Below, piece after piece: positions 1 to 49,679 of a stretch of 49,679 nt of DNA. The notes below the pieces were generated by a model that searched no databases, had not been told where the DNA came from, and was given only the letters and a program-made list of their open reading frames with translations. The DNA lies in NCBI GenBank assembly GCA_023266115.1, contig JAHFRU010000019.1:1-49679 (forward strand). Reading direction: 5' to 3'. Made by a program: the position numbers and the translations under genes. Origin of the DNA: Gammaproteobacteria bacterium (lineage in GTDB: Bacteria; Pseudomonadota; Gammaproteobacteria; VBWC01). Positions within the stretch are counted from its first letter, which is position 1. Each line of letters opens with the position of its first letter.

Positions 1-111
1 GCGTGGCTTGAAAAGTGTCGACGACTGTGGAAAAACTGCGAGCGAAAACTGAACACCAGCGTGCAGATGGTCGTGTTTGCGTTTCTCAGCTTAATCTTGA
101 AAAGATCGTGA
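1..111 (+). mobile_element. IS5-like transposase, C-terminal fragment
   Basis: The first frame is open from base 1 to a TGA at 109-111 and gives 36 residues starting AWLEKCRRLWKNCERKLNTS. The W-L-x-x-x-R-R-L-x-x-x-x-E-R pattern followed by a hydrophobic tail ending LKRS is typical of the C-terminus of DDE transposases of the IS5 family. The rest of the element lies outside the window. No complete terminal inverted repeat could be defined in the few bases after the stop. Family assignment is from motif recall only. Confidence 0.6.
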
Positions 112-120
112 ACAGGCTCT

Positions 121-300
121 GAGCGGTTCACTACCGACAGTTATGCATTCGCCAATCAGTTACTGGAAGAAGCGGGCGTCGCCATTACGCCGTGGAAAGA
201 TTTCGGCTGGCATAACGCGGCGACACGCGTTCGGTTCGCCTATACCACGTCGGTCCCGACCCTGCTTGAAGGCATGCGGCGCATTCGAAATTTTGTGTGA
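121..300 (+). pseudogene. 3' remnant of a PLP-dependent aminotransferase (fold type I)
   Basis: An open frame from about 121 to the TGA at 298-300 encodes about 59 residues containing DSYAFANQLLEEAGVAITP and, further on, VRFAYTTS before a final RRIRNFV. These match the small-domain C-terminus of AspC/DapC-type aminotransferases, where S-x-x-F-A-x-x-L-L-E-x-x-G-V-x-x-x-P and (I/V)-R-x-x-(Y/F)-x-x-S are conserved. No start codon or upstream part is present, because the frame begins about 10 bases after the transposase stop. The simplest reading is that the insertion element, or a later deletion, removed the 5' part. Confidence 0.6.
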
Positions 301-356
301 ATCATACGGTCCAACCGCTGTATAATCGCGCCCGTACCACCAGATGTGACGTTGCC

Positions 357-1346
357 ATGACCGCTTATTTCCGTGTTTTCACTGTATTTCTGCTGCTTGC
401 CGCGTCGAGCGGCGCGGCTTCCGCGCATAGCTATCCGCTGCCCGAACCGGGCATCGACGTTATCGGGAGCGTGCAGACCGTGACGGCACATGCGAACGAT
501 ACGCTGCTCGATATCGCGCGCCGTTATGGCCTCGGTTTTGAGGATATCAAGCGCGCGAATCCCGAACTGGACATCTGGATCCCCGGCTCGGGTTCACCGG
601 TGCTGCTGCCGACCCAGTACATTCTTCCTGAAGGCCCGCGCGAAGGCATCGTCATCAACCTGCCGGAGATGCGCCTCTTTTACTTCCCGCCCCCTGCCAA
701 AGACCAGCCGGCGGAAGTTATTACGTACCCGTTGAGTATCGGTCGCCGCGAGTGGTCGACACCGTTCGGCGACTCCGTGATTACCACCAAGGTGAAGGAT
801 CCGGTCTGGTTTCCACCGGAGTCCGTGCGCAAGGAACATGCGGCAGATGGCAGGCTGCTTGCGTCGCGTGTCGAACCAGGCCCGGACAACCCGCTGGGGA
901 AATACGCATTGGGTTTGAACCTGCCCGGATACTACATACACGGGACCAATCGGCCCTATGGCATCGGCCTGCGCGTGACACACGGGTGTTTGCGTTTATA
1001 CCCGGAAGACATCGAGACCTTGTTTAATACGGTCCCGGTCGGTACCCGGGTGCGTCTGGTCAACCAGCCATACAAGGCCGGTTGGCGGGATGGTACGTTG
1101 TATCTGGAGGTTCACGACCCGCTGGAAGAGACAACGGCGGAGAATGAAAAAAACCATTCTGGCGCGGTCAGCGCGATCGTGACGGCAACGCGTGATCGCA
1201 CGTCACCAATAGTATGGGAGAGGGTTCAGGCGATTATTACCCGTGCTTCCGGAATGCCAGTCCCTATTTCCGCAGATCACCTCGAAGCCGAAGCAATCGC
1301 GTCATCGATGCGTCGAACCGACGCCAGCAGCCTTCCCAACGAATAA
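357..1346 (+). CDS. LysM-containing L,D-transpeptidase (YkuD/ErfK family)
   Basis: Predicted periplasmic enzyme that forms 3-3 crosslinks in peptidoglycan or attaches lipoprotein to it. ATG at 357 is chosen because it opens a signal peptide (MTAYFRVFTVFLLLAASSG, cleavage near SAHS); the frame is open further upstream without a better start. Residues about 36-85 form a LysM-like peptidoglycan-binding unit (DTLLDIARRYGLGFEDIKRANP). The YkuD domain follows at about 95-240, with HGTNRP and the catalytic Cys in THGCLRLYPEDI. The roughly 90-residue tail is unremarkable. Length of 329 residues suits the ErfK/YbiS group. An Lpp-like gene converges on it, and a second YkuD gene lies beyond that. It could act on Lpp or make 3-3 crosslinks; sequence alone does not decide. 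Confidence 0.9.
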   Translation: MTAYFRVFTVFLLLAASSGAASAHSYPLPEPGIDVIGSVQTVTAHANDTLLDIARRYGLGFEDIKRANPELDIWIPGSGSPVLLPTQYILPEGPREGIVINLPEMRLFYFPPPAKDQPAEVITYPLSIGRREWSTPFGDSVITTKVKDPVWFPPESVRKEHAADGRLLASRVEPGPDNPLGKYALGLNLPGYYIHGTNRPYGIGLRVTHGCLRLYPEDIETLFNTVPVGTRVRLVNQPYKAGWRDGTLYLEVHDPLEETTAENEKNHSGAVSAIVTATRDRTSPIVWERVQAIITRASGMPVPISADHLEAEAIASSMRRTDASSLPNE

Positions 1347-1392
1347 CCTGCTTCTGCACGGAACATAGCTGCTGGCGTGATTCGCCGTATAC

Positions 1393-1410
1393 AACACGGA
1401 TAGCCGTGTT
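1393..1410. terminator. Hairpin between convergent genes, possible bidirectional terminator
   Basis: A perfect 7-bp stem (AACACGG / CCGTGTT) with a 4-base ATAG loop lies between the stop of the plus-strand L,D-transpeptidase and the stop of the minus-strand lipoprotein gene. Only a short, mixed A/T stretch flanks it on either side, so the U-tract is weak. The position between two converging genes supports a terminator role. Confidence 0.4.
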
Positions 1411-1732
1411 ATTTCCTCATCGACTTCTCAAACATGCGATTCAGACGTTCCGTGTTGGCGGTGCAGCACGCCTGGGCATCGCTCGCCGCGCTCTTCGCGC
1501 CGTTGGCCGCAGTCGACGCACTGTTGGCAGCGCTCATCGCCTGGTCGGCTTTCGAAGAAGCAGAGTTAGCGGTCGATTGAGCCTGTTTTGCAGTGTCCAG
1601 CGCCTCGGTGGCGGTCTTCTGTGCATCCTTTACCATCTTCTCAAGATTCGCGGTACTGGCGCAGCCAATAGCGAATATGGCAGCAAAAGATACAGTAGCT
1701 ATCGCTGGTACTTGTCTTGCAATTTTTTTCAT
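1409..1732 (-). CDS. Lpp-like murein lipoprotein with alanine zipper and C-terminal Arg-Lys
   Basis: 107-residue outer-membrane lipoprotein candidate. A lipobox (F-A-I-G-Cys24) ends the signal peptide. The body is a continuous Ala-rich heptad repeat (for example TATEALDTAKQAQSTA), as in Braun lipoprotein and the OprI/alanine-zipper family, which trimerise as long helices. The last residues are SMRK. E. coli Lpp ends in YRK, and its final Lys is the residue linked to peptidoglycan by L,D-transpeptidases. A good ribosome site (AGGAAGAG) precedes the ATG. Two YkuD enzymes flank the gene, which suggests but does not prove covalent anchoring. Adjacent cysteines near the C-terminus (QACCTAN) are unusual and could form intermolecular disulfides. 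Confidence 0.8.
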   Translation of the reverse strand: MKKIARQVPAIATVSFAAIFAIGCASTANLEKMVKDAQKTATEALDTAKQAQSTANSASSKADQAMSAANSASTAANGAKSAASDAQACCTANTERLNRMFEKSMRK

Positions 1733-1902
1733 TGTTACTCTTCCTGACTATAGTTGTTAATAAAGCGCTGCCGGGAAATTTCGGCAGCAGCTACATAGCT
1801 TAAACGCTTTTAGGGTAATTCTAAAGCGGAGAAACGCACCGCCGGGTTGCGCGACGTTCCCAACTTATTGACAAATCCCCACGGCGGCCCGGCGGGCAAT
1901 GA

Positions 1903-2475
1903 TCAGCGGATCACCACCCGGGTTCCGGGTTTGATCCAGGCGGCGAGCTGTTCGATCTGCTGGTCGGTCAATGCGACGCAACCCTGCGTCCAGTTAGTAC
2001 TGGCATGGATATCGGGATCGGCCCGTCCCAGGCCATGGATGCCGATATATCCGCCCAGCCGCGTATTTTGCGGTGGCAGGCGGTGGTGATCGATAGCAAG
2101 CTGGATATCAAGATACGTTGACAGGTCGATAAGATGTGCACGGAATGCGCGTTCGGCGTGTTCGCGGGTCGGGTAGTTCAGGCCGAAAAACAGCCGGAAA
2201 TCACTTCTGTCGTTTACCCAGGCAATCTCGAACGTGCCCAGTGGCGTTTGCCCGTCGCCTTCGGAGCGCGTTTCGGCGGCACCGTTACGTCCGATAGCTA
2301 CGCCGTCGAAGCGCTTCACGACACGGTCAGCGGAGTTTACCGTCAGCGTCCGGGCACGGGTATCGACGAGAATCCATGGGTCCGGGTCCGCCAGGGCGAT
2401 GCCCGTAAACAGGCAAGCCGTCAGGACGATACCCGCCATCGTTGTGATTGACCCAACTACCTTCAGAAAAGTCAT
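1903..2475 (-). CDS. L,D-transpeptidase (YkuD family), periplasmic
   Basis: 190-residue secreted enzyme. The ATG at 2475 gives MTFLKVVGSITTMAG and a hydrophobic signal ending near ALA-DPDPW; the frame is open to 2514 but that adds only a non-signal-like extension. The YkuD core runs from WILVDTRARTLTV (about 35) to the C-terminus, with G-D-G-Q-T-P-L-G-T-F, then IGIHGLG and the catalytic Cys in TQGCVALTD. There is no LysM unit, unlike the other Ldt in this cluster. The gene lies 93 bases downstream of cysZ on the same strand and may be the last gene of the queF-kinase-cysZ run. Confidence 0.87.
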   Translation of the reverse strand: MTFLKVVGSITTMAGIVLTACLFTGIALADPDPWILVDTRARTLTVNSADRVVKRFDGVAIGRNGAAETRSEGDGQTPLGTFEIAWVNDRSDFRLFFGLNYPTREHAERAFRAHLIDLSTYLDIQLAIDHHRLPPQNTRLGGYIGIHGLGRADPDIHASTNWTQGCVALTDQQIEQLAAWIKPGTRVVIR

Positions 2476-2568
2476 TGTTTTAATGGCTGTTCCCGACCAT
2501 AGCGCTGTGCGCACTATACCTCTTTTATCGGTCGAGCGTTGATCGGTCTGAAGTGCGTTGTTGCTTGA

Positions 2569-3318
2569 TCAGAGGCCGGTCACCGACTCTGTCCGACGCA
2601 GGCGCGCCACGTAAAGCGCCGTTGCGCCGGCGACCGCGGCCGGCATCACGACGAAGTTTACCACCGGAATCATGCTCGCGATCATGGTCGCCCCGCCAAA
2701 TCCCAGCGTCAGACTGCGGTGGTTCTTTACCAGGCGACGCTGTTCCGGAAACGCCATGCGCTGGTTACCAAGCGGATAATCAAAATATTCCAGTGCGAGC
2801 ATCCAGCTGCCAAATATCGCCCATATGAAGGGCGCGGCAGCATTGACCACCGGTACCAGAAACAGTAGCAGCAGCGGTATTGCGCGCAACAGCAAGTACC
2901 CTGCCTTGACCAGTTCGCCGTGGATGGCCGGTAATACGCCGGCGATCAGATCGCGAACTCCTGACGAAGACGGCGCGGATTCCCCCGTCAGGTAGCGCTC
3001 TACCGATTCCGCCAGCAGACCGTTGAACGGTGCGCCGAGCAGATTGGCGATGACTGTGAACGTAAAAAACACCACGATGCCGGCGGTAATCACGAACAGC
3101 GGCCACAGCACCCATCCCAGCCATTGCAACCAGGTGGGGACTGCGGCCAGAAGACCGTCAATCAGGTGACCGAACATCTGCCCGCCGAGCAAAACAATAC
3201 CGGCGAACAACAGGGTATTGATCAGCAGCGGTACCACCACATAGCGACGCAGGCTCGGCACGCGCAACAGGCTGTATCCTCGCAGGAGGTATCCGGCACC
3301 GGTGATAAATTCACGCAT
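2569..3318 (-). CDS. cysZ: CysZ-like sulfate transporter / EI24-domain membrane protein
   Basis: 249-residue inner-membrane protein. It opens with the family hallmark F-I-T-G-A-G-Y-L-L-R-G, then R-R-Y-V-V-V-P-L-L-I-N before the first long hydrophobic segment. A second segment (WVLWPLFVITAGIVVFFTF) and the motif NLLGAPFNGLLAE are characteristic of CysZ, which imports sulfate for cysteine synthesis. Length matches the usual 250. It lies 12 bases after the sugar kinase gene on the same strand, indicating cotranscription. No other cys genes are in the window, so the sulfate role rests on family identity. Many gammaproteobacteria carry it apart from the cysteine regulon. Confidence 0.87.
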   Translation of the reverse strand: MREFITGAGYLLRGYSLLRVPSLRRYVVVPLLINTLLFAGIVLLGGQMFGHLIDGLLAAVPTWLQWLGWVLWPLFVITAGIVVFFTFTVIANLLGAPFNGLLAESVERYLTGESAPSSSGVRDLIAGVLPAIHGELVKAGYLLLRAIPLLLLFLVPVVNAAAPFIWAIFGSWMLALEYFDYPLGNQRMAFPEQRRLVKNHRSLTLGFGGATMIASMIPVVNFVVMPAAVAGATALYVARLRRTESVTGL

Positions 3319-3330
3319 CGCGTCTCCCGT

Positions 3331-4644
3331 TTATTGGTCTGGCAACGTGTCCATCGCGAAACCGGCGCGACCGGTGCAGCCGTTACGCGCGATCAACGCC
3401 GCGCCGTAAGCCGCTTCACTATGCCGTGCCGGGACAAAGGGAACGCCGAGCAGTATGCGCCGCAGCGTCGTCCAGCGCGCGTTTTTCGACCCCGTGCCGA
3501 CGCTGCGTAACGCGTGCGGAAACGGCGCGCCCAGTGCAGCGAGTTGCCGGTAGCCGGCAGACTCGATGCGCGCGATGCCCTCTAGCAGGCCCTGAAAAAA
3601 CAGTGCGTCATCCGCGGGGCGCGGGGTGACCCGTGCTTCGAGCACCGGATCGGCGACCGGGAAGCGCTCACCTGCCGCCGGCAGCGGATAGTAGTCCAGA
3701 CCAGTAGGTGTCTCCGGGTGTATCCGGTCGGAGAGGGCCGCCATCCGGGTATCGCTGAAGTACTGGCGCAGCACGGCGCCGCCGCTATTCGATGCACCGC
3801 CGACCAGCCACCTGTCGCCGAACCGATGGCTGTACACGCCGTATTCCGGCGCGTATACCGGAGACTGCGCCAATATTTTGAGGACCAGCGTACTACCCAG
3901 CGAGGTGACGGCGTCGCCGATATCGACAGCTCCGGTGGCACAGAATGCGGCGACACTGTCGGTGGTGCCGGCAATCACGCGTGCCTCCTGCGACAACGAC
4001 AGCGCGCCGGCGACGGTCGTGTCGACGGTGCCGAGGGTGTCCCCGGGGGCAACGACGTCGGGCAGCAATTGCTGACGGATTGGCAGCGTCCGCAGCCAAT
4101 CCGGCCACGCCAATTGAACGGCGTCGTAGCCCAGTTTCAGCGCGTTGTTGTAATCACAGACGCCGTAGACGCCGGCGAGGCGGCCGCTGATCCAGTCGGC
4201 CTGGTGTAACGCGTACCGCGCCCGGCCGGTGTCGCCGCGGCGCTGCAGCCACAGGAGCTTCGCGAGACTGGAGCTTGCCCCGTGGGCGCCGGATTCTGCC
4301 GGTGCGCACGACGCGATAACTGCTGCTTCGGGCTGGCTGCGGGCGTCGTTGTACATCAGCGCACGCCCCAGCGGATTACCGCGATCATCGGCCAGCAATA
4401 GCGTGCCGGACGTCCCGTCCACAGCGATTCCGGCGATGCATGCGTCCGGATTCCGTGAGACAAGTTCGCGGATCACTGCGCAGGTGGCCTGCCACCAGAT
4501 GTCCGGGTCCTGTTCCACCTCGGGTCCGCGACGCAGCGGTTCCGGGAAGGCCACGGCGCTGCTGGCGTGTTCCGTACCGGTAGCATCGATGGCGATTGCC
4601 CGACAGCCGGATGTCCCCAGATCGATGCCGACGTAGAGGTTCAA
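3331..4644 (-). CDS. FGGY-family sugar kinase (D-ribulokinase/xylulokinase-like)
   Basis: 437-residue cytoplasmic ATP-dependent sugar kinase. It begins MNLYVGIDLGTSGCRAIAID, the phosphate-1 loop of the FGGY/actin-ATPase fold. VDGTSGTLLL and YNDARS lie in the N-terminal domain. The nucleotide-binding half has IAGTTDSVAAFCATG, TSLGSTLVLK, LVGGASNSGGAVL and, near the end, VGTGSKNARWTTLRRILLG. The GLDYYPL segment recalls the plant/cyanobacterial D-ribulose kinase subgroup rather than classical XylB, but substrate is uncertain. The start is a TTG: an in-frame stop about 20 bases upstream leaves no alternative. It sits 18 bases after queF and 12 before cysZ on the same strand. Confidence 0.8.
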   Translation of the reverse strand: MNLYVGIDLGTSGCRAIAIDATGTEHASSAVAFPEPLRRGPEVEQDPDIWWQATCAVIRELVSRNPDACIAGIAVDGTSGTLLLADDRGNPLGRALMYNDARSQPEAAVIASCAPAESGAHGASSSLAKLLWLQRRGDTGRARYALHQADWISGRLAGVYGVCDYNNALKLGYDAVQLAWPDWLRTLPIRQQLLPDVVAPGDTLGTVDTTVAGALSLSQEARVIAGTTDSVAAFCATGAVDIGDAVTSLGSTLVLKILAQSPVYAPEYGVYSHRFGDRWLVGGASNSGGAVLRQYFSDTRMAALSDRIHPETPTGLDYYPLPAAGERFPVADPVLEARVTPRPADDALFFQGLLEGIARIESAGYRQLAALGAPFPHALRSVGTGSKNARWTTLRRILLGVPFVPARHSEAAYGAALIARNGCTGRAGFAMDTLPDQ

Positions 4645-4662
4645 TCGTCCCGCACCACGGTC

Positions 4663-5052
4663 CTAGGGCAGTCGCACCGGGTCTAGTGGTATCCAGGCGT
4701 CACTGCGGTGCTCGGCTGTGACGGTGGTATATATGCCGCCGCGGACGTTGAATTCCGCCGTTACCTGCACGTAATGGGGCTCGCAGGCCGCCGCGAGGTC
4801 GTCGAGTATCCGGTTGGTAACGGCTTCGTGGAAGGCGCCCTCGTCGCGAAACGACCAGATATACTGCTTTAGCGACTTCAGCTCGACACAGCGGGCCGCG
4901 GGCACGTAGTTAATCTGGATCGTGGCGAAATCCGGCTGACCGGTCTTCGGACACAGACAGGTGAACTCCGGGATCCGGATGCGGATCGTATAGTCACGAT
5001 CGGGGTCGGGATTCGGGAAGGTGTCAAGTGTTTTGGCGGGCCGGGAGGGCAT
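4663..5052 (-). CDS. queF: NADPH-dependent 7-cyano-7-deazaguanine reductase (type I)
   Basis: 129-residue enzyme that reduces preQ0 to preQ1 in queuosine biosynthesis. The diagnostic stretch is [10 protein letters not shown], with catalytic Cys34 (thioimide-forming) and Asp41. [20 protein letters not shown] follows; this block binds NADPH and contributes catalytic Glu and His. The short length places it in the type I (Bacillus-like) group, not the 280-residue type II form of E. coli. It is transcribed away from smc and is the first of a tight minus-strand run with the sugar kinase and cysZ. No strong ribosome site is visible upstream of the ATG. Confidence 0.95.
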
Positions 5053-5122
5053 GGCTGGGTACTCGCTGGCGCGAAGAATATCAAGTGCGAAAGGGACGCA
5101 GATTGTATACCGATATTAACCC

Positions 5123-5152
5123 TTGTAACCAGTGCCAGCCATTGGGTATCTT
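5123..5152 (+). promoter_or_regulatory. Candidate smc promoter giving a leaderless or near-leaderless mRNA
   Basis: TTGTAA (5123-5128) and TATCTT (5147-5152) are separated by 18 bases. Only 8 bases lie between the -10 end and the smc ATG at 5161, so transcription would begin at or just before the start codon. No Shine-Dalgarno sequence precedes the ATG. Confidence 0.4.
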
Positions 5153-5160
5153 TATGCTCC

Positions 5161-8100
5161 ATGCGTTTAACTCAAATCAAGCTCGCCGGCTTCAAGTCGT
5201 TCGTCGATCCCACATCCATCAACCTGCCGAGTAATCTGGTCGGCGTCGTCGGGCCCAACGGCTGCGGCAAGTCCAACGTGATCGATGCGGTGCGCTGGGT
5301 GATGGGCGAGAGTTCTGCCAAGCATCTGCGCGGCGACTCGATGGCCGACGTGATATTCAACGGCTCCAGCGACCGCAAGCCGGTCGGACAGGCGTCGATC
5401 GAACTGCTGTTCGACAACAGCGACGGCACGCTCGGCGACCAGTACGCTGAGTACAACGAAATCTCCATAAAACGTCAGGTTACGCGCGACGGGCAATCGA
5501 GCTATTTTCTGAACGGCACGCGCTGCCGCCGGCGTGACATCAAGGACATCTTTCTCGGCACCGGCCTTGGCGCGCGCAGCTACGCGATCATCGAGCAGGG
5601 CATGATTTCCCGGTTGATCGAGGCCAAGCCCGACGAACTGCGCATTCTGCTCGAGGAAGCCGCCGGTATCTCGAAGTACAAGGAGCGTCGGCGCGAAACC
5701 GAAACCCGGCTGCGCCACACGCAGGACAATATCAACCGCCTCAACGATATACGCGATGAACTTGGCAAACGCATTGAAAGTCTGCGGCGCCAGGCCCGCC
5801 AGGCTGAACAGTACAAGGAACTGAAACAGCAGGAACGCATCACCCGATCGCAGTTGTTGGCATTACGCTGGCAGTTGCTCGACAAGGAAGTTGCCGAGCA
5901 GAGCGGCAAGATCGCCGAACAGGAAACCCTGCTGGAGAAACAGGTGGCGGCTGTCCGGCAGATCGAGGCAGCAATCGAGGATGGCCGCGAGAAACCGGTT
6001 GAGGCCAACCTGCACTTCAACCAGGTGCAGGGAAAATTTTATGGCGTCGGGGCGGAAATCGCCCGGCTGGAGCAGGCGATCCAGCACGCGCGCGAACAGG
6101 GCCGCCAGCAAAAACAGGACCTCGAGCAGACGGAGCGGGCCCGCGCGGAAGCCCTGTCCCATCTCGACAGCGACAAACAGCAGATCGAAGCACTGACCGG
6201 CGGACTTGCCGAAACCGAACCCGGCTATACCGCACGGCACCTTGCCGCGGAAAGCTCGAGCCAACGGCTTGCGGAGATGGAAGCCGCAATGCATCAGTGG
6301 CAGCTGCAGTGGGACAAATTCAACGAATCGGCGTCGGCACGCACACAGGCGGTGGAAGTGCAGAAGACGCGCGCCGAACATCTGGAGCAGCAGCTTCTGA
6401 CGCTGACCGATCGGTTGCGCCGGCTCGAGGAGGAACTGGGCAGCGCCCGTTTCACCGAACTCGACGCGGAAATTTCGACACTGAACGGCGAGGTCGGTGA
6501 TATCGAGAAATCGATCGACGCGCTGCAGGACGAGCTCCAGGGCTTGCTGAGGGAAATGATCGACCAGCGGGAAAACAACCACCGCTGCGCCGCGCAGCTC
6601 GATCAGCGCCGTAACGAATTGCAGGGTCTGCAAAGTGAACACGCCTCGCTCGACGCGTTACAGCAAGCCGCGTTCGGTTCCCAGATCGATTCGATCAACG
6701 CGTGGCTTGAGCAGCAGGGTTTGCAGGACACGGCGCGCCTCGTGCAGCAGCTCGACGTTAGCAAGGGCTGGGAACAGGCGGTCGAGGCCGTGCTCGGGCT
6801 GCACCTCAACGCCGTGTGCGTTGACGGTCTGGACAAGGTCGCCCGTGGGCTGGCGGCGCTGACCGAGGGATCGTTGGGCGCGTTTGACACAACAGCAGCC
6901 CGGCCCGGCACCGACAGGAGCTCGCGGGCACCGTTGCTCGCGGATTTCATCACGGCACCGTGGCCAATGGAATCGTTGCTGGCAGGCGTTTATGCCGTTG
7001 ACAGTCTGGAGGACGCGCTGTCGCTACATCCCCGTCTCGGGGACAGTGAATCCGTCGTGACGCGCGACGGTGTCTGGATCGGCGGCAACTGGCTGCGGGT
7101 CACCCGCAACGTTGATGAAAAGGCGGGCGTGCTGAGCCGCGAACAATCGTTGAAGCGGCTCAAGACCAGCCTCAATAACGTTCATGCGACAGTTGAGAAC
7201 TTGCAGGAGACGTCACGTCAAGGCAGCCAGCGCCTGAAAGAGCTGGAAGAAAAACGCGAGGCTCTGCAGGCATCCCTGAACGGTAAGGCGCATGAACGCA
7301 CGAGACTGCGCGAGCAGTTGAGCGCACGGCAGGCCAACTGGCAGCAATTAAAAATGCATTGCGCGAAGCTGCGCGGCGAGGTCGATGAGATCCGCGCCCG
7401 GATCAGCAGGGACGACAGCGAACTCGCCGCGGGGCGCAACCGTCTGGTCGCGGAGATCGAGCAGATCGAACTCGTCGCGAATCAGCGTGACGCGCTGATC
7501 CGGCAACGGGATGACCTGCGTAGCGAGCTTGACCGGATACGCGCGCAGGCACGTGCAGACAAGGATGCCACCCACGAGCTCGGACTGAAACTGCATACGA
7601 TGCGTACCCAGCTCGACGTTACGCGCAGCAACCTCGCGCGCATGGAAAATCAGCTGGGGCACCTTGATCGTCGTCACCACGATCTGACCAACGCGCTCTG
7701 CGAAGGTGAAAAGCCGGTTGCATCCTTCAGCAGAGACCTTGAGGTCCGCTTGAAGGAGCGGCTGACGGTCGAAACCGAGCTGGCCCAGGCACGGCGCACC
7801 GTAGAAAATTGTGATGAAGAACTGCGCCAGTCAGACGACCGGCGGCACCGGACGGAACAGGAAGTCCAGCAGGTGCGCGAGCGGCTCGAGCAGTTACGCA
7901 TGAGTGGCCAGGAAATTCGTGTCCGCCGGCAGACGCTGGAGGAGCAACTTGCGGAAGGCGATTTCAAACTGCCGCAGCTTATCGAGGAAATGCCTCCCGC
8001 CGCCAACGAACACGATTGGCAACAGGAGCTCGAACAGCTGATGCGCAAGGCCCAACGACTGGAGCCGGTCAATCTCGCGGCGATAGACGAGTTCAACCAG

Positions 8101-8691
8101 GAATCGGAGCGCAAGAGTTATCTCGATGCGCAGCATGAGGATCTGACCAAGGCATTGACGACGCTGGAAAACGCCATCGGCAAGATTGACCGCGAGACGC
8201 GCACGCGTTTCAAGGAGACCTTCGACAAGGTCAACGAGGGGTTGCAGCATATGTTTCCGCGGCTGTTTGGCGGCGGGCGTGCCTATCTCGAATTGACGGG
8301 CGATAATCTGCTCGATACCGGTGTTACCGTGATGGCCCGGCCACCCGGCAAGAAAAACAGCACGATTCACCTGCTGTCGGGCGGTGAAAAGGCGTTGACC
8401 GCTATTGCCATGGTGTTCGCGATCTTTGAATTGAATCCGGCGCCGTTCTGCATGCTCGATGAGGTCGATGCGCCACTGGATGACAACAATGTCGTCCGGT
8501 TTTGCAGCCTTGTCGCCGAGATGTCAAAACGTATCCAGTTCGTGTTCATCACGCACAACAAGGTCACGATGGAAATGGCCCATCAATTGATCGGCGTCAC
8601 GATGAGTGAGCCCGGCGTTTCGCGTCTGGTGGCCGTGGACGTCGACGAGGCAGTGGGGTGGGCGGAGGTCAGCGCAGCCGGAACCGCCTGA
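5161..8691 (+). CDS. smc: Chromosome segregation ATPase SMC
   Basis: 1176-residue structural maintenance of chromosomes protein that dimerises and, with ScpA/ScpB, compacts and segregates the chromosome. MRLTQIKLAGFKSFVDPT is the canonical N-terminus and fixes the start. Walker A is GPNGCGKSN (residues 31-39). Two long coiled coils flank a hinge at about residues 500-680. The ABC signature LSGGEKALTAIAM begins near residue 1071 and Walker B, FCMLDEVDAPLD, near 1096. Length is normal. It is followed by zipA after 5 bases and then ligA, an order known from pseudomonad-like gammaproteobacteria. Having SMC implies the organism uses SMC-ScpAB rather than MukBEF, though scp genes are not in view. 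Confidence 0.98.
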   Translation: MRLTQIKLAGFKSFVDPTSINLPSNLVGVVGPNGCGKSNVIDAVRWVMGESSAKHLRGDSMADVIFNGSSDRKPVGQASIELLFDNSDGTLGDQYAEYNEISIKRQVTRDGQSSYFLNGTRCRRRDIKDIFLGTGLGARSYAIIEQGMISRLIEAKPDELRILLEEAAGISKYKERRRETETRLRHTQDNINRLNDIRDELGKRIESLRRQARQAEQYKELKQQERITRSQLLALRWQLLDKEVAEQSGKIAEQETLLEKQVAAVRQIEAAIEDGREKPVEANLHFNQVQGKFYGVGAEIARLEQAIQHAREQGRQQKQDLEQTERARAEALSHLDSDKQQIEALTGGLAETEPGYTARHLAAESSSQRLAEMEAAMHQWQLQWDKFNESASARTQAVEVQKTRAEHLEQQLLTLTDRLRRLEEELGSARFTELDAEISTLNGEVGDIEKSIDALQDELQGLLREMIDQRENNHRCAAQLDQRRNELQGLQSEHASLDALQQAAFGSQIDSINAWLEQQGLQDTARLVQQLDVSKGWEQAVEAVLGLHLNAVCVDGLDKVARGLAALTEGSLGAFDTTAARPGTDRSSRAPLLADFITAPWPMESLLAGVYAVDSLEDALSLHPRLGDSESVVTRDGVWIGGNWLRVTRNVDEKAGVLSREQSLKRLKTSLNNVHATVENLQETSRQGSQRLKELEEKREALQASLNGKAHERTRLREQLSARQANWQQLKMHCAKLRGEVDEIRARISRDDSELAAGRNRLVAEIEQIELVANQRDALIRQRDDLRSELDRIRAQARADKDATHELGLKLHTMRTQLDVTRSNLARMENQLGHLDRRHHDLTNALCEGEKPVASFSRDLEVRLKERLTVETELAQARRTVENCDEELRQSDDRRHRTEQEVQQVRERLEQLRMSGQEIRVRRQTLEEQLAEGDFKLPQLIEEMPPAANEHDWQQELEQLMRKAQRLEPVNLAAIDEFNQESERKSYLDAQHEDLTKALTTLENAIGKIDRETRTRFKETFDKVNEGLQHMFPRLFGGGRAYLELTGDNLLDTGVTVMARPPGKKNSTIHLLSGGEKALTAIAMVFAIFELNPAPFCMLDEVDAPLDDNNVVRFCSLVAEMSKRIQFVFITHNKVTMEMAHQLIGVTMSEPGVSRLVAVDVDEAVGWAEVSAAGTA

Positions 8692-8696
8692 GACAC

Positions 8697-9476
8697 ATGG
8701 ACGCGTTACAGATTGCATTGCTGCTGACCGGGATCGCGACTATCGTCGGGATCTATCTTTTCGGTTTCCGCCAGTCGTTACGCAAGCGCTCCGGCAAGCG
8801 GAGCGTGCGCGCTGGCAATGACCGCCCGGCGGCCGCCGGGGATGAGCTCATCGCGGTACCGGCCCGTATTGCGCCGGTAGCGACGGAGGATCTCGCGGCT
8901 ATGGGCCAGATGATTGCCGGCGATATCCGCGAACACCCCGAGCGGCACGCAGGCGGCGGTGCATCGGCGCCGGAACCCGCCAGGACCGATCGTCCCGCCA
9001 CCCGGCCGGCCCGGCAGGACCCGCAGGCTGAGCCGGAATTTATTCTCCAGTTGCTGGTCGTCAGTCGCGATAGCCGCAGGTTTCGTGGCCCCGACGTCGT
9101 CAACGCGGTGACCAGGAGCGGATTGGTCCTCGGCGACCGGGATATTTTTCATTGCAGGATGCCAGGCGATGGTGACCAGCCGGTGTTCAGCGTTGCCAAT
9201 CTGCTGGAACCGGGCAGTTTCAACATGGATTTTATCGATCATTTCGAGACACCCGGCCTGCTGTTGTTCATGACGCTGCCTGGGCCCGCTGACGGCAAGT
9301 CCGCGTTTAATCGCATGCTGACGACCGCCAGGCAACTGGCCTCGGCATTGCAAGGTGATGTTCGGGACGAAACCCGCAGCGTCCTCACGCCGCAGGGCAT
9401 CGAACACCTGCACGAACAGATCGCCGAATTTCAACGCAAACGCCAGGTCGACTCCCGGCGCGCGGCGCACGCCTGA
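8697..9476 (+). CDS. zipA: Cell division protein ZipA
   Basis: 260-residue bitopic inner-membrane protein that tethers FtsZ to the membrane at the division site. ATG at 8697 gives MDALQIALLLTGIATIVGIYLFGF, an N-terminal membrane anchor with the N-out topology typical of ZipA, followed by basic residues (RKRSGKRS). A proline/alanine-rich linker covers about residues 40-115. The C-terminal FtsZ-binding domain begins near EPEFILQLLVVSRDSRRFRG and contains F-N-M-D-F-I-D-H-F and LLLFMTLPGPADG. The short linker makes it smaller than E. coli ZipA (328). It starts 5 bases after smc and precedes ligA, the conserved neighbourhood. Confidence 0.93.
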   Translation: MDALQIALLLTGIATIVGIYLFGFRQSLRKRSGKRSVRAGNDRPAAAGDELIAVPARIAPVATEDLAAMGQMIAGDIREHPERHAGGGASAPEPARTDRPATRPARQDPQAEPEFILQLLVVSRDSRRFRGPDVVNAVTRSGLVLGDRDIFHCRMPGDGDQPVFSVANLLEPGSFNMDFIDHFETPGLLLFMTLPGPADGKSAFNRMLTTARQLASALQGDVRDETRSVLTPQGIEHLHEQIAEFQRKRQVDSRRAAHA

Positions 9477-9556
9477 CCGACACCGTTTTCGACAGTCGGC
9501 CGGGAGCGTACGATGTGCGCATGCGTTGATGTCGTCATCCTGTTTTTCTACCGTAG

Positions 9557-11614
<2,058 letters not shown>

Positions 11615-11691
11615 ACGTGGCTGGCAAATTCCTGACAGCATCCTGCCCGGATCGCTAAGAACGACGGGCGCTACCGGAGCAGAATACCGTC

Positions 11692-14600
11692 ATGGCAACT
11701 GGCTATCCCCGTCAACCTGATACATCGCTTGCCGCAGTACACGCCGGCTACCTGGCGGATGAAACCGCGGTCGTCCGGAGTCTGCTCGGCGCCGTCGCGT
11801 TGAATACGGCGGCGCGTGAAAACATCGCCCGCGTGGCCGGGCAACTCGTTGCCGCCGTGCGTGCCAGGCAGCACACCCGCGGCGGTCTGGACGCATTCTT
11901 GCGCGAATACGATCTGTCGTCGCACGAAGGCATCGTGCTGATGTGCATAGCCGAGGCGTTGCTGCGTATACCTGACCGAGGTACCGCGGATCGTCTGATC
12001 CGCGGCAAGCTCGCTGCCGGTGAATGGGATCGGCATTTGGGCCACAGCACATCACTGTTGGTGAATGCCTCGACATGGGGGCTGATGCTGACCGGCCGCC
12101 TCGTTACTGCACAAGACGCAACCGCACACAATCTGGCTGACGTGCTAAAACGCGTCGTCGCGCGCAGCGGTGAATCGGTGATCCGGCATGCGCTCGCACA
12201 GGCGATGCGTATTCTGGGCGAACAATTCGTGCTCGGCGAGACGATGGAACAGGCGCTGGAGCGGCGCCATTCGACCGCCATGGTGCGATATCGTTTTTCG
12301 TTCGACATGCTAGGCGAGGCGGCGATGACCCAGGCCGACGCGGAACGGTATTTTGCCGCATACCAACATGCCATTGGGACAGCCGGTGCCAGCAACGAGG
12401 CGCCGTATTCCGAAAGAGCCGACAGCATATCGGTCAAGTTGTCCGCGCTGCATCCGCGCTTCGAGATTCTCCAGAAGGAGCGGGTGCTGCGGGAACTGAC
12501 GCCGCGGCTGCTGGAACTCGCGCAAAACTGTCGGGACGCCGGCATCGGTCTGACGATAGACGCCGAGGAAGCGGATCGTCTGGCGCTGACGCTGGAGGTT
12601 TTCCGCGAGGTCTTTTCCAGCAATACATTGGTAGACTGGCAGGGCCTGGGCATCGCCGTACAGGCCTATCAAAAACGTGCGATTCCGGTACTTGAATGGC
12701 TGGCCGAACTCGCGGCCCGGCATGGCCGCCGTATTCCGCTGCGTCTTGTCAAAGGCGCGTATTGGGATACCGAGATCAAGCGCGCCCAACAACAGGGGCT
12801 GGACGGCTACCCGGTTTTTACACGCAAGGCGGCGACTGATTTGTCCTATCTTGCCTGTGTACGGACCGTGCTGAAACACGGTGAAGTATTCTATCCACAA
12901 TTTGCCACGCACAACGCACACACGGTCGCGGCGGTTATCGACATGGCCGGTCCAGGCGCGGCGTTCGAGTTGCAGCGTTTGCAGGGCATGGGCGGGGATC
13001 TATACGAAGAAATCACGGGGATGGAGGGTAACCAGTGCCCCTGCCGTATTTACGCTCCGGTAGGCGGCCACAAGGATCTGCTGCCTTATCTGGTGCGACG
13101 TCTCCTGGAGAACGGCGTCAACACGTCGTTCGTGAATCGGATCGCCAACGAATCGATAGCCGTCGCCGAGGTTATTGCCGATCCGATCAGCGAGATCGAA
13201 ACGGTTTCACGCTCGCCGGGTAATCGAATTCCGCTGCCGGTCAATCTGTACGGCGAGCGGCGGGCGAACTCGCGTGGCGTTAATCTGGGTGACGAAAACG
13301 GCGTGCAGATGCTCATCGCGTCGATCCACAACGCGCAGGCACACGGCTGGCTTGCCTGTCCGGTGCAGGACGGCAAGCGAGTCAACGGCGTTACGCGCAA
13401 GATAGTCAGCCCCGCCGATCACGGCCGAGTTATCGGGCAGGTGACTGAGGCCAATGACGCCATGATCGAGGAGGCGGTCGTTATTGCCTCAACCTCGTTT
13501 CCCGCGTGGAATGCCACGCCAGTCGACGAACGCGCACGCTGCCTTGAGCGGGCGGCCGACCTGTTCGAGCATCACCGTACGGAACTGATGGCGTTATGTA
13601 TCGCCGAAGCGGGCAAGACGATCCCCGACGCCATGGCAGAAGTACGTGAGGCCATCGATTACTGCCGTTATTACGCCCTGGAGGCTCGGCAGTTAATGGG
13701 GTTGCCGCGCCAGCTTGACGGGGTTACCGGCGAATCAAACGAACTGAGGCTTAGGGGTCGGGGCGTGTTCGTCTGCATCAGCCCCTGGAATTTTCCGCTG
13801 GCGATTTTTGTCGGGCAGATCGCTGCGGCACTGGTGACCGGCAACACGGTGATTGCCAAACCCGCCGAGCAGACTCCGCTGATCGCTGCCCGGGCAATCG
13901 ATCTGATGTTGGCGGCCGGTATCCTGCCGGGCGCGCTCGCGCTGCTACCGGGTAGCGGCAGGACTGTCGGCGCCGGACTTTGCCGGCACGCTGGCACCAA
14001 TGGCGTGGTGTTTACCGGATCCACGGCAACGGCCTGGTCGATCAATCGTGCGCTTGCGGCACGCGAGACGCCGATCGCGCCCTTGATCGCCGAGACAGGC
14101 GGTCAGAACGTCATGATTGTCGACAGTTCGGCGCTGCCAGAACAGGTGGTCCGTGATGCCGTCAGATCGGCATTTAACAGCGCCGGACAACGCTGCTCGG
14201 CACTGCGGGTACTGTATCTTCAGCAGGACATAGCGGATCAGACGATCGAAATGCTGCGCGGCGCAATCGCGGAGTTACGTATCGGCGATCCGGCGTTGGC
14301 AACAACGGACGTCGGGCCGGTGATCGATCAGCAAGCGCTGGACCGGTTAACCGCCCATGTCGACCGCATGGATACTGAGGCGAAGCTGATCTATCGCGCA
14401 GCGTTACCTGAAGGTCACGAAAAAGGTACCTTTCTCGCGCCGCATGCTTACGAACTGGAGCATATTCGCCAGCTGAAACGTGAGGTCTTTGGCCCAGTAC
14501 TCCATGTGATCCGATATCGCGCAGACCATCTGGATAGTGTAATCGACGACATCAACAGCACGGGCTACGGGCTGACACTCGGGATACATAGCCGCGTTGA

Positions 14601-14835
14601 CGAGACCATTAGTTACATCGTCGAGCGCGTCCGGGTCGGCAATGTCTATGTCAATCGGGATATGATCGGCGCCGCGGTCGGGGTGCAACCGTTCGGCGGC
14701 CGTGGTTTGTCGGGTACCGGACCAAAGGCGGGAGGGCCCTGCTACCTGCAGCACTTCGTGACCGAATTGACCGTTACGACAAACACAGCAGCAATAGGAG
14801 GCAATCCGGCATTGCTAACCATGAAGGCAACATAA
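11692..14835 (+). CDS. putA: Bifunctional proline dehydrogenase / P5C dehydrogenase (PutA, no DNA-binding domain)
   Basis: 1047-residue enzyme oxidising proline to glutamate in two channelled steps. The FAD-dependent proline dehydrogenase barrel covers roughly residues 130-480, with SVKLSALHPRFE, LRLVKGAYWD and FATHNAHTV. The NAD-dependent aldehyde dehydrogenase covers about 560-1020, with ISPWNFPLAIF, the catalytic Glu in IAETGGQN and catalytic Cys near residue 834 in SAGQRCSALR. The ribbon-helix-helix domain that lets E. coli PutA (1320 residues) repress its own operon is absent, as is the extra C-terminal domain. It is therefore a minimal type-A PutA, and regulation must come from elsewhere. 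No putP transporter is adjacent. A weak stem with a T-run (14849-14877) after the stop may end the transcript. Confidence 0.96.
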   Translation: MATGYPRQPDTSLAAVHAGYLADETAVVRSLLGAVALNTAARENIARVAGQLVAAVRARQHTRGGLDAFLREYDLSSHEGIVLMCIAEALLRIPDRGTADRLIRGKLAAGEWDRHLGHSTSLLVNASTWGLMLTGRLVTAQDATAHNLADVLKRVVARSGESVIRHALAQAMRILGEQFVLGETMEQALERRHSTAMVRYRFSFDMLGEAAMTQADAERYFAAYQHAIGTAGASNEAPYSERADSISVKLSALHPRFEILQKERVLRELTPRLLELAQNCRDAGIGLTIDAEEADRLALTLEVFREVFSSNTLVDWQGLGIAVQAYQKRAIPVLEWLAELAARHGRRIPLRLVKGAYWDTEIKRAQQQGLDGYPVFTRKAATDLSYLACVRTVLKHGEVFYPQFATHNAHTVAAVIDMAGPGAAFELQRLQGMGGDLYEEITGMEGNQCPCRIYAPVGGHKDLLPYLVRRLLENGVNTSFVNRIANESIAVAEVIADPISEIETVSRSPGNRIPLPVNLYGERRANSRGVNLGDENGVQMLIASIHNAQAHGWLACPVQDGKRVNGVTRKIVSPADHGRVIGQVTEANDAMIEEAVVIASTSFPAWNATPVDERARCLERAADLFEHHRTELMALCIAEAGKTIPDAMAEVREAIDYCRYYALEARQLMGLPRQLDGVTGESNELRLRGRGVFVCISPWNFPLAIFVGQIAAALVTGNTVIAKPAEQTPLIAARAIDLMLAAGILPGALALLPGSGRTVGAGLCRHAGTNGVVFTGSTATAWSINRALAARETPIAPLIAETGGQNVMIVDSSALPEQVVRDAVRSAFNSAGQRCSALRVLYLQQDIADQTIEMLRGAIAELRIGDPALATTDVGPVIDQQALDRLTAHVDRMDTEAKLIYRAALPEGHEKGTFLAPHAYELEHIRQLKREVFGPVLHVIRYRADHLDSVIDDINSTGYGLTLGIHSRVDETISYIVERVRVGNVYVNRDMIGAAVGVQPFGGRGLSGTGPKAGGPCYLQHFVTELTVTTNTAAIGGNPALLTMKAT

Positions 14836-15044
14836 CTCCCGGCTATTGCGTTATTAAACATAACGATAAGGTTTTTTTCGCTAAAGAAGCGAGGCATGCG
14901 GCCGCTACGTTCATTAGCTACGGAAGGCACAGCGACCGTAGCTGTACCTTCCCATACATCACTGACCGGATGTCCGATCGCAAGGATCGCCTTGATCTTC
15001 CGCCACGACGGCGGCGGCATCGCGAGTAATACAGGTAAGCTGTG

Positions 15045-15281
15045 ATGAATATCGGTTTCCCCCTCGACAGTGCGTTACAGGGAATCAGCAAGGGACTCAG
15101 GGATGTCAATGATAGTGCCGCGGAAATTGCCAGCGCTCAACAGGGCCACGAAGCCGGCCCGGAAGGCATCGCCCGCTCTCTTGTTAATCTGTATGTCGCC
15201 CAGTCCAACGTTGAAGCGTCTGCACAAGTCGTGCGGGCCACCGACGAAATGCTTGGCACTATCATCGACACGCTCGTCTGA
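15045..15281 (+). CDS. Small protein resembling the C-terminal part of flagellar rod/hook proteins
   Basis: 78 residues. ATG at 15045 is taken rather than the GTG immediately before it. MNIGFPLDSALQGISKG resembles the N-terminal helix of axial flagellar proteins. SLVNLYVAQSNVEASAQVVRAT followed by DEMLGTIIDTLV resembles the C-terminal heptads of FlgC/FlgF/FlgG (Q-x-x-x-x-x-N-x-x-V/A ... D-E-M-L-G). The middle globular domain of those proteins is absent and no flagellar gene is nearby. Short stand-alone proteins of this shape occur in other gammaproteobacteria, function unknown to me. It may be an independent helical protein or a fossil. Confidence 0.5.
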   Translation: MNIGFPLDSALQGISKGLRDVNDSAAEIASAQQGHEAGPEGIARSLVNLYVAQSNVEASAQVVRATDEMLGTIIDTLV

Positions 15282-15435
15282 ACCATTGTCCGTTGACGGA
15301 CGTCCGCATATGCCGGCGACAGGCCCTCGCTGCAGCGGCTTAATCTTCCCGTTACGTTAGGATCACAGCTATACTTCCCCGACCTACTGCGTCTTGACAA
15401 CGGCGGCAGACTTACACCGGAATCCTTCCAGCTAT

Positions 15436-16194
15436 ATGAAATTACCACAGCTTATCGCTCATCGCGGGTACGCGAGCCGCTATCCGGAAAATACCGTTCT
15501 GGCGGTGGAATCCGCGCTCAGAGCAAGTGCGCGCTACATTGAGATTGATATCCAGCTGAGCAGCGATCACGTTCCAATGGTTTTTCATGATGCCGATCTG
15601 AGCCGGATCACCGGCCAGCCGGGGCGCATCATGGATCTCACCGCGAAGGAACTCAGCCGTTTTTATGCGGATGAAACGCAACGCCTGGATGGTCGTTTTT
15701 CCAATATCCCGATACCGACGCTGGAGGCGATGGCATCGCATCTTACTCGCTGGTCCAACGTTGTCGTATTCGTCGAGATTAAAACAGAAAGTACAGATTT
15801 CTTTGGTATCCCTGACGTCATCAACGCGGTCAATCGTGCGCTCGAGCCCATCGCGGAGCGATGCGTAATTATCTCCTACAGTGTCCCGGTGTTACAGTTC
15901 GCGCGCACCAGTGGCGCAGCGGAGATTGGTCTTGTATTGACGACTTATGATGAAGAGTCCCGACTGGTAACAGAAGGGCTTAAACCCGGCTACGTGATCT
16001 GCAACCACCAGAAACTACCGCCACCTCCAGCAGCCTTGTGGCCCGGCGCGTGGAAATGGGCGCTGTACGAAGTGACCGATCCTGAGCTGGCAGTGGCACT
16101 GTGCGAACGCGGCGCAGAGTTCGTTGAGACCATGGCGATCGGTGATATGCTGAAGCGTCCACCCTTTAAAACAAGGGGAAAGGGTGTCCGATGA
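15436..16194 (+). CDS. Glycerophosphodiester phosphodiesterase (GDPD family)
   Basis: 252-residue TIM-barrel enzyme hydrolysing glycerophosphodiesters to glycerol-3-phosphate and an alcohol. LIAHRGYASRYPENT carries the catalytic His-Arg and a metal-binding Glu. EIDIQLSSDHVPMVFHDADL supplies the second acidic metal ligands and the second His. VVVFVEIKTES adds another conserved acidic site. ATG at 15436 is chosen, with MKLPQLIAHRG starting directly at the first beta strand. No signal peptide is visible, so it is cytoplasmic, like UgpQ. The 3' end overlaps the next gene by 11 bases, and that gene oxidises glycerol-3-phosphate, the product of this reaction. Confidence 0.92.
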   Translation: MKLPQLIAHRGYASRYPENTVLAVESALRASARYIEIDIQLSSDHVPMVFHDADLSRITGQPGRIMDLTAKELSRFYADETQRLDGRFSNIPIPTLEAMASHLTRWSNVVVFVEIKTESTDFFGIPDVINAVNRALEPIAERCVIISYSVPVLQFARTSGAAEIGLVLTTYDEESRLVTEGLKPGYVICNHQKLPPPPAALWPGAWKWALYEVTDPELAVALCERGAEFVETMAIGDMLKRPPFKTRGKGVR

Positions 16195-17368
16195 GCACTA
16201 CGATGTCGTCGTCGTTGGCGGCGGCATACACGGCGCAGGTGTAGCGCAAGCCGCGGCGGCGGCCGGCTACTCGGTATTAGTGCTGGAACAGACTGCGCTG
16301 GCCAGTGGCACGTCAAGTCGTTCAAGCAAACTAATACACGGGGGACTACGTTACCTCGAGAGCGCCCAGTTCGCGCTGGTCAGGGAATGTCTCCACGAAC
16401 GGGAGCTGCTGCTGAAGCTCGCTCCCGAACTCGTTCAACGGCGCCAGTTCTATATTCCGGTATATCGCCATACCAGCCGACGACCGTGGCAGATTCGAGC
16501 AGGCTTGTCTTTGTACGCCACGCTCAGCGGCATGTCGGGCTCAGCGACCTTCCGCACGATACCAAGGCAGTCGTGGACGGAGCTTGACGGGCTTCGAACC
16601 GATGGGCTGCAAACCGTTTTTCAGTACTGGGATGCACAGACCGATGATGCAGAGCTGACCAAAGCGGTGATGCGGTCGGCGGTTGAACTTGGCGCCCGCC
16701 TTTGTGCCCCGGCCGTTTTTCGATCAGCTACGCTGACCAACAATGCATGCGATATTGCCTACGAGGATGCGGGCCAGACAAAATCCTGCCGCGCAAAAGT
16801 CGTGATAAATGCCGCGGGACCGTGGGTAAATTCAGTACTTGAAAATTTCCTTCCGCATCAGACCGGGCTGGACGTTGATCTTGTGCAGGGCGCACATATT
16901 CTTCTGAACGGACAAATCACCCACGGAATTTACTACATGGAAGCCCCGAGTGATCGACGCGCCGTGTTTGTCATGCCATGGAAAAATCGCGTGCTCGTGG
17001 GTACTACCGAAACCGGGTTCCATAATGATCCGGCGCACGTCCACGCGCTGGAATCCGAAGTCCAGTATCTGCTGGAAACGCTGCGTTTTTATTTTCCCGT
17101 TTACAAAAATACGACATCGAAAGATGTTGTTTCAGAGTTCGCCGGGTTACGAGTTTTGCTCGCCGGAAATCAGTTGGCATTCAAGCGTCCACGCGAAACA
17201 GTACTTCATGTGGACCGTTCGCTGGCGCCGAGATTGCTGACTATCTATGGTGGAAAATTGACAGCGTATCGTGCGACAGCCCGGAAGGTCATGCAAAGAA
17301 TAGAACGTAGCCTGCCTGAACGAAGAGCCGTGGCGGACACGGCCCGGTTACCGCTGAAGCCCGCATAG
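16184..17368 (+). CDS. FAD-dependent glycerol-3-phosphate dehydrogenase (GlpD/GlpO-like, short form)
   Basis: 394-residue flavoprotein that should oxidise glycerol-3-phosphate to dihydroxyacetone phosphate. GTG at 16184 follows a good ribosome site (AGGGGAAAG) and leads into the dinucleotide-binding motif VVVVGGGIHGAGVAQAAAAAG. SGTSSRSSKLIHGGLRYLE is the highly conserved GlpD signature. VINAAGPWVN and a later VGTTETGFHNDP fit the same family. E. coli GlpD is 501 residues and has a C-terminal helical domain; this protein stops soon after GGKLTAYRATARKV, so that domain is missing. The 11-base overlap with the GDPD gene indicates translational coupling. Together they form a lipid head-group salvage pair. 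Confidence 0.88.
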   Translation: MSDEHYDVVVVGGGIHGAGVAQAAAAAGYSVLVLEQTALASGTSSRSSKLIHGGLRYLESAQFALVRECLHERELLLKLAPELVQRRQFYIPVYRHTSRRPWQIRAGLSLYATLSGMSGSATFRTIPRQSWTELDGLRTDGLQTVFQYWDAQTDDAELTKAVMRSAVELGARLCAPAVFRSATLTNNACDIAYEDAGQTKSCRAKVVINAAGPWVNSVLENFLPHQTGLDVDLVQGAHILLNGQITHGIYYMEAPSDRRAVFVMPWKNRVLVGTTETGFHNDPAHVHALESEVQYLLETLRFYFPVYKNTTSKDVVSEFAGLRVLLAGNQLAFKRPRETVLHVDRSLAPRLLTIYGGKLTAYRATARKVMQRIERSLPERRAVADTARLPLKPA

Positions 17369-17438
17369 ATCTTTAGCACTTCACTCGGAATATTACATCA
17401 CTCACGATCACAAAATACTGTATGCGCGCGGGAGGACG

Positions 17439-17481
17439 TGCTAAATTTCGGATTAGCAGATCAAGAAAAAAATCAATCTGC
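17439..17481 (+). promoter_or_regulatory. Two overlapping, mutually exclusive short hairpins in the hsp20 leader
   Basis: TGCTAA (17439-17444) can pair with TTAGCA (17453-17458), and GCAGAT (17456-17461) can pair with ATCTGC (17476-17481). They share GCA at 17456-17458, so only one can form. They lie 60-100 bases upstream of the hsp20 start, where ROSE-type leaders carry accessory stems. Six-base stems can be chance. Confidence 0.3.
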
Positions 17482-17515
17482 GCGATATAGAAACAATCAG
17501 TAAATAGTCATGATG

Positions 17516-17535
17516 CTTCGTTGTTTACAAGGAGG
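17516..17535 (+). promoter_or_regulatory. ROSE/fourU-like hairpin sequestering the hsp20 ribosome binding site
   Basis: CTTCGTTG (17516-17523) can fold on CAAGGAGG (17528-17535) through a 4-base TTTA loop. The pairs are C-G, T-G, T-A, C-G, a G-G mismatch, T-A, T-A and G-C. The 3' arm is the Shine-Dalgarno sequence AAGGAGGA. A G-G mismatch inside a U-rich anti-SD arm is the hallmark of ROSE RNA thermometers that control small heat shock genes. The pattern is seen; the thermosensing is inferred. Confidence 0.5.
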
Positions 17536-17541
17536 ACTTTC

Positions 17542-18054
17542 ATGAACGATAAATCCAAAATCGAAGCGAAAGAACGCGGCTCCACAAAAGAAGTGGCGCA
17601 ACGACCGGGACGCTTTATAGCGCCATTTGAGGATATGGAGAGAATGATGGAGGGATTTTTTCCGCACGGATGGTTACATCCGTTTCGCCGGGAATGGCCG
17701 GACTGGGCGTCGTCATTGACACCGTTTGAGGGCAAGATGCCGCGTGTCGATGTTATCGATAAAGAAGAATCTGTTGTAGTTCGCGCCGAAGTACCAGGCG
17801 TTAAGAAAGATGATCTTGACATTTCGTTGTCTGACAACACCGTTACCATTCGCGGCTTCTCGAAACATGAAGAAGAAACGAAAGAAGGGCAATATATTCG
17901 TCGCGAGATGAGTCGTGGCGAGTTCTCCCGGACGCTGACACTTCCCGCCGATGTCGACGCAAGCAAGGCGAAAGCGGCTTTTTCCGATGGAGTATTGGAG
18001 TTAACCCTGCCCAAACAGGAACCGTCGCGGAGGCACAAAATCAAGGTCAACTAA
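17542..18054 (+). CDS. Small heat shock protein, Hsp20/alpha-crystallin family
   Basis: 170-residue cytoplasmic holdase chaperone. ATG at 17542 follows AAGGAGGA with 6-base spacing. N-terminal residues 1-65 are variable, with an aromatic-rich MMEGFFPHGWLHPFRREWP. The alpha-crystallin domain starts near MPRVDVIDKEESVVVRAEVPG (about residue 66) and contains V-T-I-R-G and the strand motif SDGVLELTLPKQE. The C-terminal RRHKIKVN carries the I-x-V-type motif used for oligomer contacts. Length is normal for the class. The gene stands alone; the leader hairpin suggests heat-dependent translation. I could not find a convincing sigma-32 promoter in the roughly 170-base upstream region. Confidence 0.95.
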   Translation: MNDKSKIEAKERGSTKEVAQRPGRFIAPFEDMERMMEGFFPHGWLHPFRREWPDWASSLTPFEGKMPRVDVIDKEESVVVRAEVPGVKKDDLDISLSDNTVTIRGFSKHEEETKEGQYIRREMSRGEFSRTLTLPADVDASKAKAAFSDGVLELTLPKQEPSRRHKIKVN

Positions 18055-18080
18055 AACCCATACCCACCGATACGCATAAA

Positions 18081-18106
18081 GGGGCGCCAGAGACGAGCGG
18101 CGCCCC
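18081..18106 (+). terminator. GC-rich hairpin after hsp20
   Basis: A perfect 8-bp stem (GGGGCGCC / GGCGCCCC) with a 10-base loop begins 26 bases after the hsp20 stop. It is followed by an A-rich run, not the T-run expected for intrinsic termination on the plus strand. It may be a 3' stabiliser or a factor-assisted terminator. Confidence 0.4.
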
Positions 18107-18133
18107 GAATAAAAAAAATAGGGCCTTTACGCT

Positions 18134-18163
18134 TTGGCCAAGTGGGCGTAATCCTGCTAGAAT
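18134..18163 (+). promoter_or_regulatory. Candidate sigma-70 promoter for the rsd-like gene
   Basis: TTGGCC (18134-18139) and TAGAAT (18158-18163) are spaced by 18 bases. The -10 is close to consensus. The start codon at 18208 would have a leader of about 38 bases that contains an AGGGG ribosome site. Confidence 0.45.
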
Positions 18164-18207
18164 CGCTCGGATTTTTCCGCAAAATCTGTAGCGTAGGGGT
18201 TAAGTTC

Positions 18208-18675
18208 ATGACAAAACAGGAACAGAAGTTCCGGGAACGCAGGGTGGCGGACCGGCGATCAAGCTCGCATAAGGCCATCAAGGAATTGGTTCAAACGCGC
18301 ACGGAAATGCTGGCAAGCTATGGGAAACTGGCCAGCCACCAGCCTTTTGCCCAGGATGGCGAAGTAGGGGTGCTACTACAAAAGTTCTGTGAAGCCTTGA
18401 TAGATTACACAGCCAGCGCTCATTTTCAGCTATACCGATTTATTGAACTGGAGAAGGAGCGCCGCGGGTCAGTCAGAAAAGCGGCGGAACAAAATTACGG
18501 CAAAATAGTCATGACGACGAAATCGATACTCGACTTCAACGACAGGTATGAGGATGAGTCGGCATTGGAAGAACCCGACCGGCTCAAGACTGACCTGTCA
18601 GGTCTCGGCGAGATTATCGCTCGACGGATTGAACTAGAGGACAAGCTCATAAAAGAGCTTACCGCTTCCCGATAA
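18208..18675 (+). CDS. rsd: Rsd/AlgQ-family anti-sigma-70 factor
   Basis: 155-residue all-helical cytoplasmic protein. In E. coli, Rsd binds region 4 of sigma-70 in stationary phase and shifts RNA polymerase towards alternative sigma factors; AlgQ is the Pseudomonas version. Family features seen are LLQKFCEALIDYTASAHFQLYRF (about residues 56-78), the later ILDFNDRYED and the C-terminal LSGLGEIIARRIELEDKLI, matching the Rsd helix that ends in LEDKLI. ATG at 18208 follows AGGGG at suitable spacing; an upstream GTG at 18142 would overlap the promoter. N-terminal residues 1-20 are rich in Arg/Lys. It is monocistronic by position. Confidence 0.82.
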   Translation: MTKQEQKFRERRVADRRSSSHKAIKELVQTRTEMLASYGKLASHQPFAQDGEVGVLLQKFCEALIDYTASAHFQLYRFIELEKERRGSVRKAAEQNYGKIVMTTKSILDFNDRYEDESALEEPDRLKTDLSGLGEIIARRIELEDKLIKELTASR

Positions 18676-18730
18676 ACTGCGTTTTTTTTCTCTATCAGAA
18701 GTCCTGACCAGCAGATCGATGAACGGCAAC

Positions 18731-18751
18731 GACGACTCAGTACGAGTCGTC
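18731..18751 (-). repeat. Hairpin spanning the stop codon of the small acidic protein gene
   Basis: GACGACTC (18731-18738) and GAGTCGTC (18744-18751) form a perfect 8-bp stem over a 5-base loop. On the minus strand the stem covers the last codons (DDDSY-stop) and runs just past the stop. There is no T-run, so it may protect the 3' end or pause transcription rather than terminate it. Confidence 0.4.
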
Positions 18752-18970
18752 GTCTGATACACCAAGCGATTCGTCCCAACCGTCGGTCGCGTCTACTGAT
18801 TTGGGGCGCATGCTGTACCAGTCGTCAAAGTCCAGCTCTTCGACGGTGCCATCTTCGTACTGCAGTTCGACCGTTTCCCCGACATCGTCAATCGCGATGA
18901 CTTCGAATATCTGGCCTTCCGGATTGATATAACGTTCACCGATAGTCGGCTCGTGAGCGTTTCGACTCAT
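18737..18970 (-). CDS. Small acidic conserved-looking protein of unknown function
   Basis: 77 residues from ATG at 18970 (MSRNAHEPTIGERYINPEGQ). The frame is open further upstream to 19126, but that extension lies across the divergent glycosylase gene and looks non-coding. The sequence reads as a small SH3-like beta barrel: EGQIFEVIAIDDVGETVELQY followed by EDGTVEELDFDDWYSM. An acidic tail ends SDDDSY. I recall similar short gammaproteobacterial proteins without an assigned role. It is divergent from the uracil-DNA glycosylase gene. Confidence 0.7.
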   Translation of the reverse strand: MSRNAHEPTIGERYINPEGQIFEVIAIDDVGETVELQYEDGTVEELDFDDWYSMRPKSVDATDGWDESLGVSDDDSY

Positions 18971-19109
18971 TTCAATTCCCGTGGTTGCAAAATCCGAAAA
19001 CCTTATCGGCATGAATCGCACAGGGATTAGCGCCTGTTTCAGGCCTGCAATCCGCTGAAATTGCGGATAAACTCGTTGAGTCGCCGTATCGGTCCACTGG
19101 GAAAGCTTT

Positions 19110-19772
19110 ATGAAATCGCCGAACACGTTTAGCCTCGAATGCCGCAGTTGCAGCCGCCTCGCCGGGTTCCTGGACCAGGTTCGTGATAAACACCCGGACT
19201 ACCATGCCCGTCCGGTAGCGCCTTTCGGAACCCGGATCCCGAGACTTCTGATTGTGGGCCTGGCACCCGGCTATCACGGCGCGAACGCTACCGGACGTCC
19301 ATTTACTGGGGACTATGCTGGAATTCTCCTTTATAAAACGCTGTATAAAAATGGCTTTAGTGACAGACCTGAGTCGGTTTCCCGGGACGACGGTCTGGTT
19401 CTTCGGGACTGCAGGATTACCAACGCCGTCAAATGCCTCCCGCCCGAAAATAAACCGACCGGCACGGAGGTACGGATGTGTAATCGCTATTTGAGCCATG
19501 AAATCGATGTGTTGCGCCCGGGTGCTGTGATCGTCGCACTCGGCGGCATTGCTCACGGCGCGGTGCTGCGGGCACTCGGCCTGCGAACGAAAGATTACCC
19601 GTTCGGGCATGCGCGCGACCACACTCTTCCGGGTGGCCGCTGGCTGGTTGATTCGTATCATTGTAGCCGGTACAACACCCAGACGCGTCGTTTGACCGAA
19701 TTTATGTTCAACGATGTTTTTGTGCTTGCGCGAAGCAAGCTCTCCGACACCGGCGCCATCGCGGCTGGATAG
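19110..19772 (+). CDS. Uracil-DNA glycosylase, family 5 (UDGb) type
   Basis: 220-residue base-excision repair enzyme removing uracil, and in this family also hypoxanthine, from DNA. N-terminal CRSCSRLAGF supplies two of the cysteines expected for the 4Fe-4S cluster; C-V-K-C-type partners lie near NAVKCLPP and VRMCNRY. Motif 1 is GLAPGYHGANATGRPFTGDYAG, in which the catalytic Asp/Asn of other families is replaced by Ala, characteristic of family 5. Motif 2 is near SYHCSRYNTQTRRLT. Length is normal. It ends 4 bases before the uvrC start, so the two repair genes are likely cotranscribed. Confidence 0.9.
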   Translation: MKSPNTFSLECRSCSRLAGFLDQVRDKHPDYHARPVAPFGTRIPRLLIVGLAPGYHGANATGRPFTGDYAGILLYKTLYKNGFSDRPESVSRDDGLVLRDCRITNAVKCLPPENKPTGTEVRMCNRYLSHEIDVLRPGAVIVALGGIAHGAVLRALGLRTKDYPFGHARDHTLPGGRWLVDSYHCSRYNTQTRRLTEFMFNDVFVLARSKLSDTGAIAAG

Positions 19773-19776
19773 ACTC

Positions 19777-21624
19777 ATGGCTCCGGCGTCGGACTCAAGG
19801 CCCCTGGACGGCAAAGCATTCGCCAAAACGCTCGGCAATACGCCCGGGGTATACCGAATGCTCGATAGTCGTGGTCATGTGCTCTATGTCGGCAAGGCCC
19901 GCGATCTCAAGAACCGCGTCGCCAGCTACTTTGCCCGGTCGGGTGTGTCAAAAAAAACGTCGGCACTGGTTGCAATTACCTGCGGTATCGAAATCACTGT
20001 CACACGTACCGAGAATGAAGCGCTAATTCTTGAAAACAACCTGATCAAGGAGTACCAGCCTCGTTTCAATGTGCTGCTGCGCGATGACAAAAGCTACCCA
20101 TACATTTACATATCAACCGGGGAGACTTACCCGGCGCTTACTTTCTATCGTGGAGCACGCAAGAGGAAGGGCCGGTATTTCGGGCCGTATCCTGGCGTAA
20201 CTGCCGTTCGGGAAACCCTAAATCTACTTCAGAAACTGTTCCGGATCCGATCCTGTGAGGATACATTCTTCCGTAATCGCTCGCGTCCTTGCCTGCAGTA
20301 CCAGATCAAGCGATGTACTGCGCCATGCGTCCAACTTATCGATAAACAGGCTTATCAGGAGAGTGTCAGGCACACGGTGATGGTGCTTGAGGGAAAGAAT
20401 CGTGAGGTCCTCGACGAGTTGGTGAGGTGCATGGAAAGCGCCTCCAAGATGCAGCACTATGAAGCTGCGGCAATGTACCGTGACCAGATTGCGGCATTAC
20501 GCCGCATACAGGAAAAACAGTACGTCAGTGGTGACAAAAAGGACCATGACGTTATCGTCAGCGTCGCGAAGGGCGGTGTTGGAAGCGTTCAGGTCTTCTA
20601 TATCCGCAAGGGGCGGATACTCGGCAACAGGACCTTCTTTCCGCGGCATACTGAAAACGCGGCGGCCAACGAGATACTTGCCGCATTCATGCCCCAGTAC
20701 TACCTGAGCAGAGAGGTGCCGGCAGATATACTTGTTAATCATCCGCTGCTTGACCGGGCGTTACTTGAAGAGGTGCTGGGCGACCGCGCGGGGCATCGCG
20801 TGGCCATTGCTCATCACGTGCGCGGTGAGCGTGCGCGCTGGCTGGAGATGGCCGTTACAAATGCCGAGCTTGCTCTTGAACGACATCTCGACAGCCGCCT
20901 TGGCGTGCAACAGCGGTCCGAAGCGCTCGCCGACGCACTGCACCTCGACGGTCAGCCGGAAAGGATTGAGTGCTTTGATATCAGCCATACTCGCGGCGAG
21001 TCGGCAGTAGGAGCGTGTGTCGTGTTTGACGCCGACGGGCCGGTAAAGACCGAGTACCGACGGTTCAATATTGAGGGTATTACGCCAGGTGACGACTATG
21101 AAGCGTTGCGTCAAACGCTCGGGCGACGATACCGGCGCGCCGCACGGGAAAACGGCAAGCTCCCGGACCTGGTGATTATCGACGGTGGCAAAGGTCAGGT
21201 AAAAACCGCCCATGGCGTCCTTGAAGAACTGCAGCTCAGCGGCATCACGATTGTCGGTGTCGCGAAGGGACCGCAGCGCCGAGCAGGCTCGGAATCCCTG
21301 TTCTTGTGCGATCGGAAGACCCCGATTATACTCCGATCCGATTCGGCCGCCCTGCATCTGGTACAGCAGATTCGGGATGAAGCCCACCGTTTTGCGATTG
21401 GCGGTCACCGGCAGCAGCGCGCTAAGGCGCGCCGCACGTCGCCACTGGAGCAGATCGACGGCATCGGGCCGAAGCGTCGACGGCACCTGTTAAAGCAGTT
21501 TGGCGGGTTGCAAGGAATCGTGCGCGCTGGTATCGAAGATCTTGCCAGTGTAAAAGGTATCAACAAAGCGCTTGCCCAACGTATATACAACGCGTTCCAT
21601 CCGGATAGAACCGGTCCCGCATGA
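19777..21624 (+). CDS. uvrC: Excinuclease ABC subunit C
   Basis: 615-residue nucleotide excision repair nuclease that makes both cuts around a lesion in the UvrB-DNA complex. The GIY-YIG nuclease domain is at the N-terminus (TPGVYRMLDSRGHVLYVGKA). A UVR motif that contacts UvrB is at HYEAAAMYRDQIAALRRIQE (about residue 228). The C-terminal RNase H-like nuclease contains ECFDISHTRGESAVGACVVF and LVIIDGGKGQV. Tandem helix-hairpin-helix motifs end the protein (IDGIGPKRRRHLLKQFGG). ATG at 19777 is used; the frame is open upstream across the glycosylase gene. It overlaps pgsA by ATGA. Confidence 0.97.
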   Translation: MAPASDSRPLDGKAFAKTLGNTPGVYRMLDSRGHVLYVGKARDLKNRVASYFARSGVSKKTSALVAITCGIEITVTRTENEALILENNLIKEYQPRFNVLLRDDKSYPYIYISTGETYPALTFYRGARKRKGRYFGPYPGVTAVRETLNLLQKLFRIRSCEDTFFRNRSRPCLQYQIKRCTAPCVQLIDKQAYQESVRHTVMVLEGKNREVLDELVRCMESASKMQHYEAAAMYRDQIAALRRIQEKQYVSGDKKDHDVIVSVAKGGVGSVQVFYIRKGRILGNRTFFPRHTENAAANEILAAFMPQYYLSREVPADILVNHPLLDRALLEEVLGDRAGHRVAIAHHVRGERARWLEMAVTNAELALERHLDSRLGVQQRSEALADALHLDGQPERIECFDISHTRGESAVGACVVFDADGPVKTEYRRFNIEGITPGDDYEALRQTLGRRYRRAARENGKLPDLVIIDGGKGQVKTAHGVLEELQLSGITIVGVAKGPQRRAGSESLFLCDRKTPIILRSDSAALHLVQQIRDEAHRFAIGGHRQQRAKARRTSPLEQIDGIGPKRRRHLLKQFGGLQGIVRAGIEDLASVKGINKALAQRIYNAFHPDRTGPA

Positions 21625-22181
21625 ATCTACCCACACAATTGACGTTGGCGCGAATCGCCGCGATTCCGGTATTTGTGGCGGTCTTTTACTTGCCGTTCAG
21701 CTGGGCACATCCGGTTACGGCGGCGATCTTTGGGTTGGCAGCCCTGACAGACTGGCTTGACGGCTACCTCGCCCGCCGGCTGGATCAGACGTCGCGATTT
21801 GGCGCATTTCTCGACCCGGTCGCTGACAAGTTGATGATAGTTGTCGCCCTGATCCTGCTGGTTGAACTGGAAGCATCGCCGGTGCTCGCCATTCCGGTAG
21901 CGGTCATCATCGGCCGCGAAATTGCGGTTTCCGCCCTGAGAGAGTGGATGGCGGAGATTGGCGAGAGTTCTACTGTCGCTGTGTCGATGATGGGGAAGAT
22001 CAAGACCACCGCCCAGATCATCGCCCTGTTGTTTTTGCTGTACCATGAGCCGCTGTTTGGCATCCCGGTCAGTATTATCGGCACCGTGCTGCTATACGTC
22101 GCGGCGGGACTAACGCTGTGGTCGGGGGCGCTCTACCTGAAAGCCGCCTGGCCGGCATTACATGACGACCAGACTGTTTGA
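21621..22181 (+). CDS. pgsA: CDP-diacylglycerol-glycerol-3-phosphate 3-phosphatidyltransferase
   Basis: 186-residue inner-membrane enzyme that commits CDP-diacylglycerol to phosphatidylglycerol. MNLPTQLTLARIAAIPVFVAVFY is the typical start. The CDP-alcohol phosphotransferase motif D-G-x2-A-R-x8-G-x3-D-x3-D is complete in DGYLARRLDQTSRFGAFLDP followed by VADK. Four or five hydrophobic segments follow. The start overlaps the uvrC stop (ATGA), as in E. coli. The tRNA-Gly gene begins about 70 bases downstream. Confidence 0.97.
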   Translation: MNLPTQLTLARIAAIPVFVAVFYLPFSWAHPVTAAIFGLAALTDWLDGYLARRLDQTSRFGAFLDPVADKLMIVVALILLVELEASPVLAIPVAVIIGREIAVSALREWMAEIGESSTVAVSMMGKIKTTAQIIALLFLLYHEPLFGIPVSIIGTVLLYVAAGLTLWSGALYLKAAWPALHDDQTV

Positions 22182-22200
22182 TATCCCGCGCTCAGGGGTA

Positions 22201-22229
22201 TTCTATTCTCCGTCGTCATGGTCTAAAAT
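22201..22229 (+). promoter_or_regulatory. Candidate promoter for the tRNA cluster
   Basis: A weak -35 TTCTAT (22201-22206) and a good -10 TAAAAT (22224-22229) are spaced by 17 bases. A GC-rich stretch (CGGCTCCC) just after the -10 looks like a stringent-response discriminator, as is usual for stable RNA genes. The tRNA-Gly 5' end is at 22253. Confidence 0.4.
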
Positions 22230-22252
22230 ACGGCTCCCTTCAAGTAACGCAA

Positions 22253-22328
<76 letters not shown>

Positions 22329-22336
22329 GATATCGT

Positions 22337-22375
22337 TCGGGGAAGCGACCGCAGGTCTGCTTCCCCGATTTTTTT
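22337..22375 (+). terminator. Intrinsic terminator between tRNA-Gly and tRNA-Cys
   Basis: A perfect 10-bp stem (TCGGGGAAGC / GCTTCCCCGA) with a 12-base loop is followed by seven T. It lies 8 bases after tRNA-Gly and 17 before tRNA-Cys, so it splits a cluster that is one operon in E. coli. Confidence 0.85.
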
Positions 22376-22392
22376 GCCTGATGTTTTATTAT

Positions 22393-22466
22393 GGCTGGGT
22401 GGCAGAGTGGTTATGCAGCGGCCTGCAAAGCCGTGGACGCCGGTTCGATTCCGACCCCAGCCTCCA
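22393..22466 (+). tRNA. tRNA-Cys(GCA)
   Basis: 74 bases including CCA. Acceptor stem GGCTGGG pairs with CCCAGCC. The anticodon GCA is at 22425-22427 and the T-arm reads CGGTTCGATTCCG. Same position and order as cysT in E. coli. Confidence 0.97.
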
Positions 22467-22516
22467 GATTATGCAATGCCGGGCATGCAGACCGGTAACG
22501 GCAACCGCCCACTCAC

Positions 22517-22606
22517 GCCCGGGTGGCGAAATTGGTAGACGCAAGGGACTTAAAATCCCTCGGTGCTTTAAACACCATGCCGGTTCGATTCCGGCCCCGG
22601 GCACCA
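22517..22606 (+). tRNA. tRNA-Leu(TAA)
   Basis: 90 bases including CCA, with the long variable arm of class II tRNAs. Acceptor stem GCCCGGG pairs with CCCGGGC. Anticodon stem AGGGA/TCCCT holds the anticodon TAA at 22551-22553. Equivalent to E. coli leuZ. Confidence 0.97.
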
Positions 22607-22631
22607 TCCGATCACAAATCAAGGACGGGTT

Positions 22632-23174
22632 ATGAAGGCTATCGCATTCATCGGGTTGATGGTGGTATCGGTCGCTCAGGCGGGCGTTACGCTGGACGCC
22701 ATCGACGGGGCCTTCGGCCTTACGCTGGGGAACGCGCCCGATATGACGAAACTGCAAAAACGACCCAACAGTAATGACGCCGATGACCAATACGCTTTTG
22801 TTCCTGAAAATCCTTATGGGCCGCTGACGGAATACACGACGTTTCTCGTGTCTGACCACGGTCCCGTGTATCGGATTCAGGCGATTGGCGGGTTCGACTC
22901 CGGGAAGTCCTGTCGCACTGCACTCGATACGTTGGTGGGGATTTTGACGGAAAAATACGGCCAGCCCAACCGGGATCTCGGATCAAAACTCGCCGGGATT
23001 GCACGTGTCAGCTTCAACAAAGGTTCTCGTATGATTACCGTTGGGTGCACCGGCGTTTTCGGTAACCATAAGCTAAAATTGATCTACGTTGACGACGCTC
23101 TTGCAAAGGATGCCGGCAGGAAAAATCAATCGGCCCCTGATGCGGCCGAGGAACGGGATTCCACCGGACTGTAA
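22632..23174 (+). CDS. Small secreted protein of unknown function
   Basis: 180 residues with a signal peptide (MKAIAFIGLMVVSVAQAG) and a ribosome site GGACGGG. The mature part reads as one mixed alpha/beta domain: AFGLTLGNAPD, then PNRDLGSKLAGIARVSF and KLKLIYVDD. Two cysteines (GKSCRTAL and TVGCTGVF) could form a disulfide around the helix LDTLVGILTEKYGQP, a pattern common in small periplasmic proteins. The last 25 residues are hydrophilic and low in structure. It starts 25 bases after tRNA-Leu. I do not recognise a named family. Confidence 0.75.
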   Translation: MKAIAFIGLMVVSVAQAGVTLDAIDGAFGLTLGNAPDMTKLQKRPNSNDADDQYAFVPENPYGPLTEYTTFLVSDHGPVYRIQAIGGFDSGKSCRTALDTLVGILTEKYGQPNRDLGSKLAGIARVSFNKGSRMITVGCTGVFGNHKLKLIYVDDALAKDAGRKNQSAPDAAEERDSTGL

Positions 23175-23605
23175 TCTCGGTTCAGTGGCTCTCAAAGCAC
23201 AGTACGGCGGCAGCATCGGTGGGCTCCGTCGATGCAGCCCACCGATGCTGCCGCGTGTCTCCGCAATAATTCGCGGCAGAGAAGGGCCCGGACATGCAGA
23301 TCAGGTCCGTCTAGACCGGGAAACTGCTGCTAACCTGGCCGTTTTCTGCCGTGAACGTCGCTGTATGATCTGACTATATCCTTGATAAGGTCATATTTTG
23401 ACCCGCGCTATCATTCGAATACTCGTCAGGCATCAAGAACACTGGGTTTCGATATTCAGATCGCCACGGATACGCGTGCGCTGATAGCGGCTGAGGACGT
23501 TTCCACGAAGAATTTATTCAAGAATTCGTTATTTCGCCCGATAAAACAGCCTAGGAAAATACGGTCGCATCCAGTCAGCCGGCCAAGCCATACAAGAGGG
23601 TTACC
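23175..23605 (+). other. Intergenic region with a long inverted repeat and a small palindrome
   Basis: 431 bases with no convincing gene. It holds the perfect 19-bp inverted repeat at 23207-23254 and, further on, GGTCA-TATTT-TGACC (23389-23403), a 15-bp palindrome overlapping a TTGATA box that could regulate the downstream GAF gene. No other coding signal is seen. Confidence 0.5.
23207..23254. repeat. Perfect 19-bp inverted repeat with 10-base loop
   Basis: The arm at 23207-23225 (GCGGCAGCATCGGTGGGCT) is exactly complementary to 23236-23254. The stem is far longer than usual for a terminator and no T-run follows on either strand. It sits 32 bases after the small secreted protein gene. I saw no second copy in the window. 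Confidence 0.8.
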
Positions 23606-24202
23606 ATGAGCGATCCGGATCTGAAGGAACAGATAGGTGAACTGAAATCACGCCAGGAAATGGCGCGCCAAGCGTGGTTAAAGGCAGGTAATCGGGATCT
23701 TCTGAAATTCTTTGTCGACATAATGCCGAAAGCCATCGAAGCGGAGCGCTGCAGTATTTTTATACTTGATCCGATTAGCCACAAAGTATGGCTGCAGTGT
23801 GGTACCGGCGTCGAGGAAAATGAAGTCATCGTACCGAAAAGCACCTCGCTCGTAGGCCGCGTTATTTCCTCCGGGAAATCGATTATTGACGATGAATTGC
23901 GAGCCAAGGTCGGAGAGCATGACGTTATCGCGGTCAGAACCGGGTTCGTTGCCTATGACGCTATTTGCGTACCGATTATCGGCGCGACCACCAGGAAGGT
24001 CGTTGGCGCGATTCAGGTCCTCAACAAGAAGCGCCGCAACAAGTTCAGCGATGAGGACCTGAGCACCATTGAACGTCTCGCATTTCATATTTCACGCAAC
24101 ATCGAGGACATTTTTCTGCGTCAGGAAATGGAGCGTATCTCCGTAGAGCTGGGCAGTAAAATTCTTGAGCTGGAAAAGCTGATCGTGAGCAAGTCCGGCT
24201 GA
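23606..24202 (+). CDS. GAF-domain sensory protein
   Basis: 198 residues from ATG at 23606. A single GAF domain fills most of it: SIFILDPISHKVWLQCGTG, then VPKSTSLVGRVISSGKSIIDD, VPIIGATTRKVVGAIQVLNKK and F-S-D-E-D-L-S-T-I-E-R-L-A-F-H-I. Such domains bind cyclic nucleotides or other small ligands. An N-terminal helix (about 1-30) and a C-terminal helix (EMERISVELGSKILELEKLI) could form a coiled coil for dimerisation. No catalytic output domain is attached, so it may signal through a partner. A remnant of a CHASE2 sensor gene lies convergently just downstream. Confidence 0.85.
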   Translation: MSDPDLKEQIGELKSRQEMARQAWLKAGNRDLLKFFVDIMPKAIEAERCSIFILDPISHKVWLQCGTGVEENEVIVPKSTSLVGRVISSGKSIIDDELRAKVGEHDVIAVRTGFVAYDAICVPIIGATTRKVVGAIQVLNKKRRNKFSDEDLSTIERLAFHISRNIEDIFLRQEMERISVELGSKILELEKLIVSKSG

Positions 24203-24244
24203 CGGGCAATATCCCCGCGTTCCACAATTTTTTGCCCACACGAT

Positions 24245-24544
24245 TACGCAATGAGCCAATAATACTTCAGTTAACCCGGCGAGCATGGCTCGACGCCACG
24301 TCCAATGGCCTTCTTGCTGCAAGCTTTTTTCAACAATATCGACGATCATGATTCTTTCGCCGAGCCGGGGTGATTCGGACAACAACGCTTTCAGCCGGAC
24401 GTCATAAAACATTGCGTCCAGTCGCTGTTGCAACATCGCAAGAGGACCGACATCAGCGATCTCGATCAACAAGGCGCTGGCCGTGAGCGCTACACCGGCC
24501 AAAACCGGGAATGCCTTTCCTTTAACGTTCGCGAGCCAACCCAT
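24245..24544 (-). pseudogene. 5' remnant of a CHASE2-domain sensor gene
   Basis: From ATG at 24544 the frame reads MGWLANVKGKAF, a transmembrane helix (VLAGVALTASALLIEIADVG), and then LDAMFYDVRLKALL and RIMIVDIVEKSLQQEGHWTW. The pairing of D-x-R-(F/L) with (I/V)-V-D-I-D-E-x-S-L-x-x-x-G-x-W-P-W is characteristic of the start of CHASE2 domains in adenylate cyclases and kinases. Family resemblance stops after about residue 100, where the frame runs into the GAF gene on the other strand. The rest of CHASE2 and any catalytic domain are missing. Confidence 0.65.
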
Positions 24545-24707
24545 CAAACGTAACCCGTGGTTAACGCCGACGAACGGAGATTTTCCTGCCCCGTACTATG
24601 TCGGGCAGAGCACGTCACACTCGAGATAAATCAAGGCTGGTGGACGCACAGGCGGGTACACCATCGGGGATGGAAAATAACCGAGAAGCAGGTAACTCGC
24701 ACCGGGT

Positions 24708-25163
24708 TTAGACGGTCGCAATAGCCTTGACCGTTTCGAGGACCTTATCGTAAGGGATGGATGTTTCTCTGTGGTTCAGCATGTCACGATGCAAGAGGCG
24801 GACGATATTCCTGAAATGTTCGGGTGAGAGATTGATGCCGGATTCCACGACCGCCTGGAATACTTCCGCAGCGAGCTTATAGACCACGTCCTGATCGGTG
24901 GTAACCCTGTATATCGCACCAGGTTCTGCCACCAGCTCGTTGGTGCGCATGGGACCGCGATCGTTTAGCAGCCAATCGAGCGAGATACCGCTTTTTCTGG
25001 AGTAATCGATCAATTTTTCGTAGGGCGGGGTACCACGGTATTTCCATTGCGAAAGTCGTTTCTTTTCGACATTCAAACGATCCGCAACGTCAGCGTCGTA
25101 ACGCAGTCCTTCCGCTTGTTTGATTCTATCGATAGCTCTAATCGCGATATTCTTCGTTTCCAT
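24708..25163 (-). CDS. Phage CI-like transcriptional repressor (N-terminal domain type)
   Basis: 151 residues from ATG at 25163; a TTG 9 bases upstream is possible. Residues 5-65 are a lambda-type helix-turn-helix of the phage CI repressor N-terminal family: DADVADRLNVEKKRLSQWKY, then PPYEKLIDYSRKSGISLDWLL. The usual C-terminal S24 autoprotease is absent, so it cannot be cleaved in the RecA/LexA fashion. The remaining helices (YKLAAEVFQAVVESG, EHFRNIVRLLHRDML) may oligomerise. It is divergent from a serine recombinase gene, and two palindromes lie between them. Confidence 0.8.
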   Translation of the reverse strand: METKNIAIRAIDRIKQAEGLRYDADVADRLNVEKKRLSQWKYRGTPPYEKLIDYSRKSGISLDWLLNDRGPMRTNELVAEPGAIYRVTTDQDVVYKLAAEVFQAVVESGINLSPEHFRNIVRLLHRDMLNHRETSIPYDKVLETVKAIATV

Positions 25164-25175
25164 TCCTTCCAACCC

Positions 25176-25222
25176 TTGACAAATACCTCAATACGAGGTT
25201 ATATTATGCCTCATAATGAGGC
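25176..25222 (+). promoter_or_regulatory. Recombinase promoter with two palindromic operators
   Basis: TTGACA (25176-25181) is a perfect -35 and TATATT (25200-25205) a good -10, spaced by 18. Operator 1, ACCTCAATACGAGGT (25185-25199), occupies the spacer and touches the -10. Operator 2, GCCTCATAATGAGGC (25208-25222), is a perfect palindrome over the start site. Both share CCTC-N5-GAGG and their centres are 23 bases apart. A bound protein would block the recombinase promoter. A minus-strand -10 (CATAAT) near 25206 could serve the repressor gene. Confidence 0.7.
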
Positions 25223-25300
25223 TCTTTGTTCTTTCCTGAATGGTAACACGCCAAAGACATTTTGGGTCAATTCGACTAAATCTGGCCACGGAGGGTAACG

Positions 25301-26002
25301 ATGAAACTGATCGGATATGTTCGGTTGTCCGAGGGTGATAAAGAAGAAGATCAATACAATCAATTGCAACAATACTGCAATTTATTTAATTTTGAATTGG
25401 TGGATGTCGTCAAGGCTCACGAATACAGGTCGTTGGACGGTGCGGACGCCGAAGCACGAGGTAACACCATCATCGGCTGCATAACGAAAAAAAAAGCCGA
25501 CGGCATCGTGATGCAACGCCTCGATCGGTTTTTCCCTCAAAACACTGACAGCCTTATCGTGGCGATACGTCTGAGGCAACGTGGATTAACGATTCACGTG
25601 ATTGAGGACTACATTAATACCGCCACGGTTAGCGGTTGGCTTTCCATTGCCCTCAAGGCCTTTATCAGCAAATACCCGCTTGGCGATCGGTCGGAGGCAG
25701 ACACAAACGGGCCTGTGTCAGTCCTTCCGGAAGAGTCCGCGTTTCCCGCACCTTTTGGTTGTGTACGCTTCGGTAGCAGCCTGTTTCGTGACTCATCGGT
25801 TTGGCTGATCCGCGAAAAAATCATGCATATGTATCGCAAGGAAGGAATACGTATAGAGGAAATTATTTCACACCTGCAGGCGCAAGGTATCGCCGCCCCC
25901 AGTGGCGGCTCACTCTGGCACGCCGCCGATATCCTCGGGTTACTGCGGTATCACGATATCCTCGGAAAATTACCGCTGCATCGCAAATATGACTCAGTGT
26001 GA
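25301..26002 (+). CDS. Compact serine recombinase (resolvase plus recombinase domain)
   Basis: 233 residues; ATG at 25301 with ribosome site GGAGGG. Residues 1-125 are a resolvase catalytic domain: IGYVRLSEGD with Arg8 and nucleophile Ser10, ADGIVMQRLDRFF with the conserved Asp75-Arg76, and VIEDYINTATVSGW. The second conserved Arg of the usual L-D-R-L-x-R motif is replaced by Pro79. Residues about 145-225 resemble the DNA-binding recombinase domain of large serine integrases: APFGCVRF, REKIMHMYRKEGIRIEEI, and LQAQGIAAPSGGSLWH before a final LLRYHDILGKL. The zinc ribbon and coiled coil of true large integrases are absent. It is probably controlled by the divergent repressor. Confidence 0.8.
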   Translation: MKLIGYVRLSEGDKEEDQYNQLQQYCNLFNFELVDVVKAHEYRSLDGADAEARGNTIIGCITKKKADGIVMQRLDRFFPQNTDSLIVAIRLRQRGLTIHVIEDYINTATVSGWLSIALKAFISKYPLGDRSEADTNGPVSVLPEESAFPAPFGCVRFGSSLFRDSSVWLIREKIMHMYRKEGIRIEEIISHLQAQGIAAPSGGSLWHAADILGLLRYHDILGKLPLHRKYDSV

Positions 26003-26156
26003 AATCTCGATCTGCCCAGAGCAATTTTGTTCTTCAATGCGGGCGACTGCGATCGATCGTCTTTGCCGTGGGGCTCTCGTAACAATGCATTCATGTCACC
26101 GTTGGCCCAAACCGGTCATAGTGCGCTAGTCGCAAACACCCAGCCGGTGGCATGAG

Positions 26157-28334
26157 CTACGGCGGAAACACCGGGCCGGTCGGGCCGGCGGTATAGCGCG
26201 GGCGCGACAGCAGGTTATCCACGGGGATCGCGTCAGGGTGATCGCGGTAGTAGAGCAACGGCACGCCGGGCGGATGGTGCTTGCGGATGCCGATGATCTC
26301 GAAGTCCTTGAGATTGAGTATGCCCTTCTTTTGCAGCGCGGCGAGGTGTTCGGGTGACAGATCGAATCGCAGCACCGGCAACAGCGCCGCCTCTAACTCG
26401 GTATCCAGCTCGGCCTCTACGTACGCGGCCTCGCGCTCGGCAAGGATCTCGTCGATGCGCTCGTCCACCCGCGCGACGATCTCCTCTTCGGTGGGCGTGA
26501 TGCCATCGGCCATGAACTTGGCGATGACCTCGGCACGAATCTGGGCACCCTCGTCGCCCTCGATCTGCGGGCGGGTCACCACTTCGAACGTGTAGAGCAG
26601 CGCGTTGCGCTGCTCGTTTATCTCACGCTGGCTGAGGCAGAGGATCTGGTCGACCTGGTTCTGGCGCAGATCAATGCGTTTGGCGACGTAGGGAATGTTA
26701 CTGATCAGCCGCTTCTCGCCGAACCGTTCAAGAATCTGGTCGATAGATAGCTGGTAGAGATCAGGCTCGCCCATCGGGTCGTGCTGCTCGAAGGGCCGTC
26801 GGTCAGTGCCGGCTGCAAACGCAGTGAAGAAGGGCAGATGATCGGCGGCATCGTACACGCGATAGCGCAGGTGCGTGGGCGCCTCGGGAGGAACGCGCAG
26901 CTCATCGCGGATGACGATATGCTCGACGGCTTGTACCTGCTTGTCGATGGCGGCGCGGCCCCAGATGGCGATGCCGGTGGCGTTGACGATGGCGCCGTCG
27001 GGCCGGATGGCGACCTGATGGAGCGTGGTGTAGAAAGGGTCCCAGCGCCGCCGCGCGATTGCTACCCGGCCGGTGACGACATCAGGCATGGCGGCGTCGG
27101 TCTTGTCCTGGATGCGCTCGGAGTACATCGCGTCGGCGATGAGACCGGCGGCCTCGCCGAGGGTAAACAGGATTCCGGCGATAATACCGCTGGCTATCAG
27201 CCCCGCGCCGCCGAACAGTACCAGCAGCACATAGAAACCTAGGAACGGCAGTATCTCGAATAGCAGATCGATGTCGACACCTGTTTCGACGTTCCAGCCG
27301 AGCAAGCCGTTGCCATCGGTGATCGGCGTCAGGTCGATGAGGATGTGGAAATCCGGATCGAAGAAGTCGTCGATTTCGTATTCGCCGCTGATGTCGATGC
27401 GCAGCGTATTCGTCGTCACCGGGCCGTTGGGGCCTATCAGCACGAGCGGCGCAATCGTGATGTCGTCCAGCGTGCCGATCTTATTGCTCTTGGGGTTCGA
27501 TGGCGATTTGCGCAGCGGCCAGCTGTAGGTGCCGAGGTCATTCAGCTCGGCGCGCCGGTTGTAGGCATCGTCGCTGAGGACACCGTAGAGGTGCTTGCGT
27601 GTCGCCATCGCCACATCCGCGCCTGCCGGAAGAAAGTTGATCGCGTCGTCGACGCTGCCGCGGGTATCGAGGAGACTGTCGGGTTCGGGGGCGGTTTGGA
27701 GGAGAAGATTGAGATACAAGCCGAATGCCGCGGGGTGATTACCGGCGGCGGGCAGCTTGCGAAATCCCAGGTCCTGCAGACGCTTGAACGCGCCGACGCC
27801 GCCGAGGTCAAGATCGCGATCGATGAATGGCGTCAGCCGCTCCATGATCGCTTCCTTGGTAACGCCTTGCGTTAATGCAAACGGCAGCAGCGGGCTGGCG
27901 ATGTCGACCAGCGCTACACTCAGCGTGGCGCCATCGAGCGCGCCGTCGTCGTCGCGGTGAGTATCGAACACCATGCGGACGAAGAGATCAAACGCGGCAT
28001 CGGGAAAAAACAGTGGTGGTGACACCCGGGTCAGGTCGAACACCGCGTGTACCCTCACGTCAGCGCCCAGCGGGTGATCAAAGAGGATTTCCACTTCGAA
28101 GGCGTTTTTTTCTTCGGACACCTTTTTGGCCGGCACGGCATCCGGGTGTGGTTCGTACAGGCGGTCGGTGGTGGCGGGCTCGGCCAGCATGAAGGTCAGC
28201 GCCGGATCGGTAAGCTCGACCATGACGGGAATTGCACCCGCATCGACGAGCGTCAATAGTGTGTAACTCAGGAATCGCTCGCCGAGCAGCATCTCGATAT
28301 CGAACCCGGAACGAACGCGGTCTTGGTCAAGCAT
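26157..28334 (-). CDS. Large unrecognised protein with a central membrane segment
   Basis: 725 residues from ATG at 28334 with ribosome site AGGAG. No signal peptide. Residues 1-355 look like repeating mixed alpha/beta or beta-rich units: the opening GFDIEMLLGERFLSYTLLTL, several aspartate-rich strands, and around 310-335 LRIDISGEYEIDDFFDPDFH. Residues about 360-402 form one or two hydrophobic helices rich in Gly (LFGGAGLIASGIIAGILFTLG). The C-terminal third contains charged helices (TPTEEEIVARVDERIDEILA) and HLAALQKKGILNLKDFEIIG. The opening faintly resembles lipid-binding TULIP-type proteins, but I would not assign it. It follows a frameshifted di-haem oxidoreductase gene on the same strand. 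Confidence 0.75.
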   Translation of the reverse strand: MLDQDRVRSGFDIEMLLGERFLSYTLLTLVDAGAIPVMVELTDPALTFMLAEPATTDRLYEPHPDAVPAKKVSEEKNAFEVEILFDHPLGADVRVHAVFDLTRVSPPLFFPDAAFDLFVRMVFDTHRDDDGALDGATLSVALVDIASPLLPFALTQGVTKEAIMERLTPFIDRDLDLGGVGAFKRLQDLGFRKLPAAGNHPAAFGLYLNLLLQTAPEPDSLLDTRGSVDDAINFLPAGADVAMATRKHLYGVLSDDAYNRRAELNDLGTYSWPLRKSPSNPKSNKIGTLDDITIAPLVLIGPNGPVTTNTLRIDISGEYEIDDFFDPDFHILIDLTPITDGNGLLGWNVETGVDIDLLFEILPFLGFYVLLVLFGGAGLIASGIIAGILFTLGEAAGLIADAMYSERIQDKTDAAMPDVVTGRVAIARRRWDPFYTTLHQVAIRPDGAIVNATGIAIWGRAAIDKQVQAVEHIVIRDELRVPPEAPTHLRYRVYDAADHLPFFTAFAAGTDRRPFEQHDPMGEPDLYQLSIDQILERFGEKRLISNIPYVAKRIDLRQNQVDQILCLSQREINEQRNALLYTFEVVTRPQIEGDEGAQIRAEVIAKFMADGITPTEEEIVARVDERIDEILAEREAAYVEAELDTELEAALLPVLRFDLSPEHLAALQKKGILNLKDFEIIGIRKHHPPGVPLLYYRDHPDAIPVDNLLSRPRYTAGPTGPVFPP

Positions 28335-28560
28335 TGCAGCAATCTCCTGGTTTGAGCACTTCTTCAGTTATGAATCGGCAGGTCAGCGGCGCCACCGACG
28401 TTCCGATGCTCTGTCTGACGCCGTCACGGATGGACTGTGTCAAGTCGAACCTCGCTCGGCGGGAATGTTCGCAAAGCGGAGGCGTCGTGATGGAGGCGCC
28501 GACGGCCCGGCCCACAAAGCGCCACCACGCTCGCGCTCGCTGACGACAAGTAGCGCTGGG

Positions 28561-30000
28561 CTATTCATGAGTGATCGCTCTGCGCTTGTCTTCCGGAACC
28601 ACTTGCAGGGTCTTCAGGAACTTGACCAATACCACCTGATCGCGATAGGAGCCTGACGCAAACATGTCGCGTGAGGCGCGCGCCTCGCCGCCGTGAGCCA
28701 AGAATCGCTTCGGCGATGGTGGACAGGTCGCCGCGGTGACCGTAGGGCGCTGAGTTACCGACATCCCACAGCTTGCGCGTAATGAAAAACTCGCTACCCG
28801 GCTTGCCGTCCTGGGCTGGCCGTCCCTGTGCCAGCTGCTCGATGCAGAAATGGCGAATCTCAGCATCGCACAGGTCGTGGCGTTTCAGGTCGGTGTAGGC
28901 GCGCACGATGGCAGTTCCGCGCGGGCCTTTCTCCAGCAGCGGGCCTTTGCCTTGCTCGGTCATATCGTAGGAGTATTCCGGACAGACGTTCGGGTCGCGA
29001 CACGTGGGGGGGGGTTAAACGGATTGGGCTCGACAAGCAGCCGGCTCTCCAGGAGCAGTTCCGGTTTATGGCACGACGTGCAGCCGACATCGTCAAAGAC
29101 GCGCTCGCCGCGCCTTGCCATTTGGCGCTCGTCGTTGTCTTTTGAAATCACCCGCCGGGGTACGCCGAGCGGCGCCTGCCAAACGGTGACCGCAGTGACA
29201 TCGCCCACGGTCAACTCGCGGTGCACCCCGTCTTCGTCATAGTCTGCATCGAAGCCCTTGGCAGGATTGAGGTCGAAGCGCTCCTCTGCCTGTATACCGT
29301 GGTGATGATTAAAGGCGTTGTCCGTGAACTCGCGCAAGGAGATCACGACACCGGCCTGATGAAAGGGCCGGATGATCAGGTCGGTATTCACGCCCCGGCT
29401 GGCAACGACTTGACCGTCGGAGATCATGACATCGAACGCCACGCCCTTGGTCGTCAGCGTATGGTTACCGTCCGGCAGGCCGGCGACCTGGGACTGCAGG
29501 TCAACCGTCATTTCACGGGCCAACATTTCGATGGGACCAGATCCATTCATGCCCAGCGTATTACGCTCGTCGCTGAGTTCGGGGGCGACCGAAAACGTGG
29601 TTGGGTCGAGGGTCTGTGCCAGGACGAATACATTGGCAACGAAATCGCCCGCGCCACCCGCGCGGGGCTGGGCGTGGCAGCCGGCACAAGCATCGGAGTC
29701 GGGCGCCGAGGTACGCAGTTTGGCAGGTTCGTCCACCGCACGTTTGTCGCCGCCGCTGGTGGTCGCCGGGCGGCCCTGACCGTCGCACACGTTGAAACGG
29801 GCGACAAACAACGCTTTGCCGTGATCACCGATCGCATCAAAGCTCAGCGCGCCGGAAGCAATATCCAGCTGCTCCATGTGCTTCGATATCGCTGGCTCAT
29901 CGGGGAAACCGGGCGGGCATTCGTGCGCCAGCGCTGTCAATGGCGCGGCACACATTGTCAGAAGTGCGGCCAATACTAGACGCGACTTTGCCTTCCTCAT
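28561..30000 (-). pseudogene. Di-haem oxidoreductase (cytochrome c peroxidase-like, DHOR), two compensating frameshifts
   Basis: Start ATG at 30000 with ribosome site GGAG and a signal peptide (MRKAKSRLVLAALLTMCAAP). The periplasmic protein has two haem-binding motifs, CAGCH and CTSCH, and resembles the DUF1111/DHOR family of putative peroxidases. The frame breaks at a run of nine C on the coding strand (29006-29014 on plus): it needs ten or seven to continue into DPNVCPEYSYDMTEQ. About 300 bases later, near 28700, a single extra base returns it to the original frame, where AEAIL joins AHGGEARASRDMFA. Sequence is family-like in every segment, so loss is very recent, or the breaks are sequencing errors or phase variation. 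It is the only gene here with such defects. Confidence 0.75.
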
Positions 30001-30268
30001 GGATTTTCTCCGACGATATCCATATATGAAAAACAAGCGCACAGGTCTCTCTGCGCGCGGCCTAACAATTTCCCATTGGCGATATTTAGCATAAATCAGC
30101 TTCACCAGGTGATGGTATTAATACACTTGATTTTTTTTGATCTCGTCATGGACCTTTGGTGCGTCGCTTCGGACGCACTACAAGTGCTCGCGAAATCTGC
30201 GCATGACGAATAGTGTGAAGATTGAATTCAGTCAGCAGGAAGGGGCGGAGGCTGATTCCGTCGGCCTG

Positions 30269-30748
30269 CTATTTTACGGTCAAGGACAGCGGCTTCAGTT
30301 GTCCCAGCTGCCCGATATTCAGGCTCGCCCGGACTTCATAGTGGCCGGGCGGTAACGGCAGCCCATCAACGTCGCTCAAATTCCACGAATTCTCCAGACG
30401 CTTCGTTTCGCCCGCCTTGATTACGTATTCCTGGATAACCTGGATAAATGCCATTTCAGCATTAGCGGCCCAAAGCAATATCCCGGTGCCGGGCTGGTAT
30501 ACGCCGATTTCATAACCCGGGGCGGTGTAAGTGTCATGGATGTCCGTTGTGCCGGTACTGGTGAGTTCGATGCGAAAAATCGCCGTATCGCCTGGTGAAA
30601 ACTGCGTTGCTGCATTTCCTTGCGCATCCAGTATTTCAAATGACACGGTGACGTCTTTCATTGATCCCGTTCTGTTTTCGTCGGCTACGCCAGTCGTTAC
30701 CGATAGGCATAAACTGATGGAAACCAATAGTTGTTTTAGGCTGTTCAT
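30269..30748 (-). CDS. Secreted BsuPI-like proteinase inhibitor domain protein
   Basis: 159 residues from ATG at 30748, ribosome site GAGGG. A signal peptide (MNSLKQLLVSISLCLSVTTG) ends near VADENR. The mature part is one beta-sandwich domain: DVTVSFEILDAQGN, FSPGDTAIFRIELTSTG, then YEIGVYQPGTGILLWAAN and IKAGETKRLENSWNLSD, ending LPPGHYEVRASLNIG. This order, especially Y-x-x-x-V-x-x-x-x-x-x-x-x-W, a G-E-T-x-x-x-x-x-x-W turn and P-G-x-Y-x-V, is that of BsuPI, which in Bacillus subtilis inhibits the subtilisin-like intracellular protease. Here it is exported and divergent from a secreted subtilase gene 136 bases away. Inhibition of that enzyme is inferred. Confidence 0.7.
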   Translation of the reverse strand: MNSLKQLLVSISLCLSVTTGVADENRTGSMKDVTVSFEILDAQGNAATQFSPGDTAIFRIELTSTGTTDIHDTYTAPGYEIGVYQPGTGILLWAANAEMAFIQVIQEYVIKAGETKRLENSWNLSDVDGLPLPPGHYEVRASLNIGQLGQLKPLSLTVK

Positions 30749-30884
30749 GAGACACCCTCGATATGCCCCTGATGCGGACGAACACAGAGTGATACACAAT
30801 ATCTTGATAAGAATATTTTCAATGGATTCGAGAATATGCTATTAGACAGACAGTCACAATCGCAATTCATCGTGGAGGCGCGGC

Positions 30885-32390
30885 ATGAATCATCAGCTTG
30901 CAACAGGGGTTCTTCTGCTCTTGGCCTGGTCCTGTCAAATTATGGCCGCGCCGGTCATCGGTCTCGATGATCCGGACCGTGTTCCTGACCAATACATCGT
31001 GGTATTGAAAGCGGACAAGCATAAAGGGGCCACCAAGCTTCCCGATGCTGCGGACGCACTCGCTATCAAGCACCAGGCGCGCATCGAGCGTAAATACCGC
31101 CGCACACTGGATGGCTTCGTGGCCAGAGTCCCCAAGGGCCGCCTGGCCGACCTCGCCAATGATCCGCGAGTCGAATACATCGAGACCGACCGCATCATTC
31201 ATCTCGACGCTACTCAAGTACCGGCGACCTGGGGCCTGGATCGCGTGGACCAGCGCAATCTGCCCCTGGATAGTAGTTATACCTATAACGGTACCGCCAA
31301 TGCCGTGAGCGTGTACATCATCGACACCGGCATACGACTCAGTCATACCGAGTTTGCCGGTCGTGCTCAATCGGGTTACAGCGTAATCAATGACGGGCGT
31401 GGCACCAATGATTGCAACGGACATGGCACTCACGTCGCCGGCACCGTGGGTGGCGCCCGCTATGGTGTCGCCAAGGAAGTCAATCTCTATGCCGTGCGCG
31501 TATTGGATTGCAAAGGGAGCGGCTTGATGTCAGGAGTCATCGCCGGTGTCGATTGGGTCGCAAGCAATCACAACGGACCGTCGGTAGCGAACATGAGCCT
31601 AGGAGGCGGGGCCTCAACATCGCTCGATCGCGCCGTGCGTAATGCGGTCGCCACTGGCGTGACATTTGTCGTCGCGGCAGGCAACAGTAATGCTAACGCC
31701 TGCAATGAATCGCCGGCGCGTGTGGCCGAAGCCATCACAGTAGGGGCGACCACATCCACTGATGCGCGCGCCTCCTATTCGAACTGGGGATCCTGTGTCG
31801 ACGTGTTCGCGCCGGGTTCGTCCATCACCTCGGCCTGGTCCAGCGGCGATTCGTCTGTCATGACCATCAGCGGAACCTCGATGGCATCACCCCATGTCGC
31901 GGGGGTCGCGGCGCTATACTTGACCGACCATCCCGCCGCTACGCCGGCGGAGGTAAGCACGAACATCATCGACACGGCCACCAGCAATCACTTGAGCAGC
32001 ATAGGAAGCGGCTCTCCCAACAAACTGGTTTATTCGCTGCTCACTACCGATAGCAGCGGTGGTAGCGGGAGTCCAACGACCTGTCCGGCCGGATATGAAG
32101 TCTTTACGGGCAACCTGGCATTCTCGGGTGACTATGCGTACCAACCGAATGGTACGTATTACTTCTCCGCCAACGGCACGCAGTCCGGCAAGCTGATTGG
32201 TCCCGCCGGGAGCAACTTTAATCTGGATCTATGGCGATGGAATGGTCGTTCGTGGCAGACCGTCGGGAGCTCGACCGGCGCGGCCTCGGATGAGTCGATC
32301 AGCTACAGTGGATCGAGCGGTTATTACGTCTGGCGCATCGTGTCCGCCAGCGGCAGCGGTGACTACAGCTTCTGCCTGCAGCGGCCCTAG
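30885..32390 (+). CDS. Secreted subtilisin-like serine protease (S8, proteinase K type)
   Basis: 501 residues, ATG at 30885 after ribosome site GGAGG. Signal peptide 1-22, then an I9 inhibitor propeptide (DQYIVVLK ... GFVARVPKGRLADLANDPRVEYIE, about 35-105). The catalytic domain (about 115-385) has Asp147 in YIIDTGIR, His180 in GHGTHVAGT, oxyanion Asn267 in VAAGNSNAN and Ser332 in SGTSMASPHVAG. The spacing and ATWGLDRVDQRNLPLD entry are proteinase K/aqualysin-like. A Ser/Gly linker leads to a C-terminal beta domain (about 400-501, TCPAGYEVFTGNLAFSGDY), similar to pre-peptidase C-terminal domains removed on maturation. A strong terminator follows. The divergent BsuPI-like gene may encode its inhibitor. 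Confidence 0.95.
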   Translation: MNHQLATGVLLLLAWSCQIMAAPVIGLDDPDRVPDQYIVVLKADKHKGATKLPDAADALAIKHQARIERKYRRTLDGFVARVPKGRLADLANDPRVEYIETDRIIHLDATQVPATWGLDRVDQRNLPLDSSYTYNGTANAVSVYIIDTGIRLSHTEFAGRAQSGYSVINDGRGTNDCNGHGTHVAGTVGGARYGVAKEVNLYAVRVLDCKGSGLMSGVIAGVDWVASNHNGPSVANMSLGGGASTSLDRAVRNAVATGVTFVVAAGNSNANACNESPARVAEAITVGATTSTDARASYSNWGSCVDVFAPGSSITSAWSSGDSSVMTISGTSMASPHVAGVAALYLTDHPAATPAEVSTNIIDTATSNHLSSIGSGSPNKLVYSLLTTDSSGGSGSPTTCPAGYEVFTGNLAFSGDYAYQPNGTYYFSANGTQSGKLIGPAGSNFNLDLWRWNGRSWQTVGSSTGAASDESISYSGSSGYYVWRIVSASGSGDYSFCLQRP

Positions 32391-32416
32391 GCGCTGGAAA
32401 TTCGGGATTAAGCGCG

Positions 32417-32449
32417 ACGGGGAAGACTATATCTTCCCCGTTTTTTTTT
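32417..32449 (+). terminator. Intrinsic terminator after the subtilase gene
   Basis: A perfect 10-bp stem (ACGGGGAAGA / TCTTCCCCGT) with loop CTATA is followed directly by an uninterrupted T-run to 32449. It starts 27 bases after the subtilase stop. Confidence 0.92.
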
Positions 32450-32884
32450 GCTGTGTTCCGCGCTTACTTAGCGATCACCCGCGTGATATCAGCGTTCTCG
32501 ACTCGTTAATCACAGCTACCAATATCATCGTCTCGTCGAGCGCGTGGGCAGGCTGCTCGTCGGTACGGGTTTAACGCCGGTGGTGAATTCGTTACGTCTG
32601 AAACGGTGCGGACTGAGACGCCTACTCACTCGGCGGCGGCCTGACTTACAAAACCCGCGCGTCAGCTCACGAGATACAGGTCGATTTCGACGGATTCCAT
32701 CGGGGGAATAGGCCTTTAGAAATTGTTATTTGGCGTATTTAGCGGCAGGGGGTCAGAACGGCCTTGCCGGTATGACTGTGAAGACAATATGTTACATAAT
32801 ATACATTATACGTATTAAAGGAGTTCTGGCATCCCGCCGATAGCAATTCGTTACGCTCACGCTTCTAACGTAAAGGATGGGGAT
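32450..32884 (+). other. Intergenic region without a convincing gene
   Basis: 435 bases between the subtilase terminator and the MamC-like gene. A short plus-strand stretch near 32613-32720 reads DAYSLGGGLTYKTR followed by HEIQVDFDGF, which looks like two strands of an outer-membrane barrel, but it has no start and is too short to call. An AT-rich segment (32788-32818, containing ATAAT-ATAC-ATTAT) just before the next gene probably carries its promoter; no clear -35/-10 pair could be fixed. Confidence 0.4.
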
Positions 32885-33190
32885 ATGGTTGTACAAATAG
32901 CACAGGTTTTTGTTGGAGCACTACGCGGTACAGCATTTATCGGCGGACTGGCCGGCGGTTCCGCGGTCGCCGCACGGCTTTATCGTCGGCGCCAACGGGG
33001 TAAACGAGTAGATACGGTTGAGGCGATGCGCTTTATCGGCAAGGAAGCCGCTGGTACGAGTGTCGCCGTTGCTGCTGGAATGACCGCGGTTTCGATACTT
33101 GGCCGAAGCGTTTTCCCACCCTTGGCCGTCGCAATGGTCGTGGCAACAGGCGCGAAGTACCTCTACGACAAGGCGGTGGAACGCTTTTAG
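32885..33190 (+). CDS. MamC/Mms13-like small membrane protein
   Basis: 101 residues from ATG at 32885, ribosome site GGATGGGG. Two hydrophobic segments (about 5-29 and 56-90) flank a basic loop. The order of features matches magnetosome protein MamC (Mms13): G-x-L-x-G-G-x-A glycine-rich first helix, a charged loop R-x-x-x-x-x-x-R-x-x-x-x-E-A, then GKEAAGTSVA and, near the end, AKYLYDKAVE, where MamC has GKE-x-x-G and AKY-x-x-D-x-x-V. The MamC loop contacts magnetite. No other magnetosome gene is in view, so a broader membrane role is equally likely. Its neighbours are a subtilase and sthA. The resemblance is from memory of MamC. Confidence 0.6.
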   Translation: MVVQIAQVFVGALRGTAFIGGLAGGSAVAARLYRRRQRGKRVDTVEAMRFIGKEAAGTSVAVAAGMTAVSILGRSVFPPLAVAMVVATGAKYLYDKAVERF

Positions 33191-33279
33191 CTCAAGAACA
33201 TAAGAACAGCGTACTCGGGGAAAATCAGTACTTCTGTACTGTTCCCACCGAATGTTGGTAAGGCCCGCTAGGTAGAGAC

Positions 33280-34674
33280 TTGAAAAGCTACGATTTCTTA
33301 GTGATAGGTAGCGGACCGGCTGGGCAGCGTGCTGCAATTCAAGCGGCCAAGCTCGGAAAAAAAACCGCAATTATTGAGCGCCGGGCCGCCATTGGCGGAG
33401 TCTCGGTACACACCGGGACTATACCCAGCAAAACCCTGCGACAAGCCGTGCTGTATCTGACCGGCTGGGATCAGCGCGGCCTATACGGCGAAGGATATCG
33501 CCTGAAAAACAATCTGACGATCGATGACCTGATGCGGCGGATCCACGTCACTCTGGAACACGAGGTCGAAGTCATGCGTCACCAGGTTTCGCGTAATGGC
33601 GTTACTGTTATCGAGGGCGCTGCGTCGTTTATCGATATGACCAGCCTACGCGTCGAAAATGCGCGCGGTGAAGTTACCGAGCTGTCTGGCGAAAAGATAT
33701 TGATCGCCACCGGTACGCGGCCTATTCGTGCGGAAAATATTCCATTTGATGACGAGACAATTATCGACAGTGATGGCGTTCTGAATCTGAAATCCATTCC
33801 CCGAAGCATGACCATTATCGGTGCCGGTGTGATTGGCGCCGAATATGCATCGATTTTCAACGCCCTTGATATTAAAGTCACGCTGATCGATGGTCGGGAT
33901 ACATTGCTCGACTTTCTAGATCGAGAGTTGGTCGATGAGTTTATTCATCATCTACGGAACCACGGCACGATATTACGACTCAATGAAAAAGTGTCCCACG
34001 TCGAACGGAATGGTCGCAACCAGGTCGTTACGTTCCTGGAAAGCGGCAAACGAGTCTGTTCGGACATGGTTCTGGTCGCGGCCGGGCGCATTGGTTGCAC
34101 GTATGGATTGGCGCTCGAAAACGCCGGTCTCACTGCGGACTCAAAGCGGCGGCTCAAAGTAAATGAAACGTTCCAGACCGATGTGCCTCATATCTATGCG
34201 GCGGGCGACGTCATTGGATTTCCCAGCCTGGCATCGACTTCCATGGAGCAAGGCCGCATGGCAGCCTGCCACGCGTTTGGTAACACCACTAGTGCGAAGC
34301 CCGCCCATTTCCCGTTTGGCGTTTACGCAGTGCCGGAAATGAGCATGGTTGGTCAGACCGAACAAGAATTAACCGAACAAAAGATTCCATACGAAGCAGG
34401 AATCGCCCGCTTGCGCGAAACAGCGCGTGGTCAGATACTCGGCCTTAATGAAGGCATCCTGAAGATTCTGTTTTCAACAACCGATCGCCGAGTACTCGGC
34501 GTGCATATACTTGGCGAGGGCGCTACGGAACTTATCCATATCGGTCAGGCTGCACTGATACTCGGCGGTACACTGAATTATTTTCTCGAAAATGTATTCA
34601 ACTACCCTACTCTGGCCGAGGCATATAAGATCGCTGCGCTCGATGCCTGGAATCGATTTTCATCTCATTCTTGA
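33280..34674 (+). CDS. sthA: Soluble pyridine nucleotide transhydrogenase
   Basis: 464-residue cytoplasmic FAD flavoprotein that transfers hydride between NADPH and NAD, lowering NADPH excess. FAD motif IGSGPAGQRAAIQAAKLG; the NAD(P) motif is IGAGVIGAEYASIFNALDI. The active-site segment is GGVSVHTGTIPSKTLR: the CxxxxC redox disulfide of lipoamide dehydrogenase is absent, as in all SthA. FAD pyrophosphate contact is YAAGDVIGFPSLAS, and GVHILGEGATELIHIGQ is typical of SthA. TTG at 33280 is the only possible start because a TAA lies 21 bases upstream. It appears to be transcribed alone, about 90 bases after the MamC-like gene. Confidence 0.93.
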   Translation: MKSYDFLVIGSGPAGQRAAIQAAKLGKKTAIIERRAAIGGVSVHTGTIPSKTLRQAVLYLTGWDQRGLYGEGYRLKNNLTIDDLMRRIHVTLEHEVEVMRHQVSRNGVTVIEGAASFIDMTSLRVENARGEVTELSGEKILIATGTRPIRAENIPFDDETIIDSDGVLNLKSIPRSMTIIGAGVIGAEYASIFNALDIKVTLIDGRDTLLDFLDRELVDEFIHHLRNHGTILRLNEKVSHVERNGRNQVVTFLESGKRVCSDMVLVAAGRIGCTYGLALENAGLTADSKRRLKVNETFQTDVPHIYAAGDVIGFPSLASTSMEQGRMAACHAFGNTTSAKPAHFPFGVYAVPEMSMVGQTEQELTEQKIPYEAGIARLRETARGQILGLNEGILKILFSTTDRRVLGVHILGEGATELIHIGQAALILGGTLNYFLENVFNYPTLAEAYKIAALDAWNRFSSHS

Positions 34675-34951
34675 TCGACGCAGATCGTGTGCTTAATATG
34701 ATGCCGTTGCTCCCTACGCGTGGGCGCACGGTTCGGCGCTCCGTACATGACATCCGCTGAGCGGACTGTTCAGATTACCTGGCCCACCTGTCACCTCGCC
34801 TGATCCGCTCATGTAAAAACATAATAGACGACGGAATATCTTCCTTCCTGTGGATTCGATCGCGGCGACTGGTTCGTGTAGTGTCGCCTGCCCTGTAACT
34901 ACGCGTTCATCGAGCGTAAAATATATCAACGTTACTTTCGGTCGGGTTGCG

Positions 34952-35152
34952 ATGAACTATACATTACTTACCACTCTGATTCTCACTGGTCCCGCTTGGG
35001 TTTTTTTGATGCTGAGCTCTGCGGTTACCAATGGTTGGTTTCGCGGATGGAAAGTGTCGATGTCACGTTCAACTACGATCCTGGCGCTGCAGTGCGCTGG
35101 CATTGGCTGGCTACTACATAGCATTATCGATCATCGTCGTGCGACAAAATAG
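34952..35152 (+). CDS. Tiny putative membrane protein before the P-type ATPase
   Basis: 66 residues from ATG at 34952, MNYTLLTTLILTGPAWVFLML and then STTILALQCAGIGWLLHSII, giving two hydrophobic helices with a basic loop (GWFRGWKVSMSR) and a basic tail (DHRRATK). The stop is 11 bases before the ATPase ATG. The upstream ribosome site is poor. I know no family for it. A small accessory subunit of the pump is possible; a chance frame is also possible. The 34675-34951 stretch before it has no other gene. Confidence 0.4.
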   Translation: MNYTLLTTLILTGPAWVFLMLSSAVTNGWFRGWKVSMSRSTTILALQCAGIGWLLHSIIDHRRATK

Positions 35153-35162
35153 CGCTGACAAC

Positions 35163-37904
35163 ATGCGCGCCGGTATCGATCTTTCCACACCGAGCGGTTT
35201 GGCGTGGCATGCATTGCGAGCGGATGCCGTCATCGACAACCTGGGCACCCGGGCGGAAGGACTATCTCAAAATGAAGTGACCGAACGCAAACGTGTGTTC
35301 GGACAAAATCGGCTACGCCCGCCGCGTAAGCGTCACGCTATCCGGCGGTTCGTATTGCAGTTCCATAACGTTCTGATCTACGTGCTTCTTGCAGCAGCGC
35401 TAATGACCGCGTTCCTCGGGCACTGGGTCGACACCGGGGTCATAGTCGGCGTTGTAATTATTAACGCCCTGATTGGTTTTTTCCAGGAGGGTAAGGCGGA
35501 AAAAGCTCTCGACGCGATGAGGGACATATTATCTCATCAGGCGACAGTCCGGAGAAACGGCCATACGATCGTAATTTCCGCCGAAGAGCTCGTCCCAGGC
35601 GATTTGGTAACACTCCAGTCCGGTGACAAGGTTCCCGCTGATATAAGGTTGATAACCACTAAAGACCTGCGGGTTGATGAGGCGATTCTGACCGGCGAGT
35701 CCTTACCGGCTGATAAAAGCACGGCTCCCGTTGACGAAGGTAGCTCGATCGGCGATAGAACCTGCATCGCGTACTCAGGTACGTTGGTAACGTACGGCAT
35801 CGGCAGTGGAATTGTCGTTGCGACAGGCGAAAGCACTGAGATAGGCCGCATCAGCGCCTTGCTACGTAATGTGCAGACATTAACCACCCCGCTGGTCCGC
35901 CAGATGGCAGTTTTTGCGAAATGGCTTAGCGGTGTAATTGTACTACTTGCCGCTGGAATGTTTCTGTTCGGCATCCTGGTGCGCGATTATTCAGTCGCCG
36001 AGATGTTTCTTGCTGCTGTGGGCCTGACTGTTGCCGCGATCCCCGAAGGATTGCCCGCAATTATGACTATCACGCTGGCAATTGGCGTACAGCGGATGGC
36101 AACAAAAAATGCCATTATCCGCTGGCTTCCGGCGGTTGAAACTCTGGGTTCCGTTACGGTAATTTGTTCGGATAAAACCGGCACGCTGACCCGTAATGAA
36201 ATGACCGTGCAGGCGGTGGCCACATCCACCGGTCAATTCGAGGTTACCGGCGTCGGTTATAACCCGCATGGCGCGTTTCTATTCGAGGATAAGGAAATAG
36301 TACCGGCTGATTTCCCGATCCTGGCCGAGGTAGCGCAGGCCGCCGCGCTGTGCAACGACGCCACAGTTGAGCACGTCAATGGTGATTGGCGGATGGCTGG
36401 CGATCCCACGGAAGGCGGACTTATCACGCTAGGCATCAAGTCAGGTATCGATACCGCACTGCAACGACAGGAATGGCCACGCGCGGACGTCATACCCTTC
36501 GAATCACAGCATCGTTTTATGGCAACGCTGCATCACGACCATGCCGGACACGCTTTCATCTACGCCAAGGGTGCACCGGAAAGAATTGTGGAAATGTGCG
36601 CGTTCCAGCGCATGCCCGGCAACGACCGCCCGGTAGACCATGTTTATTGGCAACAACAAATCGAAGGCATGGCCCGTCGTGGCCTACGCTTGCTGGCGAT
36701 CGCCTTCAAGGCAACAGAACACGGTCATCGCGAGCTGAGATTTTCCGATGTCGAAACGTCCCTGACACTGCTCGGGATCGTTGGCATTATCGACCCGCCG
36801 CGTGATGAAGCAATTCATGCCATACGACTATGCCGCGCCGCAGGCATACACGTAAAAATGATTACCGGAGATCATGCAATAACCGCGGCGGCGATCGGTC
36901 TACAAATGGGAATTGGCGATGGACGCCGATTGTTGACCGGGCACGATCTCGATCTCATGAGCGATGAGAGCCTTGCAGAAAGCGTCGAGGATACCGACAT
37001 CTTCGCTCGAACGAGCCCAGAACATAAGCTAAGGCTCGTAACGGCGCTCCAGGCTGCCGGACATGTTGTCGCAATGACCGGAGATGGTGTAAACGACGCG
37101 CCCGCCTTGAAACGCGCCGATGTCGGCATCGCCATGGGACGGAAAGGTACCGAAGTAACGAAAGAAGCCGCTGAAATGGTATTGACTGACGATAATTTTG
37201 CCTCTATCACTCATGCGATCAAGGAAGGCCGTACCGTTTTCGATAACCTCAAGAAGGCGATACTCTTTATATTACCCACCAATGGCGGCGAGGCGTTCAC
37301 ACTCATTGTCGCCATCCTCCTCGGTTTTTCGTTACCGATTACCCCGGTTCAGATACTCTGGGTAAATATGATCACCGCAGTCACGCTCTCACTTGCGCTT
37401 GCGTTCGAACCTCCGGAACCTGGCGTCATGAAGCGTCCTCCCCGCGACCCTGCCAAACCGATACTGTCGTCGCTGCTGATCTGGCGAATTTTTTTCGTAA
37501 CACTAATTCTGGTGGCCGGCACCTTCGGCCTGTTTGTCTGGGAATATTCTAACGGAAGCGATTTAGATACCGCGCGAACCGTAGCCGTCAATGCGCTCGT
37601 TATGTTCGAGATATTCTATCTTTTTAACTCTCGCTACATATTCGACACTGTTTTTTCTATCCGGGGGTTTCTTGGCAACCGGTACGCGCTGATTGCGGTT
37701 ACCGTTTTAATCCTGTTCCAAATAGGGTTTACGTACCTCGAATCGATGCAAATGTTGTTTGGCACCAAATCGCTTGATATCGCGGCATGGCTGAGAATTA
37801 TTCTGGTATCTTCCAGTGTACTAATATTAGTAGAATGTGAAAAATATCTGATCCGGTTATACAAAGGACGCCGAGGCAATTACATGGCGAGCGATAAGTG
37901 CTAA
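35163..37904 (+). CDS. P2-type (Ca2+-like) cation-transporting ATPase
   Basis: 913-residue membrane pump. The N-terminal cation ATPase domain has [20 protein letters not shown]1-M2 lie near 75-125, the actuator domain has the LTGES-type motif ([14 protein letters not shown]), and M4 contains [13 protein letters not shown], the PEGLP signature of Ca2+ and Na+/K+ type-II pumps. The phosphorylated Asp is near residue 337 in [16 protein letters not shown]. The hinge is [22 protein letters not shown]. The C-terminal six helices include [12 protein letters not shown]-like [23 protein letters not shown] at 35163 fits the family N-terminus. Substrate (Ca2+, possibly Mn2+ or Na+) cannot be fixed by reading. 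A 7-bp inverted repeat spans its stop codon. Confidence 0.93.
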
Positions 37905-38002
37905 TTACGATCGCCATACTTCATGCCCCCGTCACGCGTCCATTTCCCAGCAGATTCTAAAATCCAATAGCCTTCCGGGGACGAGCAGTGACGGAGCGAT
38001 CG

Positions 38003-38485
38003 ATGATTGGCTGGCGTGAATGGGTTTCGCTACCAGAACTCGGTTTGGCGCGGATCAAGGCGAAGGTCGATACCGGTGCGCGCACCTCCGCATTGCATGC
38101 GTTCAGCATAGCAACGTTCACGCAGAACCATCGGCCAATGGTGCGTTTTGGAATGCACCCGCGTCAGCATGACACCAGTGTCGAGGTGTTCTGCGTCGCG
38201 GATATTGTTGACGAACGATGGGTAACTGATTCCGGCGGGCATCGGGAAAGCCGTATCGTGATCTCGACGCTATTGAAGCTGGGTGGTCGTCAGTGGCCCA
38301 TTGAGGTGACTCTGACCAGTCGCGACAACATGCGCTTCCGAATGTTACTGGGGCGTACGGCGATGTCGGAGCGCTTGATGGTAAAGCCTGGGGCTTCGTA
38401 TTTAATGGGCATTCCCCCGGAAGACGAGCTCAGAACCCCAATGAATCCTTCGCCGGCCATATTTCCTATCACAGACAAGGAGTGA
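38003..38485 (+). CDS. rimB: RimB-type retropepsin-like protease
   Basis: 160 residues from ATG at 38003, preceded by GGAG at good spacing; a GTG at 37988 would add five residues. [20 protein letters not shown] leads into [10 protein letters not shown], an aspartic protease D-T-G-A active site in a retropepsin-like fold. [11 protein letters not shown] is the second conserved block. This family, annotated as ATP-dependent zinc protease or RimK/LysX-associated protein, includes Pseudomonas RimB, which trims the poly-glutamate tail that RimK adds to ribosomal protein S6. rimK follows after 12 bases, which supports that role. Confidence 0.88.
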
Positions 38486-38497
38486 CACCCCGTATTT

Positions 38498-39403
38498 ATG
38501 AATATTGCCATTCTTTCACAAAAATCAAGCCTGTACTCCACTCGCCGCTTGAGCGAAGCGGCAAAAAAACGCGGACACAGCGTTCGTGTAATTGATACGT
38601 TGCGTTGTTACATGAACATCACGTCCGAAAATCCGGGCATTCATTACAAGGGGGAAGATTTGCGCGGCTTCGAGGCGGTAATTCCTCGTGTAGGCGCATC
38701 GATCACATTTTATGGCGCGGCGGTTGTACGACAGTTTGAGATGATGGGCGTGTTCTCTGTCAACGAGTCCGTCGCAATCTCACGTTCAAGGGATAAACTT
38801 CGCTCGTTGCAATTGCTTTCCCGAGCCGGTGTGGGGCTTCCGACAACCGGATTCGCGCACTCGCCGGATGATGTTCAGGATCTGATTAAAATGGTCGGGG
38901 GCGCTCCGCTGGTCATCAAGTTGCTGGAAGGTACGCAGGGCATTGGCGTCGTTCTTGCGGAAACCAAGAAGGCAGCGGAAAGCGTCATTGAGGCTTTTTT
39001 TGGCTTGAAAGCCAACATCATGGTCCAGGAATATATTAAAGAGTCAGGCGGAGCCGATATTCGCTGTTTTGTGATAGGGGGCAAGGTAGTCGCGTCAATG
39101 AAGCGCCAGGCACCGGAAGGCGAATTCCGCTCTAACCTGCATCGAGGAGGAAGTGCCACGCTCATCAAGATCACGCCACAAGAACGAGCTGCCGCAGTTA
39201 AAGCCGCGCAGATAATGGGACTCAACGTCGCCGGCGTCGATATTCTCCGCTCTAACCGCGGAGCATTGGTTATGGAAGTGAATTCCTCTCCCGGGCTGGA
39301 GGGTATTGAGAGTACGACAGGCAAGGACATCGCCGCGATGATCATCGAATTTATTGAAAAGAATGCGAAGCCCCATCGCACGCGTACACGAGGCAAGGGA
39401 TAG
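38498..39403 (+). CDS. rimK: Ribosomal protein S6-glutamate ligase RimK
   Basis: 301-residue ATP-grasp enzyme that adds glutamates to the C-terminus of ribosomal protein S6. N-terminal domain: [21 protein letters not shown]. The ATP-binding part has [40 protein letters not shown], and the Mg2+ sites in [26 protein letters not shown]. Length equals E. coli RimK (300). It is in an operon with rimB. Downstream lies what looks like the 3' end of a third gene of this operon. Confidence 0.96.
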
Positions 39404-39409
39404 TAAGGA

Positions 39410-39626
39410 CGTCTGTCGCAGTCGCACCGCTGAATATCAATGGTACAACAGTGGCATAGTCACTGGGCGGACTAATCCGCCGCTGGTCAATGAAGGCGAT
39501 GTGCTGTTTCATGTCGCGGGTATACGTGAAACCAGCGAAGCGGTCGCCAAAATCGAGGAATTCCATGAGTCCTGCCCCTGCAACGCTGGACCCGGCCGGA
39601 CCGGAAGACTCTTTCTACTGACGTGA
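39410..39626 (+). pseudogene. 3' remnant of a succinylglutamate desuccinylase/aspartoacylase-like gene
   Basis: In one plus frame, bases 39420-39626 encode SGIVTGRTNPPLVNEGDVLF, then HVAGIRETSEAVAKIEEFHES. In M14-type desuccinylase/aspartoacylase proteins, which often follow rimB-rimK, I recall a C-terminal block of the form G-I-V-x-G-R-T-x-x-P-x-V-N-x-G-D-x-L-F-H-x-A. No start or catalytic part is present: the frame runs back into rimK. It reads as the end of a deleted third operon gene. The rest of the 39404-39804 intergenic stretch shows nothing else except a TAGAAT box (39790-39795) before tamA. Confidence 0.5.
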
Positions 39627-39804
39627 CCATAGCCTGGTAGAAATGTCTCGGGCACGTTCTTTGGTCGACATCGATACACTTGATCCAGGCGCTGGATAGC
39701 CACAGCAAACATGGCAACCTTTTGCGCGGAGTGTGCCCGCACTGGTAGATACCGCTACGATGCCAGTCGAACTCCGTTTCTCTTGCCGCTAGAATAGCGA
39801 CTAC

Positions 39805-41544
39805 ATGAACCGATGCATCCGCTCGATATTTCTGTTGCTATTACTTAATTCCGGCGCGATTTACGCGGATACCGTATCCGTCGCAGTCCAGGTCGACGGC
39901 GTGTCTGGGGACCTGCTCGAAAACGTCCTTTCTTCCCTGAGTATCAAGGAGCAGGCCGATCACACATTGCTCACGGATGGACGGATGAAACGCCTCCATG
40001 GCAAGGCAGACAAGGAAATAGGCGACGCCCTCAAGCCGTTCGGATTTTATCGTACGACGGTATCCAAACACTTGTCCATGACCGGTCCAAACCAGTGGGT
40101 CGCGATATACATTATCGACCCTGGTCCTCCCCTGCCTATCGGCTCCGTTCATATCCGGATCGAGGGCGACGCTGAAGGCGACAAAGAATTTCGCGAGATG
40201 GTCAACAAGCTGCCGTTGCGGGTTGGCGACACACTGAATCATGCCCAGTACGCATCTGCGAAGACCGGATTCATAAAATTGGCGGCCGAGCGCGGCTACT
40301 TTGACGCGAAATTTGTCGAACACCAGATGCGGATAGATCTGGATTCGTACACCGCCAGTATCGAGTTACATTTGCAAAGTGGCTCGCGTTACCGCTTCGG
40401 TCAGATATCTCTGCAACAAGAAGTGCTCGATACGGATTTTCTTTCCCGGTTCGTTCCATTTCAACAAGGCGACCCGTACACCGTCGAACAGGTACTAGAC
40501 CTTCAGCGAAGTCTAAACGACAGCCAGTATTTTCAAGACGTTGAAATCACATTGGACGACGAGGATACCGCCCTGGGAACGGTCCCTGTTCACGTACTTC
40601 TTACGCCGCGTCCACGGAATAGCTTCATATTGGGTACCGGGTACGGGACCGATACCGGATTCAGGGGAAAGCTGGGCTGGGAAATGCCGCGAGTTAACGA
40701 ACATGGCCACCGTTGGGATTCCGAACTGAAGCTGTCACAAATTGGCAGCAGCCTCAGCACGCGCTACCGTATACCGGTCTTCAATCCCCGTACCGACGAA
40801 CTACAGTTCACCGGCGGCGTTGTCACGGAACAAACGGAGATAACGGAAACCCGTATCAATACCCTCGGAACCAATCTGGTCCATACCCGCGGCCACTGGC
40901 GAGAAAATCTGTCACTAACGTTCCAGGAAGAAAACTTTACAATCGCCGGATCCGACGGGCGTTCGACATTGCTGATGCCGGGAGTCAATTGGAGTCGCAT
41001 TTGGGGAAAAGACCGGTTTGCGCCACGATCCGGTGCTCGTGTGAGTCTGGATTTCCGAGGCGCGTCAGACGGCGCGGTATCCGACGTGAGTTTTTTTCAA
41101 AGTACGACGCACATGAAAGTTATCCTTCCAGCCGGGCAAAGCGGCCGCCTCATTGGGCGTGGCACGGCCGGATTCACGCTGGTCAACGCATTTGTCGAGC
41201 TGCCGCCATCCGTCCGATATTTTACCGGCGGTTCTAGCACCGTCAGGGGTTACAACTACAATTCGCTTGGCCCTCGCGACGCGAATGGCGCCGTGATTGG
41301 TGGCAAACACATGCTGATCGGCAGCATTGAATACGAACACGCGATTTCGACAAAATGGGCGGCTGCGGCATTTTATGATGTCGGTGACGCCGTGGACAAC
41401 TTTTACGACCCGTTGAGCAAGGGCGTTGGCATAGGTGTTAGATGGCGCTCACCGGTGGGCCCGATTCGGTTCGATTGGGCACGGGCGCTAACACCCGAGG
41501 ATAAGCCGTGGCGCATCCACATCAATATCGGACCGGACCTGTGA
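39805..41544 (+). CDS. tamA: Outer-membrane translocation/assembly protein TamA
   Basis: 579-residue Omp85-family protein that, with TamB, inserts some outer-membrane proteins or supports lipid traffic. Signal peptide MNRCIRSIFLLLLLNSGAIYA. Three POTRA domains fill about 25-270, with GALKPFGFY-type turn (ALKPFGFYRTTV) and AAERGYFDAKFVEHQ. The 16-strand barrel follows (about 275-579), starting NSFILGTGYGTDTGFRGKLGW. The GGSSTVRGYNYNSLGP segment is the V-R-G-Y/F loop that plugs Omp85 barrels. The C-terminal strand ends NIGPDL. The ATG has no clear ribosome site and lies only about 9 bases after a TAGAAT box, so a near-leaderless transcript is possible. It overlaps tamB. Confidence 0.93.
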   Translation: MNRCIRSIFLLLLLNSGAIYADTVSVAVQVDGVSGDLLENVLSSLSIKEQADHTLLTDGRMKRLHGKADKEIGDALKPFGFYRTTVSKHLSMTGPNQWVAIYIIDPGPPLPIGSVHIRIEGDAEGDKEFREMVNKLPLRVGDTLNHAQYASAKTGFIKLAAERGYFDAKFVEHQMRIDLDSYTASIELHLQSGSRYRFGQISLQQEVLDTDFLSRFVPFQQGDPYTVEQVLDLQRSLNDSQYFQDVEITLDDEDTALGTVPVHVLLTPRPRNSFILGTGYGTDTGFRGKLGWEMPRVNEHGHRWDSELKLSQIGSSLSTRYRIPVFNPRTDELQFTGGVVTEQTEITETRINTLGTNLVHTRGHWRENLSLTFQEENFTIAGSDGRSTLLMPGVNWSRIWGKDRFAPRSGARVSLDFRGASDGAVSDVSFFQSTTHMKVILPAGQSGRLIGRGTAGFTLVNAFVELPPSVRYFTGGSSTVRGYNYNSLGPRDANGAVIGGKHMLIGSIEYEHAISTKWAAAAFYDVGDAVDNFYDPLSKGVGIGVRWRSPVGPIRFDWARALTPEDKPWRIHINIGPDL

Positions 41545-44500
41545 GAAAAGCATTCACCAGGTTTGCCGCTGTTCTGTTCTTCGCCGGCTCGGCGGCCTTG
41601 TTCTCGGCTGTCTGGCTCGTCACCACTGACAGCGGCCTGCGCTGGCTGATATCGGTCGGAAAAACGTATGTTCCCGGAGAATTGACCATAGAGCGGATCG
41701 ACGGTCGACTTATTGGTCCGCTTGAGGCGCAAAACCTGGCCTATCGGCTTGATGGCATTACAGTCACCGCGGAACACATCAACATCGACTGGCTATCGAC
41801 GGCGTTGAGCACGGGCACGGTGCATATAAAGTCCGCGGTGGCTGACAATGTCTCGATTATTGCTGACAACGACACGTCCGCCATTGATAACGCCTCTACC
41901 ATTTCGCTCCCCGGTATACGCTTCCCGTTGCCTATCGAGCTCGATGAACTTAAGGTGACGAATCTGACAATTATCCAGGAAGGAAGGCCCGTCGTCGTCA
42001 ATCGCATCCGTCTTTCAGCACGCACAACATTTGAACAACTCCAGATTGATACGCTGGAAGTAGTCACCGATACGCTGAATATTTCTCTACACGGAACGAT
42101 AATTCCTTTCGGGAGTTACCGACACGAACTGGTCACTAACTGGCAACTTTCCCTTCCCGATACACTTACCGTCAGTGGCCAGGGGGAGATTTCCGGAACG
42201 GTCGATAGCACCAGAATTCACCAAAACGTTCGCGAACCGTTTCGCGCCGATTTGGATTTAACCGTTAACGCATTGGTCGATCACCCCCATTGGCATGCAA
42301 CGGTCCGCTCCGATGCCGTCGACATCCGGAAAATCGATCCGAGCTGGCCAGCGATGAAAGGCAACGTTGATATCTCGGGGTCCGGAACACTCACGGATTT
42401 CGAAACACATGGCCTTTTCGATACCCAATACGATACCCGCGTACAATTGCATGGCGAGTTCGCCTTATCTGGCAACAATCAAGGCGCCTTGCATGTGGCG
42501 AAACTCGATGTTACGCGTCCCGACATTCCAGGACTTGTCCAACTTACCGGTACGTGGCTACCCGATAGCGAGTCGGGTAAAATCGACGCTGATGTCGCGT
42601 GGCAACGCGTCGTCTGGCCGATGCCGGACACGCCGCTGATTGAAAGCCCGGCTGGACGTCTGCATATATCGGGCTCCCTGAACGAATACAGTGTTATCGC
42701 CAGCGGCGGTCTTCGAACGCCGCTTCCAGAAGCCACGCCGGCAAAAAGTGAAAGTGACGCGTTGGTGGTTCCGGCGGATGAGCGGGCAACATTTCCGCCC
42801 CTGACATTCGCGTTGACCGGACACGGCACCGGCACGGAAATCGTGATTCCCGACCTGTCCTTGAACACCCTGGCGGGCCGCGTGCTTGGCAATGTGACGA
42901 TCGCATGGCGGCCGGAAGTCGCCTGGAATGCAACGATGCACGGCCAGAATCTGGATCCGGCTGGTTTAGACCGTCGTTGGCCGGGCCAGATCAGCGTGAC
43001 CGCGGAAAGCAGCGGTCGCCTGTCCAAGGCTGGACTCCTGGCCGAAATCAAGATCGTCAGCCTCTCCGGAACGGTGCGGGATCGGTCATTTCATATGGAT
43101 GGAGGGGTTTCCATAAACAGGCAGACGATACAGATACTGGATTCTCAACTGGTATCCGGGCAGTCGCAATTGAAGCTTTCCGGGCGCGTCGACAATCAAC
43201 TCGACGTACGCTGGAATATTCTCTCGCCGGATCTGCAGGACCTTCATCCAGACGCAAAAGGTTCTTTGAATGCGAACGGAACGTTGACAGGCGACCGACG
43301 CATACCGTTGCTTAGCGTCGAACTCGACGGACACAAACTCGCTTACCACAACAACACCGTTGCTAACATCCGCGGAACCGCCGCGGTTAACCTCGTTGAA
43401 TGGGCCATACCCAACATTCAACTCAGTGCCGACAGAATTACTGTCATGGATATTGATTTTGATACCGTGCATATCGAAGGCGGCGACACGCGACAATCGG
43501 GCGGGATAACGGTTCTGGCCGTCACGACGATAGGTACCGTGGTAGCCAAAGTAACGTCTCAGACGCACAGTGAAGAAACAACGATAACGCTGGAGCGCGC
43601 CGATGCGCTCATTACGGATGGCGGAGAGTGGCGGCTCGATCGTCCTGGCGAGATCGTTATCACGCCGGAAACGCTGACATCGCAACATCTCTGCTGGTCA
43701 CAAACAGAAGGCGCAGGGTCAGGTTGCTTGCACGCCGGGTATGCGGCACAACGCTGGAGCACGTCGGCATCATTTGACGCCGTTCCATTACAGCCGTTTT
43801 CAATATATTTTCCTGAACCGCCTATATGGAACGGGAAAGCAACTCTTCGTGCAGGCGCAGAAAAGCGTGCGGATCAGCCCATTTCCGCCGATTTCTCCGT
43901 TCGCTTAAGTGGCGGCGAATTAATTTATCCGTTGTCAGAGGGGGAAACCGGGACATGGCGGTACGACCATGGCGAAATTGACGGGAAACTCGATCTGGAC
44001 GGATGGGTGAGCAATCTACTGGTTCGCATGGAAAACGGAGATAGTCTCGACGCGCAGGTCGCTTTACCCGGTTTCAATCCAGCAACGTTCGACGCCGCCC
44101 ATCAAGCAGTCCGCGGATCGATCAACGCTCGTATAGGTAAAACGGCGATCATCGACCTGCTTATACCGGAAGTACAGCAGTCCCGAGGCAATATTACGGT
44201 CGCCGTGACGCTTGGCGGAACAATCGATGCGACGCGGATCGACGGACGTGTCGGTCTCAGCGACGGACAATTTCTTGTCCCGCGCCTCGGTCTGACAATC
44301 TCGGAACTTGTCATAGACGGTGAAAATCTGGGCAACGAGTCGTTCCGGTATCGTGTGAGCGCACGTTCCGGCGAAGGTGCGATCCACGTTTCCGGAGTCA
44401 CCCAACTCGACGCTATGTCAGGGTGGCCGACCGAGTTACGGGTTACGGGCGCGGATTTCGAGTTGTCACGGATCGCGGAGGCGCGCATCAATGTCAGTCC

Positions 44501-45362
44501 CGATCTTCAGGTGAAGATTGCCAAGCGTGTAATTTATGTCGATGGTCAGATAACAGTGCCCTACGCTCGGCTTGAGCCAAAGGATCCCGCTGGTACCGTT
44601 GCGGTGTCAGAGGACGAAGTCATCACAGGCGTGGAGCCGGAACCGGGCAATCGGTGGAAAATATATACCAAGGTGAGGGTTATCATTGGTGATCGTGTAT
44701 CACTGTACGGCTTTGGATTCGAGGGGCGTATTGTCGGCAATCTGTTGCTGAATGACCGGCCTGGCGAAGTGACTACGGCGTCCGGAGAGCTCAACGTTGC
44801 AGAAGGACGTTATCGCGCCTACGGACAGCGCCTGATTATCGAACGCGGTCTACTGCTTTTTGCCGGCGGCCCCGTCTCCAATCCTGGTCTGGAATTACGC
44901 GCGGTCAGACACGTGAACGATGTAACCGCAGGGATTCGTGTTGCCGGGACCTTGCGCACCCCGCTGTTTGAGGTGTTTTCCAGCCCGGCGATGGGCGAAA
45001 CAGACGCGCTTTCTTATCTTGTCCTGGGGCGGCCACTTGAATCCGGTTCGAGCGAGGACGCACGCGTTGTCGCACAGGCCGCGCTGGTATTAAGCCTCAA
45101 GGGAGGAGATTTTCTTGCACGTCGCATCGGGGACAGGTTTGGGTTGGAGGAAATGCGCATAGAAACAGCTGACACCGGGGACCAGGCGTCGCTGGTAATC
45201 GGGCGCTATTTGTCACCGCGATTATATGTCAGTTACGGTGTCGGACTTATTGACTCCATAAACACGTTCAACGCCCGCTATGAGTTGTCTCGCCATTGGC
45301 AACTACGCGCGGAGTCAGGGCTGCATCAAAGTACCGATGCGGTTTATACGATAGAACGATAA
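41541..45362 (+). CDS. tamB: TamB-type translocation/lipid-transfer protein (AsmA-like superfamily)
   Basis: 1273-residue periplasm-spanning protein anchored in the inner membrane. GTG at 41541 overlaps the tamA stop (GTGA). The start VRKAFTRFAAVLFFAGSAAL gives a single membrane anchor. A very long beta-helical, hydrophobic-groove region runs from about residue 40 to 950, with repeated strand patterns. The C-terminal TamB domain (DUF490, about 950-1273) contains GRIVGNLLLNDRPGEVTTASGEL, NVAEGRYRAYGQ and SYLVLGRPLESGSSE, ending in a beta-barrel-like strand motif. Length equals E. coli TamB (1259). It forms a complex with TamA. Confidence 0.95.
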   Translation: MRKAFTRFAAVLFFAGSAALFSAVWLVTTDSGLRWLISVGKTYVPGELTIERIDGRLIGPLEAQNLAYRLDGITVTAEHINIDWLSTALSTGTVHIKSAVADNVSIIADNDTSAIDNASTISLPGIRFPLPIELDELKVTNLTIIQEGRPVVVNRIRLSARTTFEQLQIDTLEVVTDTLNISLHGTIIPFGSYRHELVTNWQLSLPDTLTVSGQGEISGTVDSTRIHQNVREPFRADLDLTVNALVDHPHWHATVRSDAVDIRKIDPSWPAMKGNVDISGSGTLTDFETHGLFDTQYDTRVQLHGEFALSGNNQGALHVAKLDVTRPDIPGLVQLTGTWLPDSESGKIDADVAWQRVVWPMPDTPLIESPAGRLHISGSLNEYSVIASGGLRTPLPEATPAKSESDALVVPADERATFPPLTFALTGHGTGTEIVIPDLSLNTLAGRVLGNVTIAWRPEVAWNATMHGQNLDPAGLDRRWPGQISVTAESSGRLSKAGLLAEIKIVSLSGTVRDRSFHMDGGVSINRQTIQILDSQLVSGQSQLKLSGRVDNQLDVRWNILSPDLQDLHPDAKGSLNANGTLTGDRRIPLLSVELDGHKLAYHNNTVANIRGTAAVNLVEWAIPNIQLSADRITVMDIDFDTVHIEGGDTRQSGGITVLAVTTIGTVVAKVTSQTHSEETTITLERADALITDGGEWRLDRPGEIVITPETLTSQHLCWSQTEGAGSGCLHAGYAAQRWSTSASFDAVPLQPFSIYFPEPPIWNGKATLRAGAEKRADQPISADFSVRLSGGELIYPLSEGETGTWRYDHGEIDGKLDLDGWVSNLLVRMENGDSLDAQVALPGFNPATFDAAHQAVRGSINARIGKTAIIDLLIPEVQQSRGNITVAVTLGGTIDATRIDGRVGLSDGQFLVPRLGLTISELVIDGENLGNESFRYRVSARSGEGAIHVSGVTQLDAMSGWPTELRVTGADFELSRIAEARINVSPDLQVKIAKRVIYVDGQITVPYARLEPKDPAGTVAVSEDEVITGVEPEPGNRWKIYTKVRVIIGDRVSLYGFGFEGRIVGNLLLNDRPGEVTTASGELNVAEGRYRAYGQRLIIERGLLLFAGGPVSNPGLELRAVRHVNDVTAGIRVAGTLRTPLFEVFSSPAMGETDALSYLVLGRPLESGSSEDARVVAQAALVLSLKGGDFLARRIGDRFGLEEMRIETADTGDQASLVIGRYLSPRLYVSYGVGLIDSINTFNARYELSRHWQLRAESGLHQSTDAVYTIER

Positions 45363-45451
45363 CCGTCATTTTATCCGATGTTTTGTCGTGACCCAAGCAA
45401 CCAGGATGGCGACAGTCCTGAGCCGATCGATTTCAGCGCGCTATTGGAAGA

Positions 45452-48412
45452 CTAACGAAAGACTTGTCGTATAAACCGGCTAACCGTACGCAGATCCCGC
45501 TTGGCGCTGGACGCTGTCCTGGCTACGATCGCGGCAAGAGCCATGATCAGATCGTCAATTCCCTGCACCGGTATCGTTTTTACCATTTCCTGGCGCACGC
45601 CGGCCGGAATCTCCGGTTCTTCCTTGCACACCGGAGTTTCAGTTACATCAATTTCACCCCAATCACTTCCTGATACCCTGCGCCAGCCCTTTTTGGCTGA
45701 ACCGGTTCCCGGCGCCATTGGCTGCTCGACCAGCCGCAACCCGGAATGCCGGGGACGCGCTGACTCGCCGTTAACATCTCGTTGAGCCCTGCCTCGTGCC
45801 ACTTGTTCCGTCAGGCTATTAATTTTTCCGCCTAGGAGTTGATTATCTTTCTTCAATTGGTCGTTAAGCTTCTGCTCCAAAGACAACTGTTGTTGCACTT
45901 TTTCGCTTTCACTCGAAATATTCGCCAACAGCTTGTCGCGTTCATCCCGGAACGTTTTCAGCTCGCCGGCCAATTTCTCGTTGGCTTGTTCGAGAAGCGC
46001 GCTCCTTTTTTCAGATGCTGCCAGATTGTCATGAACCCTGCTCAACTCCTGTCTCAGGGTAGCGATTTCCATTTCTAGACGCACCGCCCGTTCCCGGGTC
46101 TCCTGCTGATCCCGACGGGATGCGTCGATCATTTTCTGCTTTTCAGCAACATCATGCTTCCCGCTGGTCAGTTGCTCCTCATACTGCTTTAGTTTCTTCG
46201 CCAATCGACCCCGTTCCTTTTCCAAGGCGGCGTGGTCACGAACGGTCGTCGCTACCTGCTGATCTTTTTCAGCGAGCTGCTGGACCAGGTCGTCCAACTT
46301 TCTCTGTATGTCGAGCTGACTCCATTGCTCTTTCATCACAGCGGAATCAGCCATCGCTATCCGATATCTCTCTTCCGCTTCGACTACCCTAGCCGAAAGC
46401 ATCTCGGATGTTTCACGCGCGTTATCCCTCTGAACACGATATTCCCCGATTTTCTTCTCGGCAATCGTTGCGGCCTCGGCTAACGCTGCTATTCGAGTCT
46501 CCGCATCTCTGGCGACCTTTCTTTGCGCGTCGAGATTTTGCTTTGCCAGATCGAGCTCCGCCAACAGGGTTGCGTTGTTTTCAGGCAACGAGGCGTAGTG
46601 CTCGAGTTCGGCGACCCTGATTTGTAGTGCTTCAATCTCTTTCTCTGCCGTTTGCCGTTCTGCATCGGCTTGTCTTGCGCTAGGCTCGGCCGTGCCGGTT
46701 TTTTCAGTTGCTTCCGCCAGCCGCTGCTCATGCTTGCGTAGCAAATCCAACAATTCGTTCTGCCGTATGGCGTATGCCTCACAGTCCTTGGTAATATCTT
46801 GCAGCCGCGCCTGCTCGGCTTCCAGATCGCCGGACAGTTTCAGTATCTGGCTTCGTGCAGACTTGTAATCTTGCTCAAGGACGGTATTCGTGGTCAAGGC
46901 GTCCTCTGCACGCGCCTCGGCGGTATCGCGCGCTTTTTTTGCGTGATTCAGCTCGGTCATGGCCGACGTTAACTGTCGCTTGTACTCTTCACGCTCCAGT
47001 TGCACCTCGGACACCCGATTTTCCAGCTCGGCCAGTCGCTCCGAATCGAGGTCTCGCTCGGATTTGTTCGCATCGCGAGTTACCGCAAGCGATTCGCTGT
47101 CTTTCTTCAGGATTTCATACAGATCTTTGGCAATTGCTAACTGCTGCTGGACTTTGCGGGTTTCCTGCTCGGCGCGTGCCCTTGCGGCCTCGAGGTCATT
47201 CAACCTGGTTTCATACTCCTCGTCGGTAATCGTCTCAAGACTGCTTTGCACTGCATTCGATGCTCGTAACAGGCCTTTCAAGTGCTCAATTTCCTTAAGC
47301 AAATTCGCCTGTTCATCCCCGGCGTTTTTCGCCCGCAACATATAATTGGACGCCAGAGTTTCTGCCGACTTCAATCTGGACCGGATACGCTTTTCTTCAA
47401 TTTTTTGATCCGTTTGTAGCCGCGTCGCCTGCGCAAGTTTCTGTTCCAGAACGCTGACTTTTGATTCACTCGCGTCACGCTCCGGGCTGGGAATACGGGT
47501 GTCTCCACTGTATCTTCGTCCATCCAGTTCTGCCGTCACTCGCTTTAGATCACGCAGCGCCTCGTCCCGGTCAATCTCCGCTTGCTTAAGCTTTGCTTGA
47601 TAATCAGCCAGAATGTATTCCGCCGCTTCGATACGTGAACGCAGCTCGCTAAGCTCTTCCGTCTGCGAAGTTTGCGGAGAGTTTTCTCTAGCCGAATTTT
47701 TCTGGATAGATATACTTTGATTGATATTTTTCTTGACGTTCGCCAACTCTTTTGTGAGGTTGGCAACCTGCATCTCCGAAGCAGCATATTGCTCGTCAAG
47801 CCTTTTTATACGCGATTCATACTCCTTCGCGAGCTGTTCCGCGTCAATAACACGTTTTTGAAGAGCTCCCTCATCAACACCACGATCGACTGTTACACTC
47901 AAACGATCGCCAGCAACCTTGTTACGCGATATTGGAGTAGCTGCCCCGCTCTGCATAATACTTACATCGTCTAATTGGGTACTCAAACGCTGAATATCTT
48001 CTTTCGCGCTTGTATACTCCCTTTCAACCTGATTCAACGACGAGAAGTAATTGGTAGCGACGCTCTCGGCGGCTTCAAGGCTGGCCTGAAGTTCGGCGAT
48101 TCTTTCTCCCGCACTACGCCGTTCCTCATTCGCCTTCTTAAGCTCCGTGGTTAGCACCCGCAGCTGTTCCTCAACCTGCCTCGCGTAGTCAGGTGTATCG
48201 TTCGCCGCACTCGCGAGCTGGGCCTTCTCACCGGTCAGGTGCGCGCTAAGTTGGTAGGCGGAATTCAGTTCGCGCTTGAAAAGCTCGATATCGTGTTCGA
48301 ACTTTGTGACCGTCTCCGCGTGGGTGTCGTATGACTTACGCAGTTTGGCACTGAGGCGCTCTATCTCGCCCTCAAGGCCTTTGATAACGGTTTCAGTGTC
48401 TCGCCCGCCCAA
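45452..48412 (-). CDS. 986-residue coiled-coil protein with recurring modules
   Basis: Almost the whole chain (about 5-900) is charged heptad coiled coil with no Walker motifs, signal peptide or membrane helix, so it is a cytoplasmic scaffold or filament candidate, not an SMC. A module recurs: A-E-x-x-A-x-x-Y (Tyr at 122, 198, 271, 357) followed about 10 residues later by E-x-x-Y-x-x-A-x-x-x-(I/V)-x-x-L-(S/T)-x-x-L (about 130-147, 206-223, and again 513-530). The C-terminal about 100 residues are different: a Gly/Arg/Pro linker, then a basic amphipathic helix (DLIMALAAIVARTASSAKRD) that could touch membrane. The start is a TTG at 48412 with an excellent ribosome site (AGGGGAG); in-frame stops lie just upstream. 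Function unknown. Confidence 0.85.
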   Translation of the reverse strand: MGGRDTETVIKGLEGEIERLSAKLRKSYDTHAETVTKFEHDIELFKRELNSAYQLSAHLTGEKAQLASAANDTPDYARQVEEQLRVLTTELKKANEERRSAGERIAELQASLEAAESVATNYFSSLNQVEREYTSAKEDIQRLSTQLDDVSIMQSGAATPISRNKVAGDRLSVTVDRGVDEGALQKRVIDAEQLAKEYESRIKRLDEQYAASEMQVANLTKELANVKKNINQSISIQKNSARENSPQTSQTEELSELRSRIEAAEYILADYQAKLKQAEIDRDEALRDLKRVTAELDGRRYSGDTRIPSPERDASESKVSVLEQKLAQATRLQTDQKIEEKRIRSRLKSAETLASNYMLRAKNAGDEQANLLKEIEHLKGLLRASNAVQSSLETITDEEYETRLNDLEAARARAEQETRKVQQQLAIAKDLYEILKKDSESLAVTRDANKSERDLDSERLAELENRVSEVQLEREEYKRQLTSAMTELNHAKKARDTAEARAEDALTTNTVLEQDYKSARSQILKLSGDLEAEQARLQDITKDCEAYAIRQNELLDLLRKHEQRLAEATEKTGTAEPSARQADAERQTAEKEIEALQIRVAELEHYASLPENNATLLAELDLAKQNLDAQRKVARDAETRIAALAEAATIAEKKIGEYRVQRDNARETSEMLSARVVEAEERYRIAMADSAVMKEQWSQLDIQRKLDDLVQQLAEKDQQVATTVRDHAALEKERGRLAKKLKQYEEQLTSGKHDVAEKQKMIDASRRDQQETRERAVRLEMEIATLRQELSRVHDNLAASEKRSALLEQANEKLAGELKTFRDERDKLLANISSESEKVQQQLSLEQKLNDQLKKDNQLLGGKINSLTEQVARGRAQRDVNGESARPRHSGLRLVEQPMAPGTGSAKKGWRRVSGSDWGEIDVTETPVCKEEPEIPAGVRQEMVKTIPVQGIDDLIMALAAIVARTASSAKRDLRTVSRFIRQVFR

Positions 48413-49123
48413 CTCGATTGCTCCCCTGTTACAGAAAAACCATTCTGCCCCGGTTTACTAGCAGGGACTTTCACAATTAATTTTGTATTATCAGAAATAT
48501 CCCAATGAATATTTACTAAATTATCAAATACAGCTAGCCGCCACGGCGCCCGGATTACCCCGCCGGACCTAACGAATATCGACAAAAAATCATAGAAATC
48601 GAGACATAAACACCTATTAACACGGCATTTTTTGGAATCCTTACAATAAAAACGGCACCACGACGGATATCCATCGAAGAGAACCCTTATCTATAACAAC
48701 TACTTGCGCAGTGATCGATCGCGGTCCACCCGTCACGGGCGTATCTGCCCATTCGGGGCCGACGCCAAGACCGCCGTTACAGAATCCACCACAACGACCT
48801 ACCTCATGCGGCACGCACGGTGGCTGACAGTCGGCTCAATACCCACCCAGGATATCGGGCCGAGTGCGGTCGGTCCGCTACCACTAACTTGGCGGAACGC
48901 GCACGCTGATCCAAGCTGGTGCATTTATCGTGACGGATTCTCGCGAGTTCAAACATACTGTCTACGAACAGTAAGTGCATAGCCCAAATATTCGTTTTAA
49001 TATCCAACGGGATTAGCCACGATTGGCACCATAAATCCGCTGCGCTTTCGTCATTGCGACATCGACACGAATGTCCCATGTTCACCTCGTTACGGGAGGT
49101 ATAGCCTCTCCGGAAATTTTTAA
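48413..49123. other. Gene-poor stretch with an AT-rich promoter-like segment
   Basis: 711 bases without a gene I can support. Bases 48450-48545 are clearly more AT-rich than the surroundings and lie just upstream of the minus-strand coiled-coil gene, so they probably hold its promoter; no single -35/-10 pair stands out. The remaining part (48600-49120) has only short, unconvincing frames. Confidence 0.45.
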
Positions 49124-49573
49124 ATGGACAGCGAGTTTCCGCAGAATGCCGGGCTGATATATCTCAATCATGCGGGGGTTGGCCCATGGCCAAGGCGAAC
49201 CGGCAATGCAGTGTGCGATTTTGCATGTGAAAACGTAAGCAACGGTCCTATCAACTATGAGGCCTGGATACACACTGAAACAGTACTTCGCGAACAGCTC
49301 AGACAGATGATCAACGCACCTTCGATCGAGGATATCGCCTTGATGAAGAACACCTCGGAAGCGCTGTCAACCGTCGCGTTCGGCATCCCTGCTCCGCGAC
49401 GCGGTTACCTGCGCCTCAAATACTTCACGTATCCAGGGGGCCATCGAATACATATTATTTTGGTAGCTTGCAGTGCAGCTGAGGGGGCGGCGACGATGAA
49501 AGAACCCGAGCGACACGTTTGTCAGTATTGGAGCACTCAGAAGGCGAGTTGCCCTTTTCGGGATGTCTCATGA
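49124..49573 (+). pseudogene. Decayed class-V aminotransferase (cysteine desulfurase-like)
   Basis: From ATG at 49124, NAGLIYLNHAGVGPWPRRT, then DIALMKNTSEALSTVAFGI match the N-terminus of class-V PLP enzymes (L-N-x-A-G-x-x-P-x-P and x-x-N-T-S-E-A-L-x-x-x-A-x-G). After about residue 88 (near 49388) the resemblance moves to the next frame (RDAVTCASN, then SRIQGAIEY, near 49395-49455), which then hits a stop. The original frame continues to 49573 as unrelated residues. The lysine-binding half is missing. A frameshift plus a large deletion explains this. The last 4 bases overlap the next gene start. Confidence 0.7.
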
Positions 49574-49679
49574 AAAAAGTTGATCGCGTCATCGCGCTGG
49601 ACCACCTCCTGCGCCAGGCGCGTCAGCCGCTGGCGCTCAAGACCATCCAGGAAAAACTCCAGTGTTCCGAGAAGACCGC
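49570..49679 (+). CDS. WYL/HTH_11-type transcriptional regulator, N-terminal part (runs off the window)
   Basis: ATG at 49570 opens MKKVDRVIALDHLLRQARQP, followed by LALKTIQEKLQCSEKTA, to the end of the window. R-x-x-A-L-x-x-L-L and L-x-x-I-Q-x-x-L-x-x-S-x-x-T form the winged helix found at the start of YafY/WYL-domain regulators. The ligand-binding WYL part lies outside. It could have been co-transcribed with the decayed aminotransferase gene. Confidence 0.6.
   Translation, partial: MKKVDRVIALDHLLRQARQPLALKTIQEKLQCSEKT

What the first reader, a model, noticed from the sequence alone, without database searches (positions are those of the whole stretch)
24708..26002. Self-contained repressor / twin-operator / compact serine recombinase module
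A CI-like repressor without an autoprotease domain is divergent from a 233-residue recombinase that has resolvase and recombinase domains but no zinc ribbon or coiled coil. Between them lies a near-consensus promoter (TTGACA, 18 bp, TATATT) overlapped by two CCTC-N5-GAGG palindromes 23 bp apart. This has the layout of a phage-style genetic switch, with a recombinase that lacks one usual catalytic Arg (Pro79). No other phage genes are present, so it may be a stand-alone switch or minimal mobile element. The sites are seen; repression and recombination are inferred.
Basis: partly seen in the sequence, partly recalled or inferred. Interest (0 to 1): 0.8.

Follow-up and report, generated by a model that had tools for sequence, protein, structure and literature searches.

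The report
Stranded phage switch with broken recombinase
A bacterium has kept just the control switch of a vanished temperate virus (its repressor, two repressor-type DNA sites and one early gene), and the enzyme made by that early gene has lost much of its cutting site yet is still being preserved, which suggests it now works as a DNA-binding regulator rather than a DNA cutter.

Summary
The anatomy is real. A CI-type repressor (24708-25163, -) diverges from a 233-aa serine-recombinase-like protein (25301-26002, +). Between them lies TTGACA-18-TATATT with two CCTC-N5-GAGG palindromes 23 bp apart, one in the -35/-10 spacer and one just past the -10. The palindrome pair occurs once in each of the two sequenced species of the genus and in 6 of 20,000 shuffles.

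It is not a self-contained mobile element. The same pair occurs in temperate phages and prophages as CI | HTH gene(s) - compact serine recombinase - CII-like. The window copy is that switch stranded in a chromosome, with the genes between CI and recombinase lost. The compact architecture is normal for the phage family.

Besides Arg71 to Pro79, the family-invariant Gln14, the Asp-x-Gly-Val-Ser motif, Arg45 and the helix-E Arg are gone; Tyr6, Arg8, Ser10, Asp67 and Arg68 remain. The C-terminal DNA-binding domain keeps 16 of 19 family-conserved columns, the catalytic part 16 of 46. Both genes show purifying selection (dN/dS 0.12 and 0.19, few substitutions). Best reading: a chromosomally fixed phage-derived switch whose recombinase is probably catalytically dead and kept for DNA binding. 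Repression and any function are inferred.

The parts
24708..25163 (-). CI-type repressor, 151 aa, ATG at 25163; HTH plus short helical C-terminal domain, no autoprotease
   Evidence: PF07022; relatives in G001, G084 prophage, G333, G083, G200; AlphaFold model with HTH and three C-terminal helices, pLDDT 74; nearest fold phage 186 CI, 2fjr, E 0.024
25176..25205 (+). promoter TTGACA-18-TATATT (TATATG in the sister species) facing the recombinase gene
   Evidence: consensus match only
25185..25199 (.). operator-like palindrome 1, ACCTC-AATAC-GAGGT, in the -35/-10 spacer
   Evidence: arms and spacer unchanged in G001
25208..25222 (.). operator-like palindrome 2, GCCTC-ATAAT-GAGGC, just downstream of the -10, over the expected start site
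   Evidence: arms kept in G001, one spacer change A to C
25251..25265 (.). weaker third palindrome CCAAA-GACAT-TTTGG between promoter and start codon; possible second protein site, speculative
   Evidence: region identical in G001
25301..26002 (+). compact serine-recombinase-like protein, 233 aa, much of the active site lost, C-terminal DNA-binding domain conserved
   Evidence: PF00239; phage relatives; conserved-column count; dN/dS 0.19; AlphaFold fold of serine recombinases, pLDDT 79; tree

Best explanation
This is the immunity (lysis-lysogeny) switch of a temperate phage, stranded and kept in a bacterial chromosome. In the phage form CI faces a rightward early operon of small HTH (Cro-like) gene(s), a compact serine recombinase and a CII-like activator. 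In the window the genes between CI and recombinase and everything downstream are gone, so the recombinase-like gene is now the sole gene directly behind the twin-operator promoter. CI dimers most likely bind the two CCTC-N5-GAGG sites side by side, block the promoter (one site between -35 and -10, one over the start) and probably regulate their own gene. The recombinase-like product has lost several residues needed for strand cleavage but kept its DNA-binding domain and reading frame; most likely it no longer recombines DNA and acts as a DNA-binding (Cro-like or other regulatory) protein. Shown: gene pair, sites, phage homology, active-site changes, constraint since the two species diverged. 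Inferred: CI binding, repression, loss of catalysis, regulatory role.
For: Same divergent CI/recombinase pair in a prophage of another order (G084; CI 42%, recombinase 28% identical) flanked by tail, endolysin, Dam methylase, CII-like activator and tyrosine integrase genes, in IMG/VR virus L020 (CI, two small genes, recombinase 33%, CII-like), and an XRE-recombinase pair in Microcystis phage MACPNOA1. The window recombinase nests in the phage clade (99/99 support) on a stem of 2.82 changes per column against 0.23-1.0 for neighbouring phage tips; recombinase identity falls to 28-33% where G084-L020 is 58%, while CI is not faster than between phages. Of 46 columns conserved in phages in the catalytic part 16 are kept, in the C-terminal part 16 of 19 (Fisher p 0.0003); changed are Gln14 to Lys, DxGVS to AxEYR, Arg45 to Glu, Arg71 to Pro, helix-E Arg to Leu. 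R8, R68 and R71 are the proposed phosphate-contacting arginines of Tn3 resolvase (PMC4499144). dN/dS 0.12 and 0.19; excess of synonymous changes p 0.002 for the recombinase, 5e-5 combined. Twin operators unique in both genomes.
Against: Only two genomes of this order are held, so constraint rests on 22 substitutions and weakens (p 0.03 for the recombinase) if a transition bias is allowed for. The nucleophile Ser10 and Tyr6, Arg8, Asp67 and Arg68 remain, so residual activity is not excluded. The exact operator sequence is not conserved in the phage relatives; only a palindrome near the CI start is. Overall identity to L020 is not lower in the catalytic part than in the C-terminal part (34% vs 31%): the loss is specific to the conserved motif columns. 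Alignment of the helix-E region is uncertain (pLDDT under 50 at 127-146).
Confidence: 0.62

Rival explanations
1. Plain prophage debris: a decaying immunity region with no present function; the open frames survive because decay is recent.
For: Loss of all other phage genes and of conserved active-site motifs; long stem branch; a neighbouring ORF (CHASE2 piece, 24092-24547) is also truncated, and ~380 bp next to it are replaced by ~68 bp in G001.
Against: dN/dS well below 1 in both genes and intact frames in two species with about 5% nucleotide divergence; operators kept; the conserved C-terminal columns are selectively kept. Recent decay does not fit such a long stem followed by slow change.
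Confidence: 0.22
2. A working minimal mobile or phase-variation element: CI controls an active compact recombinase that excises, integrates or inverts DNA nearby.
For: Nucleophile Ser10 and Tyr6, Arg8, Asp67, Arg68 retained; the phage relatives look catalytically intact at these motifs; small serine recombinases can integrate phages (phi-RSM, cited in PMC8987985).
Against: Arg45, Arg71, the DxGVS motif, Gln14 and the helix-E Arg are lost; no flanking repeats or tRNA fragments; single copy, same place in the sister species with no rearrangement of the module.
Confidence: 0.08
3. CI is a general chromosomal regulator of a wider regulon and the recombinase is a passenger.
For: CI-family relatives stand in chromosomes without a recombinase: divergent from a sigma-70-family gene in G333, and from a small HTH-like gene near a two-component system in G200; G333 has its own palindrome pair there.
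Against: The twin site occurs nowhere else in either genome, and single extended palindromes occur elsewhere only once per genome, on different contigs with different sequences.
Confidence: 0.08

Closest known systems
Immunity region of lambda-like temperate phages (CI | cro - cII), here the G084 / IMG/VR L020 type with a compact serine recombinase between the small HTH gene and the CII-like gene
   Same: divergent CI, promoter overlapped by palindromes, early gene to the right, homologous CI and recombinase
   Different: no Cro-like gene, no CII, no replication, integration or structural genes; recombinase active-site motifs lost
Phage 186 CI (PDB 2fjr)
   Same: CI-type HTH without a LexA-type autoprotease (the latter from general knowledge); nearest solved relative by sequence and fold
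   Different: weak similarity (E about 0.02); operator sequences and C-terminal domain not shown to be alike
Small serine recombinases (gamma-delta/Tn3 resolvase, Hin/Gin; N-terminal domain of TP901-1 integrase)
   Same: catalytic-domain fold; Tyr6, Arg8, Ser10, Asp67, Arg68
   Different: Gln14, Arg45, Arg71, the D36/S39 region and the helix-E Arg changed; C-terminal domain resembles a short PF07508
Vaccinia F16, a predicted catalytically inactive serine recombinase (Senkevich 2011, cited in PMC11980589)
   Same: precedent for a retained but inactive serine recombinase homologue
   Different: poxvirus nucleolar protein, no CI partner or operators
'Grounded'/exapted prophage genes (reviews PMC6379469, PMC8987985)
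   Same: phage genes kept in a chromosome under purifying selection
   Different: no described case found of a CI plus inactive recombinase pair

Membership tests
phage CI-type repressor (PF07022) | CI HTH domain above gathering score | tested here: met
   43.3 bits against cutoff 22
phage CI-type repressor (PF07022) | binds operators at its own divergent promoter | not testable with these tools
   sites present and conserved in the sister species; binding not shown
LexA-like autocleaving CI | S24-type peptidase domain | tested here: not met
   no peptidase match; 151 aa
active serine recombinase | nucleophile Ser10 with Tyr6 and Arg8 | tested here: met
active serine recombinase | Arg45, Asp67, Arg68, Arg71 and the helix-E Arg all present | tested here: not met
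   Asp67 and Arg68 kept; Arg45 to Glu51, Arg71 to Pro79, helix-E Arg to Leu127
compact phage serine recombinase family (L020-L034, G084, MACPNOA1) | nests in the family tree and shares the C-terminal domain signature | tested here: met
   99/99 clade; 16 of 19 C-terminal conserved columns
phage immunity region | cro-like gene between CI and the next early gene | tested here: not met
   78 bp between palindrome 2 and the start codon, no room for a gene
mobile element / prophage | attachment or terminal repeats, integrase, empty site | tested here: not met
   no flank repeats or tRNA fragment; no other phage gene noted nearby; empty site not testable outside the genus

The most novel reading that the evidence does not exclude
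A phage lysis-lysogeny switch has been domesticated into a two-gene cellular circuit in which a serine recombinase, its catalytic site dismantled but its DNA-binding domain kept, has taken over the Cro (opposing regulator) position against a CI repressor, giving a self-contained bistable switch.
Probability: 0.25. Interest if true: 0.72.

Novelty: new variant of a known kind. Interest (0 to 1): 0.48.

Why it matters
If the protein is regulatory, it would be a clear case of a recombinase turned into a transcription or DNA-binding factor inside a captured phage switch, with phage relatives that still carry the catalytically intact-looking form for comparison. It also draws attention to a phage immunity layout (CI | small HTH - compact serine recombinase - CII-like), for which I found no description, in which the recombinase has no assigned role although several of these phages also carry tyrosine recombinases.

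Tried and rejected
Mobile-element reading: no flanking direct repeats, no inverted repeat over 11 bp, no duplicated tRNA end, single copy in the genome. Wider regulon: twin pattern unique, single extended palindromes elsewhere not shared between the two genomes. Plasmid or ICE origin: repressor has no plasmid match, recombinase only 26% matches to cyanobacterial plasmid recombinases. Direct viral-contig search with the single window proteins found nothing; profiles were needed. NCBIfam gave no equivalog. Structured RNA in the region: only the three tRNAs. Intrinsic terminators reported on the palindromes are at the level of shuffles and lie in or over the promoter, so they are read as operators. 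PDB fold search of the repressor is weak (few homologues). Compact recombinases in G329 and G198 belong to other branches. Empty-site comparison outside the genus was impossible: only two genomes of the order are held.

Full report
WHAT IS THERE. A CI-type repressor gene (24708-25163, minus strand, better start ATG 25163 with a GGAAGGA upstream) and a 233-aa serine-recombinase-like gene (25301-26002, plus strand) diverge from a 138-bp intergenic region. This holds TTGACA (25176) - 18 bp - TATATT (25200), 11 of 12 consensus bases and the only such match in 1.7 kb, although a scan of shuffles gives about two. Two palindromes, ACCTC-AATAC-GAGGT (25185-25199) and GCCTC-ATAAT-GAGGC (25208-25222), lie 23 bp apart, the first inside the -35/-10 spacer and the second just past the -10. 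A single CCTC-N5-GAGG is expected 0.7 times in the window by chance, but twin sites with shared arms arise in only 6 of 20,000 dinucleotide shuffles of the intergenic region, and the pair occurs at exactly one place in this genome and in that of the only other species of the order that is held, with none in control patterns.

CONSERVATION IN THE SISTER SPECIES. G001 (same genus, about 95% nucleotide identity) has the locus at the same place with the same neighbours. Its intergenic region differs at 2 of 138 bases: the last base of the -10 and one base in the spacer of palindrome 2; all arms are intact. Repressor dN/dS is 0.12 and recombinase dN/dS 0.19, similar to ordinary neighbouring genes. 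Both genes therefore look maintained, but on thin data.

ORIGIN. Searching 369 genomes of the class found the CI family in six and the recombinase in three. In G084, from another order, both stand divergently (CI 42%, recombinase 28% identical) inside a prophage: tail protein, endolysin, Dam methylase, a phage-type hypothetical gene, CI, then rightward a 95-aa small protein, the compact recombinase, a CII-like activator (phrog_4834, E 2.5e-31) and tyrosine integrases. Profile searches of IMG/VR gave about 15 viral contigs with 240-271 aa relatives. The closest, L020, again has a CI (PF07022), two small genes, the recombinase (33%) and, further right, a 190-aa protein that by eye resembles the G084 CII-like protein (Pfam gives it no match), with a TTGTCTAT-N5-ATAGACAA palindrome near the CI start. 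Microcystis phage MACPNOA1 has an XRE gene overlapping the recombinase start. The small protein of G084 has a relative (31%) in the same place next to the CI of G200. The window module is thus a phage immunity switch from which the small gene(s) between CI and recombinase, and everything downstream, have been lost.

THE RECOMBINASE IS PROBABLY DISARMED. Against 14 phage members, 46 columns of the N-terminal part are conserved and the window keeps 16; of 19 in the C-terminal part it keeps 16 (Fisher p 0.0003). Kept: Tyr6, Arg8, Ser10, Asp67, Arg68 (resolvase numbering). Changed: Gln14 to Lys, the DxGVS motif to AxEYR, Arg45 to Glu, Arg71 to Pro, helix-E Arg to Leu, with a 6-residue deletion after position 17. 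R8, R68 and R71 are the arginines proposed to hold the scissile phosphate (PMC4499144). Every phage member has Arg45 and Arg71, so the loss is specific to this lineage. In the tree the window/G001 pair nests in the phage clade (99/99) on a stem of 2.82 changes per column, against 0.23-1.0 for neighbouring tips, and 0.03 since the two species split. The CI did not speed up (42-48% to G084 and G333). A caution: total identity to L020 is similar in both halves (34% and 31%); what differs is the retention of conserved positions. AlphaFold still gives the serine-recombinase fold (pLDDT 79; best PDB hits are serine integrases and resolvases), with a helix E to residue 133 followed by a low-confidence stretch to 146.

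HOW IT MOST LIKELY WORKS. CI dimers on the twin sites would block the rightward promoter and, from the same place, tune the leftward CI promoter. The recombinase-like product, made when CI lets go, would bind DNA through its retained C-terminal domain. A Cro-like role is attractive because it is now the first gene opposite CI, and a third palindrome (CCAAA-N5-TTTGG, 25251-25265) lies between promoter and gene, but nothing here shows it. Decay without function is the main rival. A mobile or invertible element is unlikely: no flanking repeats or tRNA duplication, one copy, fixed place.

WIDER CONTEXT. Relatives of this CI also occur in chromosomes without a recombinase: divergent from a sigma-70-family gene in G333, with its own palindrome pair ATACAC-N5-GTGTAT / TGTGT-N7-ACACA, and from the small HTH-like gene in G200 near a two-component system.

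NOVELTY. Captured prophage genes are known (reviews PMC6379469, PMC8987985), and an inactive serine recombinase is known from vaccinia (F16, cited in PMC11980589). A CI / inactive-recombinase pair was not found in the literature held. I rate it a new variant of a known kind.

Noticed in passing
L007/L013 (G333), CI at L013:9745-10218, sigma gene L013:8385-9716: A chromosomal CI-family regulator divergent from a sigma-70-family gene, with two palindromes between them; could be a phage repressor recruited to control a sigma factor.
   Followed up: partly
L015 (G200) 9557-10390: CI-family gene divergent from a 102-aa protein related to the small gene upstream of the phage recombinase, next to a sensor kinase/response regulator pair and without a recombinase: possibly a second stranded switch.
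   Followed up: partly
L008 (G084) 2318-3067, L020-L034, L016: A phage family of 240-271 aa serine recombinases, in G084 placed between a small HTH-like gene and a CII-like gene, in phages that may also carry tyrosine recombinases; its function is unassigned.
   Followed up: partly
window 24092-24611: Truncated CHASE2-domain ORF; about 380 bp here correspond to only ~68 bp in the sister species, a small insertion or deletion next to the module.
   Followed up: no
window 26157-28334 (-): 725-aa protein with no Pfam or PHROGs match directly downstream of the recombinase gene, convergent with it; conserved at 94% in the sister species.
   Followed up: no
L014 (G083), about 1042-1080: A 39-bp inverted repeat with 15-bp arms upstream of another CI-family gene.
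   Followed up: no
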